Positions 1-47,825 of a stretch of 47,825 nt of DNA are shown one piece after another (the stretch's first letter is position 1; each line of letters starts with the position of its first letter). Made by a program: the position numbers and the translations under genes. Under the pieces are notes generated by a model. The model was given only the letters and a program-made list of their open reading frames with translations, had not been told where the DNA came from and searched no databases. This stretch comes from Pseudomonadales bacterium. GTDB lineage: Bacteria > Pseudomonadota > Gammaproteobacteria > Pseudomonadales > Pseudohongiellaceae. Location: contig JANQJM010000087.1 of NCBI GenBank assembly GCA_028281635.1, positions 1 through 47,825 on the forward strand. Direction: 5' to 3'.

Positions 1-1710
1 TTTTTGCTTTGGACTTTTATGCTGGCAGGCTGGATGCTTTCGGTTGGCGTGTACAGCCGCAGTATGCCACTGGATTTTGTTGCCAGGGTGCTGGGTGTAT
101 TGGGCCTGCTCATTTTTTCCTACATTCTGTTTATGCTGGCAACGTCCAACCCTTTCGATCGAATCGTGCCATTGCCCCCAGCCGATGGAGCTGACCTGAA
201 TTCAGCCCTGCAAGACATAGGGTTTATATTGCATCCACCGACTCTTTATATGGGCTATGTGGGCTTCTCGGTAGTATTTGCCTTCGCGATTGCCGCTTTG
301 CTGAGCGGCCGGATGGACGCAGCCTGGGCTCGTTGGTCACGGCCCTGGGCTAATGTAGCCTGGGCGATTCTTACCATCGGTATTGCCCTCGGTAGCTGGT
401 GGGCTTACTACGAACTCGGTTGGGGAGGTTGGTGGGCCTGGGACCCGGTTGAGAATCCGCCACTGATAACCTGGCTATTCGGAACCGCTTTAATTCATTC
501 CTTGGCAGTTACAGAAAAACGCGGTGTGTTTAAAAGCTGGACGGTGTTGCTGGCAATACTGGCTTTCTCGGGAAGCTTGCTGGGTACGTTTATCACCCGT
601 TCCGGTCTGCTCACTTCCGTTCATGCCTTTGCCAGCGATCCGGATCGCGGCTTCTTTATTCTCGGTATCTTGGGCATTGCCATTGGTGGTTCGTTGCTGT
701 TGTACGCACTGCGAGCACCGCTGATGAAATCGGAGTTCGGCTTCGACCTGCTATCACGAGAAATGTTTCTGTTGGCCAACAATGTGATTCTGGTTGTTGC
801 GGCAGCGTCTGTGTTTCTTGGGACACTGTTCCCCATGGTGTATCAGGCATTAACAGATGATCTTATTTCCATTGGCCCGCCTTACTTTAACGCCATTTTT
901 GTCCCCTTGATGCTACTGCTAATTGCTTTCCTGGGTATTGGTCCGATAAGTCGCTGGAAAAAAACTTCAATCAGCTATCTGGTTTCCCAACTCAGCAAAG
1001 TTCTGGTCGCGAGTGTTGTCCTCGGAATAGTTTTGCCCTTGGTAGTGTTGCTGGGATTCTCCATCGCGGCGACCATCACCATGATATTCGCGCTCTGGAT
1101 TATCTTCGGAATCGGTAAAGACATTGTCGACAAAACCGCTAACAAAAAGACTTTTAGTGAAGGTCTTCGTGCATTGAGTTTTAGTTACTACGGCATGCAA
1201 ACAGCACATGCTGGTATTGCTGTGATGCTAATGGGAATCGCATTCACCAGTTACTTCAGCGCCGAAAGATCAGTTTTGTTGAACGAGGGCGATTCTGTTG
1301 AGTTGGGAGGCTATAACTTTACTCAAGTAGGCAGCTCCCGTATCAACGGCCCCAATTACATTGGTGACGAGGTAGTGATCAATGTAAGTCGTGATGGTGA
1401 GGCAATTATGCAATTGTTCCCGCAGCGGCGCCTCTATATTGCCAGTGGCACACCGTCAACGGAAATGGCTATCGATCCAGGTTTCCTGCGTGACTTGTTT
1501 GTGACCCTGGGTGAACAGAAAGAGGACGGTGCCTGGTCAATGACTATCTATGTCAAACCGTTTGTGCGCTGGATCTGGCTGGGTGCGATTTTCATGGCTT
1601 TTGGTGGCACTCTGGCTGCTGCAGATAAGCGCTATCGCCGACTAAGAGTCCGCGATAAAAAACCCAAGCAATCTTCGGCTGCCACCACGCAGCTCAATCC
1701 TGCTACTTAA
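1..1710 (+). CDS. ccmF: Cytochrome c maturation heme lyase subunit CcmF (5' end cut by window)
   Basis: CcmF is the integral-membrane core of the CcmF-CcmH heme lyase, which attaches heme from holo-CcmE to apocytochrome c in the periplasm. The reading frame is open at base 1, so the true start lies upstream. About 568 residues are visible against roughly 650 in the family, and about 80 residues are missing. The tryptophan-rich heme-handling WWD motif is at about 418-460 (WGGWWAWDPVEN), followed by the typical segment LLGTFITRSGLLTSVHAFASDP. Many hydrophobic helices follow, with a periplasmic region near the C-terminus and a last helix around 1570-1620. The motif continues as ENPPL where the E. 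coli protein has ENASF. ccmG starts 10 bases after the stop, which fits one ccm operon. The family assignment is secure. Confidence 0.97.
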   Translation, partial: FLLWTFMLAGWMLSVGVYSRSMPLDFVARVLGVLGLLIFSYILFMLATSNPFDRIVPLPPADGADLNSALQDIGFILHPPTLYMGYVGFSVVFAFAIAALLSGRMDAAWARWSRPWANVAWAILTIGIALGSWWAYYELGWGGWWAWDPVENPPLITWLFGTALIHSLAVTEKRGVFKSWTVLLAILAFSGSLLGTFITRSGLLTSVHAFASDPDRGFFILGILGIAIGGSLLLYALRAPLMKSEFGFDLLSREMFLLANNVILVVAAASVFLGTLFPMVYQALTDDLISIGPPYFNAIFVPLMLLLIAFLGIGPISRWKKTSISYLVSQLSKVLVASVVLGIVLPLVVLLGFSIAATITMIFALWIIFGIGKDIVDKTANKKTFSEGLRALSFSYYGMQTAHAGIAVMLMGIAFTSYFSAERSVLLNEGDSVELGGYNFTQVGSSRINGPNYIGDEVVINVSRDGEAIMQLFPQRRLYIASGTPSTEMAIDPGFLRDLFVTLGEQKEDGAWSMTIYVKPFVRWIWLGAIFMAFGGTLAAADKRYRRLRVRDKKPKQSSAATTQLNPAT

Positions 1711-1720
1711 GGAGATTTTC

Positions 1721-2257
1721 ATGAATCGCTTTAAGTACTTCATCCCGGTCGTTGCATTTCTTGCCCTGGCCGTCACGCTCTGGCGCGGCTTGTACCTCAA
1801 TCCCAAGGAATTGCCCTCGGTGCTTATCGACAAGCCCATGCCGGCCTTTGCGATGAATACTATCGACGGCGAAACTGTGAGCAACACAGATCTACCCGAC
1901 CAGATTTTCTTACTCAATGTCTGGGGCAGCTATTGCCTGCCTTGCCTGGTGGAGCATCCCACGTTGATGCGCCTGTCTGAAGAAGGTGACATTCCAGTGG
2001 TGGGTATCAATTACAAGGACAGAGATGATCTGGCGCTGGACTGGCTGGAGACCAACGGCAACCCGTTTTCTTATAGCATCTATGACGCCGAAGGTCGCTT
2101 AGGTATCGATCTGGGAGTGTATGGCGCGCCCGAAACTTATTTGGTTGATGCCAATGGGGTAATCCGATATCGCCATGTTGCAGTTCTGGATGAAACTGTT
2201 TGGGAGAACGACTTCGAACCGGCCATTGCCGAGTTGAAGGCGGAGACTCCCCAGTGA
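1721..2257 (+). CDS. ccmG: Thiol:disulfide interchange protein CcmG/DsbE
   Basis: This is the membrane-anchored periplasmic thioredoxin-like protein that reduces the heme-binding cysteines of apocytochrome c, or CcmH, before heme attachment. The 178 residues show an N-terminal anchor helix (about 6-22), a thioredoxin fold with the redox motif at C72-L-P-C75 (family members often have CPTC), and the cis-proline motif GVYGAPET at 132-139 that is diagnostic of CcmG. AAGGAG lies just before the ATG at 1721. It sits between ccmF and ccmH, and its TGA stop overlaps the GTG start of ccmH, suggesting translational coupling. Confidence 0.96.
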   Translation: MNRFKYFIPVVAFLALAVTLWRGLYLNPKELPSVLIDKPMPAFAMNTIDGETVSNTDLPDQIFLLNVWGSYCLPCLVEHPTLMRLSEEGDIPVVGINYKDRDDLALDWLETNGNPFSYSIYDAEGRLGIDLGVYGAPETYLVDANGVIRYRHVAVLDETVWENDFEPAIAELKAETPQ

Positions 2258-2760
2258 CATCACTCTTTGATCTTCGCGTGCCTCAACGTATCGTATTTTG
2301 CGTTGCGACTTGTTGCCTCCTGACTCTGCTCATCGTCTCTGAGAGCTTGGCGCAGGTAGACACTTTCGAGTTCGACACCATCGAACAACAGCAACGCTTT
2401 CGCCAGCTTTCCAATGAACTGCGCTGCCCGCAGTGTCAAAACGCCAATCTGACAGGCTCCACAGGCGGTATTGCCGAAGATCTGCGCCGGGAAGTTCATC
2501 GCATGATCATGGAAGGGATGACTAACGAAGAAATCGAGCAGTTTATGTTCGAGCGCTATGGTGATTTCATTTTCTACCGACCACGGTTGCGTGCAGAGAC
2601 AATCCTGCTATGGTTCGGCCCACTTATCTTTCTCATCATTGGTGGGTTTGTCGCCTATTCGATTTCCCGTCGCGCCAGTAATGTACCGGATGCTGATATC
2701 GAGTTGGATTCTTCGCAACAGGCCCGACTCAAGGAAATCCTGGGACCCGACCAGTCCTAG
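2254..2760 (+). CDS. ccmH: Cytochrome c maturation protein CcmH (CcmH/CcmL/NrfF family)
   Basis: CcmH is a membrane-anchored thiol-oxidoreductase of the heme lyase complex that handles the CXXCH thiols of apocytochrome c. I choose GTG 2254, which overlaps the ccmG stop, because it gives a normal signal-like segment at 12-33 and a mature protein beginning near QVDTFEF. The frame is open further upstream, but only inside ccmG. The signature LRCPQC (C58, C61) is followed by QNANL, and the region RYGDFIFYRP matches the family. A transmembrane helix spans about 116-137 and a short cytoplasmic tail ends the protein. The length of 168 residues is typical of the short CcmH form, with the TPR part encoded separately as ccmI downstream. 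Confidence 0.95.
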   Translation: MTSLFDLRVPQRIVFCVATCCLLTLLIVSESLAQVDTFEFDTIEQQQRFRQLSNELRCPQCQNANLTGSTGGIAEDLRREVHRMIMEGMTNEEIEQFMFERYGDFIFYRPRLRAETILLWFGPLIFLIIGGFVAYSISRRASNVPDADIELDSSQQARLKEILGPDQS

Positions 2761-2778
2761 TCTAATCGGGTAAACCCT

Positions 2779-4065
2779 TTGTTCTGGATATACACAATCC
2801 CACTCTTCCTGCTGGCAGCTCTGTTTGTGTTAGTACCGTTATGGCGCCGGACTCAAACAGAGACTGAAAGTTCTGAGGAACTCCGCAAGAGCGCTAACAT
2901 CGCTCTGTTTCAGGAGCGTAGTGATGAATTCGAAGCAGAGCTCTCTGCTGGCAACATCGATCAACAACAGTTCGATAGCTTGCTGAGTGAGTTACAACAA
3001 AATTTGCTGACCGATGTGCAGGCGGATGAATCGAGTCAGGGCGCTGCGAATGCAGGAAAACCGGACAGGCGTAAAAAAAGCAAGGCAGCTATGTCAGAGG
3101 ACTCAAGCCGCAAACGATTCGGCAAGAGTTTTATTGTACCGTTGGCAATGGTGCTTTTGATTCCCCTGCTAGCTTATCCCCTCTATAACCAATGGGGTTA
3201 TATCGATGATGTGCAGGTCATGGATCTTTTTCAAGCAACGGTCGATAACGAAGGGGATCCTGAAGAGGCGCAGCGATTGATAGTGAGTATCGGTCAGTAC
3301 GCCCAGGACAATCCGGACATGCCCTGGCCTTTCTATTTTCTCGGAGAAAACTTTGCTGCTCTCGGTTTGTTTGAAGAAGCGCAGATATCCTATACAAGGG
3401 CAGCCGAGTTGCTTGAGCCCACGGCAGAAAAAGCGCTGGTACTGGGCCGCGTCGCCACCTTTATGTATGTGAATTCTGATTTTCAGATAACACCAGAAGT
3501 GCAACTGGTCATCGATGAAGCGCAAGAAATAAACCCCAATGAAATTTCACTATTGCAGTTACTCGCAGCGGATGCAGAGCAGCGTCAGGATTGGGAAGTC
3601 GCGATTAGCAATTGGCGTCTGTTAATCCAGGCCAGTCCCAATTCGGAAATGGCTCAGGACTTGAGACTGCGCATCTCTGTGGCACAACGGCAGTTAGCTT
3701 CTGAATCAGGGGAGTTGGAAGGGCCTGTCCTGGAAGTGCAGGTGTCTCTGGCAGAGGGTTTGGAATTGGATCCTGGACTTCGGGTATTTGTTGCCGCACG
3801 TAACGCTGAAAGAGAAGGCATGCCGCCCCTGGCAGCTATGGACACCACAGTTTCCGAGTTACCAACTACAATTCAGCTGGATAACTTGAGTGCGGTTGGG
3901 CCGTTTAACCTGTCTTCGGCGGATTCGGTTTATGTTTCTGCACTGGTGTCTTTTGCAGGTATTGCAACACCCAGCTCTGGAGACTATCGTGTCTTGTCGG
4001 ATAGCTTTGAACACAATGGTGAGAGCGTCTCAGTCGAGCTGATAATTAGCGAGCAAATTCCCTGA
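2779..4065 (+). CDS. ccmI: Cytochrome c maturation TPR protein CcmI
   Basis: CcmI is the apocytochrome c chaperone of the System I heme lyase. It holds the C-terminus of apocytochrome c and presents it to CcmF/CcmH. The 428-residue product has an N-terminal helix (about 3-22), a cytoplasmic linker rich in Glu, Gln and Ser (30-110), a second helix near 117-137, then a periplasmic TPR region (about 140-310, including EEAQISYTRAAELLEP) and a C-terminal beta-rich domain. The start is a TTG with only a weak ribosome site. It is preferred because it puts the first helix at the N-terminus, as in the family. It begins 18 bases after ccmH and is the last ccm gene. Confidence 0.9.
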   Translation: MFWIYTIPLFLLAALFVLVPLWRRTQTETESSEELRKSANIALFQERSDEFEAELSAGNIDQQQFDSLLSELQQNLLTDVQADESSQGAANAGKPDRRKKSKAAMSEDSSRKRFGKSFIVPLAMVLLIPLLAYPLYNQWGYIDDVQVMDLFQATVDNEGDPEEAQRLIVSIGQYAQDNPDMPWPFYFLGENFAALGLFEEAQISYTRAAELLEPTAEKALVLGRVATFMYVNSDFQITPEVQLVIDEAQEINPNEISLLQLLAADAEQRQDWEVAISNWRLLIQASPNSEMAQDLRLRISVAQRQLASESGELEGPVLEVQVSLAEGLELDPGLRVFVAARNAEREGMPPLAAMDTTVSELPTTIQLDNLSAVGPFNLSSADSVYVSALVSFAGIATPSSGDYRVLSDSFEHNGESVSVELIISEQIP

Positions 4066-4080
4066 CTTCCTGCTCGCCTC

Positions 4081-4701
4081 ATGTACTGGACCGAATTTCT
4101 TACCATCGCTATTGCCCACCTGTTCGCGGTAGCTTCCCCGGGCCCTGACTTTGTCATCGTAACTCGCCAAAGTGTGACAGGTGGTACCCGTCTTGGAGTC
4201 TGGACCAGTCTCGGCGTTGGTGCTGGAATCCTGGTACACGTTAGCTACTGCATTCTCGGCGTAGCAATTCTGCTTTCGCAATCAGAAACGCTGTTTAACG
4301 CGATGAAATACATCGCCGCCGCATACCTGTGTTATCTGGGCTTGCAATCAATTCGTACGTCGTTTCATCAGCTAGCTTCCCCAGAGAATGGGTCAGCGGT
4401 GAGAACCTCTTTCAAACAAGCCTTCTGGTCGGGGTTTCTTACCAATGGCCTGAACCCGAAAGCTACGCTGTTTTTCCTGGCACTGTTCACTGTCGTGATC
4501 GATATCAATACCCCCACTTTTATTCAGGTTATGTATGGTATTTATCTTGCTATCGCAACATTCGTATGGTTTGCCTTTCTTTCCACTATTCTAGGGAAGC
4601 CGAATGTCAGACAATTCATGTTGCGAGCAGGGCCTTGGTTCGAACGGGGGATGGGAATTGTACTCATATTGCTGGCGGTACAGATCGTACTTTTTGCTTA
4701 G
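4081..4701 (+). CDS. LysE/RhtB family amino-acid exporter
   Basis: This is a small inner-membrane transporter of the LysE/RhtB superfamily, whose members export amino acids or homoserine lactone-type metabolites. The 206-residue protein has the family start, with the motif ASPGPDFVIVTRQS at about 18-31, followed by a glycine-rich helix (LGVWTSLGVGAGILVH), the conserved LCYLGLQSIR segment and the GFLTNGLNPKATLFF motif in the fourth helix. Five or six transmembrane helices are apparent. It starts 15 bases after ccmI without a clear Shine-Dalgarno sequence, so it may be read from the ccm transcript. The substrate cannot be read from sequence. Confidence 0.88.
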   Translation: MYWTEFLTIAIAHLFAVASPGPDFVIVTRQSVTGGTRLGVWTSLGVGAGILVHVSYCILGVAILLSQSETLFNAMKYIAAAYLCYLGLQSIRTSFHQLASPENGSAVRTSFKQAFWSGFLTNGLNPKATLFFLALFTVVIDINTPTFIQVMYGIYLAIATFVWFAFLSTILGKPNVRQFMLRAGPWFERGMGIVLILLAVQIVLFA

Positions 4702-4759
4702 TCCGCCTCACGGGTCTGCACTGGCGCTTGATTCTACGGTATAGTACTGGTCGGAGTTA

Positions 4760-5770
4760 ATGATGACTGAATCTGCATTACCAGATGTCCTAATCGATAA
4801 GTTTGATCGCCGTATCGACTATATTCGTCTGTCGGTAACCGATCGTTGCGATTTTCGTTGTGTGTATTGCATGACGGAAGACATGACCTTCCTACCTCGC
4901 ACGCAGATTCTGTCACTGGAAGAATTGTTTAGAGTCGCTAAAGCCTTTACTGAATTAGGGGTGCGCAAGATTAGATTGACCGGTGGCGAGCCGATGGTCA
5001 GGACTGATGTCATGTCACTGATCGAGAAGCTTGGCAAGTTACCAGGACTTGAAGAGTTGTTGCTTACTACGAATGGTGCACAACTTGACAAGTACGCAGC
5101 CCCGTTACGTAAAGCGGGAGTGAATCGTATCAACATCAGTATTGATAGTCTGGATGCGGAACGCTTCAAGCGCATCTCCCGAGTAGGAAAACTAGAAAAG
5201 GTTTTGCAGGGTATCGATGCTGCTATCGCTCAGCAGTTCGATCGTATTCGCCTCAATTCGGTAATCATGCGTGGCTACAACGAAGATGAGGTATTGGCCC
5301 TGACCGACTACGCACTGGAGCGTGGAGTCGATATCGCATTTATCGAAGAGATGCCTTTAGGTGAAGCTTCTGATCATAATCGTGTGGACACCACCTGCAG
5401 CAACGCCTGGGTGCGTGAAGAGATTGAAAAGAAATACCAGCTGGTAAATAGTGCTTCCAGAACTGCTGGTCCATCACGATACGCACAAGTGGTCGACAGC
5501 AAGAGTCGCATTGGATTCATCTCTCCTGTAACCCACAATTTTTGTGCGGACTGCAATCGCGTGCGTATTACCGTTGAAGGCAGATTGCTCCTCTGTCTGG
5601 GCAACGAACACTCCATTGATCTCAGAGCTATCTTGCGGGATGAGAGCCAAACTGACGACGACCTCAAGCGCGCCATTGTGGCGTCCATGGATATAAAGCC
5701 GGAACGGCACTACTTCTATGATAAAGATCATGCCCAACCTGTTCGCCTGATGAATATGACTGGCGGATAA
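4760..5770 (+). CDS. moaA: GTP 3',8-cyclase MoaA (molybdenum cofactor biosynthesis)
   Basis: MoaA is a radical SAM enzyme that converts GTP to 3',8-cyclo-7,8-dihydro-GTP, the first step to molybdopterin. The N-terminal SAM cluster is formed by C30, C34 and C37 (CDFRCVYC), with the SAM-binding GGEP at about 75-78. The second, substrate-binding cluster uses C262, C265 and C279. The protein ends in Gly-Gly, the conserved C-terminal tail needed for catalysis. Two ATGs lie in frame at 4760 and 4763. GGAG at 4754-4757 gives better spacing for 4763, so the start may be one codon later. moaB follows after 7 bases. The 336-residue length is normal and no key residue is missing. Confidence 0.97.
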   Translation: MMTESALPDVLIDKFDRRIDYIRLSVTDRCDFRCVYCMTEDMTFLPRTQILSLEELFRVAKAFTELGVRKIRLTGGEPMVRTDVMSLIEKLGKLPGLEELLLTTNGAQLDKYAAPLRKAGVNRINISIDSLDAERFKRISRVGKLEKVLQGIDAAIAQQFDRIRLNSVIMRGYNEDEVLALTDYALERGVDIAFIEEMPLGEASDHNRVDTTCSNAWVREEIEKKYQLVNSASRTAGPSRYAQVVDSKSRIGFISPVTHNFCADCNRVRITVEGRLLLCLGNEHSIDLRAILRDESQTDDDLKRAIVASMDIKPERHYFYDKDHAQPVRLMNMTGG

Positions 5771-5777
5771 CAGTGAC

Positions 5778-6275
5778 ATGAGCGCAGCCACTTCGCTTTC
5801 ATTGGCGGTAATTACAGTTTCAGATACCAGAACCGAGGAGACAGACAAATCTGGTCCAGTTCTGGTCGAATGCCTGCAGCAGGCCGGACACAAACTGTAC
5901 AGCAAGGGAATTGTGAAGGACGATGTGTATCAATTGCGGGCCGCAGCCTCATCTCTCATTGCTGACCCCGACGTTCAGGGCATCTTAATGACTGGTGGCA
6001 CGGGCTTCACGGAGCGCGACAACACCCTTACTGCAATACAACCCTTGCTGGATGATGTCATCGAAGGCTTTGGTGAGTTGTTCCGGCAGCTATCCTACGA
6101 AGAGATTGGCACTTCAACGATTCAATCCAGAGCTTTCGCTGGGCTTGCTAATAACACCATCGTTTTTTGTGTGCCTGGTTCACCGGGCGCATGCCGCACA
6201 GCCTGGGACAGAATCATTGCCCAGCAACTGGACAGTGCCCATAAACCCTGCAATTTCGTCGACAAGATCAGCTAG
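5778..6275 (+). CDS. moaB: Molybdopterin adenylyltransferase-like protein MoaB
   Basis: This belongs to the MogA/MoaB family, which adenylylates molybdopterin before metal insertion, although in some bacteria MoaB is inactive and MogA does the work. The 165 residues contain the family elements VITVSDTR near the N-terminus, the MPT/nucleotide loop TGGTGFTERDNT at about 72-83, and the PGSPGA turn near residue 136. It directly follows moaA, so the pair forms a short cofactor operon. Other cofactor genes (moaC, moaD, moaE, moeA) are not in this window. The MoaB label rather than MogA rests on size and the moaA context. Confidence 0.93.
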   Translation: MSAATSLSLAVITVSDTRTEETDKSGPVLVECLQQAGHKLYSKGIVKDDVYQLRAAASSLIADPDVQGILMTGGTGFTERDNTLTAIQPLLDDVIEGFGELFRQLSYEEIGTSTIQSRAFAGLANNTIVFCVPGSPGACRTAWDRIIAQQLDSAHKPCNFVDKIS

Positions 6276-6403
6276 GCTGGCAGGTTGTTTCAACAGTTAA
6301 CGGGATCAACGCTTTACCGAGTGGCCTAGTACTAGTTCTGTTGTTGTAACGACTGGAGAGCCGGGAAGGGGATGCTGTAGGTTTTCACCAAGCCAGAAAG
6401 AGA

Positions 6404-6438
6404 AACGCCAGCTTGGGATAAATTCTCAAGCTGGCGTT
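6404..6438 (-). terminator. Rho-independent terminator for the small minus-strand transcript
   Basis: A perfect 12-bp inverted repeat (6404-6415 with 6427-6438) encloses an 11-nt loop. Read on the minus strand it is followed by TTTCTCTTTC. On the plus strand no T tract follows, so it most likely ends the 37-codon peptide transcript rather than moaAB. Confidence 0.75.
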
Positions 6439-6473
6439 CACTGACCTGTTGGTCTATTAGAAAGGCTAAACAT
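6438..6473 (-). CDS. Possible 11-codon ORF behind the small membrane peptide
   Basis: On the minus strand AAAGGAGG stands five bases before an ATG at 6473. The frame reads MFSLSNRPTGQ and stops at TGA 6438-6440, exactly at the base of the terminator stem. This is one of the strongest ribosome-binding sites in the window, yet the product is only 11 residues. It may be a real micropeptide, a regulatory peptide, or chance. It lies 21 bases after the stop codon of the 37-codon ORF and would share its transcript. No family is recognised. Confidence 0.3.
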   Translation of the reverse strand: MFSLSNRPTGQ

Positions 6474-6493
6474 AAAGCCTCCTTTATGGTGTT

Positions 6494-6607
6494 TTACACG
6501 GCTGCATAGACAATCGCGGCAGGTACTGCAAGGGCTACGACAACCAATGCAATGCTGACGACAATCGCTTCTACGACTGGCCGAGCTTTTTTAAGTGCCT
6601 TACTCAT
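6494..6607 (-). CDS. Small single-pass membrane peptide of unknown function (37 aa)
   Basis: This is a short gene in the long gap between moaB and xthA. AAGGAG is followed by six bases and an ATG at 6607. The frame is also open further upstream, but this start has the ribosome site. The 37-residue product has a basic N-terminus (MSKALKKARP) followed by about 24 hydrophobic residues rich in Val, Ala and Ile, giving one membrane helix that could also act as a signal anchor. It has its own possible promoter upstream and a clear terminator downstream, so it looks like an independent transcription unit. I recognise no family. Small toxic or regulatory membrane peptides have this shape, but that is only a resemblance. 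Confidence 0.6.
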   Translation of the reverse strand: MSKALKKARPVVEAIVVSIALVVVALAVPAAIVYAAV

Positions 6608-6673
6608 TGTTTTCTCCTTAAATTCAATTGAGTGGTTAATAATTCCGGTTGTGATCTCCACAACACGGCGCGT

Positions 6674-6682
6674 ATAGTAACA
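6674..6682 (-). promoter_or_regulatory. Possible extended -10 promoter for the 37-aa peptide
   Basis: On the minus strand the sequence TGTTACTAT fits an extended -10 element (TGn followed by a TATAAT-like hexamer). It lies about 67 bases before the ATG at 6607. No good -35 hexamer is visible, which extended -10 promoters can tolerate. Confidence 0.35.
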
Positions 6683-6893
6683 CAATTCGTCCAGAAAGGT
6701 AACAAACTTGAGTATTAAAGCGCATTTGTAAAAGAAAGTAACAAACTCTCTAGTAATTCGGTAAAGCTAAACTAAAATCGTTATAAAACAATGACCTAAA
6801 GATCATTAATTGTTTCAAAGATGTCACAGCGGCTTCGAGATAGGCAGTTTAACTGCTTGAAAATCAATAACTAAAACTTCAAATAATCTAAGC

Positions 6894-6909
6894 TGTGACG
6901 AACATCACA
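6894..6909. promoter_or_regulatory. Perfect CRP/Vfr-type binding site
   Basis: TGTGACGAACATCACA matches the CRP consensus TGTGA-N6-TCACA at all ten conserved positions. Its centre is about 90 bases before the likely transcription start of xthA, if the TAGAAT at 6979-6984 is the -10 element. That is within the range of helical phases CRP can use. It could instead serve an unseen transcript in this gap. Confidence 0.6.
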
Positions 6910-7011
6910 TTCGTAACCTTGGGTAACACTCCCGCAATTGATGATTTTGGGACGGATGCATTAGCCATTAGCTCGGGCTAGAATTGCGCGCTTAATTTCG
7001 GAGAGGCTTCC

Positions 7012-7779
7012 ATGCGTATCATCACTTTCAATTGCAATGGCATTCGGGCAGCAGCCCGCAAGGGCTTTTTCGACTGGCTGCAAACCGTGCCTGCCGATGT
7101 CGTGTGCTTGCAGGAAACCAAGGCGCAGATTGATCAGCTCAGCGATCCGGTCTTTCACCCGGAGCAGTATCAGTGTTTCTACTTCGATGCGGAGAAGAAG
7201 GGTTATGCGGGCACGGCCATCTATTTGAGACAGGAACCCAAAAAGCTTAGCCGTGGTCTGGGTTTCGAACTGGCGGATACGGAAGGTCGCTATATTCAAG
7301 CCGATTATGACGGGCTCAGCGTGGCGTCGCTGTACTTGCCGTCCGGCTCAGCGGGTCCTGAGCGACAAGAACGTAAGTTCGCTTTCATGGACCAGTTTAT
7401 GGAGCACATGCGGTCCCTGCGCAGAAAGCGCCGCGAGTTCATCATTTGTGCGGACTGGAATATCTGCCACAAGGAAATCGATCTGAAGAACTGGCGTTCT
7501 AATCAGAAGAACTCAGGCTTTCTTCCCGAAGAGCGACAGTGGCTGGATACGCTCTATGATGAAGTGGGTTACATCGATGCATTTAGGGTAGTAAACCAGG
7601 AACCGGAGCAGTATTCCTGGTGGTCGAACCGAGGCCAGGCCAGAGCCAACAACGTGGGGTGGCGCCTGGACTACCATGTAGTGACGCCGGGCTTGAAAGA
7701 AAAAATAAAATCCGCTGAAATCTACACCGAAGAAAACTTCTCCGACCATGCACCGGTGATAATTGATTATGAATTGTAG
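7012..7779 (+). CDS. xthA: Exodeoxyribonuclease III
   Basis: This is the Mg-dependent exonuclease III / AP endonuclease of base excision repair. It cuts at abasic sites and trims 3' blocking groups. The 255-residue protein has the endonuclease-exonuclease-phosphatase fold with FNCNGIRAA at the N-terminus, the metal-binding Glu in LQETK (E35), the ADWNI motif in the middle, GWRLDY (about 217-222) and the catalytic SDHAPV near the end (244-249). All catalytic elements are present. GGAG precedes the ATG by seven bases. The cyclophilin gene behind it starts inside its last codons. A perfect CRP-type site lies upstream. It could be called exoA, since both names are used for this enzyme. Confidence 0.96.
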
Positions 7780-8401
7780 ATTAAGCGAACTAGCGAACGG
7801 ATATCTCCAGCAACTTAGGCTGTTGCTCATCCCCGTATTGCTGTTCGCTGCAAACACCGCCTTCGCACAGCCTCTGATTGCCGTGATCGATACCTCCAAG
7901 GGTGTCATGCGTGCCGAACTCAATGATCGCGCCGCACCAACTTCGGTGGCTAACTTCGTGAACCTCGCCATGCGTGGTTATTACGATGGCTTGACATTCC
8001 ATCGTGTGGAAAGAAACTTTATGGCTCAAGGTGGTGATCCCAGAGGGGATGGCACCGGGGGACCTGGCTATCGCTTTGCTGGAGAAATTATTCTGAAACA
8101 CAACCAGCAGGGCATACTGTCCATGGCAAATTCAGGGCCAGGTACCGATGGGAGTCAGTTTTTCATCACTCACCTGGCAACGCCACATCTGGATGGTTTG
8201 CATTCGGTTTTTGGCAGAGTGAGGCAAGGTGCACAGGTGGTCCTGCAAATCCGCCGCCGCGATGTGATTAACAGCATCACCATCGAGGGAGATCCGTCCA
8301 ATTTATTTCGGCGCAAGGCTGAACAATTGGCTGAATGGAATCAGGTGCTGGATCAGAATTTTCCCGAACTCAAACCAGCGTTTGTGCCTGCAGATTTATA
8401 A
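7769..8401 (+). CDS. Periplasmic peptidyl-prolyl cis-trans isomerase, cyclophilin type
   Basis: This is a cyclophilin that catalyses proline isomerisation during folding of exported proteins. From ATG 7769 the protein has 210 residues, with a signal peptide ending near AFA-QP (33/34). TTG 7763 would add two residues. Cyclophilin core motifs are visible: [31 protein letters not shown] and [12 protein letters not shown]. The first contains the catalytic arginine. The gene overlaps the end of xthA by 11 bases and converges on yciI. The two stop codons share the palindrome TTATAA at 8396-8401. A second exported cyclophilin is encoded at 32900-33460. Confidence 0.92.
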
Positions 8402-8692
8402 GACTCGCTTGAAGGGTTTTACCACTACGTTCTGGTAGACACCCGCTGCCACATAAGGGTCAGCGTCAGCCCAAGCCTGAGCCTGTTCCAGGCTGTCGAA
8501 TTCGGCGATAACCAGGCTACCACTAAAACCTTCATCACCTGGTTCCTCACTATCAATCGCCGGATGGGGGCCAGCGGCTAACAAGCGTTTCTGTTCAGCT
8601 AATTGGTTCAGTCGTTTCAGATGGGCAGGGCGGGCAGACTTTCGTTTAGGTAGGCTGTCGCTGACATCGGTGCTCATTATTGCGTAGTACAT
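8396..8692 (-). CDS. yciI: YciI family protein
   Basis: This is a small protein of the YciI/YCII superfamily, a ferredoxin-like fold with a conserved His-Asp pair of unproven enzymatic role. From ATG 8692 it has 98 residues, with AGGGAG seven bases upstream. A longer frame exists but runs into the upstream gene. The conserved His is in RPAHLKRL and the Asp in [12 protein letters not shown], with the core strand [16 protein letters not shown] before it. It follows yciB by ten bases, so the two form one operon, a pairing also seen in E. coli and Pseudomonas relatives. The biochemical function is unknown. Confidence 0.9.
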
Positions 8693-8702
8693 GTTTGGCT
8701 CC

Positions 8703-9320
8703 CTAGCTGTTAGCCGACTCTTCGGGAGCCGATTCAGCACCAGCTTCGTCTTCCACTTCGATGTATTTGGCGAGCAGCGGCATCTGCCCAATCACGAAAA
8801 CGAAAGTCAGGATCAGGTTGCCAAACACTTTGAACTGAATCCAAAGCGCTTCGCTCAACAAGAAAGCAACGGCGAGGTTGATGGCGCCTAGAACGATGAA
8901 ATAGTAAACCCATATTGTGTTGAGTCGAATCCATAATTCTTTAGGCGCGTTTACCGCATGCCCCATCATGTGCTCGATGGCAGGCTTGTCCCCGATATAG
9001 CGAGAGGCCAAAAAGATAGTGGCGAAGATCCAATTGACAATAGGTGCTTTCCATTTAAGGAAATTAGTGTCGCGAAAGATGATGGTAGGTATGCAAAATA
9101 AAACTACTGCGCCCAAGGTAATCCATTGAAACTTATCGAGCCGTTTCTGCGCCAGAAACAGGCTGCCATAAACAAGGACTGAAGCCACTAGCAGAAACTC
9201 GGCGGCGCTGAATATGCCTCCAACACTGTGCTCGTAGCCTCCGATGGTAACCATGCGCTCGTCCATGGCCCACACAGTAAAAAACACCAGCAGGGGAATG
9301 TAATCGATAAACTGCTTCAT
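8703..9320 (-). CDS. yciB: Inner membrane septation protein YciB (IspZ)
   Basis: YciB/IspZ is a five-helix inner-membrane protein linked to septation and envelope integrity. The 205-residue product starts [14 protein letters not shown], the classic family N-terminus. It contains hydrophobic helices at about 4-18, 36-56, 67-83, 90-106 and 133-190, and the family-typical segments [14 protein letters not shown] and [12 protein letters not shown]. The C-terminal 20 residues are acidic and low in complexity ([13 protein letters not shown]). It is divergent from yciO, with about 155 bases between the two starts that must carry both promoters. yciI is co-transcribed downstream. Confidence 0.94.
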
Positions 9321-9475
9321 GCTGCTTTTCCAGTTCTGAACTAGCTTGCCATCTTAAAGCATCTGCAAAAAGGTGTCTGCTTTTGTCCTACTATAGTTTA
9401 GAATCTCCAGCTTTTCGTAACTGCCTCAGCTTCCTGGTTTTCACTTCCTACTTGCTACCTTAGCTTAATCCCATC

Positions 9476-10096
9476 ATGGGCGACTATTTACAAATCCATC
9501 CGCTTAACCCTGAACCGAGAGTGATTCGGCAGGCGGTCGATTGTCTGTTGCAGGGTGGGGTCATTGTTTATCCCACCGATTCAACTTATGCGCTGGGTTG
9601 TCATATCGGCGATAAAACGGCATTGGATCGGATCCGGCGCATACGTCAGCTTGATAACAAACATAATTTCACGCTTATCTGCAGTGACCTTTCGTCCCTG
9701 GCTACTTATGCACGAGTTCATAATAGTGCCTATCGAATCTTGAAAGCCTACACGCCTGGGCCCTATACCTTCATATTGAAAGCGACGCCGGAAGTTCCGC
9801 GACGATTAATGCATCCGAAACGGAAAACGATTGGCATCAGGGTTCCAGACAATCCGATTGCTCAATCCATTATTGCCAGTCTTGGTGAACCAATTATGAG
9901 TACCAGTTTGTTGTTGCCTGATGAAGATGAGCAACTCTATGATCCCTATGAGATGCGATTAAAGTTGGGGAAAGTGGTTGATCTCATTATCGATGGCGGC
10001 GCAGCTGATATAGAGCCCACTACCATGATCGATCTGGTCGAGGGTGTCCCCGAAGTTTTGCGTGTAGGTAAAGGCGATCCTGAACCGTTTCAGTGA
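9476..10096 (+). CDS. yciO: Sua5/YciO/YrdC family protein, YciO type
   Basis: This protein shares the fold of TsaC/Sua5, which makes threonylcarbamoyl-AMP for tRNA t6A. The YciO branch usually cannot replace TsaC fully. The 206 residues contain the nucleotide-binding pattern of the family: GGVIVYPTDSTYALGC at 27-42, KHNFTLICSDLSSL, PGPYTFILKAT, the RVPDNPIAQSI loop and STSLL. The start is an ATG at 9476. In E. coli and many relatives a PHP-domain phosphoesterase gene (rnm/yciV) precedes yciO. Here it is absent and yciO stands directly divergent from yciB. The trpS promoter overlaps its 3' end. Confidence 0.92.
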   Translation: MGDYLQIHPLNPEPRVIRQAVDCLLQGGVIVYPTDSTYALGCHIGDKTALDRIRRIRQLDNKHNFTLICSDLSSLATYARVHNSAYRILKAYTPGPYTFILKATPEVPRRLMHPKRKTIGIRVPDNPIAQSIIASLGEPIMSTSLLLPDEDEQLYDPYEMRLKLGKVVDLIIDGGAADIEPTTMIDLVEGVPEVLRVGKGDPEPFQ

Positions 10097-10102
10097 TCAC
10101 AG

Positions 10103-10108
10103 TATAAT
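10103..10108 (+). promoter_or_regulatory. Likely -10 element of the trpS promoter
   Basis: A perfect TATAAT sits just after the yciO stop and 64 bases before the trpS start. The -35 region (TGAACC at 10081-10086, 16-bp spacing) is weak and lies inside the yciO coding sequence. Confidence 0.4.
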
Positions 10109-10171
10109 TAGCGGCGAAACAGACGATACAATTCAAACGAAGTTCACGCAGAGGCGTTCGAGGAGAAAAAC

Positions 10172-11386
10172 TTGTCAACGGCAGATGCCCAACAAAGGGT
10201 ACTTTCTGGAATGCGACCTACCGGTCGTTTGCATCTCGGGCATTATCATGGCGTGCTGAAAAACTGGATAAAGCTGCAGCATGAATATGAATGCTTCTTT
10301 TTTGTAGCTGATTGGCATGCCTTAACTACGCACTATGGTGATGCCACGCTGTTTGAAGAAAACGTACTGGAGATGGTTATTGATTGGTTGGCGGTAGGAG
10401 TGAACCCTGGTTCAGCCGCGCTATTTGCTCAATCGCGCATACCTGAGCATTCCGAACTTCACTTACTGTTGTCAATGATCACGCCACTGGGTTGGCTGGA
10501 GCGCGTTCCCAGTTATAAAGATCAGCAGGAGAAGCTAAAAGAAAAAGATCTGGATACTTACGGATTTCTCGGTTATCCACTTCTACAAGCTGCAGACATT
10601 CTGATTTACCGCGCTGGCTATGTGCCAGTGGGAGCAGATCAGGTTGCCCACGTGGAGCTGACCCGGGAAGTAGCCCGCCGTTTCAATCATGTGTATGGTC
10701 GGGAACCTGGGTTCGAGGAGAATGCTGAGGCCGCTGTTCGCAAGATGGGCAAAAAAGCCGCCAAGCTCTACACCCAGCTCAGAACCGCCTATCAGGAGCA
10801 AGGGGATCACGAAGCTCTGGAAAAAGCCCAGGCCCTGCTGAAGGAACAACAGAACATCTCTATTGGTGACCGGGAGCGGCTCTATGGCTATCTGGAAGGC
10901 GGTGGCAAGATGATTCTGGCTGAGCCCCAGTCGCTGCTGACCCCGGCCTCGAAAATGCCTGGCCTGGATGGTCAAAAGATGTCGAAATCATACGATAATA
11001 CTATTAGTCTCCGCGAAGATTTGGAGCAGGTCAGCAGCAAGATCAGCACCATGCCCACGGATCCAGCGAGAGTGCGCCTCACTGACCCCGGAGACCCGGA
11101 AAAATGCCCGGTGTGGCAGTTACATCAGACCTATTCTGATGAAAAGACACAGGAATGGGTGGTGGCAGGGTGCAAGTCAGCGGGGATTGGCTGCCTGGAG
11201 TGTAAGAAGCCAATAATCGAGGCAGTGGTGGAAGAACTGGAGCCTATCCAGAAAGAAGCGCAGCAATACGAAAAGGACCGCGATCTGGTGCGATCGATTC
11301 TGGTGGAAGGTAGCGAGCGAGCGCGGGAATCTGCCAAGGAAACGCTGGCAGAAGTGCGCACCGCTATGGGCTTGAGTAATTGGTAG
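10172..11386 (+). CDS. trpS: Tryptophan--tRNA ligase
   Basis: This class I aminoacyl-tRNA synthetase charges tRNA-Trp. The start is TTG 10172, four to eight bases after a strong GAGGAG. The protein has 404 residues, longer than the roughly 334 of E. coli, and resembles the extended form found in Pseudomonas. The ATP-binding HIGH-like motif is in PTGRLHLGHYHG (about 17-28), and the KMSKS loop is at about 268-272 (DGQKMSKSYDNT). Between the tryptophan pocket (GYVPVGADQVAHVELTRE) and KMSKS there is a charged insertion of about 60 residues. The C-terminal helices bind the anticodon. scpA follows 31 bases later. Confidence 0.96.
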   Translation: MSTADAQQRVLSGMRPTGRLHLGHYHGVLKNWIKLQHEYECFFFVADWHALTTHYGDATLFEENVLEMVIDWLAVGVNPGSAALFAQSRIPEHSELHLLLSMITPLGWLERVPSYKDQQEKLKEKDLDTYGFLGYPLLQAADILIYRAGYVPVGADQVAHVELTREVARRFNHVYGREPGFEENAEAAVRKMGKKAAKLYTQLRTAYQEQGDHEALEKAQALLKEQQNISIGDRERLYGYLEGGGKMILAEPQSLLTPASKMPGLDGQKMSKSYDNTISLREDLEQVSSKISTMPTDPARVRLTDPGDPEKCPVWQLHQTYSDEKTQEWVVAGCKSAGIGCLECKKPIIEAVVEELEPIQKEAQQYEKDRDLVRSILVEGSERARESAKETLAEVRTAMGLSNW

Positions 11387-11417
11387 CTAAATACAAAATC
11401 GGAAAAGTAGAAATAGT

Positions 11418-12287
11418 TTGATAAGCGTCGCAGCCGAGTTAGAAAATCATGTCCTCGATTCCGAGGGCGAAGCGGAAACTCCAGAAGAGAATTCCTCCCA
11501 ATCCATCGAGCAGCAAGAACTGCCCTTCGCCATCGTTGGCGGTGAAGCGCTCACCGAGGTCCCCAAGGACCTTTATATTCCGCCCGATGCCCTGGAAATT
11601 TTTCTTGAGGCGTTTGAAGGCCCGTTGGATTTGTTGCTGTATCTGATCAAGCGACAGAACATCGACATACTCGATATTAATGTTGCCGATATCACCGATC
11701 AATACATGTCCTATGTGGAACTGATGCAGGCCAGTCAGTTTGAACTGGCGGCAGAGTACCTGGTGATGGCGGCGACTCTGGCGGAGATTAAGTCGCGGAT
11801 CCTGTTGCCACGTCAGGAAGAAGAGGATTCAGAAGAAGATGATCCCCGCATGCAACTTATTCGTCGCTTACAGGAGTATGAGCGATTCAAGCAGGCCGCC
11901 GAAGATATCGACAGCTTGCCGCGCATGGATCGGGATATTCAAATTGCCAGTGCCGCATTGCCTGAGATAGAACGAGTAATTCCCGAACCGCAGGTGAGCC
12001 TGGATGAAATCTTGCAATGTCTGTCTCGAGTGCTACAGCGGGCGGAAATGTTCGAACACCACCACATTCAATTCGAAACACTTTCTACGCGAGAAAAGAT
12101 GTCTGAAATTCTGACCAGAATTTCTGAGCATAAGTTTGTTCCGTTGGTGTCACTGCTGCTGAAAGATGAGGGAAGATTGGGGGTGGTCGTCACCTTTCTT
12201 GCCGTTATGGAACTGATGAAAGACTCGATGATTGAAATCGTGCAGTCCGAACCTTTCGGTCCCATCCATGTCAAGAGCCGCGCATAA
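11418..12287 (+). CDS. scpA: Segregation and condensation protein A
   Basis: ScpA is the kleisin that bridges SMC heads and, with ScpB, forms the bacterial condensin complex. The 289-residue product has a variable acidic N-terminus (1-55) followed by the kleisin signature FEGPLDLLLYLIKRQNIDILDI (about 68-89), which binds the SMC neck. The ADITDQYMSYVELM helix comes next, then a linker and a C-terminal winged helix (KFVPLVSLLLKDEGRLGVVVTFLAVMELM region). The start is TTG 11418 with a weak ribosome site. A later start cannot be excluded because the first 55 residues are poorly conserved. scpB starts about 35 bases after the stop. Confidence 0.93.
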   Translation: MISVAAELENHVLDSEGEAETPEENSSQSIEQQELPFAIVGGEALTEVPKDLYIPPDALEIFLEAFEGPLDLLLYLIKRQNIDILDINVADITDQYMSYVELMQASQFELAAEYLVMAATLAEIKSRILLPRQEEEDSEEDDPRMQLIRRLQEYERFKQAAEDIDSLPRMDRDIQIASAALPEIERVIPEPQVSLDEILQCLSRVLQRAEMFEHHHIQFETLSTREKMSEILTRISEHKFVPLVSLLLKDEGRLGVVVTFLAVMELMKDSMIEIVQSEPFGPIHVKSRA

Positions 12288-12321
12288 ACTATCGGCCTAT
12301 CGATTCCAGATATCTCCAGAA

Positions 12322-13263
12322 ATGAGTGACGTAGATAACAAAGTAAAGATGATCGTGGAAGGTTTGCTGATGGCAGCGGGTCGTCCGCTAACACTGGATA
12401 ATATTATCCAGACCTTTGCACGCCGTGAGCGGCCAGACAAGAAAGAGCTGAAGGCTGTTATGGAAGCGATTGCACAAGATTGTGATGACAAAGGCTTTGA
12501 ACTCAAACAGGTCGCTTCTGGATACCGCTTTCAAGTAAAGCAAGAACTTAGCGAATGGGTGGCAAAACTTTGGGAAGAACGTCCGCCACGTTATACCCGC
12601 GCTTTGCTGGAAACTCTGGCGCTGATTGCTTACCGACAACCAATCACCCGTGGTGATATTGAAGAAATTCGTGGTGTGACCGTAAGTCCAAACATTATTC
12701 GAACATTGCTGGACAGGGAGTGGGTAAGAGTAGTTGGTCATCGAGATGTGCCAGGTCGCCCGGCGATGTTTGCAACCACCAAACAGTTTCTCGATTACTT
12801 CAATCTCAAGAGTCTGCAGGAACTACCTCCTCTGGCTGAGGTAAAAGAACTGGTGCCGACCGAGCCAGAGATCGACCTGGCGGAGGAATTGGCGAAGCAG
12901 CGAGTCATCGAGCTACCTGACGAAGACTTGGAGGGTGCCGTGGCAATCAATACAGAGACGGAAAAAGCTGAATTGCTTGCCGAAGAAGAGGCCCTGGAGC
13001 TTTCCAGAAAGCCTCTGGATGAAATTCTCAATATGGGCACACCGGAAGATGCTGCCAATGATGAAGACCAGATCGCTCAAACAGATGACAGCACTGAGGA
13101 AGAGCAAGATGTCGGTCAGTCGCACGAAGATGAGCCCGAATCCGCAACGGATGAACCTGAGAAATCGCTGCCAACCGATTCCGAAGCGGACGAAGGATCA
13201 GTGCAGGAAGCTGATATACTCAAGTTTTCTATCGAAGAAGTCGGAGAGGACAGGGAAGGCTGA
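12322..13263 (+). CDS. scpB: Segregation and condensation protein B
   Basis: ScpB dimers bind the ScpA kleisin and complete the SMC condensin. I start at ATG 12322 because the conserved part (VEGLLMAAGRPLTLDNI) begins about ten residues later. Earlier in-frame starts at 12232 and 12268 lie inside scpA or just at its end. Two winged-helix domains fill residues 1-170, including LETLALIAYRQPITRGDIEEIRGV and GHRDVPGRPAMFATTKQFLDYF. The C-terminal 110 residues are strongly acidic and low in complexity (many Glu, Asp and Ser), longer than in Bacillus but common in Pseudomonas-like ScpB. No clear Shine-Dalgarno sequence is seen, so coupling to scpA is likely. Confidence 0.92.
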   Translation: MSDVDNKVKMIVEGLLMAAGRPLTLDNIIQTFARRERPDKKELKAVMEAIAQDCDDKGFELKQVASGYRFQVKQELSEWVAKLWEERPPRYTRALLETLALIAYRQPITRGDIEEIRGVTVSPNIIRTLLDREWVRVVGHRDVPGRPAMFATTKQFLDYFNLKSLQELPPLAEVKELVPTEPEIDLAEELAKQRVIELPDEDLEGAVAINTETEKAELLAEEEALELSRKPLDEILNMGTPEDAANDEDQIAQTDDSTEEEQDVGQSHEDEPESATDEPEKSLPTDSEADEGSVQEADILKFSIEEVGEDREG

Positions 13264-13341
13264 ACCTTTCTTCGCCATCTTCGACTGAAGCAACTCAATT
13301 CAAACATCGACTAACACCGAACTCCCTTCGGACAGAACACT

Positions 13342-14079
13342 GTGACTGAAAAACTACAGAAAGTGCTCGCTCGAGCAGGTTTCGGTTCTCGCCGCCAATT
13401 GGAAGAGTGGATTGCTGCGGGTCGGATAAAAGTGAACGGGGAAGTCGCTAAGATCGGAGCCAGAGTCAGCGACAGCGACAAGATACTGGTGGACGGCAAG
13501 AAGCTGGCGCCACAACGTAAATTGAAAGAGCAGACTCGAGTCATTCTCTACAACAAACCGGAAGATGAGATTTGCACTCGCAACGACCCGGAAGGAAGAC
13601 CCACAGTCTTCGACAAGTTACCCCCACTTAAACACGGTCGTTGGGTTTCCATTGGTCGCCTTGACATCAACACCAGTGGCTTACTCCTCTTCACTACCGA
13701 TGGTGAGCTAGCCAATAAACTAACCCACCCAAGCTCACAAGTTGAGCGTGAGTATGCGGTGCGGGTCATGGGTGAAGTAACCCCGGCAATGGTGCAGGCC
13801 ATGCATAAGGGGGTGATAATTGATGGCGATGTCTGTCGCTTCACCGATATTCAGCACTACGGTGGAGAAGGAATAAACCAGTGGTATCACGTGGTACTAA
13901 TGGAAGGAAAGAATCGCGAAGTTCGCAAGCTCTGGGAGTCACAAGGCATGCAGGTTAGTCGCCTGAAGCGAGTACGGTTTGGCCCCATCTTTATACCCAG
14001 CACCGTGTCCCGTGGCACCTATCAGGAGCTGAACAAGAACGAGATGCAGAAGCTCTATAAGCTGGTGGAAGACAAGTAA
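13342..14079 (+). CDS. rluB: 23S rRNA pseudouridine(2605) synthase RluB
   Basis: RluB makes pseudouridine 2605 in 23S rRNA. It starts with GTG 13342. An S4 RNA-binding domain (about 1-60, EKLQKVLARAGFGSRRQLEEWI and RIKVNGEVAKIG) precedes the RsuA-type catalytic domain, with the nucleophilic Asp in GRLDINTSGLLLFT (D108) and the KNREVRKLWESQG motif near the end. The 245-residue length is at the short end for RluB because the usual basic C-terminal tail is missing, so assignment to RluB rather than RluE or RluF rests on the S4 domain plus the scpA-scpB-rluB order known from other Gammaproteobacteria. Confidence 0.92.
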   Translation: MTEKLQKVLARAGFGSRRQLEEWIAAGRIKVNGEVAKIGARVSDSDKILVDGKKLAPQRKLKEQTRVILYNKPEDEICTRNDPEGRPTVFDKLPPLKHGRWVSIGRLDINTSGLLLFTTDGELANKLTHPSSQVEREYAVRVMGEVTPAMVQAMHKGVIIDGDVCRFTDIQHYGGEGINQWYHVVLMEGKNREVRKLWESQGMQVSRLKRVRFGPIFIPSTVSRGTYQELNKNEMQKLYKLVEDK

Positions 14080-14118
14080 GACACTTCCGATAGTAGCGCG
14101 CTTAACGACACGCCAGCA

Positions 14119-14886
14119 CTAAGCGTTAAACGCCATTGGATCGAAATCGCGCACATTAATCGCCTGGCCATGAATTGAGTCGGCTTCTTCACTCAGCATG
14201 TAGAGATATACGGGCATTAGTGTTTCCGGGCTGGGTTGCGAATCCGGATTTTCAGCTGGATAGGCTGCTTGCCGCATAGCAGTTCGAGTGCCCCCGGGAT
14301 TGATACTATTTACTCGGATATTACTGGTTGTGGCGAGTTCGTCGGCCAGCGTCTGCATCAGTCCTTCCACAGCGAACTTGGATACGGCATAGGCACCCCA
14401 GTAAGCACGTCCGGTTCGGCCTACACTGGAGGAAGTGAACAATACACGCGCATTTTCCGCTGCTGCTAATAGCGGTAACACTGCCTTGGTCAAATAGAAG
14501 GCGGCATTTACATTCACCTTCATTAGTGCCTCCCAATCACTATCCGGATAGTGCTCTATCGGCGATCTTGCTCCAAGAATGGCGGCATTGTGAATGAGTA
14601 CATCCAGCGCTGGCAGTTGCTCCGTCATGTGTTCGGCCAGCATCTTGTAGTCATCCGCCTCTGCGACAGCAAAGTCCATAGGCTGGATAATTACGCGACC
14701 CGGTGCAGTCTGTTCCAGCTCATCATAGAGCGATTCCAGTTTTTCCTGGGAGCGACCAAGCAGGACGAGATTGGCACCATAGCTGGCAAAGGTCTGGGCG
14801 CAGGTTTTACCGATACCATCACTGGCTCCGGTGATTAGCACATTGCGGTTTTCCAGAAATTTTTTCGGTGGATTGAACTGAAACAT
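14119..14886 (-). CDS. yciK: YciK-type short-chain dehydrogenase/reductase
   Basis: This is an NAD(P)-dependent oxidoreductase of the classical SDR family, with substrate unknown. The 255-residue product shows the cofactor loop TGASDGIG (19-26), the NAA motif (IHNAAILG), the catalytic serine in LFTSSSVGRTGRAYWG, and the YAVSK catalytic Tyr-Lys pair. The FQFNPPKKFLENRNVLITGAS beginning (given here by its first residues FQFNPPKKF) and the length fit YciK. Its place downstream of a gph-type phosphatase and ubiG mirrors Pseudomonas. A 265-bp MITE-like element ends 14 bases before its ATG, and no ribosome-binding site is visible between them. Its expression may therefore have changed after insertion. 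Confidence 0.9.
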   Translation of the reverse strand: MFQFNPPKKFLENRNVLITGASDGIGKTCAQTFASYGANLVLLGRSQEKLESLYDELEQTAPGRVIIQPMDFAVAEADDYKMLAEHMTEQLPALDVLIHNAAILGARSPIEHYPDSDWEALMKVNVNAAFYLTKAVLPLLAAAENARVLFTSSSVGRTGRAYWGAYAVSKFAVEGLMQTLADELATTSNIRVNSINPGGTRTAMRQAAYPAENPDSQPSPETLMPVYLYMLSEEADSIHGQAINVRDFDPMAFNA

Positions 14887-14898
14887 CGGGATGGGAGT

Positions 14899-15167
14899 TA
14901 GGGCCTGTTAACACTATTTGAATCATCACTGCCGGAGTCAGTCTTTCGTCCGGCGAGGCCCGAGGGAGCATCCAGTAGTGTATCTACTCGAGTGACCGAG
15001 AACGCTGCCGGGCGGAAAACTGGCCCGGCCCTTCGGGTTGTGGCTGAAAAGGCGCCACTCAGCGTTGCTCGTCGGTCATTTGGAGCCACCAAACCTCCCT
15101 CCTCGCGCCTTGATTGGCGCCTTTTCAGTCACAACAGTGACGATTCAAATAGTGTTAACAGGCCCTA
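14899..15167. mobile_element. MITE-like non-autonomous element (265 bp) flanked by TA duplication
   Basis: The element at 14901-15165 is bounded by inverted repeats (14899-14931 and 15135-15167, TA included) that match at 32 of 33 positions. Both ends begin GGGCCTGTTAACAC. TA stands outside each end (14899-14900 and 15166-15167), which suggests a TA target duplication as made by IS630/Tc1-type or some IS5-group transposases. An inner inverted repeat of 20 bp with one mismatch (15038-15057 and 15115-15134) abuts the right terminal repeat. The interior is GC-rich and holds no transposase gene. It could have been mobilised by an enzyme encoded elsewhere. Removing the element and one TA restores a TAA stop for the phosphatase gene and an 11-base gap to yciK. 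Confidence 0.85.
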
Positions 15168-15848
15168 GGCAAACTTCAACATATTCAATAGATCGATAGT
15201 TTGGTCTGCGGACTTGAGAATGAAATCTGCGTACCATTCTTCTACCTTGGCGTCTTCTGCAAGATAGCCATAACTGGCAGCTACAGCGATTACATCTGCA
15301 TTTTTAGCAGCTTGCACATCACGCAAGTGATCACCTATGTAAACAGCACGTTCGGTATCTATCTGTAGCTTCTCCAGCGCTTTGAATATCGGCTCCGGAT
15401 GCGGTTTCTTTTCCTGTACATGGTCTGGACAGATCAAAACTCCACAGCGCTGCAGCAGCTGTAATTGTTCGAGCAGTCGCAAACTGTATTTCTCGGGCTT
15501 GTTGGTAACGATGCCCCAGGGAATACTGGCAGAATCAAGCTCTACCAATAGTTGATCCATACCCGGGTAAAGTTCTGACTCGGTATTTAATAGTTTGTCG
15601 TGATACAGATCGAGCAAACGCTGATTAAGTGCGGCGAAGTTCTCATCACTTTCTTCGATTTTGAATGCGAGCTTGACTAGAGCACGCGCACCATCAGAGA
15701 CGGTTTGATCAATGGCTTCCCGGCTGACAGCGGGGCGGTCATGCTCTGCCGTTAAGGTATTAACGACCTGGAAAAAATCAGGGGCTGTGTCGATGAGGGT
15801 GCCGTCAAGATCAAACAGCACACATTCGATAGAAGTATTGAGGGTCAT
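15165..15848 (-). CDS. HAD phosphatase, Gph/MupP family
   Basis: This is a haloacid-dehalogenase-type phosphatase of 227 residues, close to phosphoglycolate phosphatases. Motif I is FDLDGTLID with nucleophile D13 and acid D15. Motif II is IVTNKP, and motifs III/IV lie around KKPHPEPIF and [16 protein letters not shown]. In Pseudomonas the gene at this position, between ubiG and yciK, encodes MupP, the N-acetylmuramate 6-phosphate phosphatase of peptidoglycan recycling. By synteny I favour that role over phosphoglycolate hydrolysis. The ATG overlaps the ubiG stop (ATGA). Its stop codon TAG is made from the TA of the mobile-element target site plus the first base of the element. Confidence 0.88.
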
Positions 15849-16549
15849 GGCACGGGAGGGCGCTGATAACAGGCAATGTAGTTTACGTCGACATTGTTCT
15901 GCAGAAAGTAGCGCTTGCTAAACGGATTGTATCCCATGCCGATTTGGTCTTTAAGAGTTAACTCAGCGTCTCGGCTCCAGGCAGCTAATTCAGAGGGGCG
16001 GATAAACTTGCTGTAATCGTGAGTGCCACGGGGCAAGAGATTGAGTACGTATTCGGCGCCCACAATCGCAAACAAATAAGACTTCGGGTTGCGATTGATT
16101 GTTGAAAAGAAAATCCAGCCGCCGGGTTTTACCAGGGATTTGCAAGCGGCAACTACTGACGCTGGGTCGGGTACATGTTCGAGCATTTCGAGGCAGGTAA
16201 CCACATCGAATGCGCCCGCTTGTTGAACTGCCAATTCTTCTGCAGAACTGTTCAGGTATTCGATCTGCAGTTTACTCTCCAGTAAATGCAGCTTTGCCAC
16301 TGACAATGACGCTTCAGCTTTATCGATAGCGGTAACCTGTGCGCCATGATGAGCCATGGCTTCGGCCAAGATGCCACCACCACAGCCGACATCCAGAACA
16401 CGTTTTTCAGCCAGATTGATATGGCGGCTAATGTAATTCATACGCAGTGGATTGATTTCATGTAACGGGCGGAATTCGCTATTGGGATCCCACCAGCGGG
16501 CGGCCAGCGCCTCGAATTTCTTAATTTCTGCGTCGTCTACGTTTTCCAT
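15845..16549 (-). CDS. ubiG: Ubiquinone biosynthesis O-methyltransferase UbiG
   Basis: UbiG performs the two SAM-dependent O-methylations of the ubiquinone ring. I use ATG 16549, which gives [20 protein letters not shown], the usual family beginning. A GTG at 16564 overlapping the end of the upstream gene is an alternative that adds five residues. The SAM-binding motif is [16 protein letters not shown], followed by [19 protein letters not shown] and the [13 protein letters not shown] segment. The [15 protein letters not shown] region is also typical. The protein of 234 residues is complete. The gene lies between the amidohydrolase and phosphatase genes with overlapping ends, so the three are surely one operon. 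Confidence 0.95.
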
Positions 16550-16557
16550 CGTTGGGT

Positions 16558-17889
16558 TTAACACTCTTGGAAGGTTTGTTGCCAGTGGCTTGCACGTTGC
16601 TTGATATACGGCAGGTCTAATGTCACCAGTTCACCGTTACGCAACAACTCACCACCGCCACACCACACATCAGACACGTGATGGGCCTGCACGGCATAGG
16701 CTAAATGGGAAATGACATTGTTGACAGGAATAGTGCTGAGGTTATCAAGATTTACAGCTGCGATATCAGCATATTTACCTATCTCTAACGATCCAATATC
16801 TCCATCCAGGCCCATGGCTCGAGCGGCGTTAATCGTCGCCATCTCCAGTGCAGCGGCAGCGGGCAAGGCCTGCGGATCTTCGGCCACAGCTTTCGCTACC
16901 ATGGCTGCAAGCTGCAGTTCGCCAAACATGTCCAGGTCATTGTTACTTGCTGCTCCGTCAGTGCCCAGTGCAACGTTGACACCAGTCTGGCGCAGTTTTT
17001 CAACTTCACACAATCCGCTGGCTAGTTTTAGATTGGACGATGGGCAATGAATGACACTTGCCCCTTGTTCCGCCAACATTTGCATCTCTTCACTATTGAG
17101 CTGGGTTGCATGAATGTTCACCAGGCGCGGACCAACCAGGTTCAAATCAGCCATACGCTGCAAAGGGCGTCTGCCATCAGCAGCAAGTGCGTCAGTGATT
17201 TCCTGTGCTGTCTCATGCATGTGGATATGAATGGGTACATCCAGTTCATTGGCCAGGGCGGCAAGCTTAATCAAGGGTTCGTCGGATACCGTGTAGGGAG
17301 CGTGCGGACCGAAGGCAGTGTGAACCAGTTCGCTGCTGCGGTAATCGTCATGCAATTGGGTAGCCTTAGCGATGTACTCATCGGCGTCCTGTGCCCAGGC
17401 GGTCGGAAAATCTAAAACCGGACTGGCGAGTTGCACGCGCATCTTGCTTTCCAGGCAGGCCTTGGCTACTTCATCAGGGAAGAAGTACATATCGGCAAAG
17501 CAGGTGGTGCCGCCCGAGATCATCTCGGCCATGGCTAACAGAGTGCCATCTCGGACGAACTCTCGACTCACATATTGGCCTTCCAGCGGCCAGATGCGAT
17601 CCTCCAGCCATTGTTTGAGAGGTATGTCGTCAGCGATACCGCGAAACAGCGCCATCGGCGAGTGACCATGAGCGTTCACCAATCCTGGAATCAAAGCCTG
17701 TGTATCCAGAGCAATCGACTCCCTGGGGTTAAAGCGTTGGTTAATCTCGCTGCGGGGTGCTAAAGCCACTATGCGTTGGTTTCTGATGGCAATCGCATGA
17801 TCCGTTAATACGGTATTGGATGGGACAACTGGAACGATCCAGGGTGCCGAGATAATCAGATCTGCTTCCGATGCATTGCCTTCACTCAC
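16558..17889 (-). CDS. TRZ/ATZ-family amidohydrolase, likely 5'-methylthioadenosine/SAH deaminase
   Basis: This is a metal-dependent deaminase of the amidohydrolase superfamily. The 443 residues contain the metal ligands HxH in [10 protein letters not shown] (H74, H76), a second histidine region [11 protein letters not shown], an INIHATQL-like segment, [12 protein letters not shown], and the catalytic Asp in [15 protein letters not shown]. In Pseudomonas the gene at this position (next to ubiG and gyrA) is an MTA deaminase that feeds methylthioinosine salvage, so I infer that substrate class. The start is GTG 17889 with GGGAG nine bases before it. The partner gene mtnA, found here in Pseudomonas, is absent. 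It heads the minus-strand operon with ubiG. Confidence 0.88.
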
Positions 17890-18263
17890 GCTGTGTTTCT
17901 CCCTTTTTTAGCTCTGATTCTGGTGATTTTTTGTACATGAAAAGTGGGGCAGGATTATACCCATTAAGCGCTCAAATAGCGCCCCTAATTCTGCCTCCAT
18001 CATCACTCTGTAAGACATTGATATACAAGCACTAATTATCGAATAAATTCCGCATTTAGGGTGTCAATTTGGGGCGACTTTATGCTAGAATTCTTTCCAT
18101 AAAAACCGGCTCAAATTTGCACGCAAATAGCCAAAAAACCAGGACCGAAAGCAACCATCTTGTCGTTTGTAACCTTGCTAGATTTTCCAGCTATCCAAAC
18201 CAGTCAATTACAGCTTACATCGCGCCGCGCTCTGCTCGCCGTATTCTAGGAATTCAGTAATCC
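17890..18263. other. Intergenic region with divergent promoters (amidohydrolase / gyrA)
   Basis: About 370 bases separate two divergent starts. The plus side carries the gyrA promoter at 18062-18091 and a leader of roughly 165 bases. The open frame at 18069-18260 has no ribosome site or protein-like composition and I do not call it a gene. No hairpin with a T tract is seen. Confidence 0.5.
18062..18091 (+). promoter_or_regulatory. Probable gyrA promoter
   Basis: TGCTAGAAT at 18083-18091 is a good extended -10 element, and TGTCAA at 18062-18067 is a weak -35 element at 18-bp spacing. The predicted transcript starts near 18098, leaving a leader of about 165 bases before the gyrA ATG. Confidence 0.5.
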
Positions 18264-20921
18264 ATGTCTGACTTTGCTAAGCAGGTCTTGCCTGTTGCCT
18301 TAGAAAGTGAAATGCGTGAGTCCTATCTCGCTTACGCTATGAGCGTAATAGTGGGCAGGGCATTGCCTGACGTGCGTGATGGATTAAAGCCGGTACACCG
18401 TCGTGTGCTGTTCGCAATGAATGTCCTATCCAATGACTACAACAAGCCCTATAAGAAATCGGCGCGTGTGGTGGGCGATGTCATTGGTAAATACCACCCC
18501 CACGGCGACAGCGCTGTGTACGACACCATTGTGCGTATGGCTCAGGACTTCTCCTTACGCTATCCCTTGGTAGATGGTCAGGGCAATTTTGGTTCGATAG
18601 ATGGTGATGCTGCGGCGGCAATGCGATACACCGAGATTCGCATGTCGAAAATCGCCCACGACCTGTTGGCGGATCTCGACAAGGAAACTGTCGACTTCTC
18701 GCCAAACTATGACGGTACGGAAGAAATCCCCGATGTGCTGCCGACCCAGGTTCCCAGTCTGCTGGTTAATGGTTCGTCGGGTATTGCTGTGGGTATGGCG
18801 ACCAACATACCCCCACACAATCTCACTGAAGTTATCAATGGGGCGATAGCACTTCTGGACAATCCGGACATCGAAGTCGATGGCCTGATGGAGTATATCG
18901 AGGGCCCGGATTTCCCAACGGCAGGCATTATCAATGGCAAGGCCGGCATCGTGCAGGCCTATCGCACCGGCCGTGGCAGAATCTATGTTCGTGCCAGGGC
19001 TGAGATCATTGAGAGTGAAAAGTCCGGCAAAGAAAGCATTATCGTCACCGAGATCCCTTACCAACTCAATAAGGCCAAGCTCATTGAACGTATTGCCGAG
19101 TTGGTTAAAGAGAAAAAACTTGAAGGCATTACCGAGCTTCGCGACGAATCAGACAAGGATGGTTTGCGAATCGTTATCGAATTGCGTAAAGGTGAAATGG
19201 GTGATGTGGTTCTGAACAATCTCTACGCCCAAACCCAGATGCAGTCGGTGTTCGGCATCAATATGGTGGCACTGGTTGATGGTCAGCCACGTTTACTCAA
19301 CCTGAAGGAAATGCTTGAAGCCTTCCTGCGCCATCGCCGGGAAGTTGTTTCCAGACGGACTGCCTATTTGCTCCGCAAAGCGCGCGAGCGTGGCCATATT
19401 CTGGAAGGTCTGGCTGTTGCGTTAGCCAATATTGATGCAGTTATTGAACTCATCAAGGGTTCACCAACCTCTGCTGAGGCAAAGGAAAAACTGCTGGCTC
19501 GCGCCTGGAAATCAGACAGCGTATTAGAAATGTTAGGGGAAGTTGGGTCTGATGCCTGCCGTCCCGATGGACTGGAAGAGCAATATGGCCTTAAAGATGC
19601 TGACTATTTCCTTTCGCCAGATCAGGCCCAGGCTATTCTCGAATTGCGTTTGCATAGATTAACTGGTCTGGAACACGAGAAACTCATTTCTGACTACAAA
19701 GAATTGCTGAAGCAGATTGCTGACTATCTCGACATTCTTGAGAACCAGTCGCGACTGCTTTCTGTAGTGCGTGGAGAATTGGAAGCGGTCAACAAGGAAT
19801 ACGGTGACGAGCGCCGTACTGAGATCGTTGGCTCACAGCAAGATCTGACCATGGAAGACCTGATCTCGGAAGAAGATAGGGTAGTCACCATTTCTCAAGG
19901 TGGTTATGCCAAGTCGCAACCATTGGCGGATTACTCTGCGCAACGTCGTGGCGGTATGGGTAAGTCGGCAGCCAGTGTGAAAGACGAAGATTTTGTCGAA
20001 CATCTTCTTATAGCAAATACCCATGACACACTGCTGTGTTTCAGCAGTGTGGGTAAAGTTTATTGGATAAAAGTCTTTCAGATTCCAGTGGCAAGCAGAA
20101 CTTCACGGGGTAAACCTATCGTGAATATTCTGCCTCTGGAAGAAAACGAACGTATCACCAATATGCTGCCGGTGAGTGAATATACCGATAATCATTTTGT
20201 GTTCATGGCAACGGCCAATGGCACAGTGAAAAAAACAGCGCTAACCAATTTTGCGCGCCAGCGCAGCGTTGGCTTGCGAGCCATCGAATTGGAGGAAGGA
20301 GACGAGTTAGTCGGCACCGCCATTACCGATGGTGAGCGCGACGTGATGTTGGTTAGCAGCAGTGGTAAGGCCATTCGATTCGCAGAGGGCGATGTGCGCC
20401 CTATGGGTCGCACAGCACGAGGTGTACGCGGGATCAAGATGGCTGATGGCTACCGCATGATTGCGCTCATCATTCCCGAGCAGGATCTACAAATATTGAC
20501 TGTGAGTGAGAATGGCTATGGTAAGCGCACGCGCACCGAAGAGTTTCCTGTCTATGGCCGCGGTGGTCAGGGTGTGATTGCCATGCAGGCCAGTGACCGC
20601 AATGGCTCGGTTGTGGGAGCAGCGCAGGTGGCAGATAGTGATGAAATCATGCTGATCTCAGACAAGGGCACTTTGGTACGCACCCGCGTGGAAGAAGTGT
20701 CCGTGCAAGGTCGAAACACACAAGGTGTACGACTCATTCGATTAAAGGAAGGCGAGAAGCTGGTCGGCCTGGAAAGAGTTGAGGAACCCGATGAAGTCGA
20801 TACTGACTCAGATTCCCAAATTCTTCAGGCAAACGGAGACGGCAGTCAGGTAACTGAACAAACAGCCCAGGCTGACTCAGCAGATGCCAGTGACGAAAGC
20901 GACGGTGATTCGGAAGAGTAG
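18264..20921 (+). CDS. gyrA: DNA gyrase subunit A
   Basis: GyrA carries the breakage-reunion domain of gyrase, which introduces negative supercoils. The 885-residue protein has the winged-helix region with [14 protein letters not shown], the catalytic tyrosine in [10 protein letters not shown] (about residue 122), and the C-terminal beta-pinwheel with the GyrA box QRRGGMG near 559-565. In the quinolone-resistance region, the positions equal to E. coli Ser83 and Asp87 are Ser and Asp, so nothing here suggests target-site resistance. The tail (last 45 residues) is acidic, rich in Asp, Ser and Gln. It heads the run towards pheA and aroA. The Pseudomonas neighbour serC is missing between gyrA and pheA. 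Confidence 0.98.
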
Positions 20922-20988
20922 CTGTCGGGATGCGCAGCGCCTACTTACCCATATCCCCACAAAGTAGGCAAGGAACTCACAAGTAGAC

Positions 20989-21816
20989 ATGACTAAAACG
21001 GTCGCATATCTGGGGCCTCAGGGTACTTTTTCCCAGGCTGCCCTGCTGAATCATTTCGGTACCGATGTGAAGCAGCATCCTTGCGGATCAATCGATGAAG
21101 TATTTGCCGCCACCGAACAGGGACTGGCCGATGCAGGTGTCGTGCCGGTAGAAAATTCCACCGAGGGTATCGTTAACAACACGCAGGATTGCCTGGTGGA
21201 TTCTTCGTTGTTGATCGTTGGCGAGGAGGTTGTACCGATAGAGCATCATTTGCTGGTCTCTGCGGAAAAAATCGATATGCCTATTAAGGTGATCGCTTCG
21301 CATAAACAATCTTTGGCGCAATGCAGGCAATGGATAGCTGAGCATTATCCTGAAGCTGAGTTGCTGGAGTGTGCCAGCAATGCCGATGCTGCCAGACAGG
21401 TAGATGCTGAACGTGGGGTGGTTGCTATAGCTGGCCGCTTGGCAGCTAAGAGTTATCAGCTCGCAATCAAAACCCGGGGTATTCAGGATCAAGACCACAA
21501 TAGCACTCGTTTCTTGGTACTTGCTAATGAGCCTTGTGCTCCAAGTGGAAAAGATAAAACTAGTATTCTGGTATACACAGAAAACAAGCCCGGGGCCTTA
21601 TTTCGGGTGCTCGAGCCATTCGAGAATCTGCAGGTGAGCCTTACCAAGATTGATTCCAGGCCGTCGAAAAAAGAAGCCTGGGAATACGTGTTCTTTATCG
21701 ACTTTGAGGGGCACCAGCAGGACTCATCCATTGTTGAGCTATTCGAGCGATTGCAAGAGCGCACACAGTTGGTGAAGATTCTAGGCTCTTACCCAGTTTA
21801 CTCTCTCGACGATTAG
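20989..21816 (+). CDS. pheA: Monofunctional prephenate dehydratase
   Basis: The enzyme turns prephenate into phenylpyruvate for phenylalanine. The 275 residues begin directly with the dehydratase domain (VAYLGPQGTFSQAAL at 5-19). The catalytic TRF motif is in DHNSTRFLVLA, and an ACT domain follows from about 195 with GALFRVLEPF and DSRPSK, the phenylalanine-sensing elements. Most gammaproteobacterial PheA proteins (P-proteins) carry an N-terminal chorismate mutase domain of about 90 residues. Here it is absent, and the 67 bases between gyrA and this ATG leave no space for it. An AroQ-type chorismate mutase must therefore be encoded elsewhere. The downstream gene starts 14 bases later. Confidence 0.95.
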   Translation: MTKTVAYLGPQGTFSQAALLNHFGTDVKQHPCGSIDEVFAATEQGLADAGVVPVENSTEGIVNNTQDCLVDSSLLIVGEEVVPIEHHLLVSAEKIDMPIKVIASHKQSLAQCRQWIAEHYPEAELLECASNADAARQVDAERGVVAIAGRLAAKSYQLAIKTRGIQDQDHNSTRFLVLANEPCAPSGKDKTSILVYTENKPGALFRVLEPFENLQVSLTKIDSRPSKKEAWEYVFFIDFEGHQQDSSIVELFERLQERTQLVKILGSYPVYSLDD

Positions 21817-21829
21817 CGGCAGCAACAAC

Positions 21830-24046
21830 GTGTCCGACTTGGCAAGCAAGACAATACTTTTCGTTGGTCTGGGTTTGATCGGAGGCAGTCTGGCGCGCGC
21901 TCTCCGCGAACGCAATCCTGCGCAAAAGCTTCTCGCCACCGATACCGATCAGTCTGCCCTGGACGCCGCCATGCAACAGGGAGCAATCGATCGGGTGGGA
22001 AGCCTGCAGCAGTTGGCTCCTGCTGCTGATATCTGCGTGCTCGCCACTCCGCCACTGGCTCTCATCGATCTTATTCCTGAAGTCGCCTCGCTGTGTCCCG
22101 CGCATACGGTGTTCACCGATGTCGGCAGCGTTAAATCTCATGTGCTGCCTGCAATAGACGCCCAAACGGAGACTTTTGCCGGGAATTTTGTTCTGGGTCA
22201 TCCTATCGCTGGATCAGAACAGTCGGGTTTTCAGGCGGCCTCGAAAGATCTATTCAAGGGTAGGAAGACAATCTTATGTCCGCTGGAGCGAAACTCAACG
22301 GCAGCAATTGCTCAGATTAATGAGTTTTGGCGACAGGTTGGCGCCGATGTTATCGGAATGACGCCGGAGCGACATGATCAGGTGCTCGCGGCTACCAGTC
22401 ATCTGCCACATCTGCTGGCATTCGCCATCGTGGATGTTTTGCTTCATCAGGAACAAAGCGATGATATCTTCCGTTATGCCGCAGGTGGGTTCGCCGATTT
22501 TAGCCGTGTAGCATCCAGTGATAGCACGATGTGGTCGGATATTTTTGTCGCGAATGCGCAAGCCACAGAAACTGTTTTAGACGATTACATCGACGCGCTG
22601 CGTTCATTGAAAGAGTCAATCAATAGTAGGGACAGAGCGGCACTGCGTGAAGTTTTTAATCGTGCCAAACAAACGCGAGATCGATTCATCCATAACCATT
22701 ACCAGGGAAATTCACTACAAACAGTGTCAGACAACTTGATAACATTTAAAACCGCGCCAGGTGGCACTATTTCTGGTTCATTACGGGTACCAGGAGACAA
22801 ATCTATTTCTCATCGATCCGTAATTTTTGGTGCTCTGGCTGATGGTATTACCAAAGTCAGTGGATTTCTTGAAGGTGAAGATGCACTTAAGACGGTGGCA
22901 GCATTTCGTGAGATGGGAGTCACTATTGTCGGCCCAGACAAAGGTGAGATGACAATCTACGGCGTGGGCAAAGAAGGCTTGCAAGCACCCAGGATTCCAT
23001 TGGATATGGGTAATTCCGGAACCGCGATGCGTTTGATGGCGGGTCTACTCGCCGCCCAGGCTTTCGATTCTGAACTGTTTGGTGATGAATCTTTAAACTC
23101 TCGTCCCATGGGCCGAATTGCGGATCCACTTCTTACTATGGGTGCCGCCATTGAGACCGACAGCGACGGCACGCCGCCTCTCAAGATTGAGGGTAAGAAA
23201 CTGCGGGGAACTCAGTACGACATGCCAGTTGCCAGCGCGCAGGTGAAATCCTGTCTGCTGTTGGCAGGCCTGTTCGCGGAAGGAACCACTTCAGTCACTG
23301 AACCTGCAATCTGTCGCGATCACACAGAACGCATGCTGAAAGGTTTCGGCTATACGATTGAAGGCGGCTATCCCGGAAGCACCGTGAGCGTGCAGGGTGG
23401 CCAACGACTCGCGGCGGCTTCGATTGATGTGCCGGCCGATATCTCTTCGGCAGCATTCTTTCTGGTAGCTGCATCGATCGCGCCTGACTCAGACTTACTG
23501 CTTGAACATGTGGGAATCAATCCAACCCGCATCGGCGTTATCAATATATTGCGCGACATGGGAGCCGCTATAAGCTTCGAGAACCAACAGGAAGTAGGGG
23601 GTGAGCCGGTGGCGGACATTCGGGTGAAATCCAGCAGGCTCCATGGCATTGAGATACCCAAGGATCAAGTACCGTTGGCTATCGATGAATTTCCTGTGCT
23701 GTTTGTGGCGGCCGCCTGTGCCGAAGGTGAAACAGTGCTGCGTGGTGCGGAAGAATTGCGAGTAAAGGAGAGCGATAGAATCGACGCCATGGCGACTGGG
23801 CTGAAAACTCTGGGAGTGGAGATTGAAACCTTTCCTGATGGCATTCGCATAGTAGGTGGCAAGTTTGGAGGAGGTAAGATCGATAGCCTTGGTGACCATC
23901 GCATAGCGATGGCTTTTGCGGTGGCAGGCCTGCGTGCGGAAGATGCCATTGAGATAGTCAATGCGCAGAATGTGGCAACGTCGTTTCCAGGGTTTGCGTC
24001 ACTGGCTAATGCAGTCGGCTTCAAACTAACTGAGTTGGCGGTTTAG
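21830..24046 (+). CDS. aroA: Fused prephenate dehydrogenase / 3-phosphoshikimate 1-carboxyvinyltransferase
   Basis: This is a 738-residue bifunctional protein. Residues 1-290 are prephenate dehydrogenase (TyrA), with the NAD loop VGLGLIGGS at 12-20 and GHPIAGSEQSGF. Residues from about 305 are EPSP synthase (AroA), which joins shikimate-3-phosphate and PEP. The AroA part has GDKSISHRS, SAQVK, RDHTER and NPTR, the set seen in class II enzymes such as that of Agrobacterium CP4. Where CP4 has the resistance-linked alanine (NAAT), this protein has glycine (NSGT). The same fusion is known in Pseudomonas. The start is GTG 21830, and the stop TAG overlaps the GTG of cmk. Confidence 0.95.
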   Translation: MSDLASKTILFVGLGLIGGSLARALRERNPAQKLLATDTDQSALDAAMQQGAIDRVGSLQQLAPAADICVLATPPLALIDLIPEVASLCPAHTVFTDVGSVKSHVLPAIDAQTETFAGNFVLGHPIAGSEQSGFQAASKDLFKGRKTILCPLERNSTAAIAQINEFWRQVGADVIGMTPERHDQVLAATSHLPHLLAFAIVDVLLHQEQSDDIFRYAAGGFADFSRVASSDSTMWSDIFVANAQATETVLDDYIDALRSLKESINSRDRAALREVFNRAKQTRDRFIHNHYQGNSLQTVSDNLITFKTAPGGTISGSLRVPGDKSISHRSVIFGALADGITKVSGFLEGEDALKTVAAFREMGVTIVGPDKGEMTIYGVGKEGLQAPRIPLDMGNSGTAMRLMAGLLAAQAFDSELFGDESLNSRPMGRIADPLLTMGAAIETDSDGTPPLKIEGKKLRGTQYDMPVASAQVKSCLLLAGLFAEGTTSVTEPAICRDHTERMLKGFGYTIEGGYPGSTVSVQGGQRLAAASIDVPADISSAAFFLVAASIAPDSDLLLEHVGINPTRIGVINILRDMGAAISFENQQEVGGEPVADIRVKSSRLHGIEIPKDQVPLAIDEFPVLFVAAACAEGETVLRGAEELRVKESDRIDAMATGLKTLGVEIETFPDGIRIVGGKFGGGKIDSLGDHRIAMAFAVAGLRAEDAIEIVNAQNVATSFPGFASLANAVGFKLTELAV

Positions 24047-24720
24047 TGGACTCTTCGGTTCCCGTCATAGCCGTAGATGGCCCGTCAGGCACAGGCAAAG
24101 GCACTATCGCTGCCCATATCGCGCAAACTCTGGGATTTCACTTGCTGGACAGCGGCGCGCTCTACCGAATCCTGGGCATCGCCGTGCTGAAGTCCGGTAC
24201 TGACCTCAATGATGGGCCAGCGGTTGCTGAACTGGCCAGCAGCTTGGATATTGCGTTCAGTCCCACAGAGCCCGGAGTTGTGTTGCTCAATGGGGAAGAT
24301 GTCTCCGTGCAGATTCGGACCGATGAGGGTAGTGACATGGCCTCACGGGTAGGAGCCATTCCGGAAGCCAGACAGGCCTTGATGCAACGCCAGTTGGATT
24401 TTCGCAAATCACCTGGTTTAGTCGCCGATGGCAGGGACATGGGCACCGTGGTTTTTCCCGATGCACTGCTCAAAATCTACCTGACTGCGAGCCCGGAAGA
24501 GAGAGCTCGAAGGCGATATAAGCAGTTGATAGATAAGGGTATTGGTGCTATCCTGCCCGCCCTTTTGCAGGACCTGAAAGAGCGTGATGCGCGCGATAGT
24601 GAGCGCAAAATATCACCTCTGATACCAGCATCCGATGCCATCGTTTTAGACACCACAGAGTTGTCTGAGGAACAGGTGACGGAGCGGGTAATGAAATTGG
24701 TTCATACCGCGCTGAACTGA
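24046..24720 (+). CDS. cmk: Cytidylate kinase
   Basis: Cmk phosphorylates CMP and dCMP to the diphosphates. The 224-residue protein has the P-loop AVDGPSGTGKGTIAAHIA at about 9-26 and the family segment LLDSGALYRILGIA. DGRDMGTVVFPDA follows, with the lid ERARRRYKQL and ERDARDSERKISPL near the end. The GTG start shares its G with the stop of the tyrA-aroA gene, a strong sign of translational coupling. rpsA follows after a 160-base gap with its own promoter, as in most Gammaproteobacteria. Confidence 0.96.
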   Translation: MDSSVPVIAVDGPSGTGKGTIAAHIAQTLGFHLLDSGALYRILGIAVLKSGTDLNDGPAVAELASSLDIAFSPTEPGVVLLNGEDVSVQIRTDEGSDMASRVGAIPEARQALMQRQLDFRKSPGLVADGRDMGTVVFPDALLKIYLTASPEERARRRYKQLIDKGIGAILPALLQDLKERDARDSERKISPLIPASDAIVLDTTELSEEQVTERVMKLVHTALN

Positions 24721-24805
24721 CGCAGCTCAGTACAGGCCGGCAAGAGGATGGTGGTTCCGGCTTGTGACACCAGCAAAAGCGAGCCTCGAATCTAATATAA
24801 CTGAC

Positions 24806-24834
24806 CCATGATTGCTGGATCATGGTCTTATAAT
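24806..24834 (+). promoter_or_regulatory. rpsA promoter with an operator-like inverted repeat
   Basis: TATAAT lies at 24829-24834. Just upstream is a perfect 7-bp inverted repeat, CCATGAT (24806-24812) with ATCATGG (24819-24825), which covers the spacer and -35 zone. No TTGACA-like hexamer is present. A second A/T-rich -10-like run (TTATAA) follows near 24854. The repeat could bind a regulator. Confidence 0.5.
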
Positions 24835-24881
24835 GTGCTTTATAAATACATTATAACTATTTGAAATATTTGGATTAATTA

Positions 24882-26558
24882 ATGAGTGATAGTTTTGCAG
24901 ATCTGTTCGAACAGAGTCTGAACGAAATCGACATGACCCCGGGTGCCATCGTAACTGGCACCGTCATTGATATAGACACCGACTGGGTCACTGTCCACGC
25001 TGGACTGAAATCTGAAGGTGTTATTCCCCGTACACAATTTTTAGACGAACAAGGCAACCTGTCCCTGGAAGTAGGGGACGAGGTGAAGGTAGCGCTGGAG
25101 ACTGTCGAAGACGGTTTCGGCGAGACCCGACTGTCCAGAGAGAAGGCCAAGCGCGCCGAATCCTGGATGGAACTGGAAGCTGCCTACGAAAAGAACGATA
25201 TCGTCACCGGCATCATCAACGGCAAGGTGAAGGGTGGTTTCACAGTCGATCTGAACAACATCCGGGCCTTCTTGCCCGGTTCTCTGGTGGATGTGCGCCC
25301 GGTACGCGACACCCTGCATCTGGAAGGTCAGGAATTGGAATTCCGCCTGATCAAGTTGGATCGCAAGCGCAACAACGTCGTTGTTTCTCGACGCGCTGTA
25401 TTGGAATCAGTCAGCTCTGAAGAGCGCGATGCACTGCTCGAGAAGTTGCAAGAAGGCATGTCAGTTAAGGGCATCGTGAAAAACCTGACTGACTACGGTG
25501 CTTTCGTTGACCTCGGCGGCGTCGACGGTCTACTCCACATTACCGACATGTCCTGGAAGCGTATCAAGCACCCCAGCGAAATAGTCAATGTTGGCGATGA
25601 AATTGACGTAAAAGTCTTGAAGTACGATCGCGAGCGTAATCGTGTTTCACTGGGTCTGAAGCAATTGGGCGAGGATCCCTGGGTTGCCATTAAGCAGCGT
25701 TACCCTGAAAACACCCGTGTCAAAGCAGTCGTCACTAATCTTACCGACTACGGTTGTTTTGCTGAGTTGGAGGAAGGTGTCGAAGGTTTGGTCCACGTCT
25801 CTGAGATGGATTGGACCAATAAGAATATTCACCCAAGCAAAGTCGTGCAGCTAGGTGACGAAGTGGAAGTCATGGTGCTGGACATCGATGAAGAGCGTCG
25901 TCGCATCTCGCTTGGTATCAAGCAATGTTTTCAGAATCCATGGGATGGCTTCGCTGAAAACTTCAAGAAAGGTGACAAGATCTCTGGCAGCATTAAGTCG
26001 ATTACAGACTTCGGTATCTTTATCGGCCTGGATGGCAATATAGATGGCCTGGTTCATCTGTCAGATATTTCCTGGGATGAAGCTGGCGAAGAAGCGGTTC
26101 GTAACTACAAGAAGGGTGATGAGATAGAAACAGTAATTCTGTCTATTGATCCAGAACGTGAACGCATCTCGCTGGGCATCAAACAACTCGCAGATGATCC
26201 ATTCATGAACTACGCTTCTGAATTCGAGAAGGGTAGTATCGTTAAAGGTACAGTGACTGAACTTGATGCAAAGTCAGCCGTAGTCAACCTGCAAGATGGT
26301 GTCGATGCAGTACTACGGGCCTCTGAAATCAGCAGAGACAAAGTAGAAGATGCAAGGAATGCGCTGAAAGAAGGTGATGAAATTGATGTGAAAGTTGTGA
26401 GCATCGATCGCAAGAACCGAGTTATCAGTGTTTCCATCAAAGCAATTGAGATTGATGATGAGAAAGCAGCGATTCAAGAGCACAGAAGTCAGGAAGGCAG
26501 CGATGTGTCTCCAGGCACCATTGGTGACTTGATCAAAGCTGAAATGGACAAGAGCTAA
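24882..26558 (+). CDS. rpsA: 30S ribosomal protein S1
   Basis: S1 binds mRNA leaders and helps the 30S subunit start translation. The 558-residue protein carries six S1 RNA-binding repeats at about 21-87, 105-171, 192-260, 277-347, 364-434 and 451-520. They are recognised by repeats of [13 protein letters not shown] and RISLGIKQ. The first two bind the ribosome and the others bind mRNA. No Shine-Dalgarno sequence stands before the ATG; the leader is A/T-rich instead, which matches the S1-dependent, autoregulated start known for this gene in E. coli. ihfB follows 78 bases downstream, the standard order. Confidence 0.98.
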
Positions 26559-26636
26559 GCTTAGCGATTAGCCAGCCAGCAACTAATACGAAGAGCGCAC
26601 TAGAGCGCGAGCGGTAAACAGGTACAGGGGATAATA

Positions 26637-26939
26637 ATGACGAAGTCTGAACTGATAGATCGCATCGCTAGTAAACAAACTCAGCTTTCTTCAAAAGATG
26701 TTGAGCTGGCCGTTAAAGCTGTTATCGAGTACATGTCGCAGGTGCTCTCGGAAGGTGGTCGCATTGAAATTCGGGGCTTTGGCAGTTTTTCATTGCACTA
26801 CCGTGTGCCAAGAATTGGTCGCAATCCAAAGACGGGGACTCCAGTTGCTCTTAGCGGAAAGTATGTGCCGCACTTCAAACCCGGAAAGGAGTTGCGTGAC
26901 CGCGTCAACAACAGCATGCTAGCGGAGCAGCAGATTTAG
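26637..26939 (+). CDS. ihfB: Integration host factor subunit beta
   Basis: IHF-beta pairs with IHF-alpha (also in this window, at 42989) to form a sequence-specific DNA-bending protein. The 100 residues show the HU/IHF fold: helices at 3-40 ([21 protein letters not shown]), the [16 protein letters not shown] body, and the intercalating proline in the beta arm, [14 protein letters not shown]. The start is ATG 26637, with AGGGG about nine bases before it. A strong terminator stands 30 bases after the stop. It follows rpsA as in most Gammaproteobacteria. Confidence 0.97.
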
Positions 26940-26970
26940 CTGCCTGCTCCCAAGCAATAAGCTCACTGAC

Positions 26971-27006
26971 GAACGGCATGGCCCTCTGGGTTATGCCGTT
27001 TTTTCG
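26971..27006 (+). terminator. Rho-independent terminator after ihfB
   Basis: AACGGCAT (26972-26979) pairs with ATGCCGTT (26993-27000), and the right arm runs into a T tract (TTTTTT with the arm's last two bases). It separates rpsA-ihfB from lapAB. Confidence 0.88.
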
Positions 27007-27059
27007 TTTTGGCTATACCGCTCAATCGATTAAAGGAATAACAAGCAAGCTCAAAACCA

Positions 27060-27371
27060 ATGCGAAAGTTAGTTAACGTGTTTTCTGGCCTGTTTTTGGT
27101 TCTGGTGTTTATAGCCAGCATCAGCTTTTCCTATTTCAACACCACTGAAGTCAGCATCTCTTTGGGAAGTGTCGCGTTTTCTCCATTGCCAGTTTCGGTT
27201 TGGATAATCGGCGCCTTTGTCAGTGGTGGCACTATTGGGCTGTTGTTGGGTCTGGGGCTGGTTAAGCAACTCAAGTCCCGAGCAGAAATCAGACGGCTCA
27301 AGAAGACACTCGCCGAGTCGCAACAAGAAGTTTCTAAACTACGGTCAATGACGCTGAAGGACCTGGAATAG
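27060..27371 (+). CDS. lapA: Lipopolysaccharide assembly protein A (DUF1049)
   Basis: LapA is a small inner-membrane protein of the LapA/LapB pair. LapB controls LPS synthesis through FtsH-dependent turnover of LpxC. The 103-residue product has two membrane helices (about 5-24 and 42-64) around the conserved segment FNTTEVSISLGSVAFSPLPVS, then a basic coiled-coil tail (AEIRRLKKTLAESQQEVSKL). lapB starts one base after its stop. The lapA-lapB-pyrF order is shared with E. coli and Pseudomonas relatives. Confidence 0.93.
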   Translation: MRKLVNVFSGLFLVLVFIASISFSYFNTTEVSISLGSVAFSPLPVSVWIIGAFVSGGTIGLLLGLGLVKQLKSRAEIRRLKKTLAESQQEVSKLRSMTLKDLE

Positions 27372-27372
27372 T

Positions 27373-28560
27373 ATGGACAGCTTGTTGATCTACTTGTTGC
27401 TATTGTTAGCTGTCGTAGCAGGGTGGTTGATGGGGCGTCTAACTGCCCGCAGCAAAACTACAAAGCCGCGCAATACGCAATCGATTTTTCAGGACTACTT
27501 TGTTGGTCTCAACTATCTACTGAACGACGAGCCTGACGAAGCGATCGATACCTTTATCAAGGCACTGGAAATCAATAGCGATACCATTGAAACCCATCTC
27601 GCACTTGGAGCTCTGTTACGCCGACGAGGCAAGGTCGATAAAGCGATAAAAGTTCACCAGACGCTTCTGGCGCGTCAAGGCCTCGACAAATCTTTTTTTG
27701 ACTCCACACGATTGCAGCTGGCATTGGATTATATTTCGGCGGGATTATTGGATCGGGCCGAAAGATTGCTTAAGGAGATTCAGGAAGAGGGTGGGGATGC
27801 TCGTTGGGAAGCTCTAAAGCACCTGGTGACTATCTATCAAACAGAGAAGGAATGGGAGCTTGCCCTGAACTGTGTGGGGTCTCTGCTGCAAAATTCATCC
27901 TTTAAGAAGGACACGGAACTGCGTTCAATCGCCGCTCACTATTGCTGCGAACTGGCTGAAGACCTGTTGCGGCAAAACCAGCTGAACCGTGCCAGAGACC
28001 AGATTCGCCGGGCATTCACCTTTGATCGTAAACATGTACGTGCTTCACTACTGTTAGCGAAGTTAGAACAGCGACTGGGAAACATGGCGGCCGCTGTAAA
28101 AGAGCTGATCCGAGTTCGAACTAACCACCCCGATTTCAGTGCCTACATATTGGAGCTGCTTAGCGAATGGTATAGAGGCTCAGCTCACGAAGACGAGCTG
28201 GAGACTTTGCTGGCTGAACAACTGGCAACGTCACCTGATGCGCATTTACTGCAGCATCTCGTACGAAGCATTCACAGTAAGCGAGGCGATGCCGCTGCCA
28301 TGGCGTTTTTGGAATCCCACTATGACAAACACCCTTCCCTGGAGGGAATGATTTCGTTGCTAAGCTTGCATATGGCTGAGGCGAAAGGCTCAGTGAATGA
28401 GGACCTGTCGAGGATCAAGGACCGACTTGCGGCAATCCAGCAGAAACAATACAGCTATCAATGCAATCATTGCGGATATGAATCCCGTAACTTGTATTGG
28501 CTGTGTCCCAGCTGTCAGCGTTGGGACAAGACCGGACCGATCCCACAGGACATGGCCTGA
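27373..28560 (+). CDS. lapB: Lipopolysaccharide assembly protein B
   Basis: LapB (YciM) is a membrane-anchored TPR protein that links LPS synthesis to LpxC degradation by FtsH. The 395 residues show an N-terminal anchor (about 4-22), a TPR array (about 45-350, with DEAIDTFIKALEINSDTIETHLALGALL as a clear repeat, cited here only by its position near 57-84), and a C-terminal rubredoxin-like zinc site of four cysteines (CNHCGY and CPSCQRW) near 360-385. All elements are present. It follows lapA by one base, and pyrF starts 27 bases after the stop. Confidence 0.95.
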   Translation: MDSLLIYLLLLLAVVAGWLMGRLTARSKTTKPRNTQSIFQDYFVGLNYLLNDEPDEAIDTFIKALEINSDTIETHLALGALLRRRGKVDKAIKVHQTLLARQGLDKSFFDSTRLQLALDYISAGLLDRAERLLKEIQEEGGDARWEALKHLVTIYQTEKEWELALNCVGSLLQNSSFKKDTELRSIAAHYCCELAEDLLRQNQLNRARDQIRRAFTFDRKHVRASLLLAKLEQRLGNMAAAVKELIRVRTNHPDFSAYILELLSEWYRGSAHEDELETLLAEQLATSPDAHLLQHLVRSIHSKRGDAAAMAFLESHYDKHPSLEGMISLLSLHMAEAKGSVNEDLSRIKDRLAAIQQKQYSYQCNHCGYESRNLYWLCPSCQRWDKTGPIPQDMA

Positions 28561-28587
28561 ATATTCTTATGTAAGAGGAACGCCCAA

Positions 28588-29283
28588 TTGGAAAAGCCCA
28601 TCATCATTGCGCTGGATTTCGAAACAGACGATGCAGCGCTTGCTTTGTTAGACAAACTTGATCCGACATTGTGTCGGGTGAAAATTGGCAAGGAACTTTT
28701 TACCGCATGCGGGCCACAATTCGTGAGGACTGTGGTGGGCCGTGGCTTCGATGTATTTCTCGATCTCAAGTTTCACGATATTCCCAATACCGTCGCGCGC
28801 GCAGCTGCCCGCGCGGCAGAATTGGGTGTTTGGATGATGAATATACATGCTGCAGGCGGCATGGCGATGATGGAGGAAACGCGCAAGACTCTGGAGGGTT
28901 TTGGCAATGATCGGCCGCAGCTGATCGCAGTGACTTTATTGACCAGTTTGGGCCAGGAAGATCTGACAACCATAGGACTTAACTGCACACCGCAGGATCA
29001 AGTGCTGAGACTGGCTAGATTAACCAAGCAGGCTGGTCTGGATGGTGTAGTGTGCTCCGCAGCCGAGACTGTGGCACTGAGGCGGGACATTGGCGATGAT
29101 TTTCTGCTGGTAACGCCAGGAATTCGTCGTCCTGAAGATGCCACTGGTGATCAAAAGCGGGTGGTCGGTCCGGCCGAAGCCATGGCGAACGGCAGTAGCT
29201 ATCTCGTAGTTGGCCGTCCGATCACTCGTGCAGAATCACCTTTACAGGCTTTAGAGGCTTTCAATTCCGCCGCAACTGGCTAA
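28588..29283 (+). CDS. pyrF: Orotidine 5'-phosphate decarboxylase
   Basis: PyrF makes UMP from OMP, the last step of de novo pyrimidine synthesis. The 231 residues have the catalytic lysine and aspartate array DLKFHDIPNTV (about 60-70), the first-strand ALDFETDD (about 8-15), VKIGKELF, and the phosphate-binding region VTPGIRRPEDATGDQKRV. The start is TTG 28588, with AGAGGAA about ten bases before it. It is the third gene of a lapA-lapB-pyrF unit. A hairpin (29304-29335) follows. Confidence 0.96.
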   Translation: MEKPIIIALDFETDDAALALLDKLDPTLCRVKIGKELFTACGPQFVRTVVGRGFDVFLDLKFHDIPNTVARAAARAAELGVWMMNIHAAGGMAMMEETRKTLEGFGNDRPQLIAVTLLTSLGQEDLTTIGLNCTPQDQVLRLARLTKQAGLDGVVCSAAETVALRRDIGDDFLLVTPGIRRPEDATGDQKRVVGPAEAMANGSSYLVVGRPITRAESPLQALEAFNSAATG

Positions 29284-29303
29284 TTAACAGTTCTGGACTA
29301 GAC

Positions 29304-29335
29304 TGAATGGAGCAATCTACTGGTTGCTTCATTCA
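29304..29335 (+). other. 12-bp hairpin between pyrF and comEA-like gene
   Basis: TGAATGGAGCAA (29304-29315) pairs with TTGCTTCATTCA (29324-29335) with one G-T wobble and an 8-nt loop. Only ATTAA follows, so it is a weak terminator at best, or an mRNA-end or processing signal. Confidence 0.45.
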
Positions 29336-29357
29336 ATTAACTGATAAGGAAATTAGT

Positions 29358-29666
29358 ATGTCTATATGGAACTTGATTCGGGCTGCTTTGACGGCATTAG
29401 TGCTGATCTTTGCTCCAGCAGCTCTTGCAGCAGAAGCACCTCAGGAAGTAACCCAGGCCGTTGAGCAGGTTGATATCAACACAGCCGATGCGGCCACTAT
29501 CGCTGTCTCGCTGGAAGGGGTCGGTATGGTGAGGGCCAAAGAAATCGTCGCCTATCGCACCATGTTCGGCAACTTCAAGAGTGTCGATGAACTGCTGGAA
29601 GTGCCCGGGATTGGCGCAGCAACACTGGAAAAGAACCGATCCCGGATTATCATTTCCAGCAATTGA
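29358..29666 (+). CDS. ComEA-like exported helix-hairpin-helix protein
   Basis: This is a small exported DNA-binding protein of the ComEA family, which holds transforming DNA in the periplasm in naturally competent bacteria. The ATG at 29358 follows AAGGA at proper distance; the frame is also open upstream but without a ribosome site. The 102-residue precursor has a signal peptide (about 1-24, ending ALA-AEA), then two helix-hairpin-helix motifs in VDINTADAATIAVSLEGVG and LEVPGIGAATLEKNRSRI. In Pseudomonas a gene of this kind sits next to wbpM, as here. Whether this organism is transformable is not shown by the window. Confidence 0.9.
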   Translation: MSIWNLIRAALTALVLIFAPAALAAEAPQEVTQAVEQVDINTADAATIAVSLEGVGMVRAKEIVAYRTMFGNFKSVDELLEVPGIGAATLEKNRSRIIISSN

Positions 29667-29720
29667 GAATGGCGGGGTAGCCTCATGGCCTCGGCCAGCT
29701 AGCGGGCCGTTAATACTCAG

Positions 29721-29784
29721 TCAGGCACTTTCTCCAGAACTTTCAATGCCACTTTTAGAAAGCTATGAAAGTGCCTGATTTTAT
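29721..29784 (+). terminator. Likely terminator after comEA-like gene
   Basis: TCAGGCACTTTC (29721-29732) pairs perfectly with GAAAGTGCCTGA (29767-29778), followed by TTTTATT. The 34-nt loop is long but holds a small CTTTC/GAAAG inner stem. Confidence 0.6.
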
Positions 29785-29838
29785 TGCTAAAACTATCTAT
29801 AATTCGGCGGCATAAGAATCCTAAACCGCTTCACCACT

Positions 29839-30867
29839 ATGCTGCCGTTCATGTTTCTAGTCGGAGTATTCCTGCTTTCTTTGCTGTTGACCGGTGCTAT
29901 TCGTCGATTGGCGCTGCGGCGGCAGATTCTGGATGTTCCCCAGTCCCGTAGCGCCCACTCCGTGCCCACACCGGTGGGTGGTGGCCTGTCGATCGTGCTT
30001 CTGCTGTTGATCGTCTCTACCGTAGCTGTCTATGCCGACTATCTGTCCCCGCAGACCTATCTGGCCTTATACGGTGCATACCTGGTGGCCCTGGTTGGAT
30101 TGCTTGATGATCTGTGGGAACTGCGAATCAGTATTCGTGTTTCTTTGCAATTTCTCGCAGCGGCGTGGTCTCTGTATTGGCTGGGTGATGTTGCGCCCAT
30201 CAATATAGGAGGATGGCAACTTCAACAGCCGATAATTCTGGCTACACTAGCATTGTTTGCCCTGGTGTGGCTGCTTAACCTCTACAATTTCATGGATGGA
30301 ACAGACGGTATTGCTGGTACCGAGTTGGTATTTGTTGCGGCTATGGCGGCGCTTCTTACAATTGAGTCCGCTGACTATGAAGTCACCTTGATCGCCAGCA
30401 CTCTGGCAGTAGCCGCAGCGGGTTTTCTGGCATGGAATTGGGCTCCAGCCAAAATTTTTATGGGTGATGTTGGCAGTGGATTTAGTGGCTTCATGCTGGG
30501 CTTGTTAGCACTATTGAGCATGGCTTCAGATGCCATGTCAGTCTGGACCTGGTTGGTGTTACTCGGTGTATTTATTACTGACGCGACTTTGACCCTGGTG
30601 CGGCGCGCTGTGGAGGGCAAACGCTGGTATGAAGGTCACTCCAGTCATGCTTACCAGCATCTGGCCCGGCGCTATAAGAGTCACGCCAAAGTGACGATAT
30701 CCCTGTTAATGGTAAACTTGCTCTGGCTCACGCCTTTAGCCTACTGGACTACGGTTGCAGAAGATCTGGGTTTTTTGATTTGTTTGCTGGCGCTAGCACC
30801 TTTGGCTTTCATGGCTTATCGACTGGGAGCCGGGATAGAACCGTCAGCAGTGCAAGCGAATAGTTAA
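29839..30867 (+). CDS. WbpL-type undecaprenyl-phosphate sugar-1-phosphate transferase (MraY/WecA family)
   Basis: This is a polytopic glycosyltransferase family 4 protein that loads a sugar-1-phosphate onto undecaprenyl phosphate to start a surface polysaccharide unit. The 342 residues hold VGGGLSIV near the N-terminus, the acidic GLLDDLWEL, the catalytic NFMDGTDGIAG (about 152-162), the GDVGSGFSGFML loop, and a histidine-containing SSHAYQHLARR that resembles WbpL rather than WecA (which has HLHH). It is followed by the WbpM-type gene after 23 bases. The canonical WecA is encoded separately at 45185-46231. Confidence 0.9.
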   Translation: MLPFMFLVGVFLLSLLLTGAIRRLALRRQILDVPQSRSAHSVPTPVGGGLSIVLLLLIVSTVAVYADYLSPQTYLALYGAYLVALVGLLDDLWELRISIRVSLQFLAAAWSLYWLGDVAPINIGGWQLQQPIILATLALFALVWLLNLYNFMDGTDGIAGTELVFVAAMAALLTIESADYEVTLIASTLAVAAAGFLAWNWAPAKIFMGDVGSGFSGFMLGLLALLSMASDAMSVWTWLVLLGVFITDATLTLVRRAVEGKRWYEGHSSHAYQHLARRYKSHAKVTISLLMVNLLWLTPLAYWTTVAEDLGFLICLLALAPLAFMAYRLGAGIEPSAVQANS

Positions 30868-30890
30868 CGGATAGAAAGAGGGAAGGATAG

Positions 30891-32861
30891 ATGTTACTGC
30901 ACAACATTCCTGTGACAAGGTCGTTGAAACGATTCTTTATGATGTCAGCAGACACCATAATGATTGTTATGGCTCTAGCGTTCTCATTTATCCTGCTTGG
31001 TAAGGATTTGTTCGCTCTGGAACAACGCTTTTATCTATACCTGACTGTTGCAACCGCATTAAGCATACTGTTTTTCATTCGAATCGGGCTGTATCGGGTG
31101 CTGGTTCTGTATATGGGGTTACAAGCGGTTTTTCTAATCCTGCAAGGGGTTACATTCGCTACTTGTTTGCTTGCGGCGTCTTACTATCTTGCGCAAACGC
31201 CTGAGGGCACCGATTTCTCAGTACTCCCAATCTTCTGGATGATCTCTCTGTTATTCATCGGTGGCAGCCGATTTGTAGGGAAGGTCTTGTTGCAAAGTCT
31301 TATACAAAACTTCCGGCCCAAGGAGCCGGTAATCATTTACGGAGCCGGTAGCTCCGGAATGCAGTTAGTGGTTGCCTTACAGAGTGGAGATCAGTATCTA
31401 CCAGTTGCGTTCGTTGATGACAGTCAGAGTATGCTCGGTAGTGCCGTGCACGGCATACGAGTGTACAGCCCAAATTCCTTGTACGAGCTCATAGAAACTT
31501 ACTCTGTGCGGCAAATATTCTTGGCTATTCCTTCTGCCACTCATGCGGAGAGAAAAGAGATTCTCAATCGTCTGGAGCATTTGCCAGTACACGTGAAAAC
31601 TGTTCCCGACTTGTTCGATATGGTCTCTGGCAAAGTCGGTGTTGACGAGATTCGTGACATTGATATTGAAGACCTTCTTGGTCGCGATATCGTGCCGCCA
31701 AATCCAGAACTTTTAGGAGCTTGTATAAGCGGTCAGTCGGTAATGGTGACCGGTGCTGGAGGATCGATCGGATCGGAACTATGCCGCCAGATCATTACTA
31801 TTAATCCAGCCCGTGTGGTGCTTCTGGATTCATTCGAATATGGGCTGTATGAAGTTGAAGCGGAACTAAAAGAAAACCTTAAAACTATAGAGAATGGTGA
31901 AGACATCGAAATCGTTGCACTGCTTGGCTCAGTGTGCAATCGAGTGCAAATGGAAAACGCCATTAAGAGTTTTGAAGTAGACACGGTTTATCACGTAGCT
32001 GCGTATAAGCAGGTACCGATGGTGGAAAAAAATGTCGTGGAAGGTGCACAGAATAATATCTTCGGCACACTTGTATCGGCGCAAGCCGCGGAAGCTCTTA
32101 GGGTGAAGAACTTCGTCTTCATTTCTACTGACAAGGCGGTGCGCCCGACTAACTATATGGGCGCGACCAAGCGTCTCGCCGAGCAAGTCTTGCAAGCGAT
32201 GGCGCAGCGTGGAAGCAATACACGTTTCAGTATTGTTCGCTTTGGTAATGTGCTGGGTTCTTCCGGATCAGTCGTGCCCTTGTTTCGTAAACAAATTAGC
32301 AGCGGGGGACCAGTAACTGTAACTCATCCCGAAGTGACTCGATATTTCATGACAGTGCAGGAGGCCGCGCAATTGGTTTTGCAGGCCGGCTCCATGGCTA
32401 ATGGTGGCGAAGTATTTGTGTTGGATATGAATGAGCCCATTCGAATTGTAGATCTGGCGAAGAAAATGGTTCATCTAATGGGCTACGATGTTAAGGACGA
32501 GAATTCTTATCGCGGCGATATCGCCATCGAATACACTGGTCTGCGTCCCGGGGAAAAACTCTATGAGGAGCTGTTGATTGGTGAGTCAGTGACCGGCACT
32601 GAACATCCCAAGATCATGCGTGCTCAGGAAGACTCGCTCGATTGGTATGCGCTTCAGGGATTGTTATCGAGACTAGAGAAAGCCTGTCAACAGATCGATC
32701 TGCCTTCAATCAAGGCTATTTTCCTGGAGGCGGTAGATGGGTTTGAACCGAAGGAGGATGTGAGTGACCCCCTATGGGATATCTACTACTCACAACCGCC
32801 CTCTGCTTCTGACGGTGAGCAAGAGGAGCAACAGAATGTTACTCCTCTATTTAAAGACTAA
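30891..32861 (+). CDS. WbpM-type UDP-sugar 4,6-dehydratase (CapD/FlaA1-like)
   Basis: This membrane enzyme makes UDP-4-keto-6-deoxy sugars, such as the precursor of QuiNAc or FucNAc, for O-antigen. The 656 residues have four N-terminal helices (about 10-125), a CoA-binding-like Rossmann fold (VIIYGAGSSGMQL), and a second, catalytic SDR fold from about 280 (VTGAGGSIGSEL). The catalytic region reads STDKAVRPTNYMGATKR, with Met in place of Tyr, as in characterised WbpM. The LRPGEKLYEELL motif is also present. It converges with the cyclophilin gene 38 bases downstream. No O-antigen assembly genes accompany the pair. Confidence 0.93.
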   Translation: MLLHNIPVTRSLKRFFMMSADTIMIVMALAFSFILLGKDLFALEQRFYLYLTVATALSILFFIRIGLYRVLVLYMGLQAVFLILQGVTFATCLLAASYYLAQTPEGTDFSVLPIFWMISLLFIGGSRFVGKVLLQSLIQNFRPKEPVIIYGAGSSGMQLVVALQSGDQYLPVAFVDDSQSMLGSAVHGIRVYSPNSLYELIETYSVRQIFLAIPSATHAERKEILNRLEHLPVHVKTVPDLFDMVSGKVGVDEIRDIDIEDLLGRDIVPPNPELLGACISGQSVMVTGAGGSIGSELCRQIITINPARVVLLDSFEYGLYEVEAELKENLKTIENGEDIEIVALLGSVCNRVQMENAIKSFEVDTVYHVAAYKQVPMVEKNVVEGAQNNIFGTLVSAQAAEALRVKNFVFISTDKAVRPTNYMGATKRLAEQVLQAMAQRGSNTRFSIVRFGNVLGSSGSVVPLFRKQISSGGPVTVTHPEVTRYFMTVQEAAQLVLQAGSMANGGEVFVLDMNEPIRIVDLAKKMVHLMGYDVKDENSYRGDIAIEYTGLRPGEKLYEELLIGESVTGTEHPKIMRAQEDSLDWYALQGLLSRLEKACQQIDLPSIKAIFLEAVDGFEPKEDVSDPLWDIYYSQPPSASDGEQEEQQNVTPLFKD

Positions 32862-32899
32862 GCTTTCAGCAAACAGCTGAGAATGAATCGAGTTTGGTT

Positions 32900-33460
32900 T
32901 TACTCGGCACGTCTTATAGAATTAATCACGATTGGATCAGTTGGCACATCGCTGTAAGGACCTGATCTGCCAGTGGGCACCATGGCAATGGCGTCCACCA
33001 CATCCATTCCCTCGATGACTTCACCGAAGACCGCATAGCCGAAACCACTCGGTGTTTCGTTTTGGTGATTCAGGAAATCATTATTGACCAGGTTGATAAA
33101 AAACTGACTGGTTGCGCTGTCCACGACATTGGTGCGAGCCATGGCGATTGTGCCGCGATTATTGGGTGCATCTGCAGCCGCTTCATTCTTGATAGCGTCA
33201 TAGGTGGATAGCTGCACCATGTTTTCATTAAAGCCACCACCCTGGATCATGAATCCCGAGATAACGCGGTGGAATATGAGGCCATCGTAAAGTTCATTGT
33301 CTGTGTAGCGTAAGAAGTTTTCGACACTGATAGGGGCCTTATCTGCCCACAGCTCGATGGTAATGCTGCCTTTATTTGTCTCCATGACTACTACGGGGTT
33401 ATCTTGCGCCAATGCTGTGGAACCGAAGATCAACAGGATGGATAAGAGTAGTGCGCGCAT
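32900..33460 (-). CDS. Exported peptidyl-prolyl cis-trans isomerase, cyclophilin type (PpiA-like)
   Basis: This is a small cyclophilin with a signal peptide (about 1-18, ending ALA-QD). I start at ATG 33460, which has GGGAG eight bases before it. The 186-residue precursor includes the catalytic FHRVISGFMIQGGGF, the IAMARTNVVDSATSQFFINL motif and the FGYAVFGEVIEGMDVVDAI region. It acts in the periplasm on exported proteins. The window codes for another exported cyclophilin at 7769. The two differ in sequence and are not recent copies. Confidence 0.93.
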   Translation of the reverse strand: MRALLLSILLIFGSTALAQDNPVVVMETNKGSITIELWADKAPISVENFLRYTDNELYDGLIFHRVISGFMIQGGGFNENMVQLSTYDAIKNEAAADAPNNRGTIAMARTNVVDSATSQFFINLVNNDFLNHQNETPSGFGYAVFGEVIEGMDVVDAIAMVPTGRSGPYSDVPTDPIVINSIRRAE

Positions 33461-33641
33461 GTAGGAGTCTCCCTCTGTTTGCATAGTGCCTGCGTGAGCA
33501 GTTGTTGTTGAGTGGCCAGCTACTATACATTATTTGCGAGCTGCTTAACTACAGATTAACGGCTGTCCTTGAATAGAGGGCGCGACAGCAACTATTCGAT
33601 CTCTCTGAGAACGGTGAAGTTGGAGAAGTACCTGGGTAAGA

Positions 33642-33716
33642 TGGCTGCCCAACCTGGACTCGAACCAGGAACCAAGTGATTAACAGTCACCTACTCTACC
33701 ATTGAGCTATTGGGCA
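33642..33716 (-). tRNA. tRNA-Asn (anticodon GTT)
   Basis: On the minus strand, TGCCCAA and TTGGGCA form a perfect 7-bp acceptor stem, and the 3' end with discriminator G and CCA is encoded (33642-33645). The anticodon loop CTGTTAA gives GTT. The T loop GGTTCGAGTCC is normal. The D-loop is one nucleotide shorter than usual. A consensus promoter lies about 65 bases upstream. Confidence 0.95.
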
Positions 33717-33786
33717 GCGGAGCAATGGTCAAACGGGCCGTGGCCCGGGTAGTCTTGAGGTCTGAGAAGCCCCAAAAAAGGCGCGT

Positions 33787-33815
33787 AGTCTAAGCAGAAA
33801 TCCCGATTTGGTCAA
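33787..33815 (-). promoter_or_regulatory. tRNA-Asn promoter
   Basis: On the minus strand TTGACC and TAGACT are separated by 17 bases. A GC-rich discriminator (ACGCGCC) follows, typical of stringently controlled stable-RNA promoters. Confidence 0.75.
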
Positions 33816-33895
33816 CCGCCGACCAGTCGTCTCTAAGCAAGCCTAAGCAGATTATTGTACTCTTGCCGCTTTGACCAGACTCGATACCACAGCCC

Positions 33896-35914
<2,019 letters not shown>

Positions 35915-35953
35915 CTTGATAGGGTTTTTCTTGGGTATCACCGCTAAAAACCG

Positions 35954-35983
35954 TCGACAGAGGGACATGGTTTTCCTTATAAT
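35954..35983 (+). promoter_or_regulatory. tRNA-Val promoter
   Basis: TCGACA (35954-35959) and TATAAT (35978-35983) stand 18 bases apart, followed by CGCC, a discriminator like those of stringently controlled tRNA genes. The tRNA begins about 55 bases after the expected start. Confidence 0.7.
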
Positions 35984-36043
35984 CGCCTGTCTTTTTCAGG
36001 GATCATCTGATGACTCGGGTTTTCCCAAAGGAGTAGTTGCAGC

Positions 36044-36120
<77 letters not shown>

Positions 36121-36157
36121 TTCCTTAGATCGATAAGTTCAAGTTTTCGAACTATTA

Positions 36158-36201
36158 CCAAACTTATTTGTAAGCTTGGAATCGCAAGTTATGCGATTTT
36201 G
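36158..36201 (+). promoter_or_regulatory. Two tandem hairpins in the thrS leader
   Basis: The first hairpin (36158-36179) pairs CCAAACTTA with TAAGCTTGG, with one mismatch and a TTTG loop. The second (36180-36198) pairs AATCGCA with TGCGATT and runs into TTTTG. The second could end the tRNA-Val transcript. The pair could also be an attenuator or operator for thrS, though I see no CGU threonine-anticodon mimic in their loops. Confidence 0.45.
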
Positions 36202-36251
36202 TCACCCATTGAGTTTAACAGTTTAGACAGGCAAACGGACGGGATAGAGTA

Positions 36252-38204
36252 ATGCCTCAAATCACACTACCAGACGGCAGCAAACGGGACTATGAAGGTC
36301 CAGTGAGTGTAGCCGGAATCGCAGAATCCATAGGGCCAGGATTGGCAAAGGCGGCATTGGCAGGTCGCGTTGATGGAACACTGGTAGATACCTCATACAC
36401 GGTCGACCACGATGCTGAAGTGGCCATCATTACAGAGCGAGACAACGATGGTCTGGAAGTGTTGCGACATTCCTGCGCGCACTTGATGGCTCAGGCCGTG
36501 CAGCGCTTGTTTCCAAAAGCCCAGGTGACTATTGGCCCGGTGATCGAGAATGGCTTCTTTTATGACTTCGCCTTCGAGCGTCCGTTTACGCCTGAAGACC
36601 TGGAAGCAATCGAAAAGACCATGAATGAAATCGTTAAGGAAAATCTCGAAGTAGAGCGATCAGTCCTGCCAAGAGATGAGGCGATAAAGTTGTTTAAGGA
36701 AATGGGCGAAGAGTACAAAGTTGAAATCATCGAAAGCATCCCTGGCGATGAAGATCTTTCTTTTTATAAGCAGGGCGAGTTTATTGACCTCTGCCGTGGT
36801 CCCCATGTGCCCAGTACCGGCAAATTCAAAGCCTTCAAGTTAACCAGTGTCGCGGGAGCTTACTGGCGCGGTGATTCTAACAACGAAATGCTGCAACGCA
36901 TTTACGGGACTGCCTGGGGCTCGAAGCAGGACCTGAAGCTCTATCTGAAGCGCCTGGAAGAGGCTGAGAAAAGGGATCATCGCAAATTAGGTCGTCAGCT
37001 TGGTCTGTTTCACATGAGCGAGGAAGCGCCCGGTTCAGTCTTCTGGCATCCGAAAGGATGGAAATTGTTCCTGCAGCTATTGGACTACATGCGTAAGCGT
37101 CAGGAAGAGGCTGGCTACATCGAGGTAAATACGCCGGACGTCATGGATCGCAGTTTGTGGGAAACCTCAGGACATTGGTTTAACTACCGTGAACATATGT
37201 TTACAACGCAGACTGAAGATGAACGAGTGTTTGCTTTAAAGCCGATGAACTGCCCGGGTTCCGTTTCGATGTATGCACAGGGCCTCAAGAGTTATCGTGA
37301 TTTACCGCTCAGGATGGCCGAGTTTGGCAAAGTTCACCGCTACGAACCATCCGGTGCGCTGCACGGTTTGATGCGAGTACGTCACTTTACTCAGGATGAT
37401 GCGCACATTTACTGCACAGAATCTCAGATGGAGCAGGAGTGCATTGACGTTGTCGCACTGGTGCTGGACATCTACAAGGATTTTGGTTTTGAGGATGTGG
37501 TCATCAAGCTCTCAACACGGCCAGAAAAACGCATTGGAAGTGATGAAATCTGGGACAAGCTCGAAGGGGCTCTGATCAACTCACTGCAATCAATGAACCT
37601 GGACTATGAACTGTACCCCGGCGAAGGGGCGTTTTATGGTCCCAAACTCGAGTTTGTGCTGCGGGATGCCATCGGCCGGGACTGGCAGTGCGGTACCTTG
37701 CAGGTCGATATGAACCTGCCCGAACGATTCGATATCTCCTATGTGGATGATAGTGGTGATCGCAGCAAGCGCCCGGTGATGCTGCATCGCGCGCTGTTTG
37801 GCTCGCTGGAGCGTTTCATTGGCATTCTGATTGAGCATTTCGAAGGAAAATTCCCACCCTGGCTGGCACCGGAACAGGTCGTGGTGATGAATATCACCGA
37901 CAAGCAGTCCGACTATTGCCTGAAATTAGAAGAATCCTTGAAAAATAAAGGGTTTAGGGCCATATCTGACTTGAGAAATGAGAAGATCGGCTTTAAAATC
38001 CGCGAGCACACTCTACTGAAGGTCCCCTATCTTCTCGTGGTAGGCGACAAAGAGGTGGAATCCGGCACGGTAGCGGTTCGCACGCGCGGAGGTGAAGACC
38101 TGGGAGCGATGACATTCGAAGACTTTTGTAATCACTTAAGCCAGGATGTTGCCCGTTTTGGCCGGAGTGAGGATGAGCAAGCTGAGCACAGAGGCGCAGC
38201 TTAA
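36252..38204 (+). CDS. thrS: Threonine--tRNA ligase
   Basis: This class II synthetase charges tRNA-Thr. The 650-residue protein has a TGS domain (1-62), the editing domain with the HxxxH motif in [11 protein letters not shown] (about 75-79), and the C-terminal SAD-type segment [10 protein letters not shown]. The catalytic core has motif 2 ([20 protein letters not shown]), the zinc ligands including Cys in KPMNCPGSV, and motif 3 ([18 protein letters not shown]). The anticodon-binding domain starts about residue 535. It heads the translation-factor cluster with infC, rpmI, rplT and pheST. Confidence 0.98.
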
Positions 38205-38219
38205 GTAAGGAGTTTGAGA

Positions 38220-38273
38220 ATTAGCATCGTTGCAGTATCCAACAAGGGGTCAGAGCGCTCGCGCCTATTATGA
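38220..38273 (+). CDS. Possible AUU-initiated 17-codon leader ORF before infC
   Basis: TAAGGAG (38206-38212) is followed by seven bases and an ATT codon at 38220. This is just the arrangement with which infC itself begins in E. coli and probably Pseudomonas. Here the frame reads only 17 codons ([18 protein letters not shown]) and stops at TGA 38271-38273, which overlaps the ATG (38270) of the IF-3 frame. Three readings are possible: a coupled leader peptide, a programmed or accidental -1 frameshift that would extend IF-3 at its N-terminus, or a one-base error in the sequence. Confidence 0.4.
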
Positions 38274-38794
38274 GAAGTAGTGCCAAAAAGCCGCTGATCA
38301 ACGAATTTATTGAAGCTGATGAAGTGCGCCTGGTTGGGGCGGATGGTTCCCAGGTGGGAGTTGTTCCAATCGAAGAGGCACGGGCGGCAGCTGAAGAAGC
38401 CAAACTTGATCTGGTGTTAATCGCACCTGATGCAGACCCAGTGGTCTGCAAGATCATGGATTATGGCAAACACATATTCGATCTCAAGAAGCAGAAGGCT
38501 GCGAACAAGAAGAAGCAGCGTAGGGTTCATGTAAAAGAGATCAAGTTTCGACCAGGGACGGAAGAAGGGGATTATCAGGTCAAACTACGCAACCTGATAC
38601 GTTTCCTGTCAGATGGGGACAAGGCCAAGGTGTCATTACGATTCCGCGGTCGTGAGTTAGCCCATCAACATCTTGGGCAGGAGCTCGTAGAACGCATCAG
38701 AGAAGATTTGGTGGACTATGGCACTGTAGAACAGGAACCCAAGATGGAAGGTCGCCAGATCGTTATGGTTTTGGCGCCCAATAAAAAGCGCTAG
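38270..38794 (+). CDS. infC: Translation initiation factor IF-3
   Basis: IF-3 binds the 30S subunit, blocks 50S joining and checks the start codon. From ATG 38270 there are 174 residues: N-domain ([19 protein letters not shown] onwards), a lysine-rich linker ([14 protein letters not shown]) and the C-domain with [17 protein letters not shown] and [11 protein letters not shown]. The length is normal. The ATG has no nearby Shine-Dalgarno sequence; the only strong one (TAAGGAG at 38206) is positioned for an AUU at 38220 in a different frame whose stop overlaps this ATG. An ATT codon also stands directly before the ATG. Start choice is therefore uncertain, and coupling to the upstream frame is likely. 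Confidence 0.95.
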
Positions 38795-38804
38795 CGAATT
38801 TAAG

Positions 38805-38852
38805 GGTCAGTGTCCGTTGATCCTTTGTGGATCTACGGACACTGGCCTTTTT
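38805..38852 (+). terminator. Terminator-like hairpin between infC and rpmI (possible attenuator)
   Basis: A 13-bp stem pairs 38805-38817 with 38835-38847 with one T-G wobble, and is followed by five T. The loop contains a further GATCC/GGATC stem. Since it lies inside the thrS-infC-rpmI-rplT run, it probably acts as an attenuator or partial terminator for the L35-L20 genes. Confidence 0.75.
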
Positions 38853-38875
38853 ACTTGTTTAGATGAATTGAAATC

Positions 38876-38895
38876 GTTGGGATATTTTACCCAAC
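38876..38895 (+). promoter_or_regulatory. Small hairpin just before rpmI (possible L20 operator part)
   Basis: GTTGGG (38876-38881) pairs with CCCAAC (38890-38895) around an 8-nt loop, ending 20 bases before the rpmI ATG. In E. coli, L20 represses rpmI translation through a structured leader at this place. Whether this hairpin belongs to such an operator is inference. Confidence 0.4.
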
Positions 38896-38915
38896 CAAAT
38901 GCGAGTGATAGAGCA

Positions 38916-39116
38916 ATGCCAGTAGGTAAATTGAAAACCCATCGAGGCGCAGCCAAGCGTTTCAAAAAAACCGGTTCCGGATTCAAGCGTAAGCGCATGA
39001 ACAAGAACCACATCCTGACCAAGAAAACTACGAAGCGAAAGCGTCATTTACGTGGCACTACCGAAGTTCATGCGGTAGATGTACCAGGCGTAAAACGCAT
39101 GCTGCGTGAGAAATAG
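38916..39116 (+). CDS. rpmI: 50S ribosomal protein L35
   Basis: L35 is a small basic protein of the large subunit. From ATG 38916 there are 66 residues: [32 protein letters not shown] is the family body (positions about 5-36), followed by [24 protein letters not shown]. The open frame extends 33 codons upstream, but that stretch covers the hairpin and has no ribosomal-protein character. The ribosome site is weak, as expected for a gene under translational control. rplT follows 49 bases later with a strong AGGAG. Confidence 0.96.
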
Positions 39117-39165
39117 TCGCCCTGCGCCAGGGTTCAATCACAACTAACAGTCAGGAGAATTCAAA

Positions 39166-39525
39166 ATGTCCCGCGTAAAACGCGGCGTCGTAGCTAATCG
39201 ACGTCACAAGAAAGTTTTAAAGTCGGCAAAAGGCTATTACGGAGCCCGCAGCCGCGTATTCCGTGTTGCCAAACAGGCAGTCACCAAAGCAGGCCAATAT
39301 GCCTACCGAGATCGACGTGCCAAGAAGCGAGTGTTTCGTTCTTTGTGGATCACTCGCATTAATGCACAGGCCCGCGAAAACGGTATGACATACAGCCAGC
39401 TTATTGCTGGTTTGAAAAAGGCCAATATCGAAGTTGATCGTCGCGTGCTTGCCGATTTGGCAGTACATGACAAACCCGCTTTTAGTGCCATAGTCGATCA
39501 GGCCAAAGCCGGCCTAGCTGCCTAA
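39166..39525 (+). CDS. rplT: 50S ribosomal protein L20
   Basis: L20 binds 23S rRNA early in 50S assembly and represses its own operon. The 119 residues begin [20 protein letters not shown] and continue with the long basic helix [20 protein letters not shown] and the globular C-domain ([21 protein letters not shown] region). CAGGAG precedes the ATG by eight bases. pheS starts 18 bases after its stop, too close for a separate pheST attenuator of the E. coli kind, so pheST is probably read through from here. Confidence 0.97.
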
Positions 39526-40560
<1,035 letters not shown>

Positions 40561-40580
40561 GCAAAGACAGAACGAGCAAG

Positions 40581-42974
40581 ATGATTATTTGTGAGAGCTG
40601 GTTAAAGGAATGGGTTGACCCCAAGTGTGATACCGAGCAATTGGTGTCGCAACTGACCATGGCCGGCCTGGAAGTGGATGGAGTTTCTGCTGTTGCCCGA
40701 GAGTTTTCCGGCATCATCGTCGGCGTTGTTGAGGCCATTGAAGTCCATCCCGATGCCGACAAGTTGAGCGTCTGTACTGTTTTCGATGGTGCCAATAAAC
40801 ACCAAGTGGTTTGTGGTGCGCCCAATGTCAAGGCGGGGATGAAAGCGCCTTTCGCGACTGTGGGTGCGGAAATAGTCACCGAGGAAGATGCTAAGCCTTT
40901 CAAGATTAAGACCGCGAAACTGCGCGGTGTTGAGTCAAACGGCATGTTGTGTTCCGCGGAAGAACTGGGTTTGGCCGAAAGTTCCGAAGGTCTATTAGAA
41001 CTAGCAAGTGATGCACCAGTTGGTGAAGACATCCGAGCCTATTTGCAACTGGAGGACGCGAGCATCGCGTTAGACCTGACACCTAATCGTGGAGATTGCT
41101 TGTCAGTAAATGGTGTGGCACGTGAAGTAGGGGTTTTAGCACGCTCGCCGGTTATTGTTCCTGATGTAAATGATGTGCCAGCAGTCCACGATGAAGAATT
41201 TCCGATTCAGATCACCGCCAAGGATGAGTGCCCACGTTATCTTGGTCGTGTAATCCGCAACATCAATCAGAATGTTGAGGCGCCTCTATGGATGCAGGAA
41301 AAGCTGCGTCGGTCAGGTTTACGAGGTATCGATCCTATTGTCGATGTTACCAACTATGTTCTGATGGAACTGGGCCAGCCAATGCATGCTTTCGATTACA
41401 GGAAGCTAAAGGGCAACATCGATGTGCGGCTGGCAAAGCCGAATGAAAAAATTACCTTGCTCGACGGCAAAGAAGTCGAAATGTCTGCAGACACCCTGGT
41501 GATTGCCGACACTGAAAAGGTGGTAGCGATGGCCGGTATCATGGGTGGTCTGGCCACTGCTGTCAGTAAAGAAACAACGGATGTGTTTTTGGAATGTGCA
41601 TTCTTCTCACCTTTGGCTATATCTGGCAAGGCCCGCAGTTATGGCATGCACACCGATGCGTCGCATCGTTATGAACGTGGCGTCGATTACAAACTGCAAT
41701 ACCGTGCCATGGAGCGGGCGACTGAGTTACTACTCAGTTTAGTAGGTGGTGAAGCGGGGCCAGTGACCGAGACTATCGGCAATTTGCCAACAGCTTTGCA
41801 GGTAAGCCTGCGTTACGACTCCATTGTTCGATCTCTTGGTATCACCATGGAGTCTGCTGAGGTTGAGGACATACTTACCCGGCTTGGATTTAATGTCGCC
41901 AGTAAGACCGCGTCCGAGTTGGTGGTGGACGTGCCCAGTTTCCGTTTCGATATCAGCATAGAAGCCGATCTCATCGAAGAACTGGCACGCATATATGGAT
42001 ACGACAATATACCCCTGGGGCAGGGAATGAGCGCCCAGTCATTTGCCAGGGTGGACGAAGCTCAGCTCGAACTCAACAGAATTCGCGATCATTTGGTGGC
42101 ACTGGGCTACCAAGAAGTGATTTCCTACAGCTTCATCGATCCAGAGCTGTCTAAACAGGTCACTGGTGGAGACGAATCCACTATCCCACTGCAGAATCCG
42201 ATCTCGGAAGATATGGGGGTGATGCGCACCAGTCTCCTGCCTGGGTTGCTGAATACCCTGCGCTATAACGCCAATCGCCAGCAAGACCGAATGCGCCTGT
42301 TCGAGACTGGCCTGGCTTTCCAAAATCAAGCTGGAACTACCCGTCAGACACCCCAGATTGCGGGTGTGCTTATGGGTTTAAGAAATCCAAAAAATTGGAA
42401 CAATAATAAAGATTTATCTGATTTTTATGATGTAAAAGGAGATGTGGAAATCTTACTTGGCCTGGGTGGTGGCGGATCACGTATCCAATTCAAACCAGTA
42501 CAGCAGAAGCCCTTTCATCCAGGCCAATGTGCCGAAGTGTTAACCGCTTCCGGCGATTCACTTGGCTTTTTGGGTACACTGCATCCCGCAATCCAGCGTG
42601 AACTGGGGCTTGACAGCACCGTTTGCCTTTTTGAGCTTGATCTCCAGGCGCTGCAGCAGGTGAAAATTCCCCGGGCAGAAGCGCTGTCCAGATACCCGGA
42701 AGTGCACCGGGACCTCGCCATTGTTTTGGACGAATCAGTGTCAGCTGAGGCGATTTCCGCCTCTTTGGCCGAAAATGCCGGGGAATACCTTAGCGGTTTT
42801 CGAATATTCGATGTTTATCAAGGAGATGCAGTCGAAAAAGGCAAAAAAAGTGTCGCTTTGGGCTTGACGTGGCAGCATCCTTCCCGCACTCTTAGCGACG
42901 ACGAGATAAATACAATAATTAGTAATTGCGTCAACGCACTACAAGAACAATTTAATGCAAATTTGCGGAATTGA
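40581..42974 (+). CDS. pheT: Phenylalanine--tRNA ligase beta subunit
   Basis: PheT is the large, non-catalytic subunit that edits mischarged Tyr-tRNA and binds the tRNA. The 797 residues contain an OB-type tRNA-binding domain (about 40-150, [20 protein letters not shown]), the B3/B4 editing domain (about 205-375), B5 domains (about 400-475), a degenerate class II core (about 490-680) and a C-terminal ferredoxin-like anticodon-binding domain ([16 protein letters not shown] to the end). The length is normal. ihfA follows 14 bases after the stop, as in E. coli and Pseudomonas. Confidence 0.97.
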
Positions 42975-42988
42975 TTGGGGATCGGACT

Positions 42989-43297
42989 ATGCCAGATGGA
43001 GCACTCACAAAAGCCGATATGGCAGAGCGCTTGTTTGAGGAATTAGGCCTCAACAAACGTGAAGCCAAGGAAGTGGTAGAGCAGTTTTTTGAAGAAATCC
43101 GTCTGTCACTGGAACGAAATGAACAGGTAAAACTGTCCGGCTACGGTAATTTCGACCTGCGAGACAAGAAACAGCGCCCGGGCCGCAACCCCAAAACCGG
43201 CGAGGAAATCCCTATCAAGGCGCGACGTGTCGTGACTTTCAGACCAGGACAGAAACTGAAGGCGAGGGTAGAAGGCTATGCTGGAACCCAAGAATAA
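42989..43297 (+). CDS. ihfA: Integration host factor subunit alpha
   Basis: IHF-alpha completes the IHF heterodimer with IhfB (26637). From ATG 42989 there are 102 residues: [20 protein letters not shown] is the usual N-terminus, followed by [28 protein letters not shown] and the beta arm with the intercalating proline, [22 protein letters not shown] stands just before the ATG. A TTG at 42971 would overlap the pheT stop but adds residues not seen in the family. The merR gene begins within its last 20 bases. Confidence 0.96.
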
Positions 43298-43631
43298 CGA
43301 CGAATTACCCCCGATTCCCCCAAAGCGGTACTTCACCATTGGTGAAGTCGGTGAACTTTGTGCGGTAAAGCCCCACGTACTCCGCTACTGGGAAGCTGAG
43401 TTTCCCCAACTAAAACCCGTTAAACGGAGGGGAAATCGCCGCTACTACCAACGTCAGGACGTAATCCTTATTCGCCAGATCAAGAGCCTGCTGTACGAAC
43501 AAGGCTACACCATCGGCGGAGCCCGTCAAAAGATGAGCGACAGCCCGGATGAGCTAAGCCAGGCCAAAGTAGATTCTGGCGAAATCAAATCCATGATTAG
43601 AGATTTGGAAGAAGTAATAGCCAAGCTATAA
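43278..43631 (+). CDS. MerR-family transcriptional regulator
   Basis: This 117-residue DNA-binding protein belongs to the short MerR group found next to ihfA in many Gammaproteobacteria (a homologue lies there in Pseudomonas). The winged-helix DNA-binding region is [32 protein letters not shown] (given by position, about 16-47), followed by [30 protein letters not shown]. The C-terminus is a short helix for dimerisation. There is no metal- or ligand-binding domain, so an effector is not evident. It overlaps ihfA by 20 bases and is followed by the tRNA-Pro region. Confidence 0.92.
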
Positions 43632-43739
43632 CGCAAGAATTCCCATCTGGTAATACATTAATTGCGTAATTAGAATACGCGATCTTCTATCGAGCGAAAG
43701 ATATCTTCACAACACGCCAATTTGTGAATAGAACTTCAT

Positions 43740-43858
43740 AGGGTCGTAGCGCAGTCTGGTGGCGCACCATACTGGGGGAGCATGCCACCCAGAAGAAGAA
43801 GTAAAATCCAGAAAGTTAACAACTCCAAAGTCTCTTAACTTTGGGAAGCGGTCTTAAT
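43740..43858 (+). repeat. Tandem unit 1: tRNA-Pro 5' half plus 80-bp spacer
   Basis: The first 39 bases (43740-43778) match the first 39 of tRNA-Pro at 36 positions, from the 5' acceptor strand through D-arm and anticodon loop. The 3' half is missing. A short palindromic stretch (around AGCATGC) follows, then an 80-bp spacer in total that closely resembles that of unit 2. Confidence 0.9.
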
Positions 43859-43973
43859 CGGGGCGTAGCGCAGTCTGGTAGCGCACCATACTGGGGGAGC
43901 ATGCTCCCAAAAGAAGTAAAATCCAGAAAGTTAACAACTCCAAAGTTTCTCAACTTTGGGAAGCAGTCTTAAT
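43859..43973 (+). repeat. Tandem unit 2: tRNA-Pro 5' half plus 76-bp spacer
   Basis: Bases 43859-43897 are identical to the first 39 bases of the real tRNA-Pro. At the anticodon loop the sequence switches to the palindrome GGGAGCATGCTCCC. The remaining spacer repeats that of unit 1, with a long run of identity and only a few changes, and ends directly at the intact tRNA. The unit cannot form a working tRNA. Confidence 0.92.
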
Positions 43974-44050
43974 CGGGGCGTAGCGCAGTCTGGTAGCGCA
44001 CCATACTGGGGGTGTGGTGGTCGTGGGTTCAAATCCCGCCGTCCCGACCA
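43974..44050 (+). tRNA. tRNA-Pro (anticodon GGG)
   Basis: A complete 77-nt tRNA: acceptor CGGGGCG/CGTCCCG, D-arm GCGC with GCGC, anticodon stem CCATA/TGTGG with loop CTGGGGG (anticodon GGG), T-arm CGTGGGTTCAAATCCCGC and encoded CCA. It is the third member of the tandem series and the only intact one. Confidence 0.96.
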
Positions 44051-44058
44051 ACTTACGA

Positions 44059-44094
44059 CACCCTTCGAATACCTCAAGCGGTATTCGAAGGGTG
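44059..44094 (+). terminator. 15-bp perfect hairpin after tRNA-Pro
   Basis: CACCCTTCGAATACC (44059-44073) pairs perfectly with GGTATTCGAAGGGTG (44080-44094) around a 6-nt loop. No T tract follows, so it may stabilise or guide 3' processing of the tRNA transcript, or be a weak terminator. Confidence 0.5.
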
Positions 44095-44217
44095 CCGAGG
44101 CACTGAGCAGCCGTTCCCTCGCAGCCAACTTCTATCTTGAAAATATCTTGTCCGAAGCAACAAAATTTCAATGTACCTCGATTTGTAGCTCAGACTAATA
44201 TAAGACTTGTAGTTGCA

Positions 44218-44409
44218 TCACTTCACCCCTGGCTGTAACCCACACCCAAATTGCCCACCATCACTTCTTATCGGCAAGTGCTGTCCCTCAACCTCATCCA
44301 GGTGCTCAAGTAGTGCCTCGATTACGTAAAAACTCATAGAGCGACCAGTGCTGAGAGACAGCATCTCGAGTCGGTTGTAGACATCTTCGGGGAGATCAAG
44401 GGTAAGCAT
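44218..44409 (-). CDS. Orphan ribbon-helix-helix protein (RelB/CopG-type antitoxin-like)
   Basis: This is a 63-residue protein whose first 43 residues have a ribbon-helix-helix pattern: the strand MLTLDLPEDVYNRLEMLS, then a helix-turn-helix SLSTGRSMSFYVIEALLEHLDEVE. This resembles antitoxins of RelBE-like modules. The ATG at 44409 has GAGAGG about eight bases upstream; the frame is open further up but without a ribosome site. The last 20 residues are not part of the fold. No toxin gene is seen on either side, so it is an orphan antitoxin or a solitary regulator. It lies next to the rearranged tRNA-Pro, a typical place for remains of mobile elements. Confidence 0.75.
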   Translation of the reverse strand: MLTLDLPEDVYNRLEMLSLSTGRSMSFYVIEALLEHLDEVEGQHLPIRSDGGQFGCGLQPGVK

Positions 44410-44632
44410 TCCATACACCTCTCGTCTGTGCTGATGATTCGTTATTATGATTATTGGCAACCGAGAGGTTCGACTACGTCCTTGTAATCTTTAAGCTCTC
44501 CATGCTTGAGTATTAGTGTAGACGATAAGCGAGAAAATGCATGATGACAGCGATACGACAAATCACGAGTTCTGGTGACCTTGAATTGACTCCGATTGAC
44601 TTCGTCATTGTGCCGCCGTCAGGACAACGAAT

Positions 44633-45007
44633 CTAGTTCAGAACCCGGTATCCACGTCCCATCAGGCAGCGTCGAATAACCCGCTCTCTCTCGCTTAGCC
44701 CGCCGCTTACGCCGCGAACTCCTCCGCTAACGGCACCCACTCCAGCACCTCGTTGTGCCGTGCCGCTATCACCAATGATGGCGCCAAACACGGTTCCCAC
44801 TGCTGCGCCGGCAACAGTCCCAACAGCCGTTTGACGACCGATCTGCACCTGGTTGGCATAGGCCTGGCAATCGACTAAGTCAGCTTCGTAGGCAACAACG
44901 TTGACGCCCTGCATGTCGACGATGGGCTTGTTGCCTAACAAATCATCGGTCGTTTTGCATGCAAAGAGCAATGAAGCAAGAAATCCGAGCACATAAGTTC
45001 TAGGCAT
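44633..45007 (-). CDS. Glycine-zipper lipoprotein
   Basis: A 124-residue exported lipoprotein. The signal peptide ends in the lipobox LLFAC (cysteine at about 17). The middle has the Gly-zipper repeats VGTVAGAAVGTVFGAIIGDSG and GAGVGAVSGGVRGVSGG (cited in part), which form hairpin membrane helices in related outer-membrane proteins. The end CLMGRGYRVLN is a frequent motif of this group. AGGAG precedes the ATG by five bases. Function is unknown, and such proteins are usually envelope components. It is followed on the same strand by the orphan RHH gene. Confidence 0.85.
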   Translation of the reverse strand: MPRTYVLGFLASLLFACKTTDDLLGNKPIVDMQGVNVVAYEADLVDCQAYANQVQIGRQTAVGTVAGAAVGTVFGAIIGDSGTAQRGAGVGAVSGGVRGVSGGLSERERVIRRCLMGRGYRVLN

Positions 45008-45184
45008 TGAGACTCCTGAAGAATACTTATCTTCTTACTAAAACGCAGAAGCCACACTCAGGTTTACTCACAATAGATTAGTTGGAGATAAATGAACCGT
45101 GCCTTAATAGGATCAAACAGCAATCCGGTGCTGCCGCTTAAATTGTCGGTTACAACAGGGAAGGGTAAAGCAGAGAAGAAAGGG

Positions 45185-46231
45185 TCAGAATTCTGTTGCT
45201 TCAGCGGTCTTGGCTAGTTTGTGCTCGAAAGCAAAATAAAGCGCAAACAAAACAAGGAACAACTGAAACATGAATGTTTCACTGGCCTCATTCATATAGG
45301 CTAGCAGGCCAGCCACAGCAAAAAGTGCAGCTACAGTCAGCAGAATAAGGACTACCTGAAGAACGCTAAAACCACGAGAAAGCAAATTGTGATGTAGATG
45401 ATCAGTGCCGGGCTTGAAAGGTGATACGCCTCGCATAGGCCGTTTGAAAAGTAAATTCACCGTATCAAAAAGCGGCAAAGCCAAGAACCACAAAGCATAA
45501 ACAGGAGAGAAGAGTGCTCCATTACCCTGTGCACATTCAATCAGCAACCATGCCAGCATGAACCCGAGCATGGTGCTGCCGCTATCACCGAGATACACCA
45601 GCGCTTTGCGATTAAACGGACGTCGGAAATTCATGCTGAGAAACGCTAACACTGCGCACACCAGGAGAGAGATGAATCCGACCAGCACAAAGTCACCTCT
45701 CACTCCAGCCAAAGTCGCAATTGCGATGAGAGCAACGATGACTAACCCGCCTGACAAGCCATCGATCCCATCTGACATATTGATTGCATTGATCACGCCG
45801 ACCGTGGCAAACACGGTTACCGGAATCGCTAACCACCCGACTTGAACATCTCCGAAGGCAAACAGATTTCCCAGTGAGTTAAGTTGTACCTCAGCCACCA
45901 CCGCCATGGCCAGAGCAACCAGCGAATGGCCGGTCATTCTAACTTGAGGTTTCAGGTCTTTGACGTCGTCGATCGTACCTATAAAAAGAACCAATGCTGC
46001 GAGGGTAAGAAGTGGCGCGTAAACTTGCAGTATGGCAGGTAGGGCTAAGCTGATGAGAACAAGGCCAGTAAAGATACTCATCCCACCGACCAGCGGTGTG
46101 GCAGAGATGTGGGTCTTCCGACCTCCAGGGAAATCAAGCAGCCCAAACTTAAAGGCTACCGGCCTCAATAGCTGTATCGCCAACAAGGTCATGGCGAAGC
46201 AAGCAATTAAATAAGGCGCGGTTGTAACCAT
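45185..46231 (-). CDS. wecA: Undecaprenyl-phosphate GlcNAc-1-phosphate transferase WecA-like
   Basis: This is a polytopic enzyme that starts O-antigen or enterobacterial-common-antigen type polysaccharides by loading GlcNAc-1-P on undecaprenyl phosphate. I take ATG 46231 (348 residues) rather than the GTG one codon earlier. Motifs: GGRKTHISATPLVGG near the N-terminus, IDDVKDL (about 86-92), the catalytic NMSDGIDGLSGG, the GDSGSTMLGF loop and the DHLHHNLLSRG histidine motif. About eleven helices are visible. It is distinct from the WbpL-type gene at 29839, so the cell has two priming transferases. It is followed, on the minus strand, by the lipoprotein gene. Confidence 0.9.
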   Translation of the reverse strand: MVTTAPYLIACFAMTLLAIQLLRPVAFKFGLLDFPGGRKTHISATPLVGGMSIFTGLVLISLALPAILQVYAPLLTLAALVLFIGTIDDVKDLKPQVRMTGHSLVALAMAVVAEVQLNSLGNLFAFGDVQVGWLAIPVTVFATVGVINAINMSDGIDGLSGGLVIVALIAIATLAGVRGDFVLVGFISLLVCAVLAFLSMNFRRPFNRKALVYLGDSGSTMLGFMLAWLLIECAQGNGALFSPVYALWFLALPLFDTVNLLFKRPMRGVSPFKPGTDHLHHNLLSRGFSVLQVVLILLTVAALFAVAGLLAYMNEASETFMFQLFLVLFALYFAFEHKLAKTAEATEF

Positions 46232-46319
46232 CACTTCCTGGGCTGGGATAAAACCTTAAGTCGTTCGTAAATTAGAGAACCAGATACTTTGATCAAAATT
46301 GAGCGTAATTAAGTCCGTT

Positions 46320-47825
46320 TTAGGGTACGGAATACAGAATTTGTGCCCCAACGTTGGAAATTACGACACTGTCGGTCAATCCATCTCCATTTACATCACC
46401 AGTTTCTCCAATAGCAACCCCGAACTCATCACCGTTGTTGGAAAGAAACAGTTCCTGAACTGGAGTGAGCTCAGTGACGAAGTAGTCCGGCTTAACTAGC
46501 ATGCCGCCTCCCATGTCAATAACTCCAGTTCCTCGATCGATCATAGCATCCACTCCTGTGAGAGAAAGTGACTCGATAAAGTTTTCTTCTGCAACATAAG
46601 GTAATAGAGATTGAGACACACCGTCGCCGTAGCCAATAGTGAATTTAAATTCTGGAAGAGCTGGATTCGCACCTGGAACGGGGCCTGACAAGGATAAAGG
46701 CGCAGTCGCGGCAGATGTTGGCGCGCTTAATCCTTCGAAAGCGAAGGTAACCGAGGCTTTCAGGTCTGCGTTTTCCAATATAAAGCTACCATTAGTCAGA
46801 TTTTGGGTGATTGATGCGGCGAAAAATGTATTTAAGTAACTTGTAAAGAGTTCCAGATTTCTTGCCGTTGGAGCCGCGAGAAATCCCAGATCGTCATCCA
46901 CGACAATCGCGTTGCCATCAGATAAAACACTGACGCCTTCGGGCATCGCGTCAGGGACAATTCGAACGTCAAGAAAATCTGTGGCAAAGCTGGCTCCGCC
47001 ATTTACAATTTCAGTTAGTCTTGAGTCAGAATCTACGCCTACACTTGTTCCGGGTCCAATTGCGGCCGCGATTATTTCGCCGACTGCGTTAGAAGTATCG
47101 AGCGCTCGCGAAAGAGGGTTGCTCTGGCTGAGCGAAAGGGAATCCAGCACTGCAAGCAGAGCATTGGTTGTGCTGCCTGCGTCAGGTGCGGTAATTATGC
47201 TCACTGCCTGGTTGTAACCAATTGTTGGGTTAGACGCCACGGCTTGCGTTGAAGTTGCACTATTCACAAGGCTGTTAACGACAGCTCCAATAGCGTCGCG
47301 CATCGCAGTTGTCACTTGTCCACCTGCGCTGGTTGTAGCGCGTACTAAATTACTCAATGAAACCGCCGCAGAAACTGCTTCTGTTTGAGTAAGTCCGCTA
47401 GCTATATTCGTATCTAAATTGCTGGCGATGTTCGTTACTGTACTCTCAAGCGAAGATATTTGCTCTGTGGTTAGCGTAGATCCGCTTGCAGAAATGGCTT
47501 CGACTACTGAAGCTGCTCCATCCACAGCATTGACCAGGTTGCTAGAAACCTGCGATGTGCCACTTTCAGTATTCAAGTTGCCACTGACTTGGAGTGCATT
47601 GCCAATAGTATCCAAGGCATTGAGGCCATCATCTGGATCTGCAGTGCCGCTAAGCAGATCCTGGGCAGTATCAGTACCCACTGACGCGGCATCTTTGACC
47701 GCGTTTTCTACTAATGTGATAGTTTCGGAGCTGGGTGTAGATAAGTCGTCAGTTGATAAATCTTGCGCTGCGCTGACTGTTTCTGATGCGCCGCCACCGC
47801 CGCCACCGCCACCACCGCCACCACC
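46320..47825 (-). CDS. Large secreted Ser/Thr/Ala-rich protein with poly-Gly stretch (5' end cut by window)
   Basis: The frame is open to the window edge; about 501 codons are visible and the start is outside. It begins with 12 consecutive glycines, followed by a region of about 180 residues rich in Ala, Ser, Thr and Val with amphipathic repeats (SNLVNAVDGAASVVEAISASG is one, cited in part). A beta-rich part follows. Near the C-terminus is GDVNGDGLTDSVVIS, a calcium-binding-like DxNxDGxxD motif. No cysteine is seen. Poly-glycine just after a lipobox cysteine is common in marine gammaproteobacterial lipoproteins, which would fit here, but the signal peptide lies beyond the window. No enzyme domain is recognised. 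Confidence 0.7.
   Translation of the reverse strand, partial: GGGGGGGGGGGGASETVSAAQDLSTDDLSTPSSETITLVENAVKDAASVGTDTAQDLLSGTADPDDGLNALDTIGNALQVSGNLNTESGTSQVSSNLVNAVDGAASVVEAISASGSTLTTEQISSLESTVTNIASNLDTNIASGLTQTEAVSAAVSLSNLVRATTSAGGQVTTAMRDAIGAVVNSLVNSATSTQAVASNPTIGYNQAVSIITAPDAGSTTNALLAVLDSLSLSQSNPLSRALDTSNAVGEIIAAAIGPGTSVGVDSDSRLTEIVNGGASFATDFLDVRIVPDAMPEGVSVLSDGNAIVVDDDLGFLAAPTARNLELFTSYLNTFFAASITQNLTNGSFILENADLKASVTFAFEGLSAPTSAATAPLSLSGPVPGANPALPEFKFTIGYGDGVSQSLLPYVAEENFIESLSLTGVDAMIDRGTGVIDMGGGMLVKPDYFVTELTPVQELFLSNNGDEFGVAIGETGDVNGDGLTDSVVISNVGAQILYSVP

Follow-up and report, generated by a model that had tools for sequence, protein, structure and literature searches.

Tandem tRNA-Pro 5′-half units upstream of tRNA-Pro(GGG): a recurrent kind of tRNA-derived repeat, most probably arising through partial tandem duplication with recombination

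Two truncated tRNA-Pro copies precede an intact tRNA-Pro(GGG) gene

The stretch of DNA analysed here (the window) spans 47,825 nt, and towards its end pheT (positions 40581–42974; Pfam phenylalanyl-tRNA synthetase beta domains) is followed by an open reading frame for an HU/IHF-type protein (42971–43297; Pfam Bac_DNA_binding, E=5.6e-30), called ihfA in a first-pass annotation, and by a plus-strand open reading frame for a MerR-family regulator (43278–43631; Pfam MerR_1, E=1.5e-18). An intact tRNA-Pro(GGG) gene, identified by ARAGORN and by Rfam (RF00005, 59.4 bits), occupies positions 43974–44050 of the same strand. Between the MerR gene and this tRNA gene lie two further plus-strand segments that resemble the tRNA. 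In particular, positions 43740–43778 match the first 39 bases of tRNA-Pro(GGG) at 36 of 39 positions (the mismatches being C1A, G5T and A22G) and are followed by an 80-bp spacer (43779–43858), and positions 43859–43897 match at all 39 and are followed by a 76-bp spacer (43898–43973) that directly adjoins the intact gene. We refer to each half together with its spacer as a unit. Neither the spacers nor the intact tRNA's leader significantly resembles the flank that precedes unit 1 (43632–43739; leader homology, p=0.67).

The halves and their extent had been noted in the first-pass annotation, and our analysis confirms both the identities and the spacer lengths. A repeat search of the window returned three 102-nt copies at spacings of 119 and 115 bp, and a blastn-short comparison of tRNA-Pro with its own 1-kb flanks returned two copies (E=2.6e-18 and 2.8e-14); both half copies are thus beyond chance. 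The units are arranged head to tail, on one strand and adjoining the intact gene, so that 5′ fragments of the tRNA lie upstream of it. A 14-bp palindrome, GGGAGCATGCTCCC, begins inside the half of unit 2 and runs into its spacer, and the same spacer contains the inverted repeat CCAAAGTT/AACTTTGG. Just 3′ of the tRNA gene, a repeat scan detected an 18-bp inverted repeat (44056–44097) that is possibly a terminator stem; a terminator scan found no T run there. Beyond it, a small minus-strand gene (44218–44460) has a weak ribbon-helix-helix match that falls below the cut-off (Pfam RHH_5, E=1.7e-4).

The units recur across the genus

An initial survey of 58 genomes, together with a pattern scan of genome contigs, revealed such units beyond the window. 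The pattern scan, which demands near-exact halves within a limited range of spacings, gave 13 matches: six half units (L048, L050, L053, L054, L058 and L059), six tandem intact tRNA-Pro genes and one scaffold duplicate across an N gap in Proteus cibi (L051). The six half-unit matches belong to genomes G012, G345, G349, G013, G365 and G035, all of the window's genus. We then searched 84 genomes of the genus, in 60 of which, the window's genome included, the gap between merR and tRNA-Pro is readable; left out were G010 (N gap), G356 (contig begins at the tRNA), G009 (a match without merR that is another tRNA-Pro) and 21 genomes with weak or no matches. Recognisable half-bearing units, from one to four at a locus, were found in 17 of the 60 gaps (G000, G002, G011, G012, G013, G017, G035, G329, G338, G345, G349, G352, G359, G361, G365, G367 and G368), with presence assigned by inspection of the search results and with G347, G358 and G369, which may hold decayed unit remnants, scored as lacking them. 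Complete units are about 99–195 bp long. The first-pass annotation had allowed for a one-off duplication scar should relatives lack the repeat; aligned and counted in relatives, the tRNA-Pro units are recurrent in the genus and are not a one-off.

The units also turn over fast between species of the genus. A quick protein tree of 60 rows requires a minimum of 11 changes in their presence; an earlier 38-row tree gave five, counted after removal of eight outgroup rows and G010. One genome nested among carriers, G029, is unit-free: a 49-bp flank sits directly on its intact tRNA, and this gap is identical to the flank that precedes unit 1 at 38 of 49 positions in G017 and 37 of 49 in G035, giving a clean empty site.

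The halves end at about base 35–39 of the tRNA, and units inside one genome are near copies of each other. At four of the six multi-unit loci (G000, G013, G345 and G349) the last unit seen has the fewest mismatches to the tRNA, the G345 contig stopping inside a further half; G352 shows a tie and G367 the reverse. Where the tRNA of a genome differs in its anticodon stem, the half tracks this difference in G000 and G011, whereas in G002 and G012 it does not. Across 24 units (G329 and G358 omitted), mismatches to the genome's own tRNA occupy 26 of 192 cells for bases 1–8 and 41 of 672 for bases 9–36, a purely descriptive comparison, the units being related. D-stem pairs are broken in units of G002, G012, G017, G035 and G361. 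Several species partly share the beginning of the spacer (GGGA..TCCC, then AAAAGAAGTA).

Several candidate sources for the tails of the units were rejected. The tRNA-Pro spacer of G012 matches the flank preceding unit 1, including the end of merR, with none of 500 shuffles scoring as well, and a tail copied from the merR 3′ end was significant in that genome only. Descent of the tail from a decayed tRNA 3′ half was clear in none of 16 units (in the best case 34 of 500 shuffles were as good). A tail family joining Pro-GGG and Leu-GAG of G367 was also dropped: three Leu–Pro comparisons within G367 gave p values from 0.04 to 0.76, the Leu-GAG tail compared with the window gave p=0.145, and a pooled tail profile did not list Leu-GAG.

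Partial copies at other tRNA genes and RtT-like inserts

We searched retrieved flanks for partial copies within 1 kb of tRNA genes (blastn-short, E up to 1e-3), and such copies recur at other tRNA genes of the genus. In the window's genome, upstream copies accompany 5 of 22 tRNA genes, namely Pro-GGG (bases 1–39 and 2–39), Pro-CGG (1–55), Ser-TGA (9–42), Arg-TCG (21–41) and Thr-TGT (1–16), and downstream pieces accompany three. The corresponding counts are 4 of 32 upstream and three downstream in G012, and 5 of 34 and two in G367. Because these two genomes were already known to carry Pro units, we added G025, a single-contig genome of the genus without them, in which 3 of 61 tRNA genes have upstream copies and one a downstream piece. 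Upstream copies were therefore found at 17 of 149 tRNA genes in the four genus genomes as against 0 of 123 in three genomes of other families (G041, G045 and G042), a difference (Fisher p=4e-5) in which genes and orthologues are not independent; with Pro-GGG removed, one gene per genome being assumed, the counts are 14 of 145 and 0 of 120 (p=1.7e-4, with the same non-independence). The three other families do have downstream pieces, at 5 of 123 genes, and the contrast between genus and other families is not absolute, given G046, a genome of a further family in which tRNA-Pro is preceded by different repeats of about 60 bp that contain tRNA-Pro 5′ sequence (L013:1540–1875, with an N gap inside), and G054, in which a half is followed by an N gap.

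Upstream copies retain the 5′ side of the tRNA and downstream copies mainly the 3′ side, and no opposite-strand copies were found at E up to 1e-3 in the genus genomes or the other families. Some upstream copies keep 3′ pieces as well (Pro-CGG, Ser-GGA and Phe of G025), and in G012 internal or 5′-side pieces lie downstream (Arg-CCT, bases 11–25; Thr-TGT, bases 21–53). Of 14 cases, three showed a significant match between the leader preceding the copy and that preceding the intact gene (Pro-GGG of G012, Ser-GGA of G367 and, in the window's genome, Pro-CGG), and non-matching leaders occur even where the tRNA part is 100% identical. The window's Pro-GGG is not among the matching cases, and G012 is the only species tested in which homology of a duplicated promoter was significant for tRNA-Pro. 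Endpoints fell within loops in 8 of 12 events (p=0.006, for events picked after the data had been seen), and loop endpoints suit integrases and hairpin-driven duplication alike.

Other arrangements were seen at individual genes. At tRNA-Ser(TGA) the spacer is repeated further upstream (84% over 133 bp). The upstream 5′ pieces at Ser-TGA (L142) and Arg-TCG (L134) both end in AACC and continue with GACTC and a related spacer; from this common junction, two different tRNAs may be followed by one and the same insert. Ahead of tRNA-Ser(TGA) (L142:336–842) there are repeats of a block that contains a CAGCAC..GTGCTG stem; this block also occurs near tRNA-Lys and tRNA-Thr of the window's genome (L123, L135 and G000:C107). 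In G012, an array at 149-bp spacing on the downstream side of tRNA-Arg(CCT) reaches as far as about 900 bp from the gene (L223); it has five copies of tRNA bases 31–77 at 100% and one at 81%, with pieces of bases 11–25 in between.

The clearest case is tRNA-Ser(GCT) of G025, a plain tandem array in which the leader too has been duplicated. Its four upstream units (L362:121–1090), which measure 229, 217, 217 and 217 bp, each consist of tRNA bases 1–69, a T-loop insert, a short 3′ remnant and a leader; neighbouring units are identical at 217 of 217 and 215 of 217 positions, and the leader preceding unit 1 closely matches that of the intact gene. The T-loop insert is RtT-like. A covariance model, R1, built from ten inserts at genus loci gave 35 matches at E up to 0.01 in the 84 genus sources, a count that includes the ten training copies and in which overlapping loci are partly repeated. 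Among 36 loci of G025 its four matches all lie within the Ser(GCT) array, and in 82 loci of the three other families it had none. An insert region at L281 (1145–1278) scored 36.3 bits against the Rfam RtT model (E=1.5e-5), below the curated threshold of 45. RtT-like T-loop hairpin inserts were also seen in partial copies on both sides of tRNA genes at L204, L213, L219, L268, L274, L275, L281, L129 and other loci. The R1 insert model had no match in the window, and the Pro units are therefore not of the RtT kind; likewise, an Rfam scan of positions 43500–44300 at E up to 5 did not have RtT among its matches.

Origin of the units

We consider it probable that the units arose by partial tandem duplication of the tRNA-Pro gene and are turned over by recombination via their common 5′ piece. 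A segment ending in the anticodon loop would be repeated head to tail, placing 5′ copies before one intact gene; indeed, with one end of a duplication inside a tRNA gene, 5′ pieces would come to lie upstream and 3′ pieces downstream, and an intact gene would be left. The common 5′ piece would then permit homologous (unequal) recombination or slippage to add units, to remove them cleanly and to renew the piece adjoining the intact gene. Selection would retain one intact tRNA, the addition or removal of units being harmless, while spacers would drift. Copies at other tRNA genes have loop hairpin inserts as well. The tRNA-Pro locus presumably took the same route as tRNA-Ser(GCT), with recombination as the agent, and slippage amplification, one of the options raised in the first-pass annotation, is, together with unequal recombination, what fits best. 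Arguing against a plain recent duplication, the leader would have been copied too, yet it is mismatched in the window and in most cases: homology between the spacer and the flank ahead of the first copy is found at Pro-GGG of G012, Ser-GGA of G367, Ser-GCT of G025 and the Pro-CGG gene of the window's genome, but not in the window. Old age combined with homogenisation of the tRNA part, or the insertion of new DNA, would explain the mismatched leaders; the greater variation of bases 1–8 than of bases 9–36 is not something that homogenisation would lead one to expect.

Alternatively, the units could be scars left by a rare type of integrative element. An old 5′ half would stay upstream while the element supplied both a new promoter and a fresh 5′ half, the element later being lost or being only about 70 bp long. 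Islands with a 5′ tDNA fragment do exist (159 of 3919 in Islander, the other 3760 having a 3′ fragment; PMC4383910), in line with the earlier statement that islands mostly leave 3′ fragments, and a review describes pTN3-like integrases that use the 5′ half, an arrangement it calls seldom met in bacteria (PMC8371274). The loop endpoints described above lie in loops that integrases use, and the spacer leaders are mostly unlike the leader before the copy. Against this, the half and the intact tRNA, where they share a contig, are always about 99–195 bp apart, and the genus search could detect halves at any distance, although contigs break off at the locus in G345, G368 and G329; the array units, moreover, are near-identical tandem copies. 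Neither a phage nor a plasmid origin was retained: eight phage rows matched the tRNA part only, and the best 10 of 44 plasmid records matched the tRNA part or a half plus tRNA, with no match beyond tRNA sequence. Because in no case seen did island-sized DNA separate the half from the tRNA, island scars are disfavoured, as is the anticodon-loop recombinase suggested earlier, and we regard such an origin as quite unlikely. An assembly artefact, in which a repeat would mark a contig junction, is hardly credible. The look-alike half that precedes tRNA-Pro in Proteus cibi stems from scaffold duplication across an N gap, and in several relatives the locus contains N gaps or runs into contig ends; but the units of a given genome differ from one another, independent assemblies show the layout again, and the single-contig G025 has the same kind of array at tRNA-Ser. 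For the phenomenon as a whole this reading is refuted, and since units 1 and 2 of the window differ, they are not one contig piece doubled.

The units might instead be retained for what they do, each being a small transcription unit (leader, tRNA 5′ half and hairpin) that would yield a chimeric small RNA or act as an extra promoter for tRNA-Pro. The recurrence of the units in the genus, the common spacer start and the lower variability of bases 9–36 would suit such an array, as may the analogy with the RtT RNAs upstream of tRNA genes in Actinobacillus pleuropneumoniae, which are reported to give northern signals (PMC4986893). The structural evidence points the other way. The consensus fold of the Pro units showed no covariation supporting structure (term, +0.25; a double change in one of nine pairs), folding energies were ordinary (window z-scores of −0.28 to −1.39), and the broken D-stem pairs occur in units of five genomes. 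Moreover, clean absence of the units is frequent across the genus, a strict consensus scan detected no sigma-70-type site before the tRNA, and in the Rfam scan of 43500–44300 only the intact tRNA reached its gathering score, with no T-box or other leader family. A function for the Pro units is therefore unsupported, the tRNA-like leader or decoy RNA that had been put forward finds no backing in these results, and we judge a functional array unlikely. A more specific version, in which the upstream units would be a 5′-sided counterpart of RtT arrays, that is, transcribed chimeras of tRNA 5′ sequence and a loop hairpin, multiplied by recombination at many tRNA genes and serving to adjust the supply of tRNA, either as small RNAs or as spare promoters, strikes us as quite unlikely.

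The units are thus a real and recurrent new form of tRNA-derived repeats, most likely produced by partial tandem duplication together with recombination, and they have both likenesses to and differences from known systems. RtT or rtT repeats (Rfam RF00391) are also tandem, tRNA-derived and variable in number beside a tRNA gene, as with the 175-bp rtT VNTR that differs between Salmonella serovars (PMC2658671), and copies that lie beside other tRNA genes in the genus contain RtT-like T-loop inserts; unlike RtT repeats, the tRNA-Pro units are 5′ halves cut in the anticodon loop and have no RtT-like insert, and the Rfam RtT model ends in a tRNA 3′ end. Since RtT repeats upstream of tRNA genes in Actinobacillus have already been published (PMC4986893), the upstream position alone is not new; among open-licence PMC papers we found no report of arrays of tRNA 5′ halves upstream of tRNA genes. 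The prokaryotic tRNA gene fragments of van der Gulik et al. 2023 (PMC9897764) are likewise partial, non-canonical tRNA sequences near a canonical gene, and are credited in that account to element integration or CRISPR activity, not to local tandem duplication. Tandem duplication also alters tRNA dosage in the tRNA gene gain described for Pseudomonas (PMC7661048), where the duplications span 45–290 kb and a whole tRNA gene, whereas the present units are truncated and measure about 0.1–0.2 kb. The case shows how the surroundings of a tRNA gene can be rebuilt without islands, as truncated copies accumulate beside it, and it lends itself to the questions of whether breakage or switching takes place at tRNA loops and whether 5′-sided relatives of RtT-like RNAs exist.

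Finally, the units share with Islander-type attachment scars the expected tRNA end on the expected side, the same orientation and endpoints near the anticodon or T loop. They differ in being tandem and near-identical, in keeping the 5′ rather than the 3′ fragment and in having no island or integrase between fragment and gene, the window spacers being 80 and 76 bp where Islander applies a size criterion of over 2 kb; upstream 5′ tRNA fragments, in other words, need not be island scars. Separately, 3′ portions of tRNA-Pro(GGG) were seen away from the gene, in the style of ordinary islands, in G330 (L098) and G035 (L099).
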